A stretch of DNA of 64,000 nucleotides from assembly GCA_013373625.1 (NCBI GenBank), contig JABXHM010000008.1, forward strand, positions 1 through 64,000. The letters run 5' to 3'. Every line of letters starts with the position of its first letter. The stretch's first letter is position 1. Below the pieces are notes generated by a model. It was given only the letters and a program-made list of their open reading frames with translations. It was not told the origin of the DNA and ran no database searches. This DNA is from Alteromonadaceae bacterium. Its GTDB lineage: Bacteria; Pseudomonadota; Gammaproteobacteria; Enterobacterales; Alteromonadaceae. This document shows, in pieces, positions 1-64,000 of this stretch. A program made the position numbers and the translations under genes.

Positions 1-2
1 CA

Positions 3-965
3 GAGCCAGAGCCAGAGCCAAAAACGTCTTTGTTTGGTCGCCTAAAAGCAAGCCTGTCGCGTACCAAGAGCAATTTAGGCAGCGGCATTGTAAGTTTGTT
101 TCGGGGTAAATCCATTGATGATGAGCTATATGAAGATCTTGAAACACAACTCCTGGTAGCCGACGTGGGTATGGATACCACACAGAAAATTATCGACAAG
201 TTGGTTGAAGGGGCCAAACACTCACAGTTGAAAGACGGTGATGCATTATATGAGCTGCTGAAGCAACAGCTCAGGCAGATGCTCAATGACGTTGAGCAAC
301 CACTGCCTGATGTGATTGCTCAGCATGACAACACAACAGGCCCCTTCGTTATTCTCATGGTAGGGGTTAACGGCGTGGGTAAAACCACCACAATTGGTAA
401 ATTGGCGAAGCAATACCAGCAACAGGGCAAAAAGGTCATGCTGGCCGCAGGAGATACCTTCAGAGCTGCTGCAGTTGAACAATTACAGGTGTGGGGAGAG
501 CGCAATAATATTCCGGTGATTGCTCAACCGACTGGCTCTGACAGTGCGTCAGTGCTGTACGATGCTCTGCAGTCTGCGCAGGCCCGTGGCGTTGATATTC
601 TTATCGCAGACACAGCAGGGCGTTTGCAGAACAAAGACAACCTTATGGAAGAGCTGAAAAAAGTGGTACGGGTAATGAAAAAGCTCAACCCTGACGCTCC
701 CCATGAAGTGATGTTAACACTGGATGCCGGTACCGGTCAGAATGCGATCAGTCAGGCCAAACTCTTTACCCAGGCAGTAGGCTTAACGGGGATTACACTC
801 ACCAAACTGGATGGCACAGCCAAAGGTGGTGTTATCTTTGCCGTGGCAGACAAATTTGGCATTCCCATTCGTTATATTGGTGTGGGTGAGGGGATTGATG
901 ACTTACGCGGCTTTAACGGTGACGAATTTATTGAAGCGCTGTTCAGTGAGAGCGAAAAAAGTTAG
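3..965 (+). CDS. ftsY: Signal recognition particle receptor FtsY (5' end outside window)
   Basis: SRP receptor GTPase that docks ribosome-nascent chain-SRP complexes at the inner membrane for co-translational insertion by SecYEG. The NG domain is complete. Counting from a possible TTG at 30, the P-loop GVNGVGKT lies near residue 112, DTFRAAA near 142, DTAGR near 194 and TKLDG near 258. The frame stays open to the left edge, reading Glu-Pro repeats (EPEPEP) that belong to the acidic A domain typical of gammaproteobacterial FtsY, so the true start lies upstream and the TTG at 30 is not the start. ftsE follows after 52 bases, the usual ftsYEX order. Identification is firm; only the N-terminal length is unknown. 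Confidence 0.97.
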   Translation, partial: EPEPEPKTSLFGRLKASLSRTKSNLGSGIVSLFRGKSIDDELYEDLETQLLVADVGMDTTQKIIDKLVEGAKHSQLKDGDALYELLKQQLRQMLNDVEQPLPDVIAQHDNTTGPFVILMVGVNGVGKTTTIGKLAKQYQQQGKKVMLAAGDTFRAAAVEQLQVWGERNNIPVIAQPTGSDSASVLYDALQSAQARGVDILIADTAGRLQNKDNLMEELKKVVRVMKKLNPDAPHEVMLTLDAGTGQNAISQAKLFTQAVGLTGITLTKLDGTAKGGVIFAVADKFGIPIRYIGVGEGIDDLRGFNGDEFIEALFSESEKS

Positions 966-1017
966 TGTAAGTTGCTGAGTATAAGCACAATAACAATTTA
1001 AGCAGTCAGGATCACCA

Positions 1018-1701
1018 ATGATCAAATTTGAGCAGGTAAGCAAAACCTATCCCGGCGGTCAGCGAGCGCTGTCCAAGGTGGATTTTCATATCGCGCCGGG
1101 CGAAATGGCCTTTTTAACGGGTCATTCCGGTGCCGGAAAGAGCACACTGCTTAAACTAATTAGTATCATGGAGCGCCCAACGGTCGGCAGAGTTTTAATC
1201 AATGGCCATGATCTGAATGTTATTCAACGTCGCCAGATTGCCTATATTCGTCGCGATATCGGTATGATTTTCCAAAGCCACCAACTGCTGATGGATAAAA
1301 GCGTATTCGATAACGTCGCCCTGCCGTTAGTTATTGAAGGCTATGGCCATAAAGAAATTGCTAAACGCGTCGATGCCGCACTGGAAATGGTTGACCTACG
1401 TAACAAAGCGCGTAATTTACCCATTACTCTCTCGGGGGGCGAACAGCAGCGGGTTGGGATCGCTCGCGCGGTGGTAAATAAACCGCCACTGCTGCTGGCC
1501 GATGAGCCAACGGGAAACCTTGACCCTAAGCTATCAATGGAAATTATTCGCCTGTTTGAAGACTTTAATCAGGCGGGTGTGTCGGTGTTAATCGCTACCC
1601 ATGATCTCGGCCTGATTGCACGAATGCGCTACCGGACTCTTACCCTCAAAAACGGCAAGATGATTACCGATGGACTGACTGACCTGGAGAACGAAGAATG
1701 A
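1018..1701 (+). CDS. ftsE: Cell division ATP-binding protein FtsE
   Basis: ATPase of the FtsEX ABC-type complex, which acts at the divisome and controls peptidoglycan amidase activation. The 227 residues carry Walker [10 protein letters not shown] near residue 35, a Q-loop (MIFQSHQLL), the ABC signature LSGGEQQR near 138 and Walker B LLLADEP near 160, followed by the H-loop ATHD. Length matches the family. The start is ATG with AGGATCACC just upstream. The stop overlaps the ftsX start by four bases (ATGA), so the two are translationally coupled. Confidence 0.97.
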
Positions 1702-2678
1702 GCATTTTGTTCAAGGGACGCAGTCAGGGAGCGAGTTCGCGTAAAATTAATATCGGCCAGCGGTTTATCATGTTTTTTGTTAATCATGTGCGTCAGGCGC
1801 TGGGTAGTCTTGGCGAACTGTGGCGTCAGCCTGTTGCATCAATTATGACTATTGGTGTACTGGGGTTAAGTATTACGCTGCCAAGCACCTTGTATATTTT
1901 GGTGAAGAATACCGAAAAAATCAGTGCCGGCTGGGAGCAAGCGGCTGAAATATCGTTGTTTTTAAAGGCGCAAACCAGTGCAACAGATGCGCAACAATTA
2001 ATTACCCGATTACAAACCTGGCCAGAAATAGATAAAGTCATCTATGTACCAGCCGACGACGCATTGCAAGAGTTTCAACAGTTGTCCGGCCTTGGAGATG
2101 CGGTAAAGTATCTTGAGTCAAACCCGCTCCCTGATGTCGTTTTGGTTACTCCGGGAGAAAAGCATACGGCGCCGACATCAGCCAAACTTCTGTTAGAAAA
2201 GCTGCAACAGCAGCGCGAAGTGGATCTTGGCAAACTGGATATTGAATGGTTGGAGCGACTGTATGGGTTTCTGCAAATCGCAACAGAAATGGTCACTATA
2301 ATCGGCATTTTGTTGTTTGTTGCGGTGATTCTGATTGTTGGCAATACCATCAGGCTAAATATTCTCAACAAGCGCGATGAGATACTGGTGATGAAATTGG
2401 TGGGTGCTACTGATAGCTTCATTCATCGCCCGTTTTTGTATACAGGCTTTTGGTATGGCCTGTTAGGTGGTGTCATAGCCTGGATGGCGGTGATCGTTAT
2501 TTTGTGGTGGATGGATAGCAGTATCCAGTCTTTCGCCAGTCTTTACGACAAGTCGTTTCATATTACCGGCCTGACCGGGAATGCACTACTAACCATGCTT
2601 TTCTTGTCGGTAATGCTCGGGTTAGTTGGTTCACTCATTTCTGTACAGCGTCACGTTCGGCAAATAGAACCCCGTTAA
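1698..2678 (+). CDS. ftsX: Cell division protein FtsX
   Basis: Membrane partner of FtsE. The 326 residues show a cytoplasmic N-terminus, a first membrane segment near residues 50-70 (SIMTIGVLGLSITLPSTLYI), a periplasmic loop of about 120 residues, and three more membrane segments in the C-terminal FtsX/MacB-type permease domain. The periplasmic loop is the part known in this family to contact amidase activators such as EnvC. It begins at an ATG overlapping the ftsE stop. In many relatives rpoH follows directly; here about 4.3 kb of other genes intervene. Confidence 0.96.
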   Translation: MSILFKGRSQGASSRKINIGQRFIMFFVNHVRQALGSLGELWRQPVASIMTIGVLGLSITLPSTLYILVKNTEKISAGWEQAAEISLFLKAQTSATDAQQLITRLQTWPEIDKVIYVPADDALQEFQQLSGLGDAVKYLESNPLPDVVLVTPGEKHTAPTSAKLLLEKLQQQREVDLGKLDIEWLERLYGFLQIATEMVTIIGILLFVAVILIVGNTIRLNILNKRDEILVMKLVGATDSFIHRPFLYTGFWYGLLGGVIAWMAVIVILWWMDSSIQSFASLYDKSFHITGLTGNALLTMLFLSVMLGLVGSLISVQRHVRQIEPR

Positions 2679-2692
2679 ACGCACATTAAAGT

Positions 2693-2716
2693 AAACCTTA
2701 CATCCTCAGGTTTTTT
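2693..2716 (+). terminator. Weak intrinsic terminator after ftsX
   Basis: AAACCT and AGGTTT can pair across a nine-base loop, and the 3' arm runs into six Ts. The stem is only six pairs and AT-rich, so this is a weak candidate, but its position 15 bases after the ftsX stop is right for ending the ftsYEX transcript. Confidence 0.4.
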
Positions 2717-2870
2717 GTGGCATCTACAGGTTTACTCTTCATATTTATCATACATATAAAGTCTAACCAGACACCAACACTCGCACCATGTATGCCCAAC
2801 ATGTTTCTTACTTTCAAGATCACCGCTAAAAACTCAAGACTTGTTAAATATTTGTGCATAAAGTTTGCTA

Positions 2871-2909
2871 TTTGTTAATAAATGATCAAAGCTATAATAA
2901 TAATATAAT
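2871..2909 (+). promoter_or_regulatory. Candidate promoter of the arabinanase gene
   Basis: Two perfect -10 hexamers TATAAT (2893-2898 and 2904-2909) lie in a very AT-rich stretch. TTTGTT at 2871-2876 sits 16 bases before the first and could be a weak -35. The Shine-Dalgarno AGGA at 2915-2918 and the ATG at 2929 follow. The region from 2717 to 2870 shows nothing else recognisable. Confidence 0.4.
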
Positions 2910-2928
2910 ACAATAGGATTAAATTGAC

Positions 2929-4341
2929 ATGAAATTACCTTTACTAGGACGAGTTCTGTGCGTAATTACGCTGGGTTTGTGCGGAGATTATGCAAATGCA
3001 ATCGATAATGGTGTTTACACAATAACGTCTAAACACAGCGGCAAACTGGTAGAAGTTGGCGCGGCCAGTCTTAATGACGGTGCAAACGTAATTCAGTGGC
3101 CGGCAAACGGGAATAACACCCAGCGCTGGTTGATAGCCGAACAATCTGATGGTTTTTATAGCGTGATTAACCTCAATTCCGGTAAAGCGCTGGAAGTGTT
3201 TGACTGGCAAACCAGTGATGGTGCCAATGTGGTGCAGTTTGAAGATCAGGGACTGGCCAGTCAGCGCTGGCAAATTAACGAGCTGGGTGACGGTACGGTA
3301 AGCTTTATCAATAAACACTCTGGTAAAGCATTAGACTTGAATGGTTTTGATACCTCAGATGGCGCTAATATCGCGCAGTGGGGGTACTGGGGCGGCGACG
3401 CTCAGCGCTGGGAGCTGACCAAGCTGGCAAACGTAGAAAACTCACCGTTTGATCCATCTGTTACCAATGGTTCTGCTAACCACTGGCCGCTGACAGGCAG
3501 TTTGGTAACGCACGATCCTACCCTGGCCTATGAAAATGGCATGTGGTGGATTTTCCAGACTGGCCCTGGTATTGCGGGTAAATGGTCTGACAACGGGGTT
3601 AGCTGGAATGATGCGCAAGCCGTATTTCCCAATGGTTTATCCTGGTGGGGTAATTATGTGCCCGGTCACGATGGCATCGACGTTTGGGCACCTGATATTA
3701 AGCAATACAACGGTCGCACGTGGTTGTATTATTCTATTTCTACCTTCGGCTCCAGGGTTTCAGCAATTGGCCTGGCTTCTGCGCCCAGTATTCTAAGTGG
3801 TAACTGGCGGGACGATGGTTTGGTGATTAATACTACCAACAGCAATAACTATAACGCTATCGATCCTGAACTGGTGGTTGCTGAGGACGGTAGCCCCTGG
3901 CTGACATTCGGTTCGTGGAACTCGGGTATTAAAGTGTCGCGTATTAACCCTGTTACCATGAAACCCTTTGGTCCGCTGTACAGTATTGCCAGTCGCTCAG
4001 GAGGTATTGAAGCGCCTGCACTGATTTACCGTCAGGGGTATTACTATTTGTTTGTGTCACTGGGTAAATGTTGTGATGGGGTCAATAGTACCTACCGTAT
4101 CGCTTATGGCCGTTCCACCGACATTCGTGGACCGTATCTGGATAAAAATGGCCAGGATATGATGCAAGGCGGCGGTAGTGTTCTGGATGCAGGTAACTCT
4201 CAGTGGGTCGGCCCGGGCGGTGAAGACATCGTCAATACTGACGTGATCATTCGTCATGCCTATGATGCCAGTGACAATGGTTTACCCAAAGTACTGATCA
4301 GTACACTTAACTGGGACAGTAACGGTTGGCCACGCTATTAA
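2929..4341 (+). CDS. Secreted ricin-lectin/GH43 endo-arabinanase
   Basis: Predicted extracellular endo-1,5-alpha-L-arabinanase. A signal peptide of about 24 residues ends in ANA. Residues 25-165 form a ricin-type beta-trefoil lectin with three QxW-type repeats (W67, W114, W161, each preceded by QR). The GH43 five-bladed domain fills residues 185-470, with the three expected acids: base D196 in THDP, D312 in AIDPE and acid E361 in GGIEAP. The C-terminal NWDSNGWPRY is the normal family end, so the protein is complete. The lectin-first order suggests that the lectin anchors the enzyme on polysaccharide. It stands alone, without transporters or other arabinan genes nearby, and interrupts the usual ftsX-rpoH linkage. 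Confidence 0.88.
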   Translation: MKLPLLGRVLCVITLGLCGDYANAIDNGVYTITSKHSGKLVEVGAASLNDGANVIQWPANGNNTQRWLIAEQSDGFYSVINLNSGKALEVFDWQTSDGANVVQFEDQGLASQRWQINELGDGTVSFINKHSGKALDLNGFDTSDGANIAQWGYWGGDAQRWELTKLANVENSPFDPSVTNGSANHWPLTGSLVTHDPTLAYENGMWWIFQTGPGIAGKWSDNGVSWNDAQAVFPNGLSWWGNYVPGHDGIDVWAPDIKQYNGRTWLYYSISTFGSRVSAIGLASAPSILSGNWRDDGLVINTTNSNNYNAIDPELVVAEDGSPWLTFGSWNSGIKVSRINPVTMKPFGPLYSIASRSGGIEAPALIYRQGYYYLFVSLGKCCDGVNSTYRIAYGRSTDIRGPYLDKNGQDMMQGGGSVLDAGNSQWVGPGGEDIVNTDVIIRHAYDASDNGLPKVLISTLNWDSNGWPRY

Positions 4342-4364
4342 ACGTGTGAAAAGCGTATAAAAAA

Positions 4365-4430
4365 ACAGGCTGATATAGTTTCCAGCCTGTGTGCGGTATG
4401 GTGATAGTATTTACCATGCCGCATTTTTTT
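4365..4430 (+). terminator. Double hairpin terminator after the arabinanase gene
   Basis: The second hairpin is the strong one: 4392-4402 pairs with 4413-4423 over 11 positions with one G-U pair, followed by seven Ts (4424-4430). A first hairpin, ACAGGCTG (4365-4372) with CAGCCTGT (4383-4390), stands just before it and is preceded by a run of As. Confidence 0.8.
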
Positions 4431-4536
4431 GCTGTGTATTCTGCAATTTGCCCGAGCCTTGCCATATTCAAAAATACGCGTAGGATCCTGGCTTTCATTG
4501 ATACACGTCGTTTTCTTTGGGAGCCTTCAGCGTACT

Positions 4537-5151
4537 GTGAACTTTCTGGCACATCTGTTTTTAGCACAACCAACGGCAGACTCTTATTTTGGTAATCTAT
4601 TAGGAGATTTCCGGCGAGGTGTCGACCTTAACGATTACCCGCACGCAGTGCGAACCGGCGTGGCTAACCATATGCATGTCGATAAGTTTACCGACCATCA
4701 TCCACTGGTAAAAAAAGCGAAAACTCTGGTTTCTGAATCTCGTCGCCGCTATGCCGGCATTATGCTGGATATTTTGTTTGATCATTTTCTGATAAAACAC
4801 TGGCAACACTATTCTCATCAATCATTGCACGATTTTTGTGAAGATGTTTACACTCGGCTAGGTAGTCGTGTACATGTAATGCCATCAAGAATGCAGATTG
4901 TTGTAAAGGGCATGCTCAAATACCGTTGGCTAACCACCTATCAAAACCTGTCGGGGGTTGGTAAAGCGTTGGATCGTACTGCCGGACGGATTCGTTTTGC
5001 GAACAGTTTTCATGGCAGTATCGAGGAAGTACAGGCAAATTATTCAGATTTTGAGCAAGCGTTTACGGCGTTTTTTCCAGAACTGATAGAGTCTGTTCGA
5101 GCTCACAACATTGAAATAATTACGCCAAAGAACAACTGCCCTAGCTATTGA
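4537..5151 (+). CDS. acpH: Acyl carrier protein phosphodiesterase
   Basis: AcpH-family enzyme, which removes the 4'-phosphopantetheine arm from holo-ACP. The protein starts NFLAHLFLAQ like the family and has the HD-type metal motifs: GNLLGDFRRG near residue 20, HMHVDKFTDHHP near 45 and DILFDHFLIKHW near 80. The GTG at 4537 is chosen because it gives the family's N-terminus and a 204-residue protein of normal size; GGGAG at 4519-4523 is a somewhat distant ribosome site. An open frame continues upstream to 4429, but it runs through the preceding terminator. The 3' end overlaps the convergent EAL-HDOD gene by 11 bases. Confidence 0.85.
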   Translation: MNFLAHLFLAQPTADSYFGNLLGDFRRGVDLNDYPHAVRTGVANHMHVDKFTDHHPLVKKAKTLVSESRRRYAGIMLDILFDHFLIKHWQHYSHQSLHDFCEDVYTRLGSRVHVMPSRMQIVVKGMLKYRWLTTYQNLSGVGKALDRTAGRIRFANSFHGSIEEVQANYSDFEQAFTAFFPELIESVRAHNIEIITPKNNCPSY

Positions 5152-6382
5152 CTATCTTTTTCGGGAAATAAGAAGAGACTGTCTGGCGAACGCCATTCCC
5201 CCATACAATGGATTGATTGTACAGGCTATGCAGATACTTTTGGTCGATATTGAGCTCTTTGGCCTCGCGAATAACATTCATCCATAAGCCGCTTTCAAAT
5301 GCCTTAACCAGTTTAAGATAATGATTAAACTCTGATGACTGACAAAGCAACGCTTCATTTATCTCGTCGGTCAATGGTAATTGGCGCAGTATGTCAGGCA
5401 TTTCCTGATCCAGCAGTGCATCAAGTAATGAAAACAAACCGATAAGAAAACCTATTGGTGGATCAGAGTGAATACCACGTTCTTCGGCAAGCAGATCAAA
5501 AAACTTCGCCCTGACCAATGACATATGCAGTAATTCAAGCGGCTTGTCATCACCCAACTGAGCCATAGCTAAGAGCGCAATGAATTTTTTGATCTCCACT
5601 TCACCCATGTAATTAAGGGCATGTTTGAGCGACAGGATTTTATACCGCTTATTAATCGTCGGGTTATTAATAAATTTCAGTAATAAAAACGATAGTGCAG
5701 CATCACGTTCAATAATTTGATTAATACGTTCAAGGTTAAACTGAGAATTCGAGCTTTCACCCATTAAGTCAACAAGGTTCATTTTTGAGGCAGGAAGCTG
5801 GCGCTGGATTGTTGCTTCTGGTTTGGCAAAAAAGTAACCCTGGAACAGGTCAAAGCCTAAGTCCCGACAAACCACAAAGTCGTCGTGATTGTTAACATTT
5901 TCAGCAACTAACTGAATTTTTGATTGCAAAAAGCGTGGTATATTTTTTTCAATTACACTGTAATTTGCTTTGTGAACATCGACCTTCAGGATATCAATGA
6001 GTGGAAAAATAGAATGCTGGCCACTGACCATGGCCGGGTCATCAATCGCCAGCTTAAAACCAAGCTGTTTAATATGCTTGCAGGCATCAATTAGTGCAGA
6101 CTGTTGCTCTGGATAGTCTGAAAGTTCAATAACTACAGAATCTGGTGTCAGTGCAGGAGGCAAACCTGTAATGATGGTGTCACTATGAAAATTAATAAAT
6201 GAGGTTTTATTGCAACATATTTCATCCAGGCCGAGGGTGTAAAATTGCTCAATAATGTAACGGCTTTTTTGTTCTGAATGAACGGGATACGTGCCAGACT
6301 TTCCATCTCTGAACAGCAATTCATAGCCGAATAAGTCTTTCTCTCGGTCGAGGATTGGCTGGCGAGCAATAAAAGCAAACAT
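5141..6382 (-). CDS. EAL-HDOD domain signalling protein (YuxH/CdgJ type)
   Basis: The 413 residues join an N-terminal EAL-like domain (about 1-205) to a C-terminal HDOD domain (about 210-400). The opening FIARQPILDREKDLFGYELL is typical of this family. The EAL signature is changed to ELL, and the DDFGxG loop reads DDPAMVSG, although the acid in VIELS, the lysine in LKVD and the QGYFFAKP end are kept. Relatives such as Vibrio CdgJ act in motility and biofilm control, some without phosphodiesterase activity. Whether this one cleaves cyclic di-GMP cannot be told from sequence. It converges on acpH with an 11-base overlap. Confidence 0.88.
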   Translation of the reverse strand: MFAFIARQPILDREKDLFGYELLFRDGKSGTYPVHSEQKSRYIIEQFYTLGLDEICCNKTSFINFHSDTIITGLPPALTPDSVVIELSDYPEQQSALIDACKHIKQLGFKLAIDDPAMVSGQHSIFPLIDILKVDVHKANYSVIEKNIPRFLQSKIQLVAENVNNHDDFVVCRDLGFDLFQGYFFAKPEATIQRQLPASKMNLVDLMGESSNSQFNLERINQIIERDAALSFLLLKFINNPTINKRYKILSLKHALNYMGEVEIKKFIALLAMAQLGDDKPLELLHMSLVRAKFFDLLAEERGIHSDPPIGFLIGLFSLLDALLDQEMPDILRQLPLTDEINEALLCQSSEFNHYLKLVKAFESGLWMNVIREAKELNIDQKYLHSLYNQSIVWGNGVRQTVSSYFPKKIVNS

Positions 6383-6980
6383 GCGATGAATTATCCTTGC
6401 AGCTTATTGGATAGATCAATTGATAATTTAAAACTTTACCCGAAGGTTAGAGTTTGATCCATCTTTTGTTCAGACTCTGTACAACAAAGGTGCAATAAAA
6501 CCCCGGGCAAATACAGCGCCACGAGCAGATTGACGTAACGATTAATACGGGTAGCTCCGTTACAAAACTGCTCATCTTGCAAAGCGAAGGCTGCGCCAGC
6601 AGGAATAGCCTGCAGGAGCAGTCGTAGTGTCGATGCTCGTGTACATGCCTGAATGCCTCCAAAAAATCGTTAAGTCTCCGCATAATGTTACTCAGCGTAA
6701 TGTCGTTGTGTTACATCCGTAATTACTATTGAATGTCACTCTTAGCAGCACGTGCCTGTTTGTTTTTTTGCGCTAATGAAGTGCATAAAATAACCGATTA
6801 CGTGGGAATGAAACTTTTTTGTATAAATAGGGTCTTGTATAATAGACATGAAGACATTATATATACTGTTTGATTGAACAATCTGTTGGTCTGTGACCAC
6901 TGCATTCATACATTGTTTGATCTTCGCACATAAGTGTTTTTTTGATATAATAATGTGCTTAGGATTTTTTTGAGGTGACT
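6383..6980 (+). promoter_or_regulatory. Long intergenic leader upstream of rpoH
   Basis: No convincing gene lies in these roughly 600 bases. The right half is AT-rich and holds two perfect TATAAT hexamers, at 6838-6843 and 6946-6951. Neither has a good -35 at 17 bases (TTTTTT and TTCGCA). They are possible rpoH promoters, which fits the multiple promoters known for rpoH in relatives. The part nearest the gene may also hold the 5' untranslated region that could act as a thermosensor, but no clear pairing with the start site was identified. Confidence 0.35.
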
Positions 6981-7847
6981 ATGAGCGTGACTACAAGCAA
7001 AAACCTGCAATCGATGGCGCTGTCTGTACCACACAATGGAAGTATTGAAGGGTATATTCAGGCAGTAAGTACTATCGATATGCTCACTGCCGACGAAGAG
7101 CGCGAGCTGGCGGTTCGTTTGCGGGAAGATGAAGACATTGATGCTGCGCGTAAGCTCGTAATGTCTCACCTTCGTTTTGTGGTACATATTGCCAAGTCTT
7201 ATTCAGGCTACGGGTTGCCGCAAGCCGACCTTATTCAGGAAGGTAACATTGGCCTGATGAAGGCGGTCAAGCGCTTTGACCCAACAGTAGGGGTACGTTT
7301 GGTATCCTTTGCAGTGCACTGGATTAAAGCTGAAATCCATGAATTCGTATTAAAGAACTGGCGGATCGTGAAGGTTGCAACGACTAAGGCGCAGCGAAAA
7401 TTATTCTTTAATTTACGTAAAGCCAAAAAGCGCCTTGGCTGGTTTAGCCACGAAGAAGTGCAAACGGTGGCCAGAGAGTTGGGCGTGAGCACTAAAGAAG
7501 TGCTGCAAATGGAAGCGCGAATGAGCTCCCAGGATCAGGCATTCGACTTAAGTGCGGATGACGACGAAAATTCCAATTTTGCACCTGTACAGTTTTTGGA
7601 AGATAAGTCTGAAGATGTAGAGTCAACGGTGATTAATGATGACTGGGATAGTAATGCAACCAGACGCTTACACTCAGCGATTAAAACGTTAGACGACCGC
7701 AGCCAGGACATTATCGAGACGCGTTGGTTAGCCGATAATAAAACAACGCTGCAGGACTTAGCCGATAAGTATCAGGTGTCAGCAGAACGTGTTCGCCAAA
7801 TTGAAAAGAACGCAATGAAGAAGTTACAGGCAGCAATGGTTGCTTAG
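6981..7847 (+). CDS. rpoH: Heat-shock sigma factor RpoH (sigma-32)
   Basis: Alternative sigma factor that directs RNA polymerase to heat-shock promoters. The protein has region 2 ([20 protein letters not shown], then [13 protein letters not shown] and [17 protein letters not shown]), the RpoH box [10 protein letters not shown] unique to this sigma, and the region 4 helix-turn-helix [17 protein letters not shown]. The ATG at 6981 is preferred over the in-frame GTG at 6975, because the GTG falls inside the likely ribosome site GAGGTG (6972-6977). It gives a 288-residue protein of normal length. Confidence 0.97.
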
Positions 7848-7871
7848 TGAAAACGTATGACTGATTCATTT

Positions 7872-7897
7872 AAAAAGCGCCGTAAGGCGCTTTTTTT
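7872..7897 (+). terminator. Intrinsic terminator of rpoH
   Basis: AAAAAGCGCC and GGCGCTTTTT pair around a GTAA tetraloop, and a run of seven Ts follows. It is a strong bidirectional terminator 24 bases after the rpoH stop. Confidence 0.9.
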
Positions 7898-8128
7898 ATA
7901 GCTAGTGGAACTTATCGCATAAAACGCGTGATGCGTGTGCCGGGTGTCAACGCGCAACATAGCGAAGCGGCTATGCCAGGTGGCAGTGTGTGTGAGTCAT
8001 GTTGTTGCTTAATGTCGCAGGAGCAGGGGATAGAGCTCGTACAAGTCGCCAGGCCTTAACACTATCTGAAAAATAGCGCTTGTCAGTGTAGCCAATCTTG
8101 ACCTTTAAAAAGCAAATCTTAAAACGCA
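7898..8128. other. Intergenic region between rpoH and dsbA
   Basis: No gene is seen. The only structure noticed is a short hairpin, CATAGC (7958-7963) with GCTATG (7970-7975). Nothing suggests a known RNA family. Confidence 0.3.
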
Positions 8129-8157
8129 AAACGCCCGACGTATTTCATCGGGCGTTT
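8129..8157 (-). terminator. Intrinsic terminator of dsbA
   Basis: AAACGCCCGA (8129-8138) pairs with TCGGGCGTTT (8148-8157) around a nine-base loop. Read on the minus strand it lies 56 bases after the dsbA stop and is followed by a T-rich tract. Confidence 0.8.
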
Positions 8158-8213
8158 ACAAATGCGTAAATTCTAAGCCAGCGAGCAGCTAAAAAGAACC
8201 GCTAAGATGTTTG

Positions 8214-8840
8214 CTAGTCCTTTTCTGTCGCCAGATAGTTAATAAGTTCAATACGTTCTTCAGTTGAAGCGCCGCGGGTAAACTGAACTTTATACTTACC
8301 ATTAACGATAAAGGTTGGGACAGAGCGCACTTCATTTCGATAGTCCTCAACGATTTTGTTGTTTTTGCCTAACATTGAGCGAACACCAAAGCTTTTGGCC
8401 AGTTTATCAAACTGCTCACCATCCACACCGTTAAGAACAAAGATATTGCGAATGTCTTTAAGCCCGGTAATGATTGCACGTTCACGGTGAATATAATTGA
8501 AGATGGCACTGCTTAACTTATCTTGTTGCTTCAGGGCTTTTGCCATTAACATACCGGTAGTGACTTCATCCTGCACTGCCTGACTGGCGTTAGGCATAAA
8601 GTTAACGTGGATTTTTTCGAACTTTACGCCTTGCTTGAGCCCCGCTTTGAGATCCTTCACAAATGGCTCTGTACGATAGCAATGCGGACACCAGTATGAA
8701 AAAAACTCAACGACCTGTGGTGAATCACTCAATGGTTTATTAAGTACTTCATAATGAGTACCTTCCTGCCATTTGTCAGCAGCATAAGCGTGCAGTGGAA
8801 CTAACATTGCCAGTACAGCCCATAAAGCAAACTTCTTCAT
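8214..8840 (-). CDS. dsbA: Periplasmic thiol:disulfide interchange protein DsbA
   Basis: Oxidase that introduces disulfides into periplasmic proteins. A signal peptide of 20 residues (MKKFALWAV...AYA) precedes a thioredoxin fold with the active site CPHC at residues 51-54, the DsbA-specific dipeptide, and the cis-proline loop SVPTFIVNGKY near residue 170. Length (208) is typical. In enterobacteria srkA lies directly upstream of dsbA; here btuB with its riboswitch sits between them, so dsbA probably has its own promoter in the 110-base gap. Confidence 0.95.
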   Translation of the reverse strand: MKKFALWAVLAMLVPLHAYAADKWQEGTHYEVLNKPLSDSPQVVEFFSYWCPHCYRTEPFVKDLKAGLKQGVKFEKIHVNFMPNASQAVQDEVTTGMLMAKALKQQDKLSSAIFNYIHRERAIITGLKDIRNIFVLNGVDGEQFDKLAKSFGVRSMLGKNNKIVEDYRNEVRSVPTFIVNGKYKVQFTRGASTEERIELINYLATEKD

Positions 8841-8903
8841 TCTCGTGTTATCCTTTATTGCAAATCAACGTAAAAAATCCAGAGTACCACAGCGGCTTTT
8901 ATT

Positions 8904-8927
8904 CGCCTAGTCGGTGGCGACCAGGCG
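8904..8927 (-). terminator. Possible hairpin at the end of btuB
   Basis: CGCCT-GTCG (8904-8913) pairs with CGAC-AGGCG (8918-8927) with one internal mismatch and a GTGG loop. It lies 24 bases after the btuB stop, but no run of Ts follows on the minus strand, so it is at best a weak or factor-assisted terminator. Confidence 0.35.
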
Positions 8928-8950
8928 ACGCTTATCACGATTAAAGAGAC

Positions 8951-10849
8951 TTAAAAACGGTAGCTGGCCTGCGCCAGATAGCGTCTTTCAGCACCACGGT
9001 AACCGACAATGTCCTCGTATTCTTCGGCGAGTGCATTATCCACTCTCAGCCCCACATCCCAGTGGCTGGTGACTGCATAGTTAACATTCATGCTGACTAA
9101 CCAGTAAGGATCCAAATCCAGGGTTTGCGCCGAAGCGGGCCAAGGTGGATAAAAAGTATCCTTGCGGACACCGGTGTAATCGGCCTTAATATAAACAGAC
9201 ATACCCTGAACCGGTAATGAATGGCGGTATGTAACCGAGCCAGTATGATTGGGTCTTCGTAGTTCAACCGTTTGATTGGTGCCGTCTCCCTGACTTGCAT
9301 CCAGATAGGTATAATGCGCGGTAAGCTGCCAGGTGTCGGCAGCCCACTGTAAGGAGGCCTCAAAACCATCACGGCGGGAATCTTCAGTGGTATTGGCAAC
9401 GGAACTCAAGCCACTGTCAGCGTCCCAAATACTAACTATTTCTTGTTCCAGGCGGGTTGAGTACACACTAAACTGCGCAGTAACCGATTCTGTGAAGTCA
9501 CTACTTAAGCCCAACTCATATTCACGGCTTTGTTCTGGCTGTAAATCCGGATTCCCTATAAAGCTCGCTGGATAATAACCATATAATTCAGTAAAACTGG
9601 GCGTTTTTACAGCCTGACTAACGCTGGCGAATACCGCTACCTGCTTTGTGAAAGAGTAACGTGCGCCCGCGCGATAACTCCAGGCCGTGTCAAAACGTTC
9701 GTTGTCATCATATCGAACACTAAACTGGGTATTTAGCTGCTTTGTGCCCCAACCGGTGAGCTCTGCGAACACGCTGTTGGTGCTATCGTCGCCGCGGTAA
9801 TTGGGATCGCCATATGTATCCGGGCCGCGTTGTTCAAATTCGCGTTTTAATAGTTCACCACCCAAGGCAAAATTTGCCACATCTAAATCAAAAAAATGAG
9901 TCCAGTTTAACTGCTTGCGCTCGCCGGTGGTTCCGCCTGCATCAATGCCGCTGGTCAGGTTGTCATTGTTATCTTTGTGATATTGGGCTTTGACCTCACT
10001 GCGGTAGCCAATTTCTGGCAGACTGTAATGCCATTGCACAGATGACGTGATTTGTTTGCCGTCAGTAACATTGTCAGCATCGGCGGGCAGGCCGGTTGCT
10101 GCGTCTGTCGCGTCGTAATCGTTTTGATAATCTACCAGACGCACATTTGCACTAACAGCGTGTTGGCTGGCAACTTGCCAGTGAATGCTCGCGCCGGTGG
10201 TGGTGTTTTCATAGCCATCATCTTCGTCACCGGCACGCGAAACATTGTCCCCGTCGGTATTAAAATGATTGGCGTAAAACGATAAGTTCAGGTTATTAGA
10301 GCTATGGTTTGCCGATACAGCTCCACGATAGGTGCCCCCATTGCCTGCCGCAGCGCTAATACTGGCTGAGTCTGATGGCTGTGTCTGCCCCTTGGTTGTA
10401 ATACTGACAACCCCAGCAACAGCGCCGCTGCCCCACAGTGCACTTTGGGCACCACGAAGGAGCTCAATTTTAGCAATGTTAGCTGAAGTAAGGTGGGCAA
10501 AATCAACAAGACCTCCCTGGCTTAAATCGTTGACGATGACGCCATCAATTAGCACCAGTAAATGGTTGGTCTCGCTGCCGCGCAAGCGTAATTCAGCAAG
10601 TGAGCCCGGGCTGCCGGACTGACTGACGCTAATGCCGGGCATGCCACGCAATAAGTCTGTCAGTTGAGTGGCACCGGATGCCTGGATATCGGCTTCATTT
10701 AAAACGGTGACTGAAGCGGCTAGATCACTTAAATTTACCGGTAAACGAGAGCCAGTAACGGTGATGGTTTCTACAGAGGTGTCCTGGGCGCAGGCAAAGC
10801 TGGCTGCGCACGCCAGTGTAATGGCGCAAGGTATAGTTCGGATTGTCAT
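8951..10849 (-). CDS. btuB: TonB-dependent vitamin B12 receptor BtuB
   Basis: Outer-membrane receptor that imports cobalamin using energy from TonB. From the ATG at 10849 the 632-residue protein has a signal peptide ending in AQ, a TonB box ETITVTG, a plug domain (VTVLNEADIQASGATQLTDL and later LRGSETNHLLVLIDGV) and a 22-strand barrel ending in the usual aromatic residue (SYRF). An upstream in-frame codon at 10999 lies inside the riboswitch and is rejected as the start. AAGAGAAC on the minus strand is the likely ribosome site. The cobalamin riboswitch directly upstream makes the substrate assignment much firmer than barrel sequence alone would. Confidence 0.93.
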   Translation of the reverse strand: MTIRTIPCAITLACAASFACAQDTSVETITVTGSRLPVNLSDLAASVTVLNEADIQASGATQLTDLLRGMPGISVSQSGSPGSLAELRLRGSETNHLLVLIDGVIVNDLSQGGLVDFAHLTSANIAKIELLRGAQSALWGSGAVAGVVSITTKGQTQPSDSASISAAAGNGGTYRGAVSANHSSNNLNLSFYANHFNTDGDNVSRAGDEDDGYENTTTGASIHWQVASQHAVSANVRLVDYQNDYDATDAATGLPADADNVTDGKQITSSVQWHYSLPEIGYRSEVKAQYHKDNNDNLTSGIDAGGTTGERKQLNWTHFFDLDVANFALGGELLKREFEQRGPDTYGDPNYRGDDSTNSVFAELTGWGTKQLNTQFSVRYDDNERFDTAWSYRAGARYSFTKQVAVFASVSQAVKTPSFTELYGYYPASFIGNPDLQPEQSREYELGLSSDFTESVTAQFSVYSTRLEQEIVSIWDADSGLSSVANTTEDSRRDGFEASLQWAADTWQLTAHYTYLDASQGDGTNQTVELRRPNHTGSVTYRHSLPVQGMSVYIKADYTGVRKDTFYPPWPASAQTLDLDPYWLVSMNVNYAVTSHWDVGLRVDNALAEEYEDIVGYRGAERRYLAQASYRF

Positions 10850-10904
10850 AAATGGTTCTCTTGTTGCACTCCCGCCGAGCGCTAAGATGAATGAAAAGCA
10901 GCGC

Positions 10905-11108
10905 GGGGCCACCGATGAGCTAAGGCCGGTCTCCGGGCTCTCAAACCTATGCAAATCGCTATCGACCTTGAATAGGTATCCCTGCCTTCCCAAATACATG
11001 GTGGCGAGTAGGAATCGCAGCTAACTGCGTGATTACCGTTGCGGGGGCAGCGTGAGACTTTCACTCACTTCCCGATTATCCCAACGTGAAAACGTCAGGC
11101 ACCTCAGC
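10905..11108 (-). ncRNA. Cobalamin (AdoCbl-type) riboswitch
   Basis: Read on the minus strand, the leader shows the class signatures in order: GTTGGGATAATCGGGAAGTG, then GCTGCCCCCGCAACGGTAA, then CGCCACCATG with GGGAAGGC (the B12-box area), then GAGCCCGGAGACCGGCC. These match the cobalamin aptamer seen upstream of btuB in many proteobacteria. Ends are approximate. Between aptamer and gene, AGCGC (10900-10904) can pair with GCGCT (10879-10883), extended by C/G runs, but no T-run follows. Control of translation or Rho access is therefore more likely than a classical terminator. Confidence 0.93.
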
Positions 11109-11219
11109 GGGCGTGATTATATCGGCAAGCAAGGTAAACCGATAGATGTAAAAGTGAAAAGATATTGCCAGTTTGCACACACCTTGTGTGTTTGACGGTT
11201 TTGTCGAGGCTCGTTTAGC

Positions 11220-12203
11220 TTAATAGTAAGGGCCTAAAGACAGAGGCGGTTCCTGCAGGGCGGAGAATTGCTCTTTAAGCGCCAGGATCTGTTGTTCCCA
11301 GTAGCGCTGTTCGGCAAACCAGGGGAACGCACGAGGAAATGCAGGGTCCTGCCAGCGATCAGACAACCAAGCCATATAATGCACCATTCGCATGGCCCGT
11401 AGGGGTTCAATCAGAGTGAGTTCCCGGCTGTCAAATTCACAGAACTCTTCGTAAGCTTCAATGAGTGTTTCCAGTTGTAATTGCTGTTGCGGGCGATCGC
11501 CATTGAGCATCATCCATAAGTCCTGTACAGCCGGCCCCATGCGACTGTCATCTAAGTCGACAAAGGTTGGCCCGTCACGCCATAAGATATTGCCAGCATG
11601 GCAATCCCCGTGCAGGCGAATCAGTTCAAACGGAGTATATTGATTTGTCGCCAGGGTAATCACCTGATCGAGAATCGTAAAAAAAGCGGTGTGCAGGTTT
11701 TCCGGCACCAGTGTGCTCTCAGCCAGTGTCTGGCGCGGTCGAGTTAAGTAGCTGTCAATGGTGATCGTGGGGCGGTGAGTGAAAGGTGCACTGCTGGCTA
11801 CTTTGTGCATTCGACCAATAAACCGGCCCATCCACTCAAGATGATCCAGATTATCCAGTTCAAACTGGCGTCCTCCAACAGAGTCGAACAGCGCAAATCG
11901 GTATTGTTGCGCCGTGTGGAGTGTTTCACCGTCGTGAGCTAATGGCGCCACGACGGGAATTTCAGCATCAGCAAGCGCCTGACTAAAAGCATGCTCCTCA
12001 AGGATTTGCTCGTTAGACCAGCGACCTGGTCGATAGAACTTGACGACATAGCGTTTCTGTTCATCGCTTAAAAACTGATATACACGATTTTCGTAGCTGT
12101 TGAGTGCCAATAGGCCGGACTGCGGAAAAATGCCACACTGTTCAAGTGCGTCAAGAATCGTATCGGGTGACAGTTCGGCAAAAGTAAAGTCACTCACATT
12201 CAT
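11220..12203 (-). CDS. srkA: Stress response kinase A (YihE/RdoA)
   Basis: Cytoplasmic aminoglycoside-phosphotransferase-like Ser/Thr kinase; in E. coli it is Cpx-regulated and protects against stress-induced death. The ATG at 12203 gives a 327-residue protein starting NVSDFTFAELSPDTI like the family. Visible motifs are YENRVYQF, VVKFYRPGRW (ATP-binding lysine), the catalytic loop RLHGDCHAGNILWRD and the metal-binding FVDLDDSRMGP. It begins seven bases after the ccoG stop with AGAGAAACC as ribosome site, so the two are probably cotranscribed. A longer frame to 12302 overlaps ccoG and is not supported. Confidence 0.93.
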   Translation of the reverse strand: MNVSDFTFAELSPDTILDALEQCGIFPQSGLLALNSYENRVYQFLSDEQKRYVVKFYRPGRWSNEQILEEHAFSQALADAEIPVVAPLAHDGETLHTAQQYRFALFDSVGGRQFELDNLDHLEWMGRFIGRMHKVASSAPFTHRPTITIDSYLTRPRQTLAESTLVPENLHTAFFTILDQVITLATNQYTPFELIRLHGDCHAGNILWRDGPTFVDLDDSRMGPAVQDLWMMLNGDRPQQQLQLETLIEAYEEFCEFDSRELTLIEPLRAMRMVHYMAWLSDRWQDPAFPRAFPWFAEQRYWEQQILALKEQFSALQEPPLSLGPYY

Positions 12204-12210
12204 GGTTTCT

Positions 12211-13644
12211 CTATCGGTAAAGGAATTTTGAAGGTTCACTGACCTCAATGATACTGCCGTCATCTTCAGTTGTTGACACATGAAAATAAATTTCTGTGAC
12301 ACGTTCTGCCAGATTTTGCGGATCGGTGGCTACCGATATGGGCAAACTATATACTTCGCCGCCCTCTACAGTGACTACTTGCTCACCAATGTACTCGTAT
12401 TCGGGGAAACCTTCTACCTTAATCGTGTAAGTCTGCGTGGTTTGCGATTTATTGAGCACCTTTAAAGTGTATACATTCTCAATATCGCCGTTATTGTTTT
12501 CGCGGTACAACGAGTTACGATCCCGTATTATATCCACTTCAAGCGGAACCCGGGTAAGGATATCCGCCAGGAGTAAACCCGTCATAACCAGCAAGACAAC
12601 AAAGTAGCCAATCAACTTGGGGCGCAAAATACGGGTAGTACCGCCTGCCAGTTCATGCTCTGAGGTAAAGCTGATAAGCCCTTTGGGGTAATTCATTTTA
12701 TCCATTACACCGTTACAGGCATCGACACATGCACCGCAGTTGATACACTCATACTGTAAGCCATTGCGAATATCGATGCCGGTGGGGCACACTTGCACAC
12801 ACAGGTTACAGTCTATGCAATCGCCGAGGCCTTTGTCGGACAAATCGGCATGGTCAATTTTGCGTGAGCGGGGGCCGCGTTGTTCACCACGATTAGGATC
12901 ATAAGAAACAGTATAGGTATCTTTATCAAACATGGCAGACTGAAAACGCGCATAAGGGCATATGTGAGTACACATGATTTCCCGCATCCAACCCGCATTA
13001 CCATAGGTACAAACGGTAAAGAATACCACTGAAAAGCCAGCCCAAAAGCTCACATCAAAGGTAAAGAAGTTAACGAACAGAGGGCCGATGGGGGTAAAAT
13101 AACCGACGAAAGTCAACGAGGTCAGCAGTGCAACTGCTATCCAGGCCGTATGCTTTGCTGTTTTACGCAAAAACTTATCCATATCCATTGGTCGTTCGTC
13201 GAGCTTAATGCGTTTATTGCGATTGCCCTCACATTTTTCCTCAAACCAGGTGTATATATAAGTCCAGGTAGTCTGCGGACACATAAAACCACACCATACC
13301 CGGCCAGCAAAGGTCGTGACGAAAAACAGCGCAAAGGCAGAAACAATAAAAATATATGCCAACAGTGTGAGATCCTGAGGCCACAGAGTCAGTGCGAAAA
13401 TGGTAAACCGTTGATCAACAATATTAAGCAGTACGGCCTGGTGACCGTCATACTGGATCCACGGAACAGCAGCAAACAGTGCAATAAAGAAGAAACCAAA
13501 AAAACGGCGAAAACTTTCTAGTGGGCCTTTTACCGCGCGTACATAAATTCGGCTGCGCGAATTGTAGCGTTTAGACTCATCAACCTTTTTGGGTTTGTGA
13601 ACTTTTACCGGACTAATGTTCTTCACCGGAATTTGGTCGTTCAT
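12211..13644 (-). CDS. ccoG: Cytochrome c oxidase accessory protein CcoG (RdxA/FixG)
   Basis: Membrane Fe-S protein needed for assembly of cbb3-type cytochrome oxidase, thought to handle copper reduction. The 477 residues hold about five membrane segments, a CGFMCPQTTW motif near residue 120, two 4Fe-4S clusters (CIDCNLCVQVCP and CINCGACVDAC near 275-310), and a C-terminal periplasmic Ig-like CcoG domain. No ccoNOQP or ccoIS genes are in the window. An FNR-like box 67 bases upstream suits induction at low oxygen. srkA follows closely. Confidence 0.93.
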   Translation of the reverse strand: MNDQIPVKNISPVKVHKPKKVDESKRYNSRSRIYVRAVKGPLESFRRFFGFFFIALFAAVPWIQYDGHQAVLLNIVDQRFTIFALTLWPQDLTLLAYIFIVSAFALFFVTTFAGRVWCGFMCPQTTWTYIYTWFEEKCEGNRNKRIKLDERPMDMDKFLRKTAKHTAWIAVALLTSLTFVGYFTPIGPLFVNFFTFDVSFWAGFSVVFFTVCTYGNAGWMREIMCTHICPYARFQSAMFDKDTYTVSYDPNRGEQRGPRSRKIDHADLSDKGLGDCIDCNLCVQVCPTGIDIRNGLQYECINCGACVDACNGVMDKMNYPKGLISFTSEHELAGGTTRILRPKLIGYFVVLLVMTGLLLADILTRVPLEVDIIRDRNSLYRENNNGDIENVYTLKVLNKSQTTQTYTIKVEGFPEYEYIGEQVVTVEGGEVYSLPISVATDPQNLAERVTEIYFHVSTTEDDGSIIEVSEPSKFLYR

Positions 13645-13710
13645 TTGACTACCTTTATTTGAACAAAAGAAGATTACGGTAGCAGTATACCAACGGCATA
13701 TTAATTTTAA

Positions 13711-13724
13711 TTAATATAGATCAA
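13711..13724 (-). promoter_or_regulatory. FNR/Anr-like box upstream of ccoG
   Basis: TTAATATAGATCAA differs from the FNR consensus TTGAT-N4-ATCAA at one position. It lies 67-80 bases before the ccoG start. The rest of the 13645-13962 gap shows no other clear signal. Confidence 0.5.
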
Positions 13725-13962
13725 ATACGACCGCTAACGTGGATCAGAATTCACTGCGGGGCATAGTCTATATTATTTCTCACCATTGCACACATAGTGT
13801 CAGTTGGATAATTTTGGGTTTATACGACGTTTTGAAGAACATTATCACCTGTCACGCTTTCAGAATGGCCTGACGCTTTCATAACTACGTATAAAAGACA
13901 TGACTTACTTACAGGGTATCGTTGAGTAAACTCGGTAAACTAATTTAGGAGTATTGTTGAGT

Positions 13963-14328
13963 ATGTTTCGTTCAGTTGCACTGGCCATTGAAATCGCAAT
14001 TTTGGTGGTAGTGCTACAGTTGCCATTTGTTCAGTCTTTATTCGCCGATGTTCAGCAAACCATGAGTGATTGGATGACGGAAATCGCCCTGCGTGAAGAG
14101 CGAGAACAACTTGCTGAAATTAAACAGGACATCGCTGCACAGTACTCAGTCATGCGGTTATACCAACAAGAGTATGTCGATACAGTGCTGTCCACCCGGG
14201 CGCAAACATTGTACTTTTACAACGCATACTGTGTCGATGATGACATAAACCCTTACATCTATGGTGCGACACTGGCGTCAATGTGTAGCGCAATTGATGC
14301 TTCTGCCATTTTAGGTGCGAAGCAGTAG
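13963..14328 (+). CDS. Small membrane-anchored coiled-coil protein, unknown
   Basis: Not recognised. The 121 residues begin with one hydrophobic segment (residues 4-24, VALAIEIAILVVVLQLPFV), followed by a charged helix rich in E, Q and K (about 40-65, EIALREEREQLAEIKQDIAA) that looks like a short coiled coil, and a tail with two cysteines (AYC and SMC). TTAGGAG at 13945-13951 is a good ribosome site. ATG at 13963 is taken as start; TTG at 13957 is closer to ideal spacing and would add two residues. It may be a small cell-envelope protein; no function is implied by the neighbours. Confidence 0.6.
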   Translation: MFRSVALAIEIAILVVVLQLPFVQSLFADVQQTMSDWMTEIALREEREQLAEIKQDIAAQYSVMRLYQQEYVDTVLSTRAQTLYFYNAYCVDDDINPYIYGATLASMCSAIDASAILGAKQ

Positions 14329-14520
14329 GGGCAATACCCAAACAGTGCAGCCCTGTATTCCTGTTCAGACATTATTCAGCGACTGTGAACTATGTTTTAA
14401 GTTAAACTTTTTAGCGTTATTGTGTTCTAACTATCTACATAGTAGCGGCAAAAATGCGTTAATGTAATGACTATTGTGTCGCTGTCTTTTTCGTTTCAAC
14501 GTGTCTGCTAGGAGTCAACA

Positions 14521-15054
14521 ATGCACAAATTGACCACAAAATGGTTTGTAATTCCGGCATTAGCTTGTTTATCCGGAATAGTTTACGCCGAAGATAATTC
14601 CTCGAATGAGCAACCGCTGGTAGAAATTACCTGGCAGGAACCTGAGTCTTACACCGATGTGAGACCAAGTAATGAATCCCGCAAACGTTTCCGAGAGCGT
14701 GTGTTTAGTGAATTAGACGACTATTTTAATAAACTTGCAGAGGGTCTGCCTGCCGGACAAACCCTGAGCATTACAGTAACAGACGTGGACCTGGCCGGGC
14801 AGGTTTGGCCAACATTTGGTACGGGGGCACAAGATATTCGTATTATTGAGTCGATGTACATACCGCGTATGACCTTTAGTTACCAACTCAAACACGGAGA
14901 GCAGGTAATGAAGTCGGCTGAGGTCAGTTTGAAAGAGATGTCATTTATGAACAATGCGTCTCGGTTTCGCAGAAACGAGCCATTTGCTTATGAGAAGTTC
15001 ATGATAAAACGCTGGTTTAGTCAGGAATTTGATAACTCAGTGGCAAAATCGTAA
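14521..15054 (+). CDS. DUF3016 family exported protein
   Basis: Exported protein of a family common in Alteromonadales and Shewanella, function unknown. A signal peptide of about 23 residues (ending VYA) precedes a domain with the family landmarks VEITWQEPESYTDVRPS near residue 35, LPAGQTLSITVTDVDLAGQ near 78, and a C-terminal FAYEKFMIKRWFSQEF. The start ATG follows TAGGAG at 14510-14515. A terminator closes it, so it is probably a single-gene transcript. Confidence 0.8.
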   Translation: MHKLTTKWFVIPALACLSGIVYAEDNSSNEQPLVEITWQEPESYTDVRPSNESRKRFRERVFSELDDYFNKLAEGLPAGQTLSITVTDVDLAGQVWPTFGTGAQDIRIIESMYIPRMTFSYQLKHGEQVMKSAEVSLKEMSFMNNASRFRRNEPFAYEKFMIKRWFSQEFDNSVAKS

Positions 15055-15082
15055 AACTAAAAAGTGGTACGTATTGCAAAGG

Positions 15083-15107
15083 AACCCGGCCACTGCGCCG
15101 GGTTTTT
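15083..15107 (+). terminator. Intrinsic terminator after the DUF3016 gene
   Basis: AACCCGGC (15083-15090) pairs with GCCGGGTT (15097-15104) around a six-base loop, followed by further Ts. It also lies just beyond the 3' end of the convergent Nudix-like gene. Confidence 0.85.
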
Positions 15108-15147
15108 ATTCTTCTTCACCACTGTTATCAAGTTGCAAAACACATGA

Positions 15148-15708
15148 TTACTCGTTTTTGGATTGTGCGAGAACGAAAGCATCACGCAAGGGGATAAAGT
15201 TCTCGCGATCATGCAGATGCGCTTGGTTGAGTTCAAAAGGTCTGACGCTGACTATTTCGGCAATATCACTGTTTGCCCAGCGAGGCGCTTCAAAACTGGT
15301 TGGTAAGTCCGCAAGAGACGCTTCACCGCGGCAATCAAAGACGGGATTGCCCGTATTGGTATGCGTTAATAATTGTCCCACCTCTACATTAAAACCGGTT
15401 TGCTCCCACGTTGCTCTATGAGCTGCACAGCGTAGTGATTCCCGACCGGTCCTGGCAGCAGATGGCAGCGCTAGCAATCCCGACGAACGATGTCTGATCA
15501 TTAACACTTTACTGCGAATCCGAATTAAACATACTGCTGCATTAGCCCCTGACGGAGGGACAACGGATACGGTATCAGATGCCGTTCTGCACATCGGCGT
15601 GGCAGGACGTTCAGGCTGGCAGCCCAAAAGCGTTAAAACCCATAAAATAGCTGTTAAACGCGCACCTAGCTTTGCGTTATCAGGTAGAATTAAACCACTA
15701 ATATACAT
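15148..15708 (-). CDS. Lipoprotein with a degenerate Nudix-like domain
   Basis: The N-terminus has a hydrophobic segment ending in the lipobox LLGC (cysteine near residue 29), so the mature protein should be lipid-anchored in the envelope. The rest resembles a Nudix fold: NAAVCLIRIRSKVLMIRHR matches the first strands, and GRESLRCAAHRATWEQTGF lies where the Nudix box belongs. The box is damaged: the REUxEE core reads RATWEQ, so one metal-binding glutamate is lost and another is Gln. Hydrolase activity is doubtful. It is divergent from the RND operon across a 64-base gap. Confidence 0.6.
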   Translation of the reverse strand: MYISGLILPDNAKLGARLTAILWVLTLLGCQPERPATPMCRTASDTVSVVPPSGANAAVCLIRIRSKVLMIRHRSSGLLALPSAARTGRESLRCAAHRATWEQTGFNVEVGQLLTHTNTGNPVFDCRGEASLADLPTSFEAPRWANSDIAEIVSVRPFELNQAHLHDRENFIPLRDAFVLAQSKNE

Positions 15709-15772
15709 TCACTATCAGGTTCCGGCGCTGCATTCTTAAGATAAACGTAGCGTCACTATAGCAGGATTCATT

Positions 15773-16840
15773 ATGGCATTGGGTAAAAAGCTGTCACCGT
15801 TGTTGTTTGGTTTGGTATTGCTGGTTGGATTACTGGCTTACCTCAACTGGCCGCAACAAATTAGCAGTCAGGACATTGCACAAAAGCAAACACCAGTCAG
15901 GGTTTTTGCTGTGCAAAAAAGATTGTTTCCGGTAACGATAGATGCTCTGGGCACAGCCAAAGCCAACGAGTCGGTGACGTTGACCGCACAGGTAACTGAC
16001 ACGGTAACCGAAGTACGTTTTGATGATGGCGACGAAGTCACCGCCGGGCAACTATTGGTGCAGTTAAACGATGTCGAGGAAGTAGCCAGAGTCGCGCAAT
16101 TACAAGTGAATCTTGAAGAAGCAAAACGTCAGTTAAACCGAATTAAGAATCTTGCTCGTACCAGCGCCGCCTCAGAGCAGTTGCTCGATGAACAGCAAGC
16201 ATTGGTTAAATCATTGGATGCGCAGATTTCGGTCGCCAATGCGCAACTTGCCGATTTACAAATTAAAGCCCCCTTCAGTGGCCGCCTGGGTATCCGTCAG
16301 GTTAGTGTGGGCTCACTTCTAAGACCCGCTGATGTGATTACCACACTGGATGATATCAGTGTGGTTAAAGTTGATTTTAATGTCGCGGAAAACCACCTGG
16401 CCAGTATGGCTGTAGGGCAAAAAATAACAGCCAAATCGGTGGCTTACCCCGGGCGTGATTTTAGTGGCGAGATTGTTGCCATTGATTCGCGGGTTGATCC
16501 TGTCACTCGTTCAATACTGTCCCGAGCGTTGATCAATAACCCTCAGGCTGAACTTCGTCCTGGAATGCTCATGCAGGTGACAATTGAGAAGCAAGTGCTC
16601 GATACTCTGGTAGTGCCAGAAGAGGCATTGGTTCCTAACGCCGACAAACAGTTTGTTTATGTCGTGGCTGAAAACAATGTGGTGAGTGAGCGCGAAGTGA
16701 TGATTGGTGAGCGTCGCCCTGGCTGGGTTCAGATAACTGACGGATTAAGTATTGGTGAGCGTATTATTGTCGAAGGCACATTGCGGGTTCGCGAAGGCTC
16801 TCAGGTTAAAGTACTTAATAGCGATACACTGGAGAGCTAA
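15773..16840 (+). CDS. RND efflux periplasmic adaptor subunit (MFP)
   Basis: Membrane fusion protein linking an RND pump to an outer-membrane channel. The 355 residues have one N-terminal membrane anchor (SPLLFGLVLLVGLLAYL), the first lipoyl half (TLTAQVTDTVTEVRFDDGDEV), an alpha-hairpin of about 70 residues (VARVAQLQVNLEEAKRQL onward), the second lipoyl half (LQIKAPFSGRLGIRQVSVG), then beta-barrel and membrane-proximal domains. The pump gene starts two bases after its stop. No outer-membrane channel or regulator gene is adjacent, so a shared TolC-type channel is likely. Substrate is unknown. Confidence 0.93.
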   Translation: MALGKKLSPLLFGLVLLVGLLAYLNWPQQISSQDIAQKQTPVRVFAVQKRLFPVTIDALGTAKANESVTLTAQVTDTVTEVRFDDGDEVTAGQLLVQLNDVEEVARVAQLQVNLEEAKRQLNRIKNLARTSAASEQLLDEQQALVKSLDAQISVANAQLADLQIKAPFSGRLGIRQVSVGSLLRPADVITTLDDISVVKVDFNVAENHLASMAVGQKITAKSVAYPGRDFSGEIVAIDSRVDPVTRSILSRALINNPQAELRPGMLMQVTIEKQVLDTLVVPEEALVPNADKQFVYVVAENNVVSEREVMIGERRPGWVQITDGLSIGERIIVEGTLRVREGSQVKVLNSDTLES

Positions 16841-16842
16841 AT

Positions 16843-19800
16843 ATGTGGTTATCTGATGTCTCGGTGAAGCGTCCGGTTTTTGCATCTGTCACTAATTTGC
16901 TGCTTATTATTTTTGGCATAGTGTCATTTTCGATGTTGTCGTTGCGGGAATATCCGGATATTGATCCGCCAATTGTGAGCATTAATACCAACTATCCGGG
17001 GGCGTCGGCTAACATCGTTGAAACCCGCATAACGCAACTACTGGAAGACCGCATCAGTGGTATTGAGGGGATCAAAAATATAACCTCTACCAGCCGCAAT
17101 GGCCGGTCTGATATCACCATTGAGTTTGAGCTGGCACGGGATATCGATGCTGCCTCCAATGACGTACGCGAACGGGTAAGCCGGGCCTTGAATAATTTAC
17201 CCGATCAGGCGGACCCACCGGAGGTGTCTAAGTCGAACTCCGATGAACAACCCATCATGTGGTTTAATCTGCGTAGCACCAATTTAAATACCATGGAGCT
17301 AACCGATTACGCCGAGCGATACCTGGTTGATCGGCTCTCAATTGTGAATGGAGTGGCCCGCGTGCGTATTGGTGGCGGCCGGACCTATGCCATGAAAGTG
17401 TGGCTCGACAGAACCGCTATGGCGGCCCGGGATGTGACCGTGGCTGATGTCGAGTCGGTTATTCGCTCTGAAAACGTGGAGTTACCGGCAGGTCAGATTG
17501 AGTCGCTTAATCGCGATTTTGAGGTAAGGGTTGCACGTAGCTTTTTAACCCCCGATGACTTTGCGGCGTTAACCGTGGCTGTTGGCGCCGAAGGGTATTT
17601 AGTCAGGCTCGGTGATATAGCAAAGGTTGAACTGACTGCCGTGGAGGATGAAACCGAGTTCCGTGGTGACGGCGTCAATATGGTTGGGCTTGGCATTATT
17701 AAGCAGTCAAAGGGCAATACCCTGGAAGTCGCGCGTGCTGCACGAGCGCAAATAGAACGGATTAAGCAAACCCTACCCGACAACATTTTTATTGTCTCAA
17801 GCTATGACTCGTCCGTATTTATTGAGCAGTCCATTTCCGAAGTATATAACACCTTAGGCATTGCTATGCTGCTGGTAGTAATTGTGATTTACCTGTTCTT
17901 AGGTAATTTAAGTGCTACGCTGATCCCCGCGATAACGGTACCTGTGTCGCTAATTGCAGCGTTTATGGTCATGCTGGCGCTGGGTTTTTCAATAAACCTG
18001 CTAACGCTGTTGGCGATGGTGCTTGCCATAGGGCTGGTGGTGGATGACGCTATTGTGGTGCTGGAAAACATTCACCGTCGTATTGAAATGGGTGAGCCAG
18101 CAATTTTAGCAGCTTATCGGGGGACACAAGAAGTTGGGTTTGCAGTGATCGCCACGACACTGGTCTTAATAGCAGTGTTTGTTCCGCTGGTATTTCTGGA
18201 AGGTAATGTAGGTCGCTTATTTACCGAATTTGCCTTGGCCATTGCTGCGGCAGTTGCGTTCTCCAGTGTAACAGCGTTAACGCTTTCGCCCATGCTCGGT
18301 TCACTTTTATTGCGTAAGAGTGAACGAACCGGATTTGGTAGCTGGCTGGATAAACGTTTTCAAAAGCTAGAAAGTGGCTATTACAATAGTCTTGGTAAAA
18401 CCATACATCAGCCGTTGATGATGGTGTTGTTACTTGTGCTGGCCATTGGCGCTATTTATCAGTTGCATGACCGCATTCCCGCCGAATTTACGCCGAAAGA
18501 AGACCGCAGTAACTTTTTTATTACCATGCAGTCACAGGAAGGCGCGAGCTTTGAAAGTAATGCCAGAAACCTGCGTAAGGTTGAAGAAATTGTCATGGAA
18601 TACCGCGAAGCTGGTGAACTTGACCGGGTGTTGGTGCGAGCGCCAGGCTGGGGCGGACGCGCGGGTATCGTAGTGGTAGGCGTTGTGCCCTGGGATGAAC
18701 GCGACCGCAGTACCTTTGCAATTATGGACGAAATCAGCGCGCGCTTAAGCGTCATCCCGGATGTGACAGCCTTTGCCATTATGCGCTCAGGTATTGGCGG
18801 TGGCGGTTTTAACCGGCCCGTCCAGTTTGTATTGCAGGGCGACACTTACGAAAACCTCGCTGAATGGCGGGATATCCTGATCGAAAAAGCGTCTGAAAAC
18901 CCGAAGCTTATTCGTATCGACTCGGATTATAAATCTACTTCGCCACAAGTGCTGATTGAAATCGATCGTGACAGAGCTGCCGATTTGGGTGTGTCGATCA
19001 GCGATGTTGGTCGCACGCTCGAAACCATGCTTGGTCAGCGCAGGGTGTCAACGTTCCTCGATCGCGGAGAAGAGTATGACGTGATATTAGAAGGCGTTGA
19101 GGCTGAGTTCAGAAGCCCGGATAGCATAGAAAATCTTTATGTGCGCTCAGGGTACACTGGCAAGCTGATCCCTCTGGACAATTTACTGAGTTTTAAAGAG
19201 CAGGCAACCTCGGCGCAGCTAAACCGCTATAATCGTATGCGCTCTGTGACGATTTCGGCAAACCTGGCTAATGACTATTCACTGGGCGAAGCGCTGGCGT
19301 ATCTTGAAAATATCGTTGCAACTGAGCTACCTGACTCGGTATCCATAGACTATAAGGGCGAGTCGCAACTGTATCAGGAATCCGGTAATTCCTTTGTATT
19401 TGTTTTCTTGTTAGCGCTATCGATTACTTACCTCATTTTGGCCGCGCAGTTTGAAAGCTGGGTGCATCCACTGGTTATAATGATGACAGTACCGCTGGCA
19501 TTACTGGGGGCATTTATAGGTATGTATTTTGCCAATATGTCACTCAATATTTATAGCCAGATCGGACTGGTGATGTTAATTGGGTTGGCGGCCAAAAATG
19601 GTATTCTCATTGTAGAGTTTGCCAACCAGCTCAGAGATGCCGGGACAGAGTTTGAAGAAGCGCTGCGCAAGGCATCGGCGATGCGCTTACGCCCTATCGT
19701 AATGACCGGCTTTACCACTGTGTTTAGCAGTATCCCACTGGTTATGGCGTCAGGCGCAGGGGCAGAAAGCCGCGCAGCAATCGGCATGGTGATTTTTTCA

Positions 19801-19944
19801 GGTGTACTGGTGTCAGCATTTTTAACACTGTATATCGTACCTACCGCTTACTACTGGATGGCCCGCCATACCGGCTCACCACTTAAGCGTACCCATGAGC
19901 TGGAAGAGTTAGACAAAGCCATGCCGTATGTGAAAGGAGAGTAA
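16843..19944 (+). CDS. RND efflux pump permease (HAE-1 family)
   Basis: Inner-membrane proton-driven exporter of the AcrB superfamily. The 1033 residues begin MWLSDVSVKRPVFASV, have twelve membrane segments in two groups of six, and keep the TM4 proton-relay aspartates in GLVVDDAIVVLENI. The matching C-terminal half carries GLAAKNGILIVEFANQLRD. Length is normal. It is coupled to the adaptor gene upstream; together they form a two-gene efflux operon. The substrate (drug, solvent, bile-like compound) cannot be told. Confidence 0.95.
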   Translation: MWLSDVSVKRPVFASVTNLLLIIFGIVSFSMLSLREYPDIDPPIVSINTNYPGASANIVETRITQLLEDRISGIEGIKNITSTSRNGRSDITIEFELARDIDAASNDVRERVSRALNNLPDQADPPEVSKSNSDEQPIMWFNLRSTNLNTMELTDYAERYLVDRLSIVNGVARVRIGGGRTYAMKVWLDRTAMAARDVTVADVESVIRSENVELPAGQIESLNRDFEVRVARSFLTPDDFAALTVAVGAEGYLVRLGDIAKVELTAVEDETEFRGDGVNMVGLGIIKQSKGNTLEVARAARAQIERIKQTLPDNIFIVSSYDSSVFIEQSISEVYNTLGIAMLLVVIVIYLFLGNLSATLIPAITVPVSLIAAFMVMLALGFSINLLTLLAMVLAIGLVVDDAIVVLENIHRRIEMGEPAILAAYRGTQEVGFAVIATTLVLIAVFVPLVFLEGNVGRLFTEFALAIAAAVAFSSVTALTLSPMLGSLLLRKSERTGFGSWLDKRFQKLESGYYNSLGKTIHQPLMMVLLLVLAIGAIYQLHDRIPAEFTPKEDRSNFFITMQSQEGASFESNARNLRKVEEIVMEYREAGELDRVLVRAPGWGGRAGIVVVGVVPWDERDRSTFAIMDEISARLSVIPDVTAFAIMRSGIGGGGFNRPVQFVLQGDTYENLAEWRDILIEKASENPKLIRIDSDYKSTSPQVLIEIDRDRAADLGVSISDVGRTLETMLGQRRVSTFLDRGEEYDVILEGVEAEFRSPDSIENLYVRSGYTGKLIPLDNLLSFKEQATSAQLNRYNRMRSVTISANLANDYSLGEALAYLENIVATELPDSVSIDYKGESQLYQESGNSFVFVFLLALSITYLILAAQFESWVHPLVIMMTVPLALLGAFIGMYFANMSLNIYSQIGLVMLIGLAAKNGILIVEFANQLRDAGTEFEEALRKASAMRLRPIVMTGFTTVFSSIPLVMASGAGAESRAAIGMVIFSGVLVSAFLTLYIVPTAYYWMARHTGSPLKRTHELEELDKAMPYVKGE

Positions 19945-20839
19945 GCGCCTTGTTGTTTTTAAGTGTCCATTAGCTAAACTGCCCGACATGATGTTTTGGA
20001 CTGCTACTTATTAAATGGATTGACTCGATCATGAGAATTAACTGGCAGTAAAATGGTCGAAAAAAGGAAGGGCTAAAATTAAACGCCCATATATTAATGG
20101 TGTTGTTGCAGGTTTCTCTCACTCTTGAAATTATTTTACTTAATATTTCGTATGCGGTAATCTGTGTTTAAAAATAATGCAGTAATGCAGATTTCAGGAG
20201 TTTGCTTCAAAGCTAACTCTCTGGCAGAGAAGTGAAAAGCTATATTTATGTAACCTGATACTTTAGGCCTTACTTTTTTATAGATTCAGAGGCTTCACGG
20301 CTGATAGTTGGACTTTATGCTTTGCGCCGAGGCAGCTTCGTTTGCCACAATGGAATGTAGTACACAAGGAAAAACATGGAGACGTTTTTTGCGCCAACAG
20401 GGAAGATGGTAATTCCCTATGCTGCTAATCTTAAGTTAACCCCTGGCGAGAGTGGTGGTTTGCCCTTAAAAAGGCAACTTTCCCGTTTCGGTATTCTTAC
20501 TTTCGCTGTAAATACGCTTCGACCAACCGAGCATATTATTTCCTCAAACGAAATCACTATTATGGCGTCTGATTTATTGTTCGGCTGCTTCATAGCGGTT
20601 GGCTTTGAGGGTACACCTGTAGGTACGTCTAGTCGAGATCGCTATATTGTGCTGTTCAAAGTTCAATCAGATTGGTTTCTTACTGGTGTTTATATGGCAG
20701 CTGTCAAGTTGGTCATCTTAAATTTTTTACATTCGTTTCGATTTGCCATTTGTTCCGAAATCAAACGCGGATTAGATGAAGTCAGTAAACGGTTTGTATA
20801 ATGTCAGAGTTAAACTATACCGTAAAGGAACATTAAAAT
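19945..20839. other. AT-rich gap between the efflux operon and the RHS island
   Basis: About 900 bases mark the left edge of the accessory island. Base composition shifts to AT-rich. Apart from the doubtful reading frame at 20376-20801, no gene, repeat or RNA is recognised. AAAGGAA at 20824-20830 is the ribosome site of the next gene. Confidence 0.4.
20376..20801 (+). CDS. Doubtful reading frame, 141 residues, unknown
   Basis: Not recognised. It is listed because the ATG has a well-spaced ribosome site (AAGGA at 20366-20370). The protein has no clear domain; residues about 60-115 are moderately hydrophobic. It lies in an AT-rich, otherwise empty stretch immediately before the RHS locus, and could equally be chance or the remnant of an older cassette. 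Confidence 0.22.
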   Translation: METFFAPTGKMVIPYAANLKLTPGESGGLPLKRQLSRFGILTFAVNTLRPTEHIISSNEITIMASDLLFGCFIAVGFEGTPVGTSSRDRYIVLFKVQSDWFLTGVYMAAVKLVILNFLHSFRFAICSEIKRGLDEVSKRFV

Positions 20840-22324
20840 ATGTCACGGACGAAAAATGTATTGCTAAACGTAGTATCTGTTTTGATGCTTTTGCAGACTG
20901 CGGGTGCATCAGCAACGTATGTAAAGGGATTTATCGACGGTGTTGGGACGTCAATTGACAATTTTTATGTAAGCGGTTGGGCCTGTCAGACTGAATATAA
21001 TCAGTCTATTCGAGTGCATCTGTATGCAAATGGGGCGGCAGGTACCGGCAAGTATGTTGCCTCGACTCTTGCATCCAACAGCAGTGAAGCAGGGATCTCA
21101 AATTCCTGCGATACTACCTATAATAAGCATAGATATAAGCTGAATGTCTCAAAAGCCACAGCGTATAAGTATCGTGGACAGTCTGTGTACATGCACGGTA
21201 TTTCAGTGGCGGGAACAGTAAATAACCAGTTAACCCATTCAGGTAGGTATTCGTTTCCCGACTTCCCCACCAGTACTGTAACCGGACATCTTGACGCTAT
21301 CTATCAATCGGGCTCTGATTGGTATGCAAGAGGCTGGGCGTGTCAAAAATATGATACCCAATCAGTCGTGGTTAAACTTTATGCTAATAACTCTACAAGC
21401 TTAATAACTAGTGTAACTACAAACTATGCGTCTATATCGAGCGTATCAACCGCATGTGGAACATCTGGCGCAAAGCACAATTTCAGGGTGAAAATTCCGC
21501 AAAATAAGCTGGCACAGTTTGAAGGGGCGAAAGTATATGCTTATGCATCTTCCACCCTAGGGACTGGGACTAAGATGCTTTATCAGTCAGGTAGTCATAG
21601 CCTGCCCAGCAGTAATAGCCCCCCTACCGTGAGCGTGACATCTCCAGTCAATAATGAGTGGTTCACCTCTGACGAGAGCATCACAGTTAGCGCGTCAGCC
21701 AACGATAGTGACGGCACTGTTTCACGGGTGGAATTTAAACTGGATTCCGGTTCATGGGAATCAGACTCAACTTCGCCTTATTCAAAAAGTTATAGTGCAA
21801 TTCTTGCCGGTGCCCATACTGTTTGTGCAAGGGCGAGAGATAACGACGGTGCGTACAGTGGCCAGTCATGCAGAAATTTCAAAGTAATGGGATTTGCCAC
21901 GCTTAGTTCACCTATAGCGGGTGCCAGCCTTGAAAGTGGTGCTCCTTGCTTCTCCTGGCAACCTGCCGAAGGGGCGACACACTACACAATTCAATTGAGC
22001 AGTGATAGTGCATTTAGGCCAGAGAGTAAACAATGGGTGAATATAGACCTGACTTCAACAAACGTATGCTGGGGATCTGACTTTGTAGCGAATTCAGCAG
22101 CAGGCTCTACACCGTTAAATCTAACTCCTGGCAGTACTTATTTCTGGCGAATAAAGGCAATAGCTGCAAACCATACGGCCACAACGACCACATCGAATGG
22201 CAACTTTACAATAAGTGCACCTTCAGGTGGCTCAGAGAATGAGCGGAAAGTTATATTTATACATACAGATTTACTCGGCTCACCTATTGTCGAAACAGAT
22301 GAACAAGGAAGTGTTTACCAATGA
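20840..22324 (+). CDS. Secreted repeat/Ig-like protein ending in an RHS-core motif
   Basis: A 494-residue exported protein. After a signal peptide (cleavage near residue 25, after ASA) come two tandem repeats of about 120 residues, each with a FYVSGWACQ / WYARGWACQ core followed by VxLYAN and a conserved cysteine. Next is an Ig-like domain (PPTVSVTSPVNNEWF onward, near 258), then a fibronectin-III-like segment (FSWQPAEGATHYTIQLSSD, near 373). The last residues, IHTDLLGSPIVETDEQGSV, are a known RHS-core motif, yet the frame stops two codons later, exactly where the next gene starts (overlap ATGA). A good ribosome site at 20824-20830 supports the start. It is probably an adhesive or delivery partner of the RHS protein; the role is inferred. 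Confidence 0.75.
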   Translation: MSRTKNVLLNVVSVLMLLQTAGASATYVKGFIDGVGTSIDNFYVSGWACQTEYNQSIRVHLYANGAAGTGKYVASTLASNSSEAGISNSCDTTYNKHRYKLNVSKATAYKYRGQSVYMHGISVAGTVNNQLTHSGRYSFPDFPTSTVTGHLDAIYQSGSDWYARGWACQKYDTQSVVVKLYANNSTSLITSVTTNYASISSVSTACGTSGAKHNFRVKIPQNKLAQFEGAKVYAYASSTLGTGTKMLYQSGSHSLPSSNSPPTVSVTSPVNNEWFTSDESITVSASANDSDGTVSRVEFKLDSGSWESDSTSPYSKSYSAILAGAHTVCARARDNDGAYSGQSCRNFKVMGFATLSSPIAGASLESGAPCFSWQPAEGATHYTIQLSSDSAFRPESKQWVNIDLTSTNVCWGSDFVANSAAGSTPLNLTPGSTYFWRIKAIAANHTATTTTSNGNFTISAPSGGSENERKVIFIHTDLLGSPIVETDEQGSVYQ

Positions 22325-25300
22325 GACTGATTTCCAAGCTTACTAATAGTGCGATGTTAAGTGTGATGGCTTTCTATGTTATTGCTCTGGAAAGCAATGG
22401 TCTTCAAATTGAGGGCGTTGTTTCAGAAGCGGTTAACTCTATGAGTACAGCATCTGCGCAAAATGAACCCATATATGTTCAAAAAGAAGATGTTTTTGGC
22501 CGATTGAATAGCTATGAAATCAGTGCTCCTGCAAAGCCATTTGGTATGAAGCATGATTTAAGTTCAGGTGTGGTTTCATTTGAAATTATAGATGTTGCAA
22601 TACCAGGAAATTTTAAAATTCCTGTAGAGATAAGAAGAGTGTTATCAACTGGAGGTTCTGGTGTAAATGCGCTTCCGGATTTTAAAAATTGGTCTTTAGA
22701 CATTCCGAGAATATATTCTACTTCAGTTGGGCGAAGCTATGATGGCGGTCAGACTATTTTACAAGGTAGTGGCTGGAGAATGGGAACGGCTTGTACTGAC
22801 CCTGCTGGTGAGATTGAGTTTGGCGACGGTACAAAAGATTTTACAAAAATGTCAGAAAGAGCTTATTTCAGCGGCGCAACCCTAGTTATTCCTGGAAAAG
22901 TTAATGAAAAAATTCTAAGGACTAACTCCAGTGAAATAGAATACAAAACCGTAGGCAACTATAAAATCAAATGTATTGCCGGTAATGATGATGGTTTCGA
23001 AGTGTTAAGTCCTGATGGCTTAACGTACACATTTGACCAAAGAACCAGAAAAATACGTTCTCTACAGCAATCCAATTCCGTATACACGTATTTAGAACTG
23101 GCTTTAGTAACCCAAATTTCCGACCGTTTTAATAACTCCGTTACATACCATTATGATGACACTGGTGGTCTTTATTCTATTACTTCCACTGATGGACGAG
23201 AGATTACAATAAACCGAAGTGGTGGCTATAGTGAAAGTGTTGTGCCTGACTTCCAGGGTGGAACAATTGACTCTATTGTCGTCAATAATCGCACCTGGGA
23301 CTATGACTATTCCGGCAACAATGATAGTTATCTGAGTACAGTTACTTTGCCTGATCAAACGACATGGGAGTATTCAGAGTCTGTTCGGAGTTATCCCGTG
23401 CGCTCCAGGCAACATGGTGATGGGATTGATGAAGAGCAACTTATTTGTTACCTGGCTCCCAATATAGATGAGACTAGTTTGCAGATCACTAATCCGAGTG
23501 GGGCGCAGGCGACATTGACGCTTTCAGCAACATATCAAGGCCGGGCCGGAGTATTTAGGTCTAACGTTGATCATACGTATACAAACAGTAATTTGAACCC
23601 AGGATTAGTAAAAACCTACATTCTCAACCCTAAGTGTTCTGGTGTTATGGCCTTAACTCAAAAGCATATTTTGCTACGTGATCACTCGAGTTATCAAACT
23701 GACTATATATATTCACAAAACCCAGGGTATTTTAGTATTGAAGATATACCCGAGGTTAATTATTCGGTTGATGTGCCACCAAGCCTTGATACTGCCGAAC
23801 AGAGAGCCCAGCATAAGTATGTAGTTGAAAGCAAACCAGATGGTAGCAAGTCAGTGTACTTCTTTAACCAAGAGCAAGATTCGTTTTATGAAAATAAACT
23901 GGTTGTGCAAGATGATTATGATATCGATGGTACAACGCTATTAAAAAGAACGAGCCATGATTATGTTCAGGGCGTGAGAGTTGGCTCGAGCCATGTATTC
24001 GACAACGTTAAAGGCATAAATTATCGTGTTAACGAATCACTGCTAACAACAAAACTTTTTCATGATGATGGCAACGACGAATATTATACAGAGAACCAAG
24101 AGTGGGATGAGTTTGGCTTTACAACACTGACATTAGAGCACAATGATTTTTCTCAACGAAAAAAATATGTGCGTTACGGGTACAATCATTATATCAATGA
24201 TAATTGGCTCATAGGTATACCAACCACTACAGAAGCATCGGGTGATGGAATTGATTTTGAAAATATATCTGAGCTAACTTATAAAACCGAGTTTCCATTC
24301 CACCTTAATGAGGTAAAAGTGTCTGGGGTTTGGCAACATCGATATGAACAATATCACGATAATGGTTTACCAGAAGAGATTATTTATAACGCGGTATTAA
24401 GAAATAGCTCGGCGAACAATACAGAAAGTTTGCGTTTTAAACGGCTGTTAAATTATAAGCGCGGAATTCCGCAGACTATAGTTCTACCGAATCGTTATTC
24501 TGATAGTGGCACCATTCAATCTAGTCAAACTGTAGATGACAATGGTTGGGTCACCTCGAAAACAAACCTAAATAATATTACGGCTTACTACAAATTTAAT
24601 AATGTTGGAAGGTTAACTGCTATAGATTTGCCAGGCAGTTGGAAAGATCAATACTTAGATTGGAAATCAAATGTTTACAATGACTTGCAAGTAGACGTTA
24701 AGTATTGTGACTTAAATATAGAACGAGATGGATGTAATGCTGGCTCTGTGGTTTTAACCAAAACAGTTAGTTTTGATAGCCTGCTCAGAAAGGTACAAAT
24801 ACAAACTTATGAATTTGAAGCAGAAAGCCGTTATTTGAATTATCAATATAATTTCTCAAATAGTCCACTTTTCATTTCATATCAAAGCGATAACTCGAAT
24901 GAAAGTCAGGGACAAAATATCGCGTACGATGGCCTCGGCCGTCAGGTCAGCTCATCTTTCAGCGGTGGTGGTACAGCCACAACATCCTATAAAAATACCA
25001 ATACGTTATTAACGGTTGATGCCGAAAGTAATCGCCAAATAACACGTTACCTGGCATACGGCCAGCCAAGTTATCAACAGCCATTGCAAATAAGCTCTCC
25101 AAGTGACGTGGGCACCACAACGACGTTTGGGGTAAACATATTTGGTGATGTGGACTGGATCCAACAAACTGATTCGAATGATGTAAGTAACGAAGCGCTC
25201 AGTTTAACAGAATACAGATACTATGATGCTCAGCATCGCGTGTGTAAAGTAACACGCAGTGATATTGGAGCTACATACTATAGCTATAACGCAATTGGTG

Positions 25301-27171
25301 AACTTGGCCAGGTTAAGACTGGTATCCCACACAGCGCTATTGCTGGTTGCAGTTATTCAGGGGCTTTGGAAAGCCAGACGGTACTTACATATGATAATTT
25401 AGGGGCTGAGTGGAAAATCAGTTACGATGGAGGTAGTGGTTTTACAGCCCCTTCTAAAGTATACAGCAGAGACAAATTAGGAAACGTCAAATCTATTGAA
25501 ACAGGGGCGGTGAAGCATGTTTATAATTATAATTCACTTAATTTGTTAGATGATGAAACTCTATACATAAACAATGTTGCGAAAGTACCTGGTGCAGGTG
25601 GGGTTTCCATCGATTACGGCTATGACGAGCTGGGGAATCTCAGTTCAGTTAGTTACCCCGATGGCGACAGCATCTCTTATTCACCCAATAGTTTCGGGGA
25701 GCCCACGGTAGTTAAAAGAGAACGAGATGGTGAAACGGATTATAACTACGCAAGTGAGGTAGAGTACTACGCAAGTGGCCTTTTAAAAACCTTTGAATAT
25801 GGAAACGGTATTGTTCACGAAACAGTTCCTAATATTAGGAATGTACCTCAGATACTAAGTGATAATCTTAGTGGTCATAATATACTGGAACTAACTTATA
25901 GCTATGATAACAACTTAAATATTACTTCTGTCATAGATAGCGTGACTCCCGTATTTAGTTTGACGGAGTTAGAATATGATGGCCTTGATAGGCTTACTGC
26001 CACAGAAGACTATGATGGAAATGTCAGTAGTTCAATTGGTTACGACGCTTTAGGAAATATTACAAGCTATAATACACCTGAACGTTCACTGACTTACAAT
26101 TACGAAGCTTTTACCGGTGACCCTCGGGATAATCTATTAAGAGCAGTAGATCACGTTAATAACAGTACTACTTATAAATCGTTTAGTTATGATATGCGCG
26201 GCAATGTTATTAATGACAGCCTCCATTCATTTGTTTATAACCGAGCTAATCAGTTAGTAGAAGCAACCGGCGCAGCAAGTACAAATTCATATTTGTATGA
26301 TGGGCACAATCGGCGCGTTCAAACTGATGATACTAACGGGACTAGTATCAGCATATATGACTCAAATGGCAAATTGAGATACGTTGAGACAAACGGACAA
26401 GTTGTCAATTATGTGTATCTGGGAGATAGATTAATAGCTAAGGATGGATTTGTAACAGATAGAAAACCAGTTCAACATTTCAGGCCTTACGGAGCTAGCG
26501 TTGAAGGTGAAATAAATGATGTAGGGTTCACTGGTCACAAGTTTGATACTTCATTGGGGCTTAGCTATATGCAGGCACGATACTATGATCCCGTTATCGG
26601 GCGGTTTTATTCGAATGATCCCATCGGATTCCGTGATGTACATAGCTTTAATCGTTATGCGTATGCGAATAACAACCCGTATAAATATGTCGATCCTACT
26701 GGTGAAAGTGCAGTTGGTGCACTTACTACATTCATAGCAGCAGATGCTGCAACTCCTGAGCCAACAGATGCAGCTATTATTCCAAAGGCATTAGGCTATA
26801 CAATATTGCTTGGTGGTGCGATAGCTATTGATGCTGTCTTTAACGAATCCCCTGATGATATTGTGGTTGATGTACTTGATGGAAAAGTGCCAACAGGCAA
26901 ACCGGGAGAATACATAGGAGATCCCGCAGATCTTGAATCGGACCTTGAAGCTTTAACAGGTGGAGATACTAAACAGTATCCAAACGGTACGCGAGTTGGT
27001 CAAATGGAAGATGGTTCTACTGTTGAACAACATGGTTCGTCAGGGAAAGGAAGCGATGGGAATAAGGGCGCAAATGTAAGTAAAGGTACACCGACTATCA
27101 AGGTTAATAGGCCTCCGGGAACTAGAAATATTACGATAAGGTATCCGGAAATTAAGCAAGAGAGCCAATAG
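22321..27171 (+). CDS. Secreted RHS/YD-repeat polymorphic toxin
   Basis: A 1616-residue protein with a hydrophobic N-terminus resembling a signal peptide, a YD-repeat shell (examples YDGLGRQVSSSF, YDELGNLSSVSYPDGD, YDGLDRLTATEDYDGN), and the RHS-associated core GHKFDTSLGLSYMQARYYDP near residue 1403, ending at YVDPTG near 1458. The variable tip of about 155 residues follows: a hydrophobic segment (ALGYTILLGGAIAIDAVF), then a charged tail with YPNGTRVGQMEDGSTVEQHG. The tip is unassigned. AAGGAAG at 22305-22311, inside the previous gene, is its ribosome site, so the two genes are coupled. There is no PAAR or VgrG, so Sec export rather than type VI delivery is suggested. Codon use includes many AGA/AGG arginines, unlike the flanking genes. 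Confidence 0.85.
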   Translation: MRLISKLTNSAMLSVMAFYVIALESNGLQIEGVVSEAVNSMSTASAQNEPIYVQKEDVFGRLNSYEISAPAKPFGMKHDLSSGVVSFEIIDVAIPGNFKIPVEIRRVLSTGGSGVNALPDFKNWSLDIPRIYSTSVGRSYDGGQTILQGSGWRMGTACTDPAGEIEFGDGTKDFTKMSERAYFSGATLVIPGKVNEKILRTNSSEIEYKTVGNYKIKCIAGNDDGFEVLSPDGLTYTFDQRTRKIRSLQQSNSVYTYLELALVTQISDRFNNSVTYHYDDTGGLYSITSTDGREITINRSGGYSESVVPDFQGGTIDSIVVNNRTWDYDYSGNNDSYLSTVTLPDQTTWEYSESVRSYPVRSRQHGDGIDEEQLICYLAPNIDETSLQITNPSGAQATLTLSATYQGRAGVFRSNVDHTYTNSNLNPGLVKTYILNPKCSGVMALTQKHILLRDHSSYQTDYIYSQNPGYFSIEDIPEVNYSVDVPPSLDTAEQRAQHKYVVESKPDGSKSVYFFNQEQDSFYENKLVVQDDYDIDGTTLLKRTSHDYVQGVRVGSSHVFDNVKGINYRVNESLLTTKLFHDDGNDEYYTENQEWDEFGFTTLTLEHNDFSQRKKYVRYGYNHYINDNWLIGIPTTTEASGDGIDFENISELTYKTEFPFHLNEVKVSGVWQHRYEQYHDNGLPEEIIYNAVLRNSSANNTESLRFKRLLNYKRGIPQTIVLPNRYSDSGTIQSSQTVDDNGWVTSKTNLNNITAYYKFNNVGRLTAIDLPGSWKDQYLDWKSNVYNDLQVDVKYCDLNIERDGCNAGSVVLTKTVSFDSLLRKVQIQTYEFEAESRYLNYQYNFSNSPLFISYQSDNSNESQGQNIAYDGLGRQVSSSFSGGGTATTSYKNTNTLLTVDAESNRQITRYLAYGQPSYQQPLQISSPSDVGTTTTFGVNIFGDVDWIQQTDSNDVSNEALSLTEYRYYDAQHRVCKVTRSDIGATYYSYNAIGELGQVKTGIPHSAIAGCSYSGALESQTVLTYDNLGAEWKISYDGGSGFTAPSKVYSRDKLGNVKSIETGAVKHVYNYNSLNLLDDETLYINNVAKVPGAGGVSIDYGYDELGNLSSVSYPDGDSISYSPNSFGEPTVVKRERDGETDYNYASEVEYYASGLLKTFEYGNGIVHETVPNIRNVPQILSDNLSGHNILELTYSYDNNLNITSVIDSVTPVFSLTELEYDGLDRLTATEDYDGNVSSSIGYDALGNITSYNTPERSLTYNYEAFTGDPRDNLLRAVDHVNNSTTYKSFSYDMRGNVINDSLHSFVYNRANQLVEATGAASTNSYLYDGHNRRVQTDDTNGTSISIYDSNGKLRYVETNGQVVNYVYLGDRLIAKDGFVTDRKPVQHFRPYGASVEGEINDVGFTGHKFDTSLGLSYMQARYYDPVIGRFYSNDPIGFRDVHSFNRYAYANNNPYKYVDPTGESAVGALTTFIAADAATPEPTDAAIIPKALGYTILLGGAIAIDAVFNESPDDIVVDVLDGKVPTGKPGEYIGDPADLESDLEALTGGDTKQYPNGTRVGQMEDGSTVEQHGSSGKGSDGNKGANVSKGTPTIKVNRPPGTRNITIRYPEIKQESQ
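26566..26591 (+). repeat. 26-bp exact direct repeat, copy 1 (in RHS core)
   Basis: The same 26 bases occur at 27878-27903. This copy encodes SYMQARYYDP in the core of the full-length RHS gene. Similarity continues at lower identity through the rest of the core (SNDP and FNRYAYANNNPYKYVDP) and then stops at the variable tip. Confidence 0.9.
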
Positions 27172-27696
27172 ATGATAAATGAGAAATTTGTTGAATTGCT
27201 AGACAACTTTGATGGCGAAGAAAAGAATTGTAGACGTGTGTTTATGATTTCTTGGGCTGATACTGATGAGCAAGTCGGAATTGATTATTGCATGCCGTTT
27301 ATGTCAGAAGAAGATGTGTCCGTGGTTATAAGAAGCATAGAACCTTCGGGTAGTTTATATTTTGTTTCTGACGTCGGAACAGAAGAAGAGCCTTATCACC
27401 TAAGTTTTAGTTTACCAAAAACTGTAGAGTCGTTAATAAATTTTCAAAGATGCGGCTTTTTAAAGACGGATTTACTGAGTACTTTTTACATCTTTGATGA
27501 TTCTTTATCTTGGTACATTCTAGTTGATGAAGGTCTAATGATTGCTATGAAAACACACATTTTCGACAAATTTCTCAAGGAATATGGTGGAGCAAATTTG
27601 TTACTGTCTAGGATGAAGCATGAGTTAGAAGACTCAAGTGGGCCTGCTGCTGATTTGAGGGCCAATATTATAAGGGAGTTTGAAGCACTAATTTAA
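27172..27696 (+). CDS. Putative immunity protein for the RHS tip
   Basis: Not recognised by sequence. It is a 174-residue, acidic, cytoplasmic-looking protein (no signal peptide) whose ATG directly abuts the stop of the RHS gene. Position, size and acidity opposite a basic toxin tail are what immunity genes of polymorphic toxins show. The strong terminator 52 bases downstream closes the three-gene unit. The immunity role is inferred from context alone. Confidence 0.65.
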   Translation: MINEKFVELLDNFDGEEKNCRRVFMISWADTDEQVGIDYCMPFMSEEDVSVVIRSIEPSGSLYFVSDVGTEEEPYHLSFSLPKTVESLINFQRCGFLKTDLLSTFYIFDDSLSWYILVDEGLMIAMKTHIFDKFLKEYGGANLLLSRMKHELEDSSGPAADLRANIIREFEALI

Positions 27697-27748
27697 AGTG
27701 AACTTTGAATATAAAAGCAATTAATAGAGCCACTTTGTCTGAACTCAC

Positions 27749-27774
27749 AGCCTCGCACTTGCGGGGCTTTTTTT
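27749..27774 (+). terminator. Intrinsic terminator of the RHS-immunity operon
   Basis: AGCCTCGC (27749-27756) pairs with GCGGGGCT (27761-27768), with one G-U pair, around an ACTT loop, followed by a run of seven Ts (27768-27774). It separates the active toxin-immunity unit from the displaced tip downstream. Confidence 0.88.
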
Positions 27775-27874
27775 GAACATAATTCGTGCAGACTGCACTG
27801 TCATAGCTATACTGCTAACATACTGTATCAAATATGATTTATTGATTTTCTACTATGATTCGTAGTGTCGTTAA

Positions 27875-28477
27875 ATGTATATGCAGGCACGATACTATGA
27901 TCCAGTCATAGGTCGTTTCTACTCGAATGATCCTGTTGGGACAATGGGGCACCTGAGCGGTGGCAATATCCAAGGCTTTAATCGATATGCATACGCAAAT
28001 AACAACCCGTATAAGTATGTAGACCCAGATGGAAATAATCCTCGAAGGGCATTATTCAGAGTTTTGAAAGATCCCGTCCATTCGGCGAAACAAGGGTTTA
28101 GGAAAGCACGCAGATTTTTAAGGGATAATGGGGTACTAGCTCCAGCGCCAGTAAGAAATGAAGGTGTGGTAAATGGTGACGTGCCAGTTTCACCTGATAT
28201 TGACCCCGCCGATGTTGCAGGTAAAACACCTGATGAAATTGACGATATTGCTGGAGAACATGGGTTAGAATCTAAAGGTCCTGATCCTAAATCTGGTCAA
28301 GGAGCTTACACTGATCCTGTAACTGGAAAGCAAAGGATTCTAGTTCACCCTAATCCGAAGACTGGCGATTGTGGAGCACACTGTCATGTAAATGATGCGG
28401 ATGGAAATAGGCTTGATATTGACGGCAATGTAGTTGAACCTGAATCACCAGATAGTAACAGGACAGGCACTATGTGA
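27875..28477 (+). pseudogene. Orphan RHS core fragment with an alternative toxin tip
   Basis: The open frame begins inside the conserved RHS core (MQARYYDPVIGRFYSNDP), with no YD-repeat shell and no ribosome site before it, and shares a 26-bp exact repeat with the full-length gene. After YVDPDG the sequence is quite different from the first tip: a basic stretch (PRRALFRVLKDPVHSAKQGF), then KTPDEIDDIAGEHGLESKGP, KSGQGAYTDPVTGKQRILVH and CGAHCHVND, a pattern that recurs in RHS tips but is not assigned here to an enzyme family. It looks like a displaced tip kept as a silent cassette. No immunity gene is evident in the 215 bases that follow. Confidence 0.75.
27878..27903 (+). repeat. 26-bp exact direct repeat, copy 2 (orphan tip)
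   Basis: Identical to 26566-26591. It marks the left boundary of similarity between the orphan cassette and the full-length RHS gene; the bases just before it are unrelated. It could serve as a homology arm for tip exchange. Confidence 0.9.
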
Positions 28478-28692
28478 GAATACAGAAAGCAATTTTCAGC
28501 AACAACAATCTGGGTGTTGTTCCATATCGGTGTTTTTTGTAATTTTAGATAGTAAAACTGAAGTTGTTGGTATGCAAAAGGTGGCTTATGTTGGTCAAGT
28601 AGCTGCAGTCATACCTCGCTCAGTGCTAGGCGATGTTGAATGACAGAGTGATGTTTTAAAATTGGCGTTAGGCTCTATGGCCCAGCTAATCT

Positions 28693-29637
28693 TTACCCGT
28701 AGCCTTCTTGTTTTTTGCGTTGATTTAGTTGCTTTTCAATACTCACTGATGATTTAAAAGTTGTCTCAATACCAGATACCATGTTTTTCCAGTCACAGTA
28801 CTCCAATCCAATCCGACTCAGAATGCGGGAATTAGAATCATTGATTTTTCCTTTCTTGTTGGGATGTAAGCAGCGCCCCGAAAGTTCAACCAGCTCAATA
28901 TAATCCTGTAGCCGAAAAGGTAAGCCGTCGGGCATGTTGTTAGTTGGATTACCTGCAAAGGGGAGTAACGGAGCCGGTTGTCGATTTAATTTAGCCTCGT
29001 TGATACGTTTTTTAATACTTGTGTGCATTGATACTTCTGGGGTATCGGCCAAACAGGCGCGTACCGGGTTTAAGTCGACATATGCCATGCAGGCGGCTAA
29101 TGCAGCTTCATCTAAAAGCGCCTGTGACTTAAATCGGCCCTCCCAGAAATGACCTGTACAGTTATCTTCTTTGTTAGCACGACGAGCAATGGACTCATTC
29201 AGCAAGCGCATAAACCAACTTATATCGTACAGCCGCTTACGGTAAACTTCAGCGAGGCTTATTACGGTTGCAGTCTCTGCTTCAGACAACGTGTTACAAT
29301 CAGCGGGGGCAATATAACGTTGTGGCAATAGCATGCCTTTGTAGAGTCGGTGCCACCGCCTGATTACGTCTTTCACACCTAACGAATCAGCCTTTTGCTT
29401 GTTGATACGCAATACTACGTGTGTATGATTGCTCATTACCGCATAAGCGCACACATCAACACAAAATACCTCTGCCAAAAATAGTAATCTGTCTTCCACC
29501 CATTGTCTGCGATGCTCATAGCTTTTGCCTGTCAGCTTATCTTCTCCACATAAGAATGCCCGTCGAACACAGCGGGAAATGCAATGGTAGTAAGGCGTGT
29601 CTGAAAGGTTGATGAGGCTTTTACGGGGTCTGGGCAC
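28693..29637 (-). CDS. REP-associated tyrosine transposase (RAYT/Y1 type), copy 1
   Basis: A 314-residue single-strand HUH nuclease of the Y1 transposase superfamily. The metal-binding HxH is H71-T-H73 in VMSNHTHVVL. The likely nucleophile is Y186 in AYVDLNPVRA, the position matching the catalytic tyrosine of E. coli RayT. FWEGRFKSQALLDE is also typical. It is intact. It lies between the orphan RHS tip and a truncated gene, in the opposite orientation to both, so it may have contributed to the rearrangement. No TGGGTGTC repeats like those around copy 2 were found next to it. Confidence 0.85.
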   Translation of the reverse strand: MPRPRKSLINLSDTPYYHCISRCVRRAFLCGEDKLTGKSYEHRRQWVEDRLLFLAEVFCVDVCAYAVMSNHTHVVLRINKQKADSLGVKDVIRRWHRLYKGMLLPQRYIAPADCNTLSEAETATVISLAEVYRKRLYDISWFMRLLNESIARRANKEDNCTGHFWEGRFKSQALLDEAALAACMAYVDLNPVRACLADTPEVSMHTSIKKRINEAKLNRQPAPLLPFAGNPTNNMPDGLPFRLQDYIELVELSGRCLHPNKKGKINDSNSRILSRIGLEYCDWKNMVSGIETTFKSSVSIEKQLNQRKKQEGYG

Positions 29638-29710
29638 AGGGTTTCACCATCGCTAGAAAAGTAGTGTATTCATTGTGCTTACATTAGGGCAAAATCCAAC
29701 TGGGCTTGAG

Positions 29711-29735
29711 ACTAGCGAGGACTAGGACTAGCGAG
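29711..29735. repeat. Short tandem repeat ACTAGCGAG
   Basis: ACTAGCGAG occurs at 29711-29719 and again at 29727-29735, 16 bases apart, with ACTAGG between. It lies upstream of the transposase and at the broken left end of the next gene fragment, so it may be a junction or recognition sequence. Confidence 0.5.
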
Positions 29736-29744
29736 TGACTGTCT

Positions 29745-30464
29745 TTGTTTTTACTGCCGGCAGGTTATACCCGTCTGCGAACCGCTGAAAAAGACGCAAG
29801 TGTAAGCGTTGAGGTGGCCAAAAATAACACTCAACTTATTTTAACACCCGATACGGAATTGCTCGGTAATACCGTATACAACTACGTTATCAATGAGCTA
29901 ACGTCTATCGCCAGTGGCGAGCAAGTAAATCTGAGCAGTGATGATAAGGTGTTTACGACATCGGTTAATGCAAATGATGAGTTCAGTATTAGCGATGTAG
30001 TGTTAGATAACGCCAACTACTATTCAAACGGTGCGCTGCTGGTTGCAGAAAATACGGCGGGTGAAGCCAATACGGCAAACGAGAGAAGAGAGCGTGTTAA
30101 TTTGCTATTGCCAACCAGTATTGAAAGCCTGAATTATTTAGTGATGAATTTACAAAGTTATACTGAAAATGATCAGCAATATACTGATTACGCCTCATAT
30201 GAAATCGTCTTCGACGGTAATGTGCAGATTAGCCGTTCCTTTGCGCTCAACGTTGCAGAGAATGAGAACATTGTCAGGGACTCGTATTATAACTTTGTAA
30301 AAGGTACAACAATGGCGTCTGGTGAGTTTAGATACGTGCTTAGTATTTCTATGTATCTCAACGATAATAAACCTGAAAACGCGAATACCATGACCTTTAA
30401 CTATGAGTACCAGACTCAGGCCGGTGTGACCGACTCGGGAACCATCACACTGCCAGTGCTATAA
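29745..30464 (+). pseudogene. 5'-truncated surface protein fragment with Ig-like domain
   Basis: The frame has no signal peptide, no ribosome site and no credible start. It opens just after the short repeats. The first 70 residues (VSVEVAKNNTQLILTPDTEL onward, ending KVFTTS) read like the second half of a Big_5/SbsA-type Ig-like domain. The rest (DEFSISDVVLDNANYYSNGA onward) is an unrecognised beta-rich domain. The 3' end is intact and followed by a terminator. It is probably the C-terminal remnant of a larger exported protein whose 5' part was lost when the island formed. Confidence 0.6.
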
Positions 30465-30487
30465 CACAAAGTCATAGCCAGATTGTT

Positions 30488-30512
30488 AAAAAGCCCGCAG
30501 ATGCGGGCTTTT
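30488..30512. terminator. Bidirectional terminator
   Basis: AAAAAGCCCGC and GCGGGCTTTT pair around AGAT. It ends the truncated gene on the plus strand and the symporter gene on the minus strand. Confidence 0.88.
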
Positions 30513-30539
30513 GTGTATTTGCAGAGCTGGCACTGGCTG

Positions 30540-32102
30540 TTAACTCAACCAGGCAGATAAATTAGCCACAACAAAAAGTAAAACCAGTGACCACACCACT
30601 ATCACCAAAACCATTCGTAACGTGAGACCGCCAAAGGAGGGCTGCGGCGTAGCAACATTACTTGCGGGCACCAACTTGTTTGCGACTAACCCCGTGAACA
30701 CTGTGACCACAAAGCCAATAGCATTCCACCAGAACCAAAATATCGGGTTATCACTCAACCACAAAAACGTATTTACAAAGACTCCCATCATTAATCCCAC
30801 ATTGGCGGCTTTAGCGGTAATTGATTTGCTATGAATACCGACCAAAAACGTCGCCAGCACCGGACCGTAAAATACCGATCCTATTTTATTAATGGCTTCA
30901 ATGATCGTCGGCGCGATATCCCCCGCAAACAAAGACAGTAAGAGCGTAACCAGCCCCCAGCCAACACCGGCAATACGGGCAAAACGCATGTATTCGCTGT
31001 CGCTGGGCTCATGCCCTTTATAACGACAGAAATCTTCAGTAGTCACCGCCGCCAGGCTGTTAATGGCTGAACTTAAGGACGACATAGCCGCCGCCATAAT
31101 GGCCACAACCAGCAAACCAATCACGCCGGGGGGCAGGTAGTTTACAATGAATACCGGCATCATCCAGTCAGGTTGATCGGCGGGAATTTGAGCCTGTAAT
31201 TCGGGGGATTGCATGACTAGAGCACCAATCACCAGACCTGCCGCGCAGTAAATAAGGGTAATGGGGAAGCGGCTAATAGCCACGGTGTACATTACTTTGC
31301 GCAAGTCTTTGACACTATGGGCTGACAGCGAGCGCTGGGCTTCAGACTGGTCACAGCCATAATAGGAAGCGTACAATACGATACCGCCAAATAGCATCGG
31401 GAGCAGGCCAAAGTCATTACCATTAAGCCCTACAGCGCTGATGTTAATAGCGTCGAGACGCTCTGAGTTAATCAGTGATAAGGCGCTGTCGACCCCGCCA
31501 ATTGCATCCAATGCAACAAATAAGCAGGTTAACGCGCCCGCCAGAATAAGGATCATTTGCACCGCATCGCCAAACACCACAGCTTTCATACCGCCTACCG
31601 CCGAATATATCAGGGTAATCACACCAATCAGTACGATACTGTGCCACTGTTGTAAGCCCATGGTGCCTTGAAGGATCAGTGATATAGCGTAAATCATAAT
31701 GGCAGTTGCAAAGGAACGGCTGAGCTGAAACACAAAGCTAATGAGCAGCCGTGTAGAGCGTTCAAAGCGACGCTCCAGAAAGTCATACACGCTGACAACC
31801 CCGCTCTGGTGCAATGTGGGTAGCAAACGCCATAACATGAGTAATACGGCAATTGGCAGGGCAAGTTCGTAGGACAGCCAAATTAAGCCTCCGCCTTCGC
31901 GCAGCCCAACAAAAGCCGGCGCGGAGATAAAACTAATGGCAGAGAGTTGCGTTGCCATGACTGACAGTGCCAAGGCGGGCCATGGGATAGTGCGTCCACC
32001 CAGAAAATAGTCTTTGCTGTTGCGTTGATAGCGAAACGCCACTCCCATGGCTAATAAACCCATCAGGTAAATGCCAATAATGGTGTAGTCAATCCAGATC
32101 AC
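30540..32102 (-). CDS. Sodium:solute symporter (SSS family)
   Basis: Inner-membrane sodium-coupled transporter of the SSS family, with about 13 membrane segments over 520 residues. Landmarks are the RNSKDYFLGGRTIPWPALAL opening, ATQLSAISFISAPAF (sodium-site helix) and YSAVGGMKAVVFGDAVQ. The GTG at 32102 is chosen: AGGGAGA stands just before it on the minus strand, and it trims a 17-residue extension without family support. Substrate is unknown; the family covers sugars, sialic acid, amino acids and others, and the neighbours give no clear hint. Confidence 0.9.
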   Translation of the reverse strand: MIWIDYTIIGIYLMGLLAMGVAFRYQRNSKDYFLGGRTIPWPALALSVMATQLSAISFISAPAFVGLREGGGLIWLSYELALPIAVLLMLWRLLPTLHQSGVVSVYDFLERRFERSTRLLISFVFQLSRSFATAIMIYAISLILQGTMGLQQWHSIVLIGVITLIYSAVGGMKAVVFGDAVQMILILAGALTCLFVALDAIGGVDSALSLINSERLDAINISAVGLNGNDFGLLPMLFGGIVLYASYYGCDQSEAQRSLSAHSVKDLRKVMYTVAISRFPITLIYCAAGLVIGALVMQSPELQAQIPADQPDWMMPVFIVNYLPPGVIGLLVVAIMAAAMSSLSSAINSLAAVTTEDFCRYKGHEPSDSEYMRFARIAGVGWGLVTLLLSLFAGDIAPTIIEAINKIGSVFYGPVLATFLVGIHSKSITAKAANVGLMMGVFVNTFLWLSDNPIFWFWWNAIGFVVTVFTGLVANKLVPASNVATPQPSFGGLTLRMVLVIVVWSLVLLFVVANLSAWLS

Positions 32103-32278
32103 AGTGCTCTCCCTTACAAAACCCTGCTTCAGTATGCTGATTTCAATACACAATTACCAGTTTACCTACAGTGACTTCATCCTGAGGCAGGAGTGATTGG
32201 TCGGCTGCTACTTGCATAATATTTAACTGACTGGTTAGATGATTTTCTAGATTTATTTTCTCACGGTGGAGGCAGGCC

Positions 32279-32818
32279 ATGAACTGGCGTACAGTAAGCT
32301 TATTAATTTGTATCGTAATGCTTTCAGCTTGCAGCAATAGCGACTGGCGAACTGCTAGTCGCGAACCGGCCGGCATTGCACCTGATCCCATGGTAACAAA
32401 AGATGCCGTAATAGAAGTGTATGAGGCCGACGCGTTCAGTTGGCGCGGCTGGTTTGCGGTGCATACCTGGTTGGCAATTAAGCCGCAAAACGCAGCTGAA
32501 TACGACGTGTATGAAGTGGTCGGCTGGCGGGTAAATAGTGGTAATCCGGCGGTGCGGCATTACCAGACACCCACGCCAGACCGCTACTGGTACGGCGCTA
32601 AACCTGAAAAAGTCTTGTCGATAACCGGCGATAAAGCACAACGGCTAATCCCCGACATTGTCGCAGCGATCGACCGCTACCCATGGGCAAATGAATATAC
32701 CGTCTTCCCTGGCCCGAACAGCAATACGTTTCCAGCCTGGATAGGCTTGCAAGTTCCTGAGTTAGAGTTAGATATGCCGTTTAATGCAATTGGAGCCGGG
32801 TATGCAGATAGATCTTAG
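32279..32818 (+). CDS. DUF3750 lipoprotein, probably short at the C-terminus
   Basis: A lipobox LSAC at residues 15-18 predicts a lipid-anchored envelope protein. The DUF3750 landmarks are FAVHTWLAIKP, YEVVGWRVN, the YPWANEYTVFPGPNSNTFPAW segment (given here as two overlapping landmarks, RYPWANEYTVFPGP and GPNSNTFPAW) and LDMPFNAIGAGY. Family members usually continue for some tens of residues past AIGKDY with a glycine-rich tail; this one stops at GYADRS, so it may be naturally short or truncated. Function is unknown. The MFS gene starts 33 bases later. Confidence 0.75.
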   Translation: MNWRTVSLLICIVMLSACSNSDWRTASREPAGIAPDPMVTKDAVIEVYEADAFSWRGWFAVHTWLAIKPQNAAEYDVYEVVGWRVNSGNPAVRHYQTPTPDRYWYGAKPEKVLSITGDKAQRLIPDIVAAIDRYPWANEYTVFPGPNSNTFPAWIGLQVPELELDMPFNAIGAGYADRS

Positions 32819-32850
32819 TATGGTGGTTAATTTCGTTTGGAGTACAACGA

Positions 32851-34074
32851 TTGAATAATCAAATAAGGCTTACCCTGATTGCCTTTTTGAGCTACATGGT
32901 GATGTCAGGGTTGCTCACTCAGGTAGGCGTGATATTAAATGCCATTGCCCAACAGCTTGGCTTGCCCGCCGCCGAAGCGGTAGGTGTCTTCTCATGGTTA
33001 ACCGGTGGCGCGTTGGTGGGCACCTGTATGTCTATGTATTTGTATACCCGTTTTAGCTTACGGCTACTATTAAGTTGCACCTACGTATTGTTTTTATTGC
33101 TCACTGCATTGCTGTATGCGCTGCCGGCTTATGGGTTTACGTTGCTTGGCAGTGTGCTGTTTGGATTGGGGATTTGTTGTGGTAGCGGTTTGTCTGGCGG
33201 CGCGGTGATTATTTCCCGCATATATCGCGCGCAGCGCAGAGCTTCGGCATTTATTGCCACCGATTGCTCCTTTAGTGCTGCTGGCTATATTTTTCCTACT
33301 CTGGCCGGGTGGCTGCTCGTGCAGCAGCTTGACTGGCGTTTGAGTTATATCGCTGTTGCGTTATTAGCGGCGTTCATTCTTATACTGGTATTTACCAGTG
33401 ACTTGCCAGAAACCGCCAGTGTCAATCAACAGGAGATGCATGGGGACAACGACAATGCAGTGGCGCAGTTCAAACTTATAATAACCCCCCGGGTTATTTG
33501 CTTTGCTGTCGGTGTCTGTTTATATCTTATTGCACAAACAACTTTTTTAACCTGGGCGCCAAACTATTTAATGGTCGAATTTGCCACGGATCAAAAAACG
33601 GCCGGGCAAATAGTCGGTAACTACTGGGGCTTCTCCATTTTTGGTTTATTGATGTCAGTTGTTCTGGTTAACATTGTGCCTACCCGACTGATGTTGCTGG
33701 TAGTGTCATCACTCGCGGTGTGTTTTAGTGGTGCGTTTTTATTGCTTGATGAATTAGCGCTGTTTCTCGGTCTGGGGATCGCTTTTGGCTTACTAACGAC
33801 TTGTATTTACAAAATTGCCATTTCGGTCGGTACACAACAAATTGCAGATTCTCCGCCGATGTTGGTTACGCTGATGCTCTTTAGTGGTAGTATTGGCAGT
33901 ACGCTTGCGCCAGCATTGTCGGGGATGGTGGTTGCGTTGAGCGATGAGTCGGGGGCCCTGATGCTGTCGTTTGCGGCCTTCGCCATCATGCTGGTAATGT
34001 TTAGCGTTGCTATCCTGTTGGAGAAACGACGGACGTCAGTTAGCGATGCCGGACAAAGCCCGGCATCGTCTTAA
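32851..34074 (+). CDS. MFS transporter, TsgA-like
   Basis: A 407-residue major facilitator with 12 membrane segments. The opening IRLTLIAFLSYMVMSGLLTQ and the segments RASAFIATDCSFSAAGYIFP and WRLSYIAVAL match the TsgA branch. The start is TTG at 32851 with TTTGGAG at 32837-32842. E. coli tsgA is linked to nitrite and selenite responses, but its substrate is unsettled, so the symbol is not assigned. It converges with the S9 peptidase gene. Confidence 0.8.
   Translation: MNNQIRLTLIAFLSYMVMSGLLTQVGVILNAIAQQLGLPAAEAVGVFSWLTGGALVGTCMSMYLYTRFSLRLLLSCTYVLFLLLTALLYALPAYGFTLLGSVLFGLGICCGSGLSGGAVIISRIYRAQRRASAFIATDCSFSAAGYIFPTLAGWLLVQQLDWRLSYIAVALLAAFILILVFTSDLPETASVNQQEMHGDNDNAVAQFKLIITPRVICFAVGVCLYLIAQTTFLTWAPNYLMVEFATDQKTAGQIVGNYWGFSIFGLLMSVVLVNIVPTRLMLLVVSSLAVCFSGAFLLLDELALFLGLGIAFGLLTTCIYKIAISVGTQQIADSPPMLVTLMLFSGSIGSTLAPALSGMVVALSDESGALMLSFAAFAIMLVMFSVAILLEKRRTSVSDAGQSPASS
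34044..34068 (+). terminator. Hairpin overlapping the end of the MFS gene
   Basis: CGATGCCGG (34044-34052) pairs perfectly with CCGGCATCG (34060-34068) around a seven-base loop, inside the last codons of the MFS gene. No T-run follows. It may be a terminator or mRNA-end stabiliser between two convergent genes. Confidence 0.4.
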
Positions 34075-34084
34075 AGGAAGTGTG

Positions 34085-36499
34085 TTATTTTTCTTTTAAA
34101 TATGTATCCAGCCATTGTTCTTGCTCCCACAGCATGTGCAGGATGCTTTCCTTAGCGCGATAGCCATGGGACTCTTTGGGTAACATTACCAGCCTTGCGG
34201 TAGCGCCTAATCCTTTTAAAGCATTGAAATAACGCTCACTTTGCATGGGGTAGGTGCCACTGTTATTGTCAGCTTCACCATGAATCAACAACAACGGACT
34301 CTTCATTTTATCGGCGTGCATAAACGGCGACATGGTGTAATAGACTTCCGGCGCTTCCCAGTATGAGCGTTCCTCAGATTGAAATCCGAAAGGTGTTAAC
34401 GTGCGATTATAGGCACCGCTTCTGGCAATGCCTGCGGCAAATAAGTCTGAGTGAGAAAGCAAATTCGCAACCATAAACGCGCCGTAACTGTGACCACCCA
34501 CAGCTACACGGGCCGGGTCGATATATCCTCGTTCGTTCACAGCATCTATGGCGGCTTTAGCATTGGCGACTAACTGCGAGCGAAAGGTATCGTTAGGCTG
34601 TTCCTCGCCTTCTCCAACAATGGGGAACGCCGCATCATCGAGTACCACATACCCTTTGTTTACCCAATAGATTGGAGAACCCCAAAATGGATAAGTAAAC
34701 TCATTCGGGTTACTGGTGTTTTGCCCGGCACTGCTTTGATCTTTATATTCACGAGGATACGCCCAAAGAATCATTGGATAGCGTTTCCCTTCTTCATAAT
34801 CTACCGGCAAATAAAGTGTCCCGGACAGTTCTAACCCATCTTCACGCTGATAGTTAATGACTTCTTTATGGACATCCTGAATGGCTTTAAATGGATTTAC
34901 AAAGTCGGTAATTTGGGTGAGCGTGTCAGATTTAATATCGCGGAAATAACGGTTCGGATATTCATTTTTAGCTTCAATACTTACCGTCAGGCGGCCTTCA
35001 TCGACATTGAAGTCATCCAACTCCTCCAGCTTGTCGGTGTAAGGAGACTGGTAAATACGTTCTTTAGCGTGGGTGTCCAGCTTAAGGCTATCCAAAAAAG
35101 GAAATTGCCCTTGGTCTGAATAGCCATCGCCGAGCAGATAAACAGTGTTATTGCGCATCATCAGCACCGGCTTGCCAAACTCGTTGCGCTCGGTCACAAA
35201 AGTACCCGGGTCGCTGTACGCATCCTGATAATTTCGATCGTCAAGTACTACTGGCGCTTGCTCATTATCAGATGGATTGAACGCGTAGGTCTTGGTGTTA
35301 CGGGTATTCCACCAGTAATCTTCGGCAATAGCGTAGTGTTTGTTTGCCCAGGAAATTCTATAAAAACGGTTAATGGTTTTAAGTAATGATCTCGGCTCAC
35401 CATTAAACGGGGCTTCTAACTGAAACACCTCATCGCGAAATTCCACTTCGTTAGCAGGATCACCGCCGTCAAGCGCGGTTGCGTAAACCACTGTCGCAGG
35501 TTGGTCGTTGCGCCACTGGATAGCCCGCGGACCTTCCCGAGTGGCCATAAAGCCTTTAGGCAGATCTTCAATTAACGGGACAGCCACGATATCGTTAACT
35601 AAATCACCTTTAGCAGAATAAACACTGGTAACTGAAGGAAAGCGATTATATTGCACAAGATAACTAAATGGTTTTTGATAACGGGTAACGAGGACAAATT
35701 TGCCATCAGGTGAGAAGCTGATATCACCAAACATTGCGGGCGCAAGCCACTGTGATTTTCTGCCTTTTAGCGTGACTTTGGTTAGCGTTGAGCGTGTAAG
35801 TTGCTCAAAATTATATTCATCATTTTGGTTTTTAAGCAGATCCTGGTAAGTACGGTTCTGGGCTTTCTTACCATTGCTTACAGAAACTGTTGGTCCTGTA
35901 GGCGTAGCCGCTTTTGTGTTTATCAGTGGCTGTCGGTCTTTAGGTACAACTTTGATTAGTAACGACTCATTGTCGGCAAACCAATTGATAACATCGCGCA
36001 TATTGGCGTTCAGGACGGGGCCGGTAAGGCGTTTCGCCTTAGCAGAATTTAAGTCTATAACCCAGAGCTCAATGCCCTCCTGGGCTTTATGGGTCATGGC
36101 CATTTTGTTTTGGTCAGGAGACCATGTGAAATTTGCTAATCGCGGATTGTTGGGCAACCCTTTCACATCAATTGTTTTTTTGTCGTCAATGCGGCGTATT
36201 TTTATATCGTTGTAAAATGTAACGCGGCTGCCGATGTTGGTTTTTGGATCAATACGTAAGCCACCCAGCCGCAATTCTTCTTCCGACAACTCTTCAATCG
36301 TTTTGTATGGATCACGGTACAGCATGAGCGCTGTATCCTGAGCTTCGTTCATCAAAAAGTAGGGTGCTCGTTTTACATCCACTAACTGCAGTATTTTCTC
36401 TGATGGCTTTTGATATTCTGTTGCGGCAAAACTGGGTACCGCACTAAGAAGTATAAATGAGAGTGAAACCACCCCTAATATTAACCGTATACTTGGCAT
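34085..36499 (-). CDS. Secreted prolyl oligopeptidase-family (S9) peptidase
   Basis: An 804-residue exported peptidase. The signal peptide ends near residue 25 (SFA). A beta-propeller-like region spans roughly residues 100-530, and the C-terminal alpha/beta-hydrolase domain carries the triad S671 in GGHSYGAF, D744 in GEADNN and H778 in PKESHGY. The order is that of acylaminoacyl/dipeptidyl peptidases of family S9. It is likely a periplasmic or outer-surface peptidase in peptide nutrition. The convergent MFS gene ends 10 bases from its stop. Confidence 0.9.
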   Translation of the reverse strand: MPSIRLILGVVSLSFILLSAVPSFAATEYQKPSEKILQLVDVKRAPYFLMNEAQDTALMLYRDPYKTIEELSEEELRLGGLRIDPKTNIGSRVTFYNDIKIRRIDDKKTIDVKGLPNNPRLANFTWSPDQNKMAMTHKAQEGIELWVIDLNSAKAKRLTGPVLNANMRDVINWFADNESLLIKVVPKDRQPLINTKAATPTGPTVSVSNGKKAQNRTYQDLLKNQNDEYNFEQLTRSTLTKVTLKGRKSQWLAPAMFGDISFSPDGKFVLVTRYQKPFSYLVQYNRFPSVTSVYSAKGDLVNDIVAVPLIEDLPKGFMATREGPRAIQWRNDQPATVVYATALDGGDPANEVEFRDEVFQLEAPFNGEPRSLLKTINRFYRISWANKHYAIAEDYWWNTRNTKTYAFNPSDNEQAPVVLDDRNYQDAYSDPGTFVTERNEFGKPVLMMRNNTVYLLGDGYSDQGQFPFLDSLKLDTHAKERIYQSPYTDKLEELDDFNVDEGRLTVSIEAKNEYPNRYFRDIKSDTLTQITDFVNPFKAIQDVHKEVINYQREDGLELSGTLYLPVDYEEGKRYPMILWAYPREYKDQSSAGQNTSNPNEFTYPFWGSPIYWVNKGYVVLDDAAFPIVGEGEEQPNDTFRSQLVANAKAAIDAVNERGYIDPARVAVGGHSYGAFMVANLLSHSDLFAAGIARSGAYNRTLTPFGFQSEERSYWEAPEVYYTMSPFMHADKMKSPLLLIHGEADNNSGTYPMQSERYFNALKGLGATARLVMLPKESHGYRAKESILHMLWEQEQWLDTYLKEK

Positions 36500-36688
36500 T
36501 TCCTGTCCTTTGAATTATTTATAGTTTTTTTGAAAAAGTCCGACGCTGACGCCAATGTCAGCCACCGCAATATACTACCTTCAAATAGATAAAAATTGCC
36601 AGGACACCCAACGTATCCCGCGTTTAATTACGGTGTTTAATGTATCAATTTATAAACGGGCTACCGGTCAGACTATAAAAGATAATAA

Positions 36689-36700
36689 AGACACCCATGG
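36689..36700 (+). repeat. Left copy of 12-bp inverted repeat
   Basis: AGACACCCATGG here is the exact reverse complement of CCATGGGTGTCT at 37961-37972. Three further matching bases (AAA) follow after one mismatch. It is about 90 bases upstream of the transposase start. Confidence 0.85.
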
Positions 36701-36789
36701 CAAAGTGATCTGGTCTCGCGATCAGGTTCATCAATCAACGACTTCGTTTATGTTAGGCATGTAATTAGTTGTGTAAGTGAGAACCGTGG

Positions 36790-37779
36790 ATGCCTAAAAA
36801 CAGAAGCAGTCAAATCAGTCTGATAGATACACCATTTTATCACTGCATATCGAGGTGTGTGCGGCGCAGTTACTTGTGTGGATGTGATAAGTACTCAGGA
36901 CAAAGCTTCGAGCACAGAAAGCAGTGGGTTGAGGACAGGCTTCTTAAACTCACTTCAGTTTTCGCAATCGATGTGTGTGCTTATGCCGTTATGAGTAACC
37001 ATGTTCATGTGGTGCTCCACGTGAATAAATCAAAAGCGCAGGGCTGGTCAATCCATCAAGTTCTAGTCCAGTGGCATAAACTGCATAAAGGCACGGTCCT
37101 GACGAGAAAATTCCTCGCAAATGAAACACTGACTGATTTAGAACTGACGAGCGTCAAGGCGTCGGCTGAAGTTTATCGGCTGCGATTGTTCGATATTAGT
37201 TGGTTTATGCGAAACCTAAATGAATACATAGCTCGTGCTGCTAACAAAGAAGATGAATGTACGGGCCGGTTTTGGGAAGGGCGTTTTAAATCCCAGGCGC
37301 TGCTGGATGAAAGTGCAGTGCTGAGTTGCATGGTCTATGTCGATCTCAACCCCATTAGGGCAAACCTAACGGAAACTGTTGGTGAATCCAGATATACCAG
37401 TATTTTTCGGCGGCTCAATGCATTGAAATACGGTCTATCTCAGCCTGCTGAGTTAATGCATTTTAAACAAGATAGTCTGAGACAGGATAAGAATGAACTA
37501 CCTGTCTGTCTGGAAGACTATTGTCAGCTAGTGAAAAGCACGGCCAAAATGACTCAACAGAAACGGAGCGTAGACAGCACCGAAAATAATTTGGGATTAG
37601 CTGCGTTAAAACGTTTTGGAGTAAGCAGTGATTGTTGGTTATTGCTGGCCACTGAGATTGAAGCGCTATTCTGCTATGCCATAGGATCAGGCAGTGCGAT
37701 GTACCGCTTTAAGCAGCATAAAAATCTAAAACGACTACGAGGGATATCACAAGCGAAAAAATTATTTAAATCAGCCTAA
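36790..37779 (+). CDS. REP-associated tyrosine transposase (RAYT/Y1 type), copy 2
   Basis: A 329-residue relative of the transposase at 28693-29637, similar along most of its length but clearly diverged. It keeps H71-V-H73 in VMSNHVHVVL and the likely nucleophile Y183 in VYVDLNPIRA, as well as FWEGRFKSQALLDE. It appears intact. Unlike copy 1 it is surrounded by TGGGTGTC repeats, which are plausible recognition sequences by analogy with REP-RAYT pairs. The 280 bases downstream, up to the rpoD terminator, hold only these repeats. Confidence 0.87.
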   Translation: MPKNRSSQISLIDTPFYHCISRCVRRSYLCGCDKYSGQSFEHRKQWVEDRLLKLTSVFAIDVCAYAVMSNHVHVVLHVNKSKAQGWSIHQVLVQWHKLHKGTVLTRKFLANETLTDLELTSVKASAEVYRLRLFDISWFMRNLNEYIARAANKEDECTGRFWEGRFKSQALLDESAVLSCMVYVDLNPIRANLTETVGESRYTSIFRRLNALKYGLSQPAELMHFKQDSLRQDKNELPVCLEDYCQLVKSTAKMTQQKRSVDSTENNLGLAALKRFGVSSDCWLLLATEIEALFCYAIGSGSAMYRFKQHKNLKRLRGISQAKKLFKSA

Positions 37780-37960
37780 TTGTATTCAGTTATATAAAGC
37801 TCTAAACGTGCAAATAACAACCTCTTTTACGGATTACATTTCCTAAGTCCCCTAACTTGTATATAACATTCATAACCACTCTCCATTCGTCATTTAGTTG
37901 CGCATAGTGTATTTAACAATATGACTGCTTGTTGAAGAATGTCGATACATGAGAGATTTA

Positions 37961-37972
37961 CCATGGGTGTCT
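37961..37972 (+). repeat. Right copy of 12-bp inverted repeat
   Basis: CCATGGGTGTCT, exact inverted partner of 36689-36700, lies about 180 bases after the transposase stop. Two more direct TGGGTGTCC motifs follow at 38005 and 38028. Confidence 0.85.
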
Positions 37973-38058
37973 GGATAAGAAAGGACTAGATAAGGATTTT
38001 AAAGTGGGTGTCCAGGGAAGGCGAAAATGGGTGTCCTTGGAAGGGGATTCGAGGCATT

Positions 38059-38088
38059 AAAAAAGCCAGTCATGTGACTGGCTTTTTT
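38059..38088. terminator. Intrinsic terminator of rpoD (bidirectional)
   Basis: GCCAGTCA and TGACTGGC pair, flanked by six As on one side and six Ts on the other. It lies 33 bases beyond the rpoD stop on the minus strand and also insulates rpoD from the mobile unit. Confidence 0.9.
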
Positions 38089-38120
38089 GAGTGGTAGCTT
38101 AGGGATTAACTGGGCGTTTA

Positions 38121-39956
38121 CTACTCGTCGAGGAAACTGCGCAGTTGCTCTGAGCGGCTTGGATGACGAAGTTTACGCAGGGCTTTCGCTTCAATCTGAC
38201 GAATCCGTTCACGGGTAACATCAAATTGTTTGCCTACTTCTTCCAGGGTGTGGTCGGTATTCATATCGATACCAAAACGCATGCGCAGCACTTTAGCTTC
38301 ACGTGCTGTTAACCCTGCCAGGACTTCCTGAGTCGCATCTTTCAAGCTTCCGCCAGTGGCAGAATCGAGGGGCTGGATAATGGTGCTATCCTCGATAAAG
38401 TCACCCAAGTGTGAATCTTCATCATCACCAATTGGCGTCTCCATAGAGATTGGCTCTTTGGCAATTTTCAGCACCTTACGAATCTTGTCTTCCGGCATCA
38501 GCATGCGTTCAGACAGCTCTTCAGGCGTAGGTTCACGACCCATTTCCTGTAGCATCTGACGAGAGATACGGTTGAGCTTGTTGATCGTCTCAATCATATG
38601 TACCGGAATACGAATGGTACGTGCTTGGTCAGCAATTGAGCGGGTAATTGCCTGACGAATCCACCATGTTGCATAAGTAGAGAACTTATAACCACGACGA
38701 TACTCAAACTTATCAACCGCTTTCATCAAACCAATGTTACCTTCCTGAATTAAGTCCAGGAATTGCAGTCCGCGGTTGGTGTACTTTTTAGCGATTGAAA
38801 TAACCAAACGTAAGTTCGCTTCGACCATTTCTTTTTTGGCCCGACGGGCTTTCGCTTCACCAATAGACATGCGGCGGTTGATGTCTTTAATGTCAGCAAT
38901 TACCAGGCCTGTTTCAAGTTCAACCTGACAAATTTTGCCAACACTGCGTTCGATTTCTTCTTTGTAGCTGGCTAATTCTGATGCATAAGCTGCGCTACCG
39001 GCAAGAATTTCGTCTAACCACTTGGTTGAAGTTTCGCTGCCAGCAAACGCTTTTATAAAATCTTTTTTCGGCATTTTTGCGTGCATAACGCAATACTTCA
39101 TTACCAAGCGTTCCTGGATACGCACGCGATCCATCATTTCACGCATATTTCTGACCAAGCGATCAAATTGCTTGGGCACTAACCGGAATTCTTTGAAGAT
39201 ATCACTTAACGCATTTATTTCTTTACGCGAAGCTGCATGGGTACGGCCTTTACTTTCGATGACCTTACGCGCAACCTGGTACTGATCGCGAAGCTCGGCA
39301 AACTTTTGACGTGCTTCTTCCGGATCAACACCGGTATCTTCTTCTTCCTCGTCGTCGTCATCGTCATCGTCGTCATCTTCGTCATCAAGTTCTTCTTGTG
39401 ACAATTCAGAGCCAACGTGGGTAGCGGTAGGCGCCATATCTGCTTCGTTATCCGGGTCAACAAAGCCAGAAATAATATCGCTCAGGCGAATTTCTTCTGC
39501 TTCGTATAGATCCCACTGATCAAGCAAATAAGTGATCGCTTCAGGGTATTCTGCAACCGAACACTGAACCTGGTTAATACCATCTTCTATCCGCTTGGCG
39601 ATTTCTATTTCACCTTCGCGGGTAAGCAGCTCAACCGTACCCATCTCGCGCATGTACATGCGCACCGGATCTGTTGTACGGCCAATCTCACTTTCAACGG
39701 TAGCCAAGGCCTGAGCGGCAGCTTCGGCCACTTCTTCGTCAGTGGTCGTTTCCTGCATCAATAATTCATCGGAATCCGGTGCGTTTTCCGACACCTGGAT
39801 ACCCATATCATTGATCATGCGGATGATATCTTCTATTTGATCCGAATCAACGATATCCTGAGGCAGATGGTCGTTGACTTCAGAGAATGTCAAATACCCT
39901 TGCTCTTTACCTTTCGCAATCAGGAGTTTAATCTGAGACTGCTTGCTTTGCGCCAT
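38121..39956 (-). CDS. rpoD: Primary sigma factor RpoD (sigma-70)
   Basis: Housekeeping sigma factor. From the ATG at 39956 ([20 protein letters not shown], with GTAGGG before it) the protein is 611 residues. Region 1.1 is at the N-terminus, and a Glu/Asp-rich tract lies near residues 190-206 in the non-conserved region. Region 2 includes [20 protein letters not shown], followed by regions 3 and 4 with [20 protein letters not shown] longer frame to 40025 is not supported. It is the last gene of the rpsU-yqeY-dnaG-rpoD block; the 254-base gap to dnaG probably holds extra promoters. Confidence 0.97.
39337..39387 (-). repeat. Trinucleotide-rich tract encoding Asp/Glu run in RpoD
   Basis: About 17 successive GAN codons on the minus strand encode a run of aspartates followed by glutamates. 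The tract is in frame and lies in the variable spacer between sigma regions 1.2 and 2, where acidity is normal for the family but length varies. Confidence 0.8.
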
Positions 39957-40210
39957 ATACCCTACACTTTTCAAATAATAACCATTGCAACAATCCCCTT
40001 TAAGCAGTGATGCTATCGGGGGCATAATCGTTCGACTTCAGTGCAATACTGCATCGATACGCGCTTGCTTTTTGTTGGTTTACGTTTAGTTACCTGCCTT
40101 TGCGACGACGGCAGCGAATTTACTAGTATAACAGAAATGCTGTTATTTTGACTACTCTGGCGGCTATTTTTAGCGCGCTAAATTTTAACCATCAGGTCAG
40201 GTTCTTTTTG

Positions 40211-41992
40211 TTAGCAGCCTTGCCGTTCTTTCATTAGCAAGGTGAGTTCTTGTTTTTCGTCACTCGATAATGCCTGAATTCGCGATTTCGATAACAATTG
40301 GTCAATGCGGCTATCAAAATGCAAATCCAGTAAACGCGCAAAACAGTCACGAAATATTTTTGGTGCGTCTGCTTCGTCAATAAAATGTTCCTGGATAAGT
40401 AACCTACCCAAGTTAGATGAATAAGGGTAGTCTCTGAAGTTTTCAACCACCTGTGCGGTATTTGCCTTAGGATTTGCGATACAAAACGTAAAAACATCCT
40501 GTAAAACCTGTAGGCCGGCAATCCCTGAACCCTGCAAACATTCTGGCTGCACAGTATCAATACACTGCGATGCCAATCGCGGATGTTCCAGCAACAGTCT
40601 AATCATTACGCTAATCGGCGACAAACGGGTTTTATTTATATTGTTACTGTGTGGAGCGTTGGGGGCGGTGCGTCCTCCAGCATTGGCTGAGCGAATGTCG
40701 CGGTCCAGTTTAAAGCGATCATATTCGCCAACATGTTTGCTGAGTTCTTCGCTTAACATCAACTTTTGCTGCTCACCGACAACCTGTTCAATTAAAGGTT
40801 GGGCAGCTGATTTCAGGGCTATTTTGCCCTCAGGCGTGCCCACTGAGTGCTGTTTTAACAGCGTATCAAAGAAAAAGTGCGACAGCGGGGCAGCGTCAGC
40901 AACGAGTTGTTCAAACGCTTCATTACCAATTTGTCTGACCATGGTGTCAGGATCTTCACCATCGGGTAAAAATAAAAATTTCAGTTGTATACCGTCTTTT
41001 AACACCGGTAATGCATTTTCTACTGCTCGCCAGGCAGCATCCCGGCCAGCCCGGTCACCATCGTAGCAGCACACGATTTCTTGCGTACCACGCATGAGCA
41101 TGGTCATGTGATCCTGAGTGGTTGCTGTACCCAAGGCCGCCGTGGCATAGGGAATACCGTACTGGCTGAGTGCCACAACATCCATATAGCCTTCAACCAC
41201 CATAATCCGTTGCAGGTTTCGTTGTTGGCGGGTTTGATAATAGCCAAATAACTCGTAGCCCTTATGAAAAATGCGGGTTTCTGGTGAGTTTAAGTATTTT
41301 GGCCCGTTACCATCCATAATACGGCCGCCAAAGCCGCAAACACGTCCGCGTTTATCCCGAATAGGGAACATAATACGGTCACGAAAAAAATCGTATTGTT
41401 TGCCGTTGTCATTTTGGTTGACTAATTTAAGATCAATGAGTTGTTTGCGAACACTGTTGTCGCTGCCAAAGGTTTTTAATACGGCATCCCATTCAGGTGG
41501 GGCATAGCCAATTTCCCATTGTTTTACAATCTCACCCGACAACCCGCGTTGCTTTAAGTATTCAACCGCTTTTTTACCTTCGTTATGGTGTTTAAGCTGG
41601 TGCTGAAAGAAACGTGTGACCTGCTCCATTAACTGAAAGTCAGACTCGTTTTGTTGTTTGGTTTGGTCGCTCACTACCCGGCTGGTGCCTTGTTCTCTAG
41701 GCACTTCCAAACCATGTATGCGGGCGAGTTCTTCTATCGCCTCTACAAAATCCAGACGGTCATATTCCATTAAAAATGAAATGGCATTGCCGTGTTCACC
41801 GCAGCCAAAGCAATGATAAAACTGTTTATCCTGGCTGACTGTGAAGGATGGGGTTTTTTCGTCATGAAACGGGCAGCAGGCAGAATAGTTTTTGCCTGCT
41901 TTTTTCAGCCGCACCCGGTTATCGACAATTTCGACAATATCGGTACGGGCTAGCAGATCGTCAATAAACTCTCGAGGGATCTTACCTGCCAT
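40211..41992 (-). CDS. dnaG: DNA primase DnaG
   Basis: Synthesises RNA primers at the replication fork. The 593 residues show the N-terminal zinc site (C40, H43, C61, C64 in CPFHDEKTPSF and FYHCFGCGEHG), the TOPRIM catalytic core (MVVEGYMDVVAL near 265 and CYDGDRAGRDAAW near 308), and a C-terminal helicase-binding domain of about 140 residues. Length matches relatives. It lies between yqeY and rpoD in the usual order. Confidence 0.97.
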   Translation of the reverse strand: MAGKIPREFIDDLLARTDIVEIVDNRVRLKKAGKNYSACCPFHDEKTPSFTVSQDKQFYHCFGCGEHGNAISFLMEYDRLDFVEAIEELARIHGLEVPREQGTSRVVSDQTKQQNESDFQLMEQVTRFFQHQLKHHNEGKKAVEYLKQRGLSGEIVKQWEIGYAPPEWDAVLKTFGSDNSVRKQLIDLKLVNQNDNGKQYDFFRDRIMFPIRDKRGRVCGFGGRIMDGNGPKYLNSPETRIFHKGYELFGYYQTRQQRNLQRIMVVEGYMDVVALSQYGIPYATAALGTATTQDHMTMLMRGTQEIVCCYDGDRAGRDAAWRAVENALPVLKDGIQLKFLFLPDGEDPDTMVRQIGNEAFEQLVADAAPLSHFFFDTLLKQHSVGTPEGKIALKSAAQPLIEQVVGEQQKLMLSEELSKHVGEYDRFKLDRDIRSANAGGRTAPNAPHSNNINKTRLSPISVMIRLLLEHPRLASQCIDTVQPECLQGSGIAGLQVLQDVFTFCIANPKANTAQVVENFRDYPYSSNLGRLLIQEHFIDEADAPKIFRDCFARLLDLHFDSRIDQLLSKSRIQALSSDEKQELTLLMKERQGC

Positions 41993-42105
41993 AACTTTTT
42001 ATATGCTGCCAGTATGTATAGTTGCGGTTACTTTATCAGGATATGCGGTTAGCGCAATGGATGACATTACTAACCAAAAAGTGTCAACGTGCTAACAGGA
42101 CAGGG

Positions 42106-42549
42106 TTATCCCAAACGTTGTTTGATCTGGGCGCTTAATGCGCCCATATCGGCCCGGCCTTGTACCTGGGGTTTCAGAACTCCCATGACTTTACCCATAT
42201 CCTGCATGCCGCTTGCACCGGTAGATGCCAGGGCATCATCAATAAGCGAAGCAAGTTCTTCGTTACTGAGAGGCTGGGGTAAAAAAGACTCAAGCACTGT
42301 TATTTCCGCGCGTTCTGTTTGCGCCAGATCATCGCGATTGGCGTTATCATATTGCACAGCGGCATCCTGGCGTTGCTTAACCATTTTAGTTAACACAGCC
42401 AGAATGTCGGGGTCGGTCATCGTGACCTGCTCGTCAATTTCACGTTGTCTAATAGCGGCTAACGCCATACGCACAGTACCCAGGCGAAGCTTATCTTTAG
42501 CTCGCATTGCGTCTTTTTGTGCGGATTTCAGGTCGTCAATAAGTGCCAT
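42106..42549 (-). CDS. yqeY: GatB/YqeY domain protein
   Basis: A 147-residue helical protein matching the C-terminal tRNA-binding module of GatB. Landmarks are MRAKDKLRLGTVRMALAAI and ESFLPQPLSNEEL, ending in a glycine-containing VMGVLKPQVQGRADMG. It is found between rpsU and dnaG in many gammaproteobacteria. Its role is not established, though a link to tRNA amidation has been proposed. Confidence 0.93.
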   Translation of the reverse strand: MALIDDLKSAQKDAMRAKDKLRLGTVRMALAAIRQREIDEQVTMTDPDILAVLTKMVKQRQDAAVQYDNANRDDLAQTERAEITVLESFLPQPLSNEELASLIDDALASTGASGMQDMGKVMGVLKPQVQGRADMGALSAQIKQRLG

Positions 42550-42604
42550 TAGTTACTCTAAAATTAACCAGCTTAAGCTTTATCGGCGTAAACGTGTACG
42601 TGTA

Positions 42605-42820
42605 TTAGTACAGTTTTACGCGACGTGCATTTTCACGAGCCAGTTTCTTCAGGTGACGTTTTTTAGCAGCAGCTTTTTTGCGCTTACGTTCCCAAGTTGG
42701 CTTTTCGAAAAATTCACGACGACGAACTTCTGACAGAACACCGGCTTTTTCACAAGAACGTTTAAAACGACGCAGTGCTACGTCAAATGGCTCGTTTTCT
42801 CTAACTTTAACGATGGGCAT
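42605..42820 (-). CDS. rpsU: 30S ribosomal protein S21
   Basis: A 71-residue, very basic ribosomal protein needed for translation initiation. The sequence ([20 protein letters not shown] onward, ending ENARRVKLY) is characteristic. It is the first gene of the macromolecular-synthesis block that couples S21, primase and sigma-70, divergent from tsaD. GAGGTGAG stands just upstream as ribosome site. Confidence 0.98.
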
Positions 42821-42850
42821 TAAAATCTCACCTCAAAACTTAACGGATTT

Positions 42851-42946
42851 CCGGGTTAAAAATAGGTACTTTTAAACCACCCGGGTTAAAAATGGTGCGA
42901 AATTCTAATCATTTGAGCGCGTGATGTAAAGCCCCGGTGTTAAAAA
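42851..42946. repeat. Repeated CCGGGTTAAAAAT upstream of rpsU
   Basis: CCGGGTTAAAAAT occurs exactly at 42851-42863 and 42881-42893, 30 bases apart, and a variant CCGGTGTTAAAAA is at 42934-42946. The copies lie in the rpsU-tsaD divergent promoter region, on one face of the helix for the first two. They could bind a regulator or belong to overlapping promoter elements. Confidence 0.55.
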
Positions 42947-43060
42947 AACAGCCAAAAATCCTTACTTCAGTGTTGTTAGCCTGCATTCAGTGGTCTGATT
43001 TGGCGATTTCGGGTAAACTTTGCCGCGACTAAAGCAAATCCATCGGGACAAACAAAATAT

Positions 43061-44077
43061 ATGCGAGTGTTAGGTATTGAGACTTCCTGCGATGAAACAG
43101 GCATCGCCGTATACGACGACCAACAAGGGTTATTGTCGCATACTCTCTATAGTCAGGTAAAACTGCATGCTGATTATGGCGGCGTTGTACCGGAACTGGC
43201 CTCTCGCGATCACGTACGCAAAATTATTCCGCTTATTCAAAAAGCACTGGATGATGCTAAGTCATCTAAAGCAGATATTGATGGCATAGCCTATACACGC
43301 GGGCCTGGTTTGGTAGGTGCCTTGTTGGTTGGCGCGTCTGTTGGGCGTTCGATTGCCTACGCCTGGGATATCCCTACCATTGGTGTGCATCATATGGAGG
43401 GGCATTTACTGGCTCCTATGCTCGAAGCGTCAGCGCCAGAGTTTCCTTTTGTTGCGTTATTGGTTTCAGGCGGGCACTCCATGCTAGTCAGAGTTGATGG
43501 GATTGGGAGCTATGAGCTGTTGGGCGAATCAATTGATGATGCCGCAGGCGAGGCGTTCGACAAAACCGCAAAGTTACTGGGGCTTGACTACCCCGGTGGG
43601 CCGTTATTGGCCAGGCTTGCCGAGCAAGGTGAACCAGGCCATTACAAATTTCCGCGTCCGATGACAGACCGCCCCGGTCTCGATTTTAGTTTCAGCGGGC
43701 TCAAAACCTTTGCCGCCAATACCATTCGCGATGCAGATGATAATCAGCAAACAAAAGCAAATATCGCTTTTGCTTTTCAGGAGGCAGTGATCGATACGCT
43801 CATTATTAAGTGTCGGCGTGCACTGCAACAAACGGGTTTAAAACGGCTTGTTATTGCCGGTGGCGTGAGTGCAAACACTTCGCTGCGCAGCGCTATGACG
43901 AAACTCATGAAAGATATACATGGCGAAGTCTTCTACCCTGGCTTGAGTTTTTGTACCGATAACGGTGCCATGATCGCCTACGCGGGCCTACAACGTTTAA
44001 AAGCCGGGCAGACCACACCACTGTCTGAGTCTGTGGTGCCGCGCTGGCCGCTCGATACCTTAACACCGGTAGCCTAA
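43061..44077 (+). CDS. tsaD: tRNA threonylcarbamoyladenosine synthase subunit TsaD
   Basis: Transfers the threonylcarbamoyl group to A37 of ANN-decoding tRNAs, with TsaB and TsaE. The 338 residues show the ASKHA nucleotide fold ([20 protein letters not shown]), the iron-binding HHMEGH at residues 110-115, and [13 protein letters not shown]. Length is typical. It is divergent from rpsU, as in many gammaproteobacteria. The next gene begins on the last base of its stop. Confidence 0.97.
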
Positions 44078-45336
44078 TGTTAAGTTGCAGTTTGATGCGT
44101 TTAAGCTATACAAAGAAAACGAAAATACACCGGTCTGGCAGCTTTGTTATTTTATTATGCTTGTTTAGCAGTTTTTGCTTTGCAGAGCGTGCAGAGCAAC
44201 ATATTGTGTTTATTTCACTTGATGGCTTTCGGCACGACTATATTGAAAAGCATAATGCCAGACAAATAGGTGCTATTGCCGACGCTGGTGTAAGCGCTGA
44301 TAGCATGCAGCCGGTTTATCCAGCAAATACGTTCCCTAACCACATCTCACTGCTTACCGGTTTGCTGCCAATCAATCATGGCATCGTCAATAACCGCTTT
44401 TACGATAAGAGTCGGGACGATTATTACAGCATGGGTAAGGGGGGCAAAGACAGCACCTGGATAACCGCGATGCCGTTTTGGAACCTGGTTGAAACGTATG
44501 GATATAAAGCCGCTACTTACTTTTGGCCTGAGTCAGACGCGCGTATCGGCGGTCAATTGCCAAGCTATTACTTTCACTATTCTAAATATGCCGATTATCA
44601 GCAACGAATCGATCAGATTATCGAATGGCTCAGTTATCCCGATGCTAACCGACCGTTATTTGTTGCTGGCTACTTTTCGTTAGTCGATACAACAGGGCAT
44701 GACTACGGCCCTGACGCCAAAGAAACCAGGGCCGCAGTGCAAAAAATGGATGCGTTAATAGGCCAACTCTATACGCGGTTACAACTACTACCGATTAAGG
44801 TGAATCTGGTGCTGGTTTCTGATCACGGTATGACCAGCGTCGATGAACAGCAGGTAATATTGCAGGATGCGCTGAATATCAGTGATGATTTTTTAGTGCT
44901 TAATGAAGGTGAGCAGATCCTCTTGTACGCTAAAGATGGTGTCAGTGAGCAAGCGATAACGGCGCAGTATAACGCACTAAAGCAGCTAAAATTGCCAGGA
45001 GTTCGGGTGTTTGATGATAAGCAGCGGGAACATTATCATATGCCTCGCAATCAGCGTTCTGGTGACATCATTATTACGATTGATGCACCGGCTCGGTTTG
45101 CTAAAGATAAAAGTAGCCATATTGGTCCGGGCGGCCACGGTTACTTACCGGAACATCCGGATATGGGCGCAATATTTATTGCTAACGGCCCTGCATTTAA
45201 ACAAAGGCAGCGTTTGCCCCGGTTTAGTAACCTGGAGGTTTACCCGGCACTGGCAAAGGTACTGGGACTAGAATTGCTTACGCCCATCGATGGTAAGCTG
45301 GACGTGCTTAATAATGCCCTGGCTAATGACCAATAA
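44077..45336 (+). CDS. Nucleotide pyrophosphatase/phosphodiesterase (NPP), exported
   Basis: A 419-residue alkaline-phosphatase-superfamily enzyme. A signal peptide lies near residues 20-37 (SFVILLCLFSSFCFA). The metal and catalytic residues of the NPP family are in order: ISLDGFRHDY, the nucleophile Thr in YPANTFPNH, DTTGHDYGPD, VSDHGM and GPGGHGYLPE. It should hydrolyse phosphodiester or pyrophosphate bonds outside the cytoplasm; the exact substrate is unknown. The ATG shares its first base with the tsaD stop, so it is probably cotranscribed with tsaD. Confidence 0.9.
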   Translation: MLSCSLMRLSYTKKTKIHRSGSFVILLCLFSSFCFAERAEQHIVFISLDGFRHDYIEKHNARQIGAIADAGVSADSMQPVYPANTFPNHISLLTGLLPINHGIVNNRFYDKSRDDYYSMGKGGKDSTWITAMPFWNLVETYGYKAATYFWPESDARIGGQLPSYYFHYSKYADYQQRIDQIIEWLSYPDANRPLFVAGYFSLVDTTGHDYGPDAKETRAAVQKMDALIGQLYTRLQLLPIKVNLVLVSDHGMTSVDEQQVILQDALNISDDFLVLNEGEQILLYAKDGVSEQAITAQYNALKQLKLPGVRVFDDKQREHYHMPRNQRSGDIIITIDAPARFAKDKSSHIGPGGHGYLPEHPDMGAIFIANGPAFKQRQRLPRFSNLEVYPALAKVLGLELLTPIDGKLDVLNNALANDQ

Positions 45337-45413
45337 AAGCAATCTGTCTCGTGAGTATCACTTTTTGCCCTTAGCAACAGGTACCCGAGCCATGCATAAC
45401 AGCGAAAGACAAT

Positions 45414-46238
45414 TTGCATAGCGTGTCGATTGGGCCCGTTGGGCTGGCAATAGATTACGCGCTGGTGTGGGGCGCATTTTTGTTGTCATTGCTAATATTG
45501 CGCTGGGTGGCAAAACAAAAGGCGCAGCGCCAGGCTACTGAGAATGTGCTGTTTACCCTGTTTATTGTGGCGCTTGTTGGTGCGCGCGCTGGGTTTGTGT
45601 GGCGCATGTGGCCACAATACAGTCACCAGCTTTGGTCAATCATCGATATCCGGGACGGCGGTTTCTTACCTCATACTGGCCTGATCGCTGCAGCACTCGT
45701 TCTTATCATTAAAATCAAACGTAACCCGCTCATTCATAAACCGGTGATCAACACTATTGGCCTCACCGCATTGTTGGTATTACCCGTTTATATTGGTATC
45801 CATTTTTATAATCAGGCTCAGCGAATGCCTACCCCAGCGCTGAAAAATATCAATGGCCAGATGGTGTCGCTGGCCAGTTTCAAAGACAAACCTGTTGTCA
45901 TTAATATATGGGCTAGCTGGTGCCCGCCTTGCCGACGCGAAATGCCCGTACTCGAAAACGCCCAAAACCAGTATCAGGACACCCATTTTATTTTTATTAA
46001 TCAGGCTGAGTCGAGTGAGCAGGTTCGGAATTTCCTCTCTGCCAATCAGTTACACATAGATAACGTTTTGCTCGACAGCCAAAGCGAAGTGAGTGACAGC
46101 TTTGGAGTTGCAGTTTTACCTACAACGCTTTTCTATTCGGCTCAGGGGGAGTTACTGTATCGCCATGTTGGTGGGGTATCGACCGCCAGTCTCGACTATG
46201 CGCTGGAACAAATGGCAGCACGTGACGCTGCAAATTAG
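45414..46238 (+). CDS. Lgt-like membrane domain fused to TlpA-type thioredoxin
   Basis: Residues 1-130 hold about four membrane segments that align with the first part of prolipoprotein diacylglyceryl transferase: GARAGFVWRMWPQY and DIRDGGFLPHTGLIAA correspond to Lgt GGRIGYVLF and WDGGMSFHGGLIG. The Lgt arginine/asparagine motif (GRLGNFINGE) is absent. Residues 138-274 are a periplasmic thioredoxin of the TlpA/ResA type with C170-P-P-C173 in ASWCPPCRREMPVL. The most likely job is reduction of periplasmic disulfides, perhaps in cytochrome c or DsbD-like pathways, with the Lgt part serving as membrane anchor. TTG at 45414 is the annotated start; GTG at 45423 is an equal alternative. Confidence 0.8.
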   Translation: MHSVSIGPVGLAIDYALVWGAFLLSLLILRWVAKQKAQRQATENVLFTLFIVALVGARAGFVWRMWPQYSHQLWSIIDIRDGGFLPHTGLIAAALVLIIKIKRNPLIHKPVINTIGLTALLVLPVYIGIHFYNQAQRMPTPALKNINGQMVSLASFKDKPVVINIWASWCPPCRREMPVLENAQNQYQDTHFIFINQAESSEQVRNFLSANQLHIDNVLLDSQSEVSDSFGVAVLPTTLFYSAQGELLYRHVGGVSTASLDYALEQMAARDAAN

Positions 46239-46242
46239 CGCG

Positions 46243-46845
46243 CTATTCGTTGGTTTTTCCTTTATCCCACACTTTACTTTCCTGGCCACGCCACAGGCGC
46301 TGCATATTTTCGCGATGGCGAAACACAATCAGTGCCGACAACATCGCTACGGGTAACGTATATTCGGGCTTGATAAACCAGGTAAATACGGGTGCAAGTG
46401 CCACAGCAACGATTGCACCTAGCGACGAATAACCCCAAATGAACACCACAATTGCCCAGCTCGCCACAAGCAAACCTGCCAAAGCGGGTCCAATGGGTAA
46501 CATGGTGCCAAAAGCGGTTGCCACACCTTTGCCGCCTTTGAAGTTAAAATAGAGCGGGAAAATATGACCCAAACATGCCGCAATGGCGATGAAACCCAGT
46601 GCCAGGGGGGAAATCCCCATAAAAAATGAAGAGTAAACAGGGATTGTGCCTTTTAGCACATCGGTCAATAACACTAACAACGCCGGAATTCTGCCGCCTA
46701 ACCGGTAGACATTCGTCGCCCCGGGATTTCCAGAACCATGATGACGTGGATCAGGGAGCCTGAATGCATGGCTAATCAGCACTGCACTACTAACAGAACC
46801 CACTAAGTAGGCAACACCAACCATTAACAAACTAAGTGCAGTCAA
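46243..46845 (-). CDS. plsY: Acyl-phosphate:glycerol-3-phosphate acyltransferase PlsY
   Basis: Integral membrane enzyme that acylates glycerol-3-phosphate using acyl-phosphate. The 200 residues contain the three family motifs: [35 protein letters not shown], and the C-terminal [13 protein letters not shown]. The start is TTG at 46845, which gives the same N-terminal length as E. coli PlsY. It is divergent from folB and converges on the thioredoxin fusion with a four-base gap. Confidence 0.96.
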
Positions 46846-47010
46846 TGCCAGAGTCCGAGCTAGAACAAAAGGTGTTCACACACTACTAAAATATTTTGTG
46901 CAACGCCAGATTTAGTAGCGGTGTGATGATAGTTACCTCGCGACAGCGATGAGATGCGAAAGTGAGCTTGCCAGTGCTATACTCTGGCAAAAAAAAGGAT
47001 GCGCGATACC

Positions 47011-47373
47011 ATGCAAACAATATTTATCAAAGGTCTTAAAGTGCCCACATTAATTGGCGTTTACGACTGGGAGCGTACTCAGGACACAGTGTTAATAGTA
47101 GACTTACAGATTAATGCTGACCTCGCTGCTGCGATGAAGTCGGACGATGTGGCCGATACGATTAATTACGCTGCCGTGGCTGAAACGGTAAAGCAGGTTG
47201 GAAAGGCGTCGAAGTTTGAATTGCTTGAAGCGCTTGCGGATGCCATTATTCAGGCTGTTTGTGCGCAATTTAGCCTGACCAGGCTGGTAGTCACGATTGA
47301 AAAGCCGGGTATTTTACCTGATGCAAATAAAGTCGGTATTACCGTGACACATGAGGTCGGGACTAACGAGTGA
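47011..47373 (+). CDS. folB: Dihydroneopterin aldolase FolB
   Basis: Folate-pathway enzyme that converts dihydroneopterin to 6-hydroxymethyl-dihydropterin. The 120 residues start MQTIFIKGLKVPTLIGVYDW and include KSDDVADTINYAAVAE and the C-terminal VTIEKPGILPDANKVGI. ATG at 47011 is preferred to the in-frame ATG at 46999, which directly abuts the ribosome site AAGGA. folK overlaps its stop. Confidence 0.94.
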   Translation: MQTIFIKGLKVPTLIGVYDWERTQDTVLIVDLQINADLAAAMKSDDVADTINYAAVAETVKQVGKASKFELLEALADAIIQAVCAQFSLTRLVVTIEKPGILPDANKVGITVTHEVGTNE

Positions 47374-47876
47374 ATGAGCATCAGGTCTTTGTCGGAATCG
47401 GCTCAAACATAGAGCGAGAATTCCACACCCGCGCAGCATACCAACTATTGCATGAGCATTTTTACGATGTTGTGGTATCACCGGTCTATGAATGCCCGGC
47501 CTTAGGTTTTAATGGCCCGGGGTTTTATAACTGGGTTGCCAAGTTTAACACCCAGCAGGATATCGTATCAATTTACCAGCTATTCAAACAATTAGAAGCT
47601 GAGTATGGGCGAAAAGACTGGTATAAAAAGCACTGTTCGCGCACAATGGATCTCGACTTATTGTGTTTTGATCAGATGATTTGTCAACATCCTGTGGTAT
47701 TACCCAGAGCGGAAATTCTTAACCGTGCTTTTGTATTAAAGCCGCTGGTGGATATAGCGCCGAATCATGTTCATCCGGAAACTGGCTGTACCTACCAACA
47801 GTTGTGGCAAGCATTTGATCAGGCATCTCAGCCCATAAAGCCTGTGGCATTTGAATGGAGTACACCCCCAGCATGA
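47370..47876 (+). CDS. folK: 2-amino-4-hydroxy-6-hydroxymethyldihydropteridine diphosphokinase FolK
   Basis: Next folate step after FolB, adding pyrophosphate to hydroxymethyl-dihydropterin. The 168 residues contain [31 protein letters not shown] and the signature [11 protein letters not shown], with [16 protein letters not shown]. It starts at GTG overlapping the folB stop (GTGA), and its own stop overlaps the uppP start, so folB-folK-uppP form one coupled operon. Confidence 0.95.
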
Positions 47877-48673
47877 CGCTTTTTGAAATTATTATTCTGG
47901 CTATTATCCAGGGGCTCACCGAGTTTCTACCGATCAGTAGTTCTGCCCACCTTATTTTACCTGCCGAAGTGTTAGGCTGGCGTAATCAGGGACTGGCTTT
48001 TGATGTTGCGGTGCATGTGGGGAGTCTGCTGGCTGTTATGATTTATTTTCGCAGTGACATTGTGCAAATGTCCGGCGCGTTTTTAAAGCACGGCTTTTCG
48101 CGTCAGCAAACCACCGACAGCAAGCTGGCCTGGTGTGTTGTGATTGGCACTATACCAGCAGTGATTGCTGGCTTTATGTTTAAAGATTTTATCGCAATCC
48201 ATGCACGCAGTGCGGCTGTCATTGCGGTGACGACTATCGTGTTTGGTTTACTGCTTTGGTACGCCGACGTCAAAGCACGGCATATACAAAAGCTTGAAAC
48301 CCTTACGTTTAAACAAGCTATCATCATTGGCTTAGCACAAATGCTGGCATTAATACCGGGCACTTCGCGCTCGGGAATTACCATGACTGCGGGTTTAATG
48401 CTGGGCCTGGACAGAGAAAGTACTGCACGGTTTTCATTTTTATTGTCGATACCAGTGATACTGGGGGCAGGACTACTGTCAGTAAAAGACTTACTGCAGG
48501 CCAACGAGGCGGTTGACTGGTCGGCACTTATTTACGGTGCTGGCTTTTCCTTTGTCAGCGCTTATCTGTGTATATTCCTGTTTTTAAGCTGGATAGCCCG
48601 CATAGGTATGTTACCGTTTGTCATTTATCGTTTGTTACTCGGAGCGGTACTCATTGGTTTTATTTTCTGGTAA
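47873..48673 (+). CDS. uppP: Undecaprenyl-diphosphatase UppP (BacA)
   Basis: Membrane phosphatase that recycles undecaprenyl pyrophosphate for cell-wall synthesis and gives bacitracin tolerance. The 266 residues carry the (E/Q)-rich motif [19 protein letters not shown] at the start and [20 protein letters not shown] near residue 160, with about eight membrane segments. ATG at 47873 overlaps the folK stop (ATGA) and matches the family N-terminus; the six-codon upstream extension does not. Confidence 0.95.
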
Positions 48674-48704
48674 CAGTGAGTAATTTACAACAGGAGATTA
48701 TGTG

Positions 48705-49073
48705 ATGGCTGAAACCATTTTCGACAAGATTATTGATAAGTCTATTCCCGCTGACATTATCTATGAAGATGATCAGGCTTTGGCCTTTAAGGATATTAAT
48801 CCACAGGCACCTATTCATTTTTTAGTCATTCCTAAAAAGCAAATTGCGACCGTGAATGATATTAACGAAGACAACGAAGCGCTGGTTGGCCATCTGTATA
48901 CGGTAGCTGCTAAGCTGGCGGCTCAGATGGGCTTTGCGGATGAGGGATTCCGCACAGTCATGAACTGTAACGAATTTGGCGGCCAAACTGTTTATCACAT
49001 TCACTTGCATGTATTGGCAGGTAAAATGATGGGCTGGCCACCTTACACAGATAAACCCAAGCATTTAGAGTAA
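48705..49073 (+). CDS. HIT-family purine nucleoside phosphoramidase (HinT-like)
   Basis: A 122-residue histidine-triad protein. It opens MAETIFDKIIDKSIPADIIY and ends with the triad HIHLHVLAGKMMGWPP, the arrangement of HinT, which hydrolyses adenosine 5'-phosphoramidates. ATG at 48705 is chosen over GTG at 48702, because CAGGAGA at 48691-48697 is ideally spaced. The 265 bases after it hold no gene, only a loose inverted repeat (GGCTATGG 49111-49118 with CCATAGCT 49147-49154). Confidence 0.92.
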   Translation: MAETIFDKIIDKSIPADIIYEDDQALAFKDINPQAPIHFLVIPKKQIATVNDINEDNEALVGHLYTVAAKLAAQMGFADEGFRTVMNCNEFGGQTVYHIHLHVLAGKMMGWPPYTDKPKHLE

Positions 49074-49338
49074 AGACAGGCCAAAAAAGCCGGCACCAGC
49101 AGGGCAGAGTGGCTATGGCAGTGACTCGCCGTAAACGGTGGTACTTCCATAGCTAACTAAAGCGTTAATGACTTCGCCAGTATGCTAAGTACATAACAAA
49201 GTTCATGCGTGTGCTTTATTTAATGATATTCACCAGTTCGGGTATTTTATTCTTACAGGGTGAAGTGATACGAAATAATAGTAGTTTAGCAACGCAATAA
49301 ATACAGAGCATATTTACGCGTTGCTAATAACGACTAAA

Positions 49339-51012
49339 TTACTCTAAGCCCAACTGCCCTTTGCCTTGTTCAAATACTATATCCACTGGGATACTCGCCG
49401 CTTTTAAGCGCTCCAGATCGGCTTCAAGTTGTGGCTTAATCAGGCCTTTATCAGCCACCAACTTGGCTACGCCGTCGTAATCACCATTGCCTTGCAGGGT
49501 AAGAATCAATTCAGACAGCGAAGACACCGCTGCTGACATTTTATCCATATTAACGCTGTACAGGCCATTCTCATCGCGGTCAAACGCACCCACAGTGGCA
49601 AAGTAATTAAAACGGATCATATTGGCTTTGCCGTGGGCACTTGACGCTCCAAATCTTACAGAACGAAATATGCCGGCCATGAAGGTAACGTAATAGTCTT
49701 CCAGCGTTCCTTCGGTAATTTCGCCTTTTTCCAACAGGCTTTGCACCATATATAAACCCAGAATATCCGCCTTACCTTCTTCCAGAGCTGAGGCATGTTC
49801 TTTAAGCGCAGCCCGCACTGTGCTGCTACCATCGAGGGTATTTTTTATACCCAGCCCGTGCGCTACCTCATGAAACATAGTGTTGGCAAAAAACGCATCA
49901 AAGGTAATGTGTTTGCGCTGTTCCGGCGCAATGAGCACCTCTGCAATGGGTTGCAGGATATGTTCAAACTTTGCCTGCATGGCGTTTTTGAGCTGCAACC
50001 GACGTGTTCCTTTGGCAAGCTGTACACGCTCATCATTGGGCAGGTTGATAGCTATAGTTTTGCTGCCAGCATTGGCGTGACCTGCATAGTAAATGACGTC
50101 ATAAGCGTTGAGGTCGGCATCAGAACCCGGTGTTTCCTGTTTGTAAGCATCGGCTATTGGCAAACCACGCTGCAACTCAGGTAAAAACTGTGCGTATTTG
50201 GCGAGGCGCTCGCTCCAGGCCATATCTTTTATTAACACATACGACTCAAATGCGGCGCGGTAACCGTATAGTTGATCCTCGTAGGTTTCGATAGGGCCGA
50301 TCACTAATTCCACCGGATTTGTTTTCATGTCCATCCAGGCCATATCTGACGGATAATAGTTGTCGGTGACCAGCGCATCCGCACGGAGTTCAAGGTACTC
50401 TGCAAAGGCCTCGTTGTCGGCCAGCTTAGCGGCTTGTTTTAGCAATGACGCGGCTTTTGTCAGTTCATCCGCGTATTTCTCGGCATAAGGGACGGCGGTT
50501 AATTCACCTTGAGTGTTGCGCTCGACAACTGAGTATAAACCGTCTTTGTTAGCAAACTCGGCGGTGGCAAATTCGCTTTTAGTCATATCTTGCGGGTAAA
50601 ACTCCGCGCCCGGAAACTTATCGTTGTAACCACTTAGATAAGGCTTGTCGCCATTTAAGCGGTCCCAGGGACCGTAATTGATTGTTGCAAAGCGGCGTAC
50701 ATCAGGTTGTTCAAACTGGTTCAAAAAAGACGCTTTGTCTCCGTAAAAAGCCTGTTTCCAAAACAGATCATCCATGATTTTTGACGCGTCAATCAGCAAC
50801 CCCAGCATTCTATGTTGATTATCGCTTAAATGGGACAAGTCAGCAGTTAATGGCACAGGATGATAAATCGACAACCTGCTGTCTTCGATTAACAGTTGTT
50901 CAGTGACGGCTGTAGTGGTGGTTTCGGGGCTGTTTGGCGGTGAGCAAGCGGCTAGCAAAAGCGCACTAAACAGCGCTGATAATGGGAGTTTGCGGTTTAA
51001 AATATTAGCCAT
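49339..51012 (-). CDS. M49-like zinc peptidase lipoprotein
   Basis: A 557-residue lipoprotein (lipobox LLAAC, cysteine 23). The zinc site is H381-E-V-A-H385 in FHEVAHGLG, with a second glutamate in LEEGKADI about 30 residues later. The overall pattern matches the dipeptidyl-peptidase III-related (M49) proteins annotated as zinc-dependent hydrolases. Classical DPP III has a six-residue HELLGH motif; this group has a normal HExxH, so peptidase specificity is uncertain. It is probably periplasmic or outer-membrane anchored. Confidence 0.8.
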   Translation of the reverse strand: MANILNRKLPLSALFSALLLAACSPPNSPETTTTAVTEQLLIEDSRLSIYHPVPLTADLSHLSDNQHRMLGLLIDASKIMDDLFWKQAFYGDKASFLNQFEQPDVRRFATINYGPWDRLNGDKPYLSGYNDKFPGAEFYPQDMTKSEFATAEFANKDGLYSVVERNTQGELTAVPYAEKYADELTKAASLLKQAAKLADNEAFAEYLELRADALVTDNYYPSDMAWMDMKTNPVELVIGPIETYEDQLYGYRAAFESYVLIKDMAWSERLAKYAQFLPELQRGLPIADAYKQETPGSDADLNAYDVIYYAGHANAGSKTIAINLPNDERVQLAKGTRRLQLKNAMQAKFEHILQPIAEVLIAPEQRKHITFDAFFANTMFHEVAHGLGIKNTLDGSSTVRAALKEHASALEEGKADILGLYMVQSLLEKGEITEGTLEDYYVTFMAGIFRSVRFGASSAHGKANMIRFNYFATVGAFDRDENGLYSVNMDKMSAAVSSLSELILTLQGNGDYDGVAKLVADKGLIKPQLEADLERLKAASIPVDIVFEQGKGQLGLE

Positions 51013-51324
51013 TCTGGATATCCATCGTTTGGTTAAATTGTTGTTATTTTAAAGAGATTACATTTTTTTTCGTTAGCATAACCAAGCCTTAAAGCAGATG
51101 CTATACTGATTTTAGCAGTGAAAGAGAAACGTCGTAAGCAGAAGATTGAAGGGGGCTGTTAAACGCTGTTTCCACGTTTACTGCATGACATGCGTTTACG
51201 ATATGCTATTGTAAGATCACACTCGTAACCCCGGCTTTTCCGTCTTAACGATAACAGGAAGTGCCCGGCTAAAATTGGCTGGCTGCGGGGCGAGTATAAA
51301 TTAGCCATCGACGAAGGTTGGAAT
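51013..51324. other. Intergenic region before the HDOD gene
   Basis: About 310 bases between divergent genes. TATACT at 51102-51107 could be a -10 element, but no convincing -35 accompanies it. Nothing else is recognised. Confidence 0.3.
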
Positions 51325-52161
51325 ATGTCTACACAAAATGCGCTACTCACCATACTTGTTGAAAAAATAAAAAACGACACGTTGGTATTACCTACATTAC
51401 CTGCCGTTGCACTAAAGGTTCGCAAGGCGGCCGATGATCCGGATATTAACCTGCAAAGCATGGGAGAAGTGATTGCACAGGATCCTTCATTAAGTGCAAG
51501 AATGATCAAAATATCTAACAGCGCTTATATGGGACGGTCGGTGAAAGTGAGCTCAGTTTCCCAGGCAGTAACGAGAATTGGATTACGCCAAATTAAAAAT
51601 ATCGCGACGGCACTGGCTATGGAACAGTTATTCGTGTCAAAAAATGAGCTTGTCAGCGAATATATGAAAAAGGAATGGTCTCAGACCATCGAAGTAGTTG
51701 CGAATGCGATGGCCACCTTGCAGTTGTATATTGCGCGTACCAAAAAGCGTGATATGAGTATTGATACTATGGCGCTGACTGCATTAGTACATAGTATTGG
51801 TGTGTTGCCGATTCTCACCGAGGCGGAGCGTCATGTGGAAGTGTTTGCCAGCCCCGGCTTTTTGGATGATGCGATAGACAAGCTCTCACACCGGATTGGT
51901 GGTAGCATCATGCGGGACTGGGAATTTGGCGATGAATTTATAGTGGTCGCGGAACGCTGGCATGACTTATCTTACATTCCTGAAAAATTAAGTTATATCG
52001 ATTTTGTCAGAGTCGGAGCTGCCCTCGCCGGTCAGATTGACAGGCAAAAAGATGCCATTTTAAACCTTGCTATCCAGCGTGGCGTGGTTGACAATATTAA
52101 TGTGCTGCTGTCGGATGAATTTACCGAAATGCGTGCTGCCGCAAAACAGGTATTCGCCTAA
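51325..52161 (+). CDS. HDOD domain protein
   Basis: A 278-residue single-domain HDOD protein. Landmarks are LPTLPAVALKVRKAADDPDI, the AQDPSLSARMIKISNSAY segment and SSVSQAVTRIGLRQIKNI, the standard opening of the fold. HDOD proteins are related to HD phosphohydrolases but lack the metal residues, and act as scaffolds in signalling; the specific role here is unknown. There is no attached output domain. It converges on benE. Confidence 0.88.
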   Translation: MSTQNALLTILVEKIKNDTLVLPTLPAVALKVRKAADDPDINLQSMGEVIAQDPSLSARMIKISNSAYMGRSVKVSSVSQAVTRIGLRQIKNIATALAMEQLFVSKNELVSEYMKKEWSQTIEVVANAMATLQLYIARTKKRDMSIDTMALTALVHSIGVLPILTEAERHVEVFASPGFLDDAIDKLSHRIGGSIMRDWEFGDEFIVVAERWHDLSYIPEKLSYIDFVRVGAALAGQIDRQKDAILNLAIQRGVVDNINVLLSDEFTEMRAAAKQVFA

Positions 52162-52176
52162 CGGTTTTATGTATTG

Positions 52177-52202
52177 GGCCATGCCGTTTAATGAGCATGG
52201 CC
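52177..52202. terminator. Hairpin between HDOD gene and benE
   Basis: GGCCATGC (52177-52184) pairs perfectly with GCATGGCC (52195-52202). No long T-run follows on either strand. It sits between two convergent genes and may end both transcripts weakly. Confidence 0.4.
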
Positions 52203-52232
52203 TTAATGCCGTTAAACCGCTGCTATTATTGG

Positions 52233-53405
52233 TTAACTTATTTGTGGTTGCTTGCAACGAGTATGTATCCACATGGTTATCATCCCTACCAACAACCCCC
52301 ACACTGGCGCACTGATACCTATCAGGGTTAACCCTGAGGCACTGCAAAGTAGAGTAAGCAATGCACTCTGGCGCAAAGGCGGATCCTGTAATCCGCGCAA
52401 CAGGCTACTCTGTAAAGTTGAGAGTAAAGCAATTCCAGCAAGCAAACTGGTAACAACCGGGGGCATTTGTATAAAGAGCACGGTAATAGTGACTGCCAAC
52501 AGGCCCGCTAATAGATAACCTATACCGGCCGCCACGCCGGCAAGATAGCGTTTGGCCGGGCTCTCATCAACGCTTTCTGCCATGCAAATCGCGGCGGTAA
52601 TTGCTGCCAGGTTAATCATAAACCCACCGAACGGAGCGGCGAGTAACTGTAACAGGGATAAGCCGGTCAGTACGAAGCGATTGTCGGGCTGGTAATTATG
52701 GCTGTGTTGAATACTGATCCCCGGCAGATTTTGTGACAACATCGTAATTAAAAACAGAGGTACGCCAATATTCATTGCAGCGGCGATTGTAAATTCAGGC
52801 ATCACCCATTCAAGCGTTGGTAAAGAAAAACGTAATGAGAGCGTTTCGGCGGAGCTCAGAAACATTGCAGCGAGCGCCGCAACGACCAACAGCACTAACA
52901 TCAGGTAGCGGGCAAACCAGCGACTGCCGAGTATATAGATCACGAGAAAACACAAACCCAATAACGGATATTCCTGGGCGCTACTAAATACGCCCATGCA
53001 ATAGGGCAATAAGATACCGGCCAGCATTGCTGCTGACATTGCACGCGGGATACGCTCAATACTTTGCATGAGATGTTTACTGCGCGCAGTCAGCAGACTT
53101 AGCCCGCCAGCGACTACAAAGGCACCCGTTACCTCTGCGAGGCTGAAATCGCCTGCCGTAGAAATTAAAAACACGGCCCCTGGTGTAGACCAGGCCGTTA
53201 TGATCGGCATTTTAAATTTGAGTGAAAAGTATATACAACTAAGGCCCATTGCTAAACCGAGCACAAACAGCCAACTGATAAGTTGAGTGTCATTGGCGCC
53301 TGCTTGTCGGGCTGCTTCAATCACAATAACCACTGAGCTGCTGTAGCCGACAATCACAGCGGTAAGCCCGGCCGCAATATGGCTAAGTTTTAACGAATTG
53401 TTCAT
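52233..53405 (-). CDS. BenE-family benzoate/aromatic acid transporter
   Basis: A 390-residue membrane protein with about 12 segments, similar throughout to BenE. Landmarks are MPIITAWSTPGAVFLIS, FAPF-type loops (LAAPFGGFMINLAAITAAIC) and GLLVGMITMW at the end. BenE imports benzoate by proton symport; substrate here is not proven, and no benzoate-degradation genes are nearby. It is divergent from an XRE-cupin regulator across a 127-base gap holding two matching palindromic sites, so control by that regulator is likely. Confidence 0.87.
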   Translation of the reverse strand: MNNSLKLSHIAAGLTAVIVGYSSSVVIVIEAARQAGANDTQLISWLFVLGLAMGLSCIYFSLKFKMPIITAWSTPGAVFLISTAGDFSLAEVTGAFVVAGGLSLLTARSKHLMQSIERIPRAMSAAMLAGILLPYCMGVFSSAQEYPLLGLCFLVIYILGSRWFARYLMLVLLVVAALAAMFLSSAETLSLRFSLPTLEWVMPEFTIAAAMNIGVPLFLITMLSQNLPGISIQHSHNYQPDNRFVLTGLSLLQLLAAPFGGFMINLAAITAAICMAESVDESPAKRYLAGVAAGIGYLLAGLLAVTITVLFIQMPPVVTSLLAGIALLSTLQSSLLRGLQDPPLRQSALLTLLCSASGLTLIGISAPVWGLLVGMITMWIHTRCKQPQIS

Positions 53406-53447
53406 AACCGCTCCAAAAGGTTGCTTACGCCATTAAAGTTAGGGTAG

Positions 53448-53496
53448 TGTGCGTTATAACATACAATAGACTATCATTGTGCGTTATAACGCACAA
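53448..53496. promoter_or_regulatory. Pair of palindromic operators between benE and its regulator
   Basis: TTGTGCGTTATAACGCACAA (53477-53496) is a perfect 20-base palindrome. A second, imperfect copy TGTGCGTTATAACATACA is at 53448-53465. Their centres are 30 bases apart, close to three helical turns, so two regulator dimers could bind the same face. They lie between the two divergent starts. Confidence 0.75.
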
Positions 53497-53532
53497 TTGT
53501 GTGTGGTTTTTTTTTAACTATTGAATAAAATA

Positions 53533-54096
53533 ATGGCAGATCAACTGACACAAACCATCGCCGGGCAAATTAAAACCCGTCGTAAAAAGCTCGGATGGAG
53601 TCTCGATAAACTCGCCAACGCCAGCGGGGTTTCCAAAGCGATGCTGGGTCAGATAGAGCGTCAAGAGTCGAGTCCAACTGTGGCAACCTTATGGAAAATC
53701 GCTACAGGCTTATGCTGTTCATTTTCAGAACTGACAGAAGTGACACCGGCGGCTTCAGAGACTCCAGGAGAGGCTCAAACCAGCAAAGATGATGTTTTTT
53801 TTAAAGTAAGAACACTTTTTACTTTCCAGGCTGATACCCGAATAGAAATGTTTGAGCTAACTATCAGTGAAAAGCACTGTCAATGGTCAGAACCCCATGC
53901 TAACGGTGTTTATGAACATATCGTTGTACAATCAGGGCAGTTACGGTTATTTTTTAACGGACAGTGGCATGTTTTACAGGAAGGAGACAGTTGCCGGTTT
54001 GCCGCTAACCAGCCTCATGCTTATCAGGACGACTGCGGTAATACACGTTTTACCGATGTAATTTGTTATACCAATGCCAATACTGGCCCCGGTTGA
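53533..54096 (+). CDS. XRE-family regulator with C-terminal cupin domain
   Basis: A 187-residue regulator. An N-terminal helix-turn-helix (GWSLDKLANASGVSKAMLGQ then ESSPTVATLWKIA) is joined to a small cupin sensing domain (about residues 95-185, HANGVYEHIVVQSGQLRLFF). ATG at 53533 is used; a TTG at 53521 would add four residues. Regulators of this architecture commonly repress a neighbouring transporter and respond to a small ligand. The palindromic operators upstream are the probable target, for benE and itself. Confidence 0.87.
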   Translation: MADQLTQTIAGQIKTRRKKLGWSLDKLANASGVSKAMLGQIERQESSPTVATLWKIATGLCCSFSELTEVTPAASETPGEAQTSKDDVFFKVRTLFTFQADTRIEMFELTISEKHCQWSEPHANGVYEHIVVQSGQLRLFFNGQWHVLQEGDSCRFAANQPHAYQDDCGNTRFTDVICYTNANTGPG

Positions 54097-54132
54097 TAAA
54101 ACCGCCTGACAATCGATTCTTAAGGACAAGTA

Positions 54133-55407
54133 ATGATTGAATTACCCACTACGGTTGCAGCAAACCAAGAAAACACAACAAATGTAAATACGCGCTATAA
54201 GAGTCTGGACGCGCTGCGTGGTTTCGCGTTGCTTGGCATTTTAATGATGAACATTATAGGTTTTGCTTACCCCGAAGCGGTATACGGCAACCCCTTTGTG
54301 ATGGGCGCTCTGGATACCGCTAATACCATACAGTGGATGCTGAGCGATATTTTTTTTGCAGAAAAATTCTATACGTTATTTGCTGGCCTCTTCGGTGCCG
54401 GTATCGTGTTGATGGCGCAGCAACATGCTGATGAGTTAAACGCTAAAAAGCGCCACCGGCGACGTATGTTCTGGCTGTTCTGGATGGGTATGCTGCACGC
54501 CTATGCACTATGGTGGGGTGATATTCTGGTTACCTACGCCATTGCCGGAATACTGATTTATCCATGTCGAAACTGGACGATTAAACGTTTGTGTGTCTGG
54601 AGTGTCGTACTGCAAGCTATCTTCATGTTGCTGATGTTGGCGCTATATTGGTCCTGGGGCGAAATGTCGATAGAAGAACAACAAGAAATAGCGAATGATA
54701 TCACCCCCTCAATGGCACTACTGCAGCAGGAAATTAATGCCTATACAGGATCCTGGTGGCAACAGGCGTCTGCCCGGGTCACCTCAACATTTGACTTTCA
54801 TGTTAACGCGTTAGCGGTAATACAATTGAGAATGTGCGGCATTATGATGTTGGGCATCGCATTATTTAAATCAGGTATATTACAGGGTCAGCGCAGTGTT
54901 ACGTTTTATAAGCTGCATGCACTTTTTGGTATCGCGGTTGGCGCTGTGATTTGCGCGGTAGGGACGTGGCTGATACACACTAACGGTTACATATTGCTTG
55001 ACGCATTCACGTTATACCGAGAGCCAAATTACTGGGGCACGTTGGTCATGGCATGGGGCTATTTATGCGCCATCGTATGGCTGGTAAAAACGGTACATAG
55101 CGCAGCGTGGCGGTTAAAGTTGACTGGCTACTTAGCGGCAGTGGGGCGCCTTGCGCTGAGTAATTATCTGCTCCAGAGCATTGTGTGCACGGGTATTTTC
55201 TATGGCTGGGGGCTGGGTTTGTTTGCGCAATTAGATCGTGTTGCGTTAACCGGGGTCGTCATAGCCGTATGGATTTTTCAGATTGGTTTATCACAGTGGT
55301 GGCTGGCGCGCTTTGCGATGGGACCAGCAGAACGCGTGTGGCGTAATTTAACTCAGCGTCAGTGGCAGCCCCTTATGCAGCGCGCTAATGCGGGTCAGCC
55401 AGGTTAA
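54133..55407 (+). CDS. DUF418 family membrane protein
   Basis: A 424-residue inner-membrane protein with about ten membrane segments. The N-terminal YKSLDALRGFALLGILMMNI and the C-terminal DUF418 part (LSNYLLQSIVCTGIFYGWGL) match the YeiB/DUF418 family, distantly related to membrane acyltransferases. Substrate and role are unknown. It follows the cupin regulator by 36 bases on the same strand and converges on rdgC. Confidence 0.85.
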   Translation: MIELPTTVAANQENTTNVNTRYKSLDALRGFALLGILMMNIIGFAYPEAVYGNPFVMGALDTANTIQWMLSDIFFAEKFYTLFAGLFGAGIVLMAQQHADELNAKKRHRRRMFWLFWMGMLHAYALWWGDILVTYAIAGILIYPCRNWTIKRLCVWSVVLQAIFMLLMLALYWSWGEMSIEEQQEIANDITPSMALLQQEINAYTGSWWQQASARVTSTFDFHVNALAVIQLRMCGIMMLGIALFKSGILQGQRSVTFYKLHALFGIAVGAVICAVGTWLIHTNGYILLDAFTLYREPNYWGTLVMAWGYLCAIVWLVKTVHSAAWRLKLTGYLAAVGRLALSNYLLQSIVCTGIFYGWGLGLFAQLDRVALTGVVIAVWIFQIGLSQWWLARFAMGPAERVWRNLTQRQWQPLMQRANAGQPG

Positions 55408-55435
55408 TTACTGGCAGCCCGCTACTAACACCTGC

Positions 55436-56344
55436 TCAGGCGTCTTTATCGAGATTGAGTGCTTCAGATAAAAAGTTAACAAACACACACAACTCAGCTG
55501 ACATAAGACTAAACTCTGCATCAAGGCGCGCCGCAACCTGATCTTTAGGAATATCCTGAGTTTCTTCTTTAATCCGGTCGGTAAATTTGATGCGCTTAAT
55601 GGAGCCGTCTTCCTGAATAATCGCTTCCAGCGTTTCATCAAATTCAAAAGCTACTTTTTGCACTAATTTACCAGCATCAAGGTGAAGCTGAATTTCTTCG
55701 CTATCCAGGGGCTGATTTTTACAGCGTATAATGCTGCCCACTTCATCGGTTGATTTAAATTCTGCTTCTTCCAGTAGTTCAATTTTTGCCGGTGGTCTTG
55801 CCGTTAACCAATGGGTCAGTTCGCTTTGCAAACTGTGCTTAACCAGCGGTACTACTGGCAAAGAACCTAGTGCTTTTCTTACCATGGCAAGAAAGGCTTC
55901 GGCTTTACCATCGGCACTGGCGTCTACTACCACTAAATTGTCAGAAATCGAGATAAACCCATGGGTATAGGTATTTTTCAGGAACGCCTGCGGTAACAAG
56001 CGGGTGATAATTTCCTGTTTTAAATCAGACTGCGCTTTTTTACCAACGGGAGAGCCTGTTTCCGCTTCAATTTGAGCAACTTTGTCAGCCAGTTCAGAAT
56101 TTACCACCGATGTGGGAAGCAGGCGCTCCTGCTTTTTGAGTGTGATCCAGTACCGCAACTGGGTTTGGTGAAACAGCAAGGTATGTTGATCAGCTGAATG
56201 TAATGGCGATACGAATCCCATTGAGGCGCTTTCCTGGCTGCCACACGGGCGAAAAGAATGCTCGCTAAGCGCCGTTTGCAAATCGTCGTCGTTTAACGAT
56301 AACGGTTGAGTAAGCCGATAGGCTTTAATGTTCTTAAACCACAT
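55436..56344 (-). CDS. rdgC: Recombination-associated protein RdgC
   Basis: A 302-residue ring-forming DNA-binding protein that modulates RecA. The start MWFKNIKAYRLTQPLSL is characteristic and the length is right. It lies 84 bases downstream of the histidine kinase gene on the same strand; functional linkage is not evident. Confidence 0.95.
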   Translation of the reverse strand: MWFKNIKAYRLTQPLSLNDDDLQTALSEHSFRPCGSQESASMGFVSPLHSADQHTLLFHQTQLRYWITLKKQERLLPTSVVNSELADKVAQIEAETGSPVGKKAQSDLKQEIITRLLPQAFLKNTYTHGFISISDNLVVVDASADGKAEAFLAMVRKALGSLPVVPLVKHSLQSELTHWLTARPPAKIELLEEAEFKSTDEVGSIIRCKNQPLDSEEIQLHLDAGKLVQKVAFEFDETLEAIIQEDGSIKRIKFTDRIKEETQDIPKDQVAARLDAEFSLMSAELCVFVNFLSEALNLDKDA

Positions 56345-56428
56345 AGTGTAATTGAGTCAATAGAAGGAAAAGGACGAAAGGGTAGCAGCGGTACTCACCC
56401 AGCGCAACTGCTACAGGGACTCGTCATT

Positions 56429-58156
56429 TCAGGTTCGTGCCGGGAAACGTACTTCATAACGCAATCCTTTTCCTGGCTCGCTGGTAGCTTCAATACTACC
56501 GTCTAATGCCTGGGTAACCAGGTTATACATGATATGTGTGCCTAAGCCGCTACCGCCCTGGCTGCGCTTGGTGGTAAAAAAGGCTTCAAATAATTGCTTT
56601 AGCTGATTGGCTGGAATACCGCAGCCATTATCCTCGTAAACCATTACCACATCACCATTATCCTGAGTAACGTCGATGGTAATTTTACCGTCTGCCTGAT
56701 GTTCAAAACCATGGATCAGGGAGTTCATTATCATGTTGGTGATGATTTGCGCAATAATCCCCGGGGCCGAACGAATATAGAGTTCATCAGGGCAGTTAAT
56801 GCTCACATCATGCGTTTTGTGTTTAAACGAAGGTGCCAGAGACAACATGATTTCATGCAGATAAGTTTTTAAGTTAAATACGCGCTCCGCTTCACTTGTT
56901 TGATCAACCGCCACTTGTTTAAAACTGGTAATCAACTCTGAAGCACGGTTTAAGTTCGTTAACAGCAGATTGGTTGTTTGTTCTGCTTCGTCTAAAAACG
57001 ACGCCATGGTTTTATTGGTCAGGGCGTTATCGTCGTAATCGTGGCGAATTTCGCCTAATCGCTCCTGAAGGAAGCTGGCCGCCGTTACACCGACGCCCAG
57101 CGGTGTATTAACATCGTGAGCAATACCCGCTACCAGCCCGCCTAGTGAAGCCATGCGCTCAGACTCAAGCAGTTGTTCCTGGGCAAGCTTGAGATTCTCC
57201 ATAGATTTAGCAAGTTCGCTATTTTTTTCACGCAAAACGCTTTCCACATACTGGCGATTTTCGTTTTCCTGGCGTAATTCGCGTTGATTACCTATCAGCT
57301 CGTCTTTTTGACGTTCCAAATCCAGCATTATCTGGCTTAGTGAGGCTGTCTTTTTAGCCACTTCCTGTTCCAGTAACAGATTTTGGTCATCGAGCTTTTT
57401 ATTGACGCGCTGGAGTTCGCTTTGGGTTTTATGTAATTGTTGTTGGGATACAATCAAATCATCGATGACCTGATTGTACGAGTATTGCAGCATGCGTAAC
57501 TCGTTTTCATCTTCCAGATGTAAAAACACTTTCGATTCTTCTGGCCTTTCCGGATTGAACGCACTCATTTGTTGCGTGATTTCCATCAATGGATCAGAAA
57601 GCATCCGCCGAAAAGCGGTCATAAACAGAAATACCAGAAATGCGGTTTTTACAATCGCATTGCCAATTAAAAAGAATATGCCAATTTCGATACGACCAAA
57701 TATAATGTCAAAGTTGGAGTAAAGGGTAACGTCGCCAACGGTAGACGAGCGGTTAGAAAACTCGAAGATGAGCGGGAAGCCATAGCTAAACAGCCCGCCG
57801 TTATGGTCCTCCAGCTTGCCACTGGTGATGGGGGCACGCCCCTGGGCAATAGTAACGCCAATGTCAGCAATATATTCGCCGTTTTCGTCACGTATTTGTA
57901 CACCGGTGATTATTGGCAGCTCCATTAACCCTTCGGCGATGGAGCGGGCTTGTGGTAAATTAACTTCCCATATGGCGCGGGTAAGGCTGGTGGAAAAGGT
58001 GTTCTTGAGGGTTTGCAGTTCTGACTCGATATGGCTTTTGGTGCTCATATACTCAGTAAAAATTTGCCCAACAGTCACAATAAAGGTCAGGAAGAAGTAG
58101 ACCGACAATACTCGGGTGAGTAACTTTCTAGACAATCCTGTCTGCACTGATGCCAT
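56429..58156 (-). CDS. Membrane sensor histidine kinase without adjacent partner
   Basis: A 575-residue kinase. It has an N-terminal membrane segment, a periplasmic domain of about 120 residues, a second membrane segment (IFFLIGNAIVKTAFLVFLF), a HAMP-like linker, a long coiled coil (residues about 230-335), the dimerisation helix with the histidine in GIAHDVNTPLGVG, and an HATPase domain (MIMNSLIHGFEHQ, VYEDNGCGIP, GGSGLGTHIMYNL). The H-box has HDVNTP in place of the common HELRTP. No response regulator adjoins it except the divergent phoB, which already has phoR. ATG at 58156 is preferred over TTG at 58162. Confidence 0.9.
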   Translation of the reverse strand: MASVQTGLSRKLLTRVLSVYFFLTFIVTVGQIFTEYMSTKSHIESELQTLKNTFSTSLTRAIWEVNLPQARSIAEGLMELPIITGVQIRDENGEYIADIGVTIAQGRAPITSGKLEDHNGGLFSYGFPLIFEFSNRSSTVGDVTLYSNFDIIFGRIEIGIFFLIGNAIVKTAFLVFLFMTAFRRMLSDPLMEITQQMSAFNPERPEESKVFLHLEDENELRMLQYSYNQVIDDLIVSQQQLHKTQSELQRVNKKLDDQNLLLEQEVAKKTASLSQIMLDLERQKDELIGNQRELRQENENRQYVESVLREKNSELAKSMENLKLAQEQLLESERMASLGGLVAGIAHDVNTPLGVGVTAASFLQERLGEIRHDYDDNALTNKTMASFLDEAEQTTNLLLTNLNRASELITSFKQVAVDQTSEAERVFNLKTYLHEIMLSLAPSFKHKTHDVSINCPDELYIRSAPGIIAQIITNMIMNSLIHGFEHQADGKITIDVTQDNGDVVMVYEDNGCGIPANQLKQLFEAFFTTKRSQGGSGLGTHIMYNLVTQALDGSIEATSEPGKGLRYEVRFPART

Positions 58157-58318
58157 CTGCAACCTATAAAATTACTGATCAAAAACTGAACTTAATAAAG
58201 AATATGTGTTAATTACTGAATAGACAAGCATTGCCGCATTATCCTGTGATATCTGTCACAGAAAAGTGTGTGGGTTTGTCTATGAAAATGGTCACAAACT
58301 TGACATATTTATGTAATC

Positions 58319-58336
58319 GTTTCATAAAATTGTCAC
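58319..58336 (+). promoter_or_regulatory. Pho box upstream of phoB
   Basis: GTTTCATAAAATTGTCAC matches the Pho-box pattern CTGTCATAWAWCTGTCAY closely; the two TGTCA-like half-sites are 11 bases apart. A TTGACA at 58300-58305 with CATAAA at 58323-58328 could be the core promoter. It implies autoregulation of phoBR. Confidence 0.72.
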
Positions 58337-58384
58337 ACACCCCAATAATAATAGCGGCGTTTTGTTATGAGCTGGAAAAAATCT

Positions 58385-59074
58385 ATGTCAAGAAGAGTCT
58401 TGTTAGTTGAAGACGAAGCGCCTATCCGCGACATGCTGTCATTTGTCCTGGAACAGTCAGGTTTCGAAATTATTGAAGCGGAAGATTATGATATTGCTCA
58501 ACAGAAACTCGTTGAGCCGTATCCCGATCTGATATTGCTGGACTGGATGCTGCCCGGCGGGAGTGGTGTTCAACTGGCCAAATCATTAAAGCAACACGAG
58601 TTTACCCGTGATATTCCGGTCATTATGCTGACTGCGCGCGGTGAGGAAGATGATAAGATTCGTGGTTTGGATGCCGGTGCCGATGATTATATTACTAAGC
58701 CATTTTCACCCAAAGAGCTGGTAGCCAGAATCAAAGCTGTTATGCGTCGGGTAACCCCTACGTCTAGTGAGCAACCCATTGAGTTTAACGGGCTTAAACT
58801 CGAGCCGGTCTCCCACCGCGTTGCAGCCGACGATGAAGCGTTGGATATGGGGCCCACAGAATACAAATTACTGCACTTTTTTATGACGCATCCGGAGCGT
58901 GTTTACAGCCGTGAACAGTTGCTTGATAACGTTTGGGGCACCAACGTTTACGTTGAAGATCGTACTGTTGATGTGCACATTCGACGCTTGCGCAAAGCGA
59001 TTGGTGGGAAAGGGCACGATGCTATGATTCAAACTGTCAGGGGCGCTGGCTATCGATTCTCTACTAAGCTGTAA
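58385..59074 (+). CDS. phoB: Phosphate response regulator PhoB
   Basis: OmpR-type response regulator that activates phosphate-starvation genes. A receiver domain with the phospho-acceptor D53 ([13 protein letters not shown]) is followed by a winged helix ([20 protein letters not shown] and [15 protein letters not shown]). It is strongly similar to E. coli PhoB along its length. ATG at 58385 gives the family N-terminus (229 residues); an in-frame ATG at 58367 would add six residues. Confidence 0.96.
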
Positions 59075-59146
59075 GTCGTTAACCCGATGGGGTATAGTTT
59101 AATCTCATCTAATTTCATATCGTCGCGCAAGAAAGGATTAATTGGG

Positions 59147-60451
59147 ATGTACTACCCCTTTTCGTGGATTAAGTCAGTTGCGCGACTCTGCCTTTTTTTA
59201 TTGTTTTTTGCGCTGGTCGGCTGGTATGTGAACGACATGCTGTTGGCGGTTGCAATGGGCGCAACGGGCTTACTGCTGGTTAATTACTGGCAGTTATTCA
59301 AACTCAATCGTTGGCTCTGGCACAGCCGTAAAATGTCTCCCCCTGCGGTTAATGGCTTGTGGGAACATATTTACGAAGGCATTTATTATCTTCAGCGCCG
59401 CAACCGCAACAAACGGAAAGAGCTTGGTGCTTTGGTTAAACGTTTTCGGGAAGGCTCCGAAGCGTTACCAGATGCCGCCGTTGTCGTAGATGCTAACGCG
59501 TGTATTATTTGGTGTAATCGTCTGGCCCGGCTGGAACTGGGTTTACGCTGGCCATCGGACGCTGGTAGACGGCTGGATAACCTGATCAGACATCCTGAGT
59601 TTATCGAATACTTTCATGCCGGGAAATACCATTTTCCCATTGAGGTTCCATCGCCCCTTAATGCGCAAAAATCCTTTGAATATCGAATCATGCCGTATGG
59701 TGAAGAGCATTTGCTGCTCATTGCCCGAGATGTGACGCGCTTGTCCCAGCTTGAAGAAATGCGTAAAGATTTCGTGGCCAATGTTTCCCACGAACTCAGA
59801 ACACCGTTAACGGTAATTACCGGCTATCTGGAAATCCTGCCCGACAGTGATGAACAGGCCAACCCGTTTATAAAAAAAGCTTACTATGAAATGAGTGCGC
59901 AAACGTTGCGCATGCAAAACTTGATTGAAGATCTACTGGTATTGTCCCGCATTGAGGCCAGTTCAGAACGCATTTACGAAAATACCGTTGATATGGCGGC
60001 GATGCTGAAGCAAATTAAGATTGAAGCCGATGCATTAAACAAAGGCAAAAAGCATCAAATTCAATTTCATCTCGACCACGGTGAACGCATTTATGGTATT
60101 GAAACTGAATTACGCAGTGCCTGTTCAAACCTGATATTCAATGCCATCAATTATACCCCGGCCGGCGGTCAGATTGATGTGTACTGGTCGTATAGTAAAG
60201 AGGGCGGCAAGTTTTTAGTGAAAGACAATGGTGATGGCATTGAACAACAGCATTTGTCACGGTTAACCGAACGCTTTTATCGTGTAGACAAAGCGCGCTC
60301 ACGAAAAACCGGCGGTTCAGGGTTAGGACTGTCTATTGTCAAACACGTACTTAATCACCATAATTCAAAGCTACAGATAAACAGCCGGGTAGGCGAAGGC
60401 AGTGAATTTTTCTTCGAGGTTGGCGATGCAATGATTGCGAGTCAGGACTAG
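59147..60451 (+). CDS. phoR: Phosphate sensor histidine kinase PhoR
   Basis: Partner kinase of PhoB. The 434 residues have two N-terminal membrane helices with almost no periplasmic loop, a charged linker, a PAS domain (AAVVVDANACIIWCNRLARL), the H-box VANVSHELRTPLTV and an HATPase domain ending in GGSGLGLSIVKHVL. The tiny periplasmic loop is typical of PhoR, which senses through the Pst transporter. ATG at 59147 follows GAAAGGA and gives the family N-terminus. Confidence 0.95.
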   Translation: MYYPFSWIKSVARLCLFLLFFALVGWYVNDMLLAVAMGATGLLLVNYWQLFKLNRWLWHSRKMSPPAVNGLWEHIYEGIYYLQRRNRNKRKELGALVKRFREGSEALPDAAVVVDANACIIWCNRLARLELGLRWPSDAGRRLDNLIRHPEFIEYFHAGKYHFPIEVPSPLNAQKSFEYRIMPYGEEHLLLIARDVTRLSQLEEMRKDFVANVSHELRTPLTVITGYLEILPDSDEQANPFIKKAYYEMSAQTLRMQNLIEDLLVLSRIEASSERIYENTVDMAAMLKQIKIEADALNKGKKHQIQFHLDHGERIYGIETELRSACSNLIFNAINYTPAGGQIDVYWSYSKEGGKFLVKDNGDGIEQQHLSRLTERFYRVDKARSRKTGGSGLGLSIVKHVLNHHNSKLQINSRVGEGSEFFFEVGDAMIASQD

Positions 60452-60452
60452 T

Positions 60453-61427
60453 ATGGCTAAGTGGTTTTTAATGGGTGTTTTAGCGCTCAGTCTATGTTTA
60501 CCGGTATTAGCCGATACACCTGAATATAAGCGTAAACCGGGTGTGGCGGGCAATATTACGTCGGTTGGTTCCGATACACTGGCGAACCTGATGACACTAT
60601 GGTCACAGGAATTTAAAAATATATACCCGGATGTAAAGTTTCAGATTCAGGCTTCAGGCTCTTCTACTGCGCCGCCAGCACTTACAGAAGGTACAGCCAC
60701 TATCGGGCCGATGAGTCGTGACTTAAAACCCAGTGAACGGCGGGCCTTTACTCAGGCTCACGGCTACCCGCCAACTGTTATTAAAGTGGCGCTGGATGCG
60801 ATTGCCATTTTCGTAGAACATCAAACGCCGCTGGACGGCCTCACGCTTGACCAGGTTGATGCGATTTTTTCTGTGACCCGCTATTGCGGAGCGCCGCAAA
60901 CCATTAGTCACTGGAATCAGCTTGGCGTCGATATTTATGGAGAACAGGCACCTATACGGTTATTTAGCCGTAACTCAGTGTCAGGTACCTATGGGCTGTT
61001 TAAAATTATGGCCCTGTGTGATGGTGACTTCACCAAGTCGGTTAACGAACAACCCGGTTCCGCTTCAGTAGTGATGTCGGTAGCATCGAGTAAAGGTGCT
61101 ATGGGCTACGCTGCCTACGGCTATAAAACGGCCGGGGTGAAAGCGTTACCGTTGGGCATCAGCAAAGAGCAACTGATACCACTTAATATGGAAACCGTCA
61201 GAGAGCAATCGTATCCCTTTACGCGCTTTTTATATTTGGTCGTCAATAAGCCTCCGGGTAAACCTTTGCCTAAACTGGTGAGCGAGTTTTTATTGTTTGT
61301 GCTTTCGGAGACCGGCCAGAGCATGGTCTCGCAGGACGGCTATTTTCCAGTTAAAGAGAATTTACTGTTGCGCCAACGTCAGCAACTTATGGGCACAGAT
61401 CCATTGTCACAGAACAACACATTTTAA
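60453..61427 (+). CDS. Phosphate ABC transporter substrate-binding protein (PstS-like)
   Basis: A 324-residue exported binding protein. A signal peptide of about 20 residues is followed by ITSVGSDTLANLMTLWSQEF and the phosphate-contacting QIQASGSSTAPPALTEGTA. It belongs to the PstS/PBP superfamily that sits after phoR in Alteromonadales. It starts one base past the phoR stop. The pstCAB genes are not in the window, so whether it feeds a transporter or acts as a sensor is not known. Confidence 0.88.
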   Translation: MAKWFLMGVLALSLCLPVLADTPEYKRKPGVAGNITSVGSDTLANLMTLWSQEFKNIYPDVKFQIQASGSSTAPPALTEGTATIGPMSRDLKPSERRAFTQAHGYPPTVIKVALDAIAIFVEHQTPLDGLTLDQVDAIFSVTRYCGAPQTISHWNQLGVDIYGEQAPIRLFSRNSVSGTYGLFKIMALCDGDFTKSVNEQPGSASVVMSVASSKGAMGYAAYGYKTAGVKALPLGISKEQLIPLNMETVREQSYPFTRFLYLVVNKPPGKPLPKLVSEFLLFVLSETGQSMVSQDGYFPVKENLLLRQRQQLMGTDPLSQNNTF

Positions 61428-61437
61428 AACAACTGAT

Positions 61438-62250
61438 ATGACAGAGTTTCTGACAGGCAAGTGGAAAAAATGGGTGCTGGATTCACTGTTAACCGGACAG
61501 CGTCCAACTCAAATTGCCAGTACTTTGGAAGATAACGGCTTTACCCAAACGACCATTGAGTCGGTATTAGGCAACAATTTACCTGATAATTACCGCTTTC
61601 GGCGGCCGGTCGCGCAGTATCAAAAACTGGCAATGCCCCACTTTTTGAACGCTAAGGCGAAGGTGACTTATACCGCGCTGTGTGACTCTGAAGAATTACA
61701 GTTATATGCCATCGATAATTTTTTAAGCGCTGAAGAATGCGCAGCACTGGTTTTATTAACGACAGAAAAGCTTAAGCCCTCCACTGTTGCTGGTGCGCCC
61801 TCTGCGGCCGGAATACGTACTTCAACCACGTGTGAACTGGCTGCAATCAATGATCCCCTTGTTAGCATTGTGAATGAACGCATTATCGCTTTATTGAAAT
61901 CAGGCGTAGGAGAACGCGAGGTCATTCAGGCACAGCATTATGCACCAGGACAGTATTATAATGCCCATTTTGATTTTTTTCCGCCGGGCACATCCCAGTT
62001 TATTGAGCATTGTGCTCAACGAGGACAGCGAACCTGGACTTGTATGATTTACCTGAACGATGCGTTTAGTGGTGGGTATACTACGTTTACGCAACTCGAT
62101 CTCACTGTAAAACCAAAAACTGGTAAAGCCCTGCTGTGGAACAATTTGAATAAAGATGGTCGCCCCAATGCGCGGTCCATGCACTTTGCTGAACCCGTTA
62201 CCAACGGCAGTAAAGTCGTGATTACGAAGTGGTTCAGAGACAGAAAGTAA
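61438..62250 (+). CDS. 2-oxoglutarate/Fe(II) oxygenase, prolyl 4-hydroxylase type
   Basis: A 270-residue dioxygenase. The C-terminal jelly-roll has the iron ligands H177 and D179 (AHFDF) and H249 (SMHFAEPV), with the 2-oxoglutarate lysine K259 in NGSKVVITKW, as in P4H-type enzymes. Residues 1-85 are a helical extension (FLTGKWKKWVLDSLLTGQRP) of unknown role. ATG at 61438 is taken as the start, 10 bases after the pstS-like stop, though no clear ribosome site precedes it; translational coupling is possible. The target is unknown. Confidence 0.82.
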   Translation: MTEFLTGKWKKWVLDSLLTGQRPTQIASTLEDNGFTQTTIESVLGNNLPDNYRFRRPVAQYQKLAMPHFLNAKAKVTYTALCDSEELQLYAIDNFLSAEECAALVLLTTEKLKPSTVAGAPSAAGIRTSTTCELAAINDPLVSIVNERIIALLKSGVGEREVIQAQHYAPGQYYNAHFDFFPPGTSQFIEHCAQRGQRTWTCMIYLNDAFSGGYTTFTQLDLTVKPKTGKALLWNNLNKDGRPNARSMHFAEPVTNGSKVVITKWFRDRK

Positions 62251-62414
62251 CTCAATATCCCTTTGTAGCTGTCATTTTTTTATCAAACACTTACCACACA
62301 ACTCAGCGTAATTTTCATCAAATTCAAAAGGGTACCCTGGTGTTTTGAGGCGCTTTATGATCGCGTTAAGCATAAAGCCGGTAAAACTCAAAAAAAATCA
62401 GCGCAAATTAAAAG

Positions 62415-62432
62415 TTGTAACATAACTGTCAC
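62415..62432 (+). promoter_or_regulatory. Pho box upstream of the terminal lipoprotein gene
   Basis: TTGTAACATAACTGTCAC has a perfect right half-site (CTGTCAC) and a weaker left one at the correct 11-base spacing. TATTAG at 62440-62445 or TAGTCT at 62443-62448 could be the -10. It suggests that the downstream gene belongs to the PhoB regulon. Confidence 0.65.
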
Positions 62433-62493
62433 CCTTCTCTATTAGTCTTGCATCGTCTTAAAAATCCAAAATGAATTTTACTGGGAGAAATCG

Positions 62494-64000
62494 ATGGCAG
62501 TTCGTAATGTATTTAAGGTAAGTGCAATTACAACAGCGCTTATCCTTGCTGGTTGCGGTGGCGACATTAATATCAATGAAGGTGATGAGGTTGTAGCACC
62601 AACAACCCCTCCAACAACACCCACTACACCTACCACCCCTACAACACCTGACGTTGATACGCCTGCATCATTAGGTTTAGCCACCGACGTATCAAGCGAA
62701 TTTCCAGACATTACAGACAAACCGGTATATCGCGTAGATGCGGATTTGACTGTTGCCCAGGACATGACTCTAACCAATGACACGCACTGGATCATCAAAG
62801 GGCGATTTGCCGTCGGTAATGACAATGCAGATCCAGCGGTACTGACCATTCAAGCCGGTACCACCGTAATCGGCGAAGACGGCGATGATTTCCTGGTTGT
62901 GCGTCGTGGTTCTCAAATTGATGCGTCAGGTTCAGCATCACAGCCTATTACAATGACGTCGATTGAAGATGTTACAGGTCAGGAAACCTCTATCGGTCAA
63001 TGGGGTGGTGTCGTCTTGTTGGGTAATGCACCAACCAATCTGTGTAATACAGGTGATGACGCCAGTACATCAGAAGACGAGTTAGTGAATTGCGGTGTGT
63101 CTGCCGAAGGTGATGCGGGTCTCTACGGCGGTAATAACCCGGAAGACAATTCTGGTACGCTGGAATATGTCGTGGTGAAACACGCCGGTAAAGCTCTGGC
63201 TTCAGGTGATGAACTCAATGGTATTTCATTTGCAGGTATCGGCTCAGGCACCACAGTAAATCACATTCAGGTGCATCAGAACCTGGATGACGGTATCGAA
63301 TTCTTCGGTGGTACGGTTAGCGTGAGCAACGTCGTTCTGACTGACATCGGTGATGACTCACTGGATTGGTCATTCGGTTGGACTGGTAGTGCTACCAACG
63401 TCTACATTCAGCAAAGCGCTGACGGCGGTGATAACGCGATTGAAGCCGATAATAATGAAGATAATCCAGGTTGGTTACCACTGACCAAGCCAACTGTTTC
63501 TAACGTAACCATTGTCAGTGCCGATGGCACAAACGGTGTGCGTCTGCGTAACGGCACGGCCGGCGTGCTATCTAACGTACTGGTAACCGGCTCAACACTG
63601 GCGCAAAATTGTTTACGTGTTAATGGCGCAGAGTCTATTGCTAATGCTGAGTCTGGAGAGTTATCAATTACTGACTCGGTCGTTGCCTGTGAAACACCGG
63701 CCAATAACTTTGGTAGCGATACCATTGACGGCGGCACCACTCAAGAGTGGTTTGAAGGTCAAAGCGGAAATAGTGTTTTAACCACTGCCGAATTAATGCT
63801 CGAAGACAATGGCTATTTCCCCATGGCGAACTCTCCGCTGGTCTTAGGTGGCGGCGATTATATTGGTGCTTTTAATCCGGCTGCGGCCGATTGGACGGCA
63901 GGCTGGACGGTTGGCGTTAATGGTGGTTTCCCTGAAGATGTTAACAATGCCTTCGAACAAGGACTGGCGACAGACGTTTCTGCTAACTTCCCTGCGCTGA
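62494..64000 (+). CDS. Large beta-helix lipoprotein, 3' end outside window
   Basis: The frame is open from ATG 62494 (GGGAGAA just upstream) to the right edge, at least 502 residues. The signal ends in the lipobox LAGC (cysteine 21), then an acidic patch and a Thr-Pro linker (residues about 36-54). The remainder is repetitive and beta-rich: WIIKGRFAVGN, TIQAGTTVIGEDGDDFLVVR, IGQWGGVVLLGNAP, LEYVVVKHAGKAL and DDGIEFFGGTVSVSNVVLTD. This pattern is that of exported right-handed beta-helix proteins common in marine gammaproteobacteria. Close to its edge cut, a second LATDVS-type segment repeats the sequence near residue 63, so a duplicated domain may follow. The Pho box suggests a phosphate-starvation role. 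Confidence 0.8.
   Translation, partial: MAVRNVFKVSAITTALILAGCGGDININEGDEVVAPTTPPTTPTTPTTPTTPDVDTPASLGLATDVSSEFPDITDKPVYRVDADLTVAQDMTLTNDTHWIIKGRFAVGNDNADPAVLTIQAGTTVIGEDGDDFLVVRRGSQIDASGSASQPITMTSIEDVTGQETSIGQWGGVVLLGNAPTNLCNTGDDASTSEDELVNCGVSAEGDAGLYGGNNPEDNSGTLEYVVVKHAGKALASGDELNGISFAGIGSGTTVNHIQVHQNLDDGIEFFGGTVSVSNVVLTDIGDDSLDWSFGWTGSATNVYIQQSADGGDNAIEADNNEDNPGWLPLTKPTVSNVTIVSADGTNGVRLRNGTAGVLSNVLVTGSTLAQNCLRVNGAESIANAESGELSITDSVVACETPANNFGSDTIDGGTTQEWFEGQSGNSVLTTAELMLEDNGYFPMANSPLVLGGGDYIGAFNPAAADWTAGWTVGVNGGFPEDVNNAFEQGLATDVSANFPAL

What the first reader, a model, noticed from the sequence alone, without database searches (positions are those of the whole stretch)
20840..27696. Three-gene RHS toxin unit with a coupled secreted partner
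Two genes overlap by ATGA, and the second has its own ribosome site (22305-22311) inside the first. The first encodes a Sec-exported repeat/Ig-like protein, the second a Sec-exported RHS toxin, and the third an abutting putative immunity protein; a strong terminator closes the unit. There is no PAAR, VgrG or type VI gene. This suggests an envelope-exported RHS system in which the first protein is an adhesin or carrier. The composition differs from the flanking genes.
Basis: partly seen in the sequence, partly recalled or inferred. Interest (0 to 1): 0.75.

Follow-up and report, generated by a model that had tools for sequence, protein, structure and literature searches.

The report
Split toxin shell shared between genes
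In this bacterium and dozens of relatives, a protein of the RHS toxin-shell family lacks one short strand, and that same strand ends the protein encoded next door, so the neighbour, likely an adhesive carrier, is predicted to plug its tail into the shell and complete it outside the cytoplasm.

Summary
The three genes, ATGA overlap, ribosome site and terminator are as described, but the central feature was missed. Gene 1 (20840-22324) ends in ...VIFIHTDLLGSPIVETDEQGSVYQ, the first half of the Pfam RHS strand (PF03527). Gene 2 (22321-27171), an RHS protein, lacks that strand. This is a conserved split. A profile trained only on the in-chain hairpin of 23 unsplit RHS proteins finds it at the C-terminus of an upstream gene for 59 of 67 RHS proteins that lack it, and for 0 of 23 that keep it. 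Two cut points are complementary: 48 of 48 class A tails stop after the first strand; 11 of 11 class B tails carry the whole hairpin, which class B RHS proteins lack. Carrier bodies vary (Ig, FN3, FG-GAP, PKD); H and D of the tail are invariant in 59 of 59. AlphaFold gives the piece as two strands in an unsplit relative; in gene 2 everything after the gap falls below pLDDT 50. Best reading: two exported proteins assemble by strand donation, docking a carrier on an RHS toxin cage. Physical donation, toxicity and immunity are untested. Eight RHS lacked an automatically found tail, and a few carriers stand alone.

The parts
20840..22324 (+). Gene 1: likely exported carrier; two copies of a 'GWACQ' domain, Big_7 Ig domain, second Ig-like domain (weak), RHS-strand tail
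   Evidence: hydrophobic N-terminus, signal peptide judged by eye
22250..22321 (+). C-terminal tail VIFIHTDLLGSPIVETDEQGSVYQ: the RHS strand that gene 2 lacks
   Evidence: PF03527 residues 473-492; hairpin profile score 26.9, 2 residues from the ORF end
22305..22311 (+). Ribosome-binding-site-like AAGGAAG for gene 2, inside gene 1
   Evidence: sequence
22321..22324 (+). ATGA start/stop overlap of genes 1 and 2
   Evidence: sequence
22321..27171 (+). Gene 2: RHS/YD-repeat cage protein with core and variable tip, lacking the HTDxLGSP strand
   Evidence: AlphaFold and Foldseek
26428..26493 (+). Split site in gene 2: RLIAKDG strand, short linker FVTDRK, then PVQHFRPYG, where unsplit RHS proteins carry the HTD strand between
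   Evidence: alignment A2; models; numbering checked
26524..26700 (+). RHS-associated core (GFTGH...RYYDPVIGRF...DPIG)
   Evidence: TIGR03696
26701..27168 (+). Variable C-terminal tip, putative toxin
   Evidence: position after the core; three of the fetched loci encode a relative of the tip at E<=0.01
27172..27696 (+). Putative immunity gene
   Evidence: position; weak similarity in L204 after a related tip; only one near-identical protein cluster found in the database
27749..27774 (+). Intrinsic terminator-like hairpin and T-run
27875..28477 (+). Orphan RHS tip: core piece plus a different tip, no cage
   Evidence: TIGR03696 match; 72% nucleotide identity over 149 bp to the gene 2 core

Best explanation
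Genes 1 and 2 encode what is likely a split RHS polymorphic toxin: the RHS cage protein lacks one strand, that strand forms the C-terminus of the upstream Ig-domain protein, and the tail is predicted to insert into the cage by strand donation, docking the carrier on it. Shown: the strand is absent from one protein and present at the end of the other, across many relatives and at two different cut points. Inferred: both proteins are exported by Sec, meet outside the cytoplasm, and the tail fills the gap next to the RHS core; the shell closes around the tip, and the Ig/FN3 carrier becomes its adhesive or anchoring head. Also inferred: the tip is an antibacterial toxin, gene 3 is its immunity gene, and the type II system carries the complex out. 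Splitting the shell would keep it inactive in the cytoplasm and let carriers be exchanged without touching the toxin gene.
For: (1) A 31-position hairpin profile trained only on 23 unsplit RHS proteins finds the piece 0-6 residues from the end of an upstream same-strand ORF for 59 of 67 RHS proteins lacking it and 0 of 23 keeping it. (2) Complementary cut points: 48 of 48 class A tails end at profile position 15-22, 11 of 11 class B tails reach 31; among the 17 class A RHS with a readable remainder the two pieces overlap in one, L152. (3) Of 10,137 ORFs in the loci, 111 profile hits at E up to 1: 34 in the RHS ORFs, 59 the tails, 18 others, mainly short core proteins and extra tails. (4) Tail H and D are invariant in 59 of 59; pN/pS 0.24 with pS near saturation; only 333 of 1711 body pairs are detectably similar. 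(5) PF03527 is the Pfam family met by most of the 59 carriers (21, at E up to 1). (6) On the RHS tree split and unsplit forms interchange several times; in 5 independent contrasts the tail follows in 4.4 on average and never opposes. (7) AlphaFold: in unsplit L098 the piece is two strands between turns, block pLDDT 89 and 92; in gene 2 the next strand is unformed and pLDDT is under 50 from there on. (8) The genome has a type II secretin and no VgrG match.
Against: No direct evidence of binding; a two-chain model could not be run, and no coordinates were available, only secondary structure and confidence. Eight of 67 split RHS proteins lack an automatically found same-strand tail (L084, L086, L097, L102, L148, L160, L162, L201); two of these have a divergent tail gene beside them, one a tail in a broken ORF, one a partial tail, one begins at a contig end; L086, L102 and L162 stay unexplained. 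Some carriers stand without an RHS gene in reach (G400, G388, G379). Single linkage joins 50 of the 59 carrier bodies, so they are not wholly unrelated. The phylogenetic sign test has too few contrasts for significance (median p 0.125). The gene 2 model used a smaller alignment than the L098 model (35 against 60 rows), and the core itself is low in both. Gene 2's own N-terminus is not a typical signal peptide.
Confidence: 0.74

Rival explanations
1. The tail is a relic: an RHS gene once carried the Ig domains and was cut by recombination or insertion of gene 2, leaving a non-functional stub of the hairpin.
For: RHS loci recombine, as the orphan tip at 27875 and broken copies in L129, L189 and L243 suggest. 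Proteins exist that join Ig domains directly to a hairpin, core and tip, such as P0085 and P0091.
Against: Stubs would end at scattered places; these end at two places matched to what the partner lacks (48 of 48, 11 of 11). Purifying selection on the tail and invariance of H and D over deep divergence. Tail and gap change together on the tree, in few contrasts.
Confidence: 0.12
2. The two genes make one fused polypeptide by programmed frameshifting or stop read-through at the overlap.
For: Frequent overlaps by 1 or 4 bases (23 of 59).
Against: 56 of 59 partner RHS frames hold their own hydrophobic stretch within the first 110 codons (crude); other pairs are separated by up to 738 bases and two are divergent. 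A fusion would put the strand over 1000 residues from its place, before the RHS protein's own N-terminus.
Confidence: 0.03
3. An ordinary exported RHS toxin with an independent adhesin gene upstream; the shared motif is a DNA or RNA element for translational coupling or recombination.
For: Start-stop coupling is common, and RHS cores recombine (recalled).
Against: Codons are near saturation at synonymous sites while residues are kept, so protein is selected, not DNA. The matching absence from the partner is unexplained.
Confidence: 0.08

Closest known systems
Single-chain RHS cages of type VI effectors (RhsA, RhsP, Tse5, Tse15)
   Same: Same fold by Foldseek (7q97, 8h8b, 8cp6, 8uxt) and same core; RhsP has an in-chain segment where this family has the gap (printed alignment).
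   Different: PAAR/VgrG delivery and one chain (recalled, and PMC8765631 passages); here no VgrG match in the genome and one strand encoded in another gene.
TcB-TcC shell of ABC/Tc toxins (4o9x, 6h6e)
   Same: Precedent for an RHS shell built from two polypeptides (PMC11067744, passages including the abstract; TM-scores 0.62-0.69 by query length for its crystal and prepore entries).
   Different: Both Tc chains contribute large parts of the wall (recalled); here a tail of about 15-40 residues on a variable carrier is the contribution.
Bacterial teneurin-like proteins (TLPs, 9ifo)
   Same: RHS-type shell, adhesion domains, Sec signals in part, polymorphic C-terminus with immunity (PMC13018210, outline with abstract and passages).
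   Different: Adhesion domains and shell in one chain; no split strand in the passages read.
Donor-strand complementation in chaperone-usher pili
   Same: Works alike: a strand from one exported protein fills a gap in another (recalled; search listing only).
   Different: Unrelated folds (recalled); carriers here are Ig/FN3 heads and the acceptor is an RHS cage.
RHS C-terminal displacement (orphan tips)
   Same: An orphan tip lies at 27875-28477.
   Different: Displacement swaps toxin tips (recalled); here the exchangeable part would be the carrier.

Membership tests
RHS/YD-repeat polymorphic toxins | RHS repeats forming a beta cage | tested here: met
   PF05593; AlphaFold pLDDT 82, pTM 0.79; the first 48 Foldseek hits listed are RHS, Tc, teneurin and SGS1 shells
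RHS/YD-repeat polymorphic toxins | RHS-associated core followed by a variable tip | tested here: met
   TIGR03696 residues 1388-1461; tip relatives in only 3 of the fetched loci at E<=0.01
RHS/YD-repeat polymorphic toxins | PF03527 strand within the RHS chain | tested here: not met
   Absent from gene 2, present at the end of gene 1; so gene 2 is filed as a variant, not a canonical member
RHS/YD-repeat polymorphic toxins | Cognate immunity gene next to the tip | tested here: inconclusive
   27172-27696 abuts gene 2; similarity after a related tip only 36% over 39 aa, E 1.3e-4
RHS/YD-repeat polymorphic toxins | Toxic activity of the tip | not testable with these tools
   needs expression
Type VI Rhs effectors | VgrG/PAAR delivery | tested here: not met
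   No match to VgrG family TIGR03361 in the whole genome; no PAAR by Pfam in the seven proteins scanned
Tc toxin TcB-TcC | SpvB domain and TcB propeller in the partner chain | tested here: not met
   Neither gene 1 nor gene 2 matches; 5 of 59 carriers match TcdB_toxin_midN, best E 8.8e-5
Bacterial teneurin-like proteins | Adhesion domains, shell and tip in one chain | tested here: not met
   Ig domains lie on a separate polypeptide
Bacterial teneurin-like proteins | Teneurin-type domains before the shell | not tested
   no TLP profile was built
Donor-strand complementation (works-like) | A strand from one chain completes a sheet in another | not testable with these tools
   sequence complementarity and the gap in the model only

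The most novel reading that the evidence does not exclude
RHS cages can be assembled in trans: exported proteins of varied build share a strand-donating tail that works as a common plug, so that one cage can take alternative carriers (tandem and stand-alone carriers exist) and is locked until a carrier supplies the missing strand. This would be a modular split-toxin principle with carrier exchange on one side and tip exchange on the other.
Probability: 0.4. Interest if true: 0.92.

Novelty: new variant of a known kind. Interest (0 to 1): 0.8.

Why it matters
How exported RHS toxins of Gram-negative bacteria without type VI parts are assembled, kept safe inside the producer and attached to something that reaches a target is, to my knowledge, open. 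Here the sequence names the docking interface to the residue, gives natural unsplit controls nested among split relatives, and offers two alternative split points. If the tail docks, it explains a set of 'Ig-like domain-containing' proteins as toxin carriers, supplies a tag for finding them, and gives a natural split beta cage for studying protein assembly.

Tried and rejected
A genome-contig scan with gene 1 as query confirmed no relative. Gene 1's full-length protein search returned mainly Ig proteins; the useful fact was that P0002, P0004, P0025 and P0120 end, as listed, shortly after the same motif. The immunity protein has only one near-identical cluster in the protein database, so its co-variation with tips could not be tested. 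Considered and rejected: frameshift fusion, relic, DNA element (see rivals). Papers: searches (open PMC library only) listed no split RHS cage with a donated strand among the titles and abstract starts shown; I saw the outline and passages of PMC13018210 and passages of PMC8765631, PMC3482391, PMC7170923 and PMC11067744, no whole text.

Rows dropped: of the 60 regions fetched, eight had no RHS ORF over 1000 aa with a core by my filter (L099, L110, L112, L114, L117, L121, L122, L123); several of them are the short-core form. Of the 80 named loci, 37 gave new distinct RHS ORFs; the others repeat the first set or had no such ORF. Near-copies remain among the 90 (for instance L065/L066, L155/L157, L185/L186).

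Caveats on counts: loci were chosen by similarity to gene 2, so 59 of 67 is not a census. Class labels A and B are largely clades, so the perfect 48/11 split (p 3.6e-12) and the Fisher p 5e-15 are not corrected for relatedness. The A label of L201 rests on a chance pattern match and is doubtful; it is not among the 59. Of the 90 RHS ORFs, 11 had under 2 kb upstream; without them it is 53 of 60 split against 0 of 19 unsplit. Overlap counts take the first ATG, which need not be the true start. The signal-peptide scan is crude: 52 of 59 carriers and 56 of 59 partner RHS frames hold an uncharged hydrophobic stretch near the start of the open frame.
Full report
What is in the window. Gene 2 is an RHS protein by NCBIfam and Pfam. 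Gene 1 has Ig-like domains, and its last residues weakly match Pfam RHS (PF03527, positions 3-22 of 38, E 0.052). Gene 2 lacks that stretch: between ...YLGDRLIAKDG and ...QHFRPYGASVEG, where unsplit relatives run through YxHTDxLGSPxAxTxxxG, it has a short linker (alignment A2).

The lead. The protein search with gene 1 returned proteins that end, as listed, within about 20 residues after the same motif (P0002, P0004, P0025, P0120); two of these are named by their source as from Thalassomonas haliotis and Neptunicella marina. A search with gene 2 over 246 genomes of the family gave RHS matches in 138. I fetched 60 regions and, with an alignment of the C-terminal region, 80 loci of named genomes, the best 80 of 428.

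The test. From these and the window I took 90 distinct RHS ORFs over 1000 aa with a recognisable core: the window, 52 of the 60 regions, and 37 of the 80 named loci. A profile was trained on the in-chain hairpin of the 23 unsplit proteins only. It was then run on all RHS ORFs and all same-strand ORFs ending within 3 kb upstream (536 targets). Of 67 RHS proteins without the full hairpin, 59 have an upstream ORF whose last residues match it, 0-6 residues from the end (i-E 0.0042 or better). Of the 23 with the hairpin, none has one. Class A (54 RHS, one of them, L201, doubtfully labelled) keeps the second strand (PFGE) and lacks the first; class B (13) lacks both. The tails mirror this: 48 of 48 in class A stop at profile position 15-22, 11 of 11 in class B reach the end. 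Carrier open frames are 134 to 1877 codons long. Taking the first ATG, 12 pairs overlap by 1 base and 11 by 4; others lie up to 738 bases apart.

Exceptions. Of the eight split RHS without an automatic tail, L084 and L160 have a divergent tail gene beside the RHS start; L148 has the tail in an ORF broken by a stop; L097 has only the PFGE half; L201 starts at a contig end; L086, L102 and L162 are unexplained. In L129 and L189, outside the 90, RHS frames broken into pieces follow intact tails.

From the tail side. A degenerate pattern for [FY]xH[TS]DxLG over 246 genomes gave 63 matches in 41 genomes. By hand, 44 are C-terminal tails: 34 upstream of an RHS gene on the same strand (two of these RHS genes broken, one with a 263-codon ORF between), 1 divergent, 2 upstream of a second tail gene and then an RHS gene, 3 in one unresolved cluster in G384, 1 at a contig end, and 3 with no RHS gene in reach (G400:C9, G388:C27, G379:C1052). 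Of the other 19 matches, two (G420:C2, G325) were not examined and one (G342:C41) was placed by its position only. So stand-alone carriers exist but are few.

Selection. Over the 59 tails H and D are invariant, and pN/pS over 14 codons is 0.24 at near-saturated pS. The bodies are far more diverse: 333 of 1711 pairs are detectably alike by BLASTP at E<=1e-3, although single linkage still joins 50 of 59 in one of 7 clusters, so many share Ig/FN3-type domains. Pfam RHS is the family met by most of the 59 carriers (21 at E up to 1, best 0.0012), ahead of Y_Y_Y, Big_9, Big_7, fn3, FG-GAP and PKD. By a crude hydrophobicity scan 52 of 59 carriers and 56 of 59 partner RHS frames hold a signal-peptide-like stretch near their start; three of the seven carrier misses are cut or begin near a contig end. 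No dedicated predictor was available.

History. On a tree of the RHS proteins without the hairpin columns the three forms need 7 changes. Unsplit proteins are nested within class A (L093, L098, L167, L168 beside L089 and L090) and within class B (L174, L187). In five independent contrasts on supported branches the tail follows the gap in 4.4 on average and never goes the other way; with so few contrasts the sign test stays at a median p of 0.125. A further form, outside the 90, puts hairpin, core and tip on a short protein downstream of a long RHS-type protein without a core (L110, L112, L114, L117, L210, L211). The same region of the shell is thus cut at several places.

Structure. AlphaFold on 1090 residues of unsplit L098 gives pLDDT 88.9 and pTM 0.83; the piece is TVTYLHT (1000-1006) and PVAQT (1012-1016), then SASGS (1017-1021) and a strand from 1022, with block pLDDT 89, 92 and 88. 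The class A piece lies between turns. For gene 2 the model (pLDDT 82, pTM 0.79) is confident through RLIAKDG (1011-1017), then falls under 50 from 1021, and PVQHFRPYG (1024-1032) forms no strand. Only secondary structure and confidence were given, no coordinates. Foldseek finds RHS, Tc and teneurin shells for both. In the printed alignment to solved RhsP the segment around the missing strand is an insertion relative to this family. The gene 2 alignment is smaller and the core is weak in both models, so this is supporting, not decisive.

How it likely works. Shown: complementary distribution of one strand between two genes. Inferred: both products cross the inner membrane by Sec, the tail fills the gap beside the core, the carrier becomes the head of the toxin shell, and the type II system (secretin present, 535.6 bits) exports the complex; there is no VgrG match. 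The tip as toxin and gene 3 as immunity rest on position and on one weak similarity.

Known or new. RHS cages, two-chain Tc shells and single-chain exported teneurin-like toxins are known. Eight literature searches in the open PMC library listed no RHS toxin completed by a strand from a carrier protein. I call it a new variant of a known kind.

Noticed in passing
window 27875-28477: Orphan RHS tip: core piece with another C-terminal tip and no cage; 72% nucleotide identity over 149 bp to the gene 2 core.
   Followed up: partly
window 28693-29637 (-): REP-associated tyrosine transposase-like gene (NF047646, below cut-off) beside the RHS cluster; an ORF with a similar start (DTPYYHC) lies between the RHS gene and a stand-alone carrier in L125.
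   Followed up: no
L210 and L211; L112, L114, L117, L110: Short proteins made of a signal-peptide-like start, HTD hairpin, core and tip downstream of long RHS-type proteins without a core: another split of the same shell; L210 has two such cassettes with different ends.
   Followed up: partly
L252 (G384), 2446, 7027 and 9597: Three carrier genes ending in the HTD tail in one cluster; the first is followed by two small ORFs, the second by the third carrier, the third by several YD-repeat ORFs.
   Followed up: partly
L251, L191, L090: Two tail-ending carrier genes upstream of one RHS gene (in L090 and L191 with other genes between), hinting at alternative carriers for one cage.
   Followed up: no
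L245 (G388:C27) and L097 (G388:C11): A stand-alone class B carrier with intact tail in the same genome as a class B RHS gene whose own upstream tail is degenerate: possible supply in trans.
   Followed up: no
window 20840-22324, residues about 30-250: A repeated domain with the motif GWACQ, without a Pfam match; P0017 joins two copies to a YD repeat.
   Followed up: no
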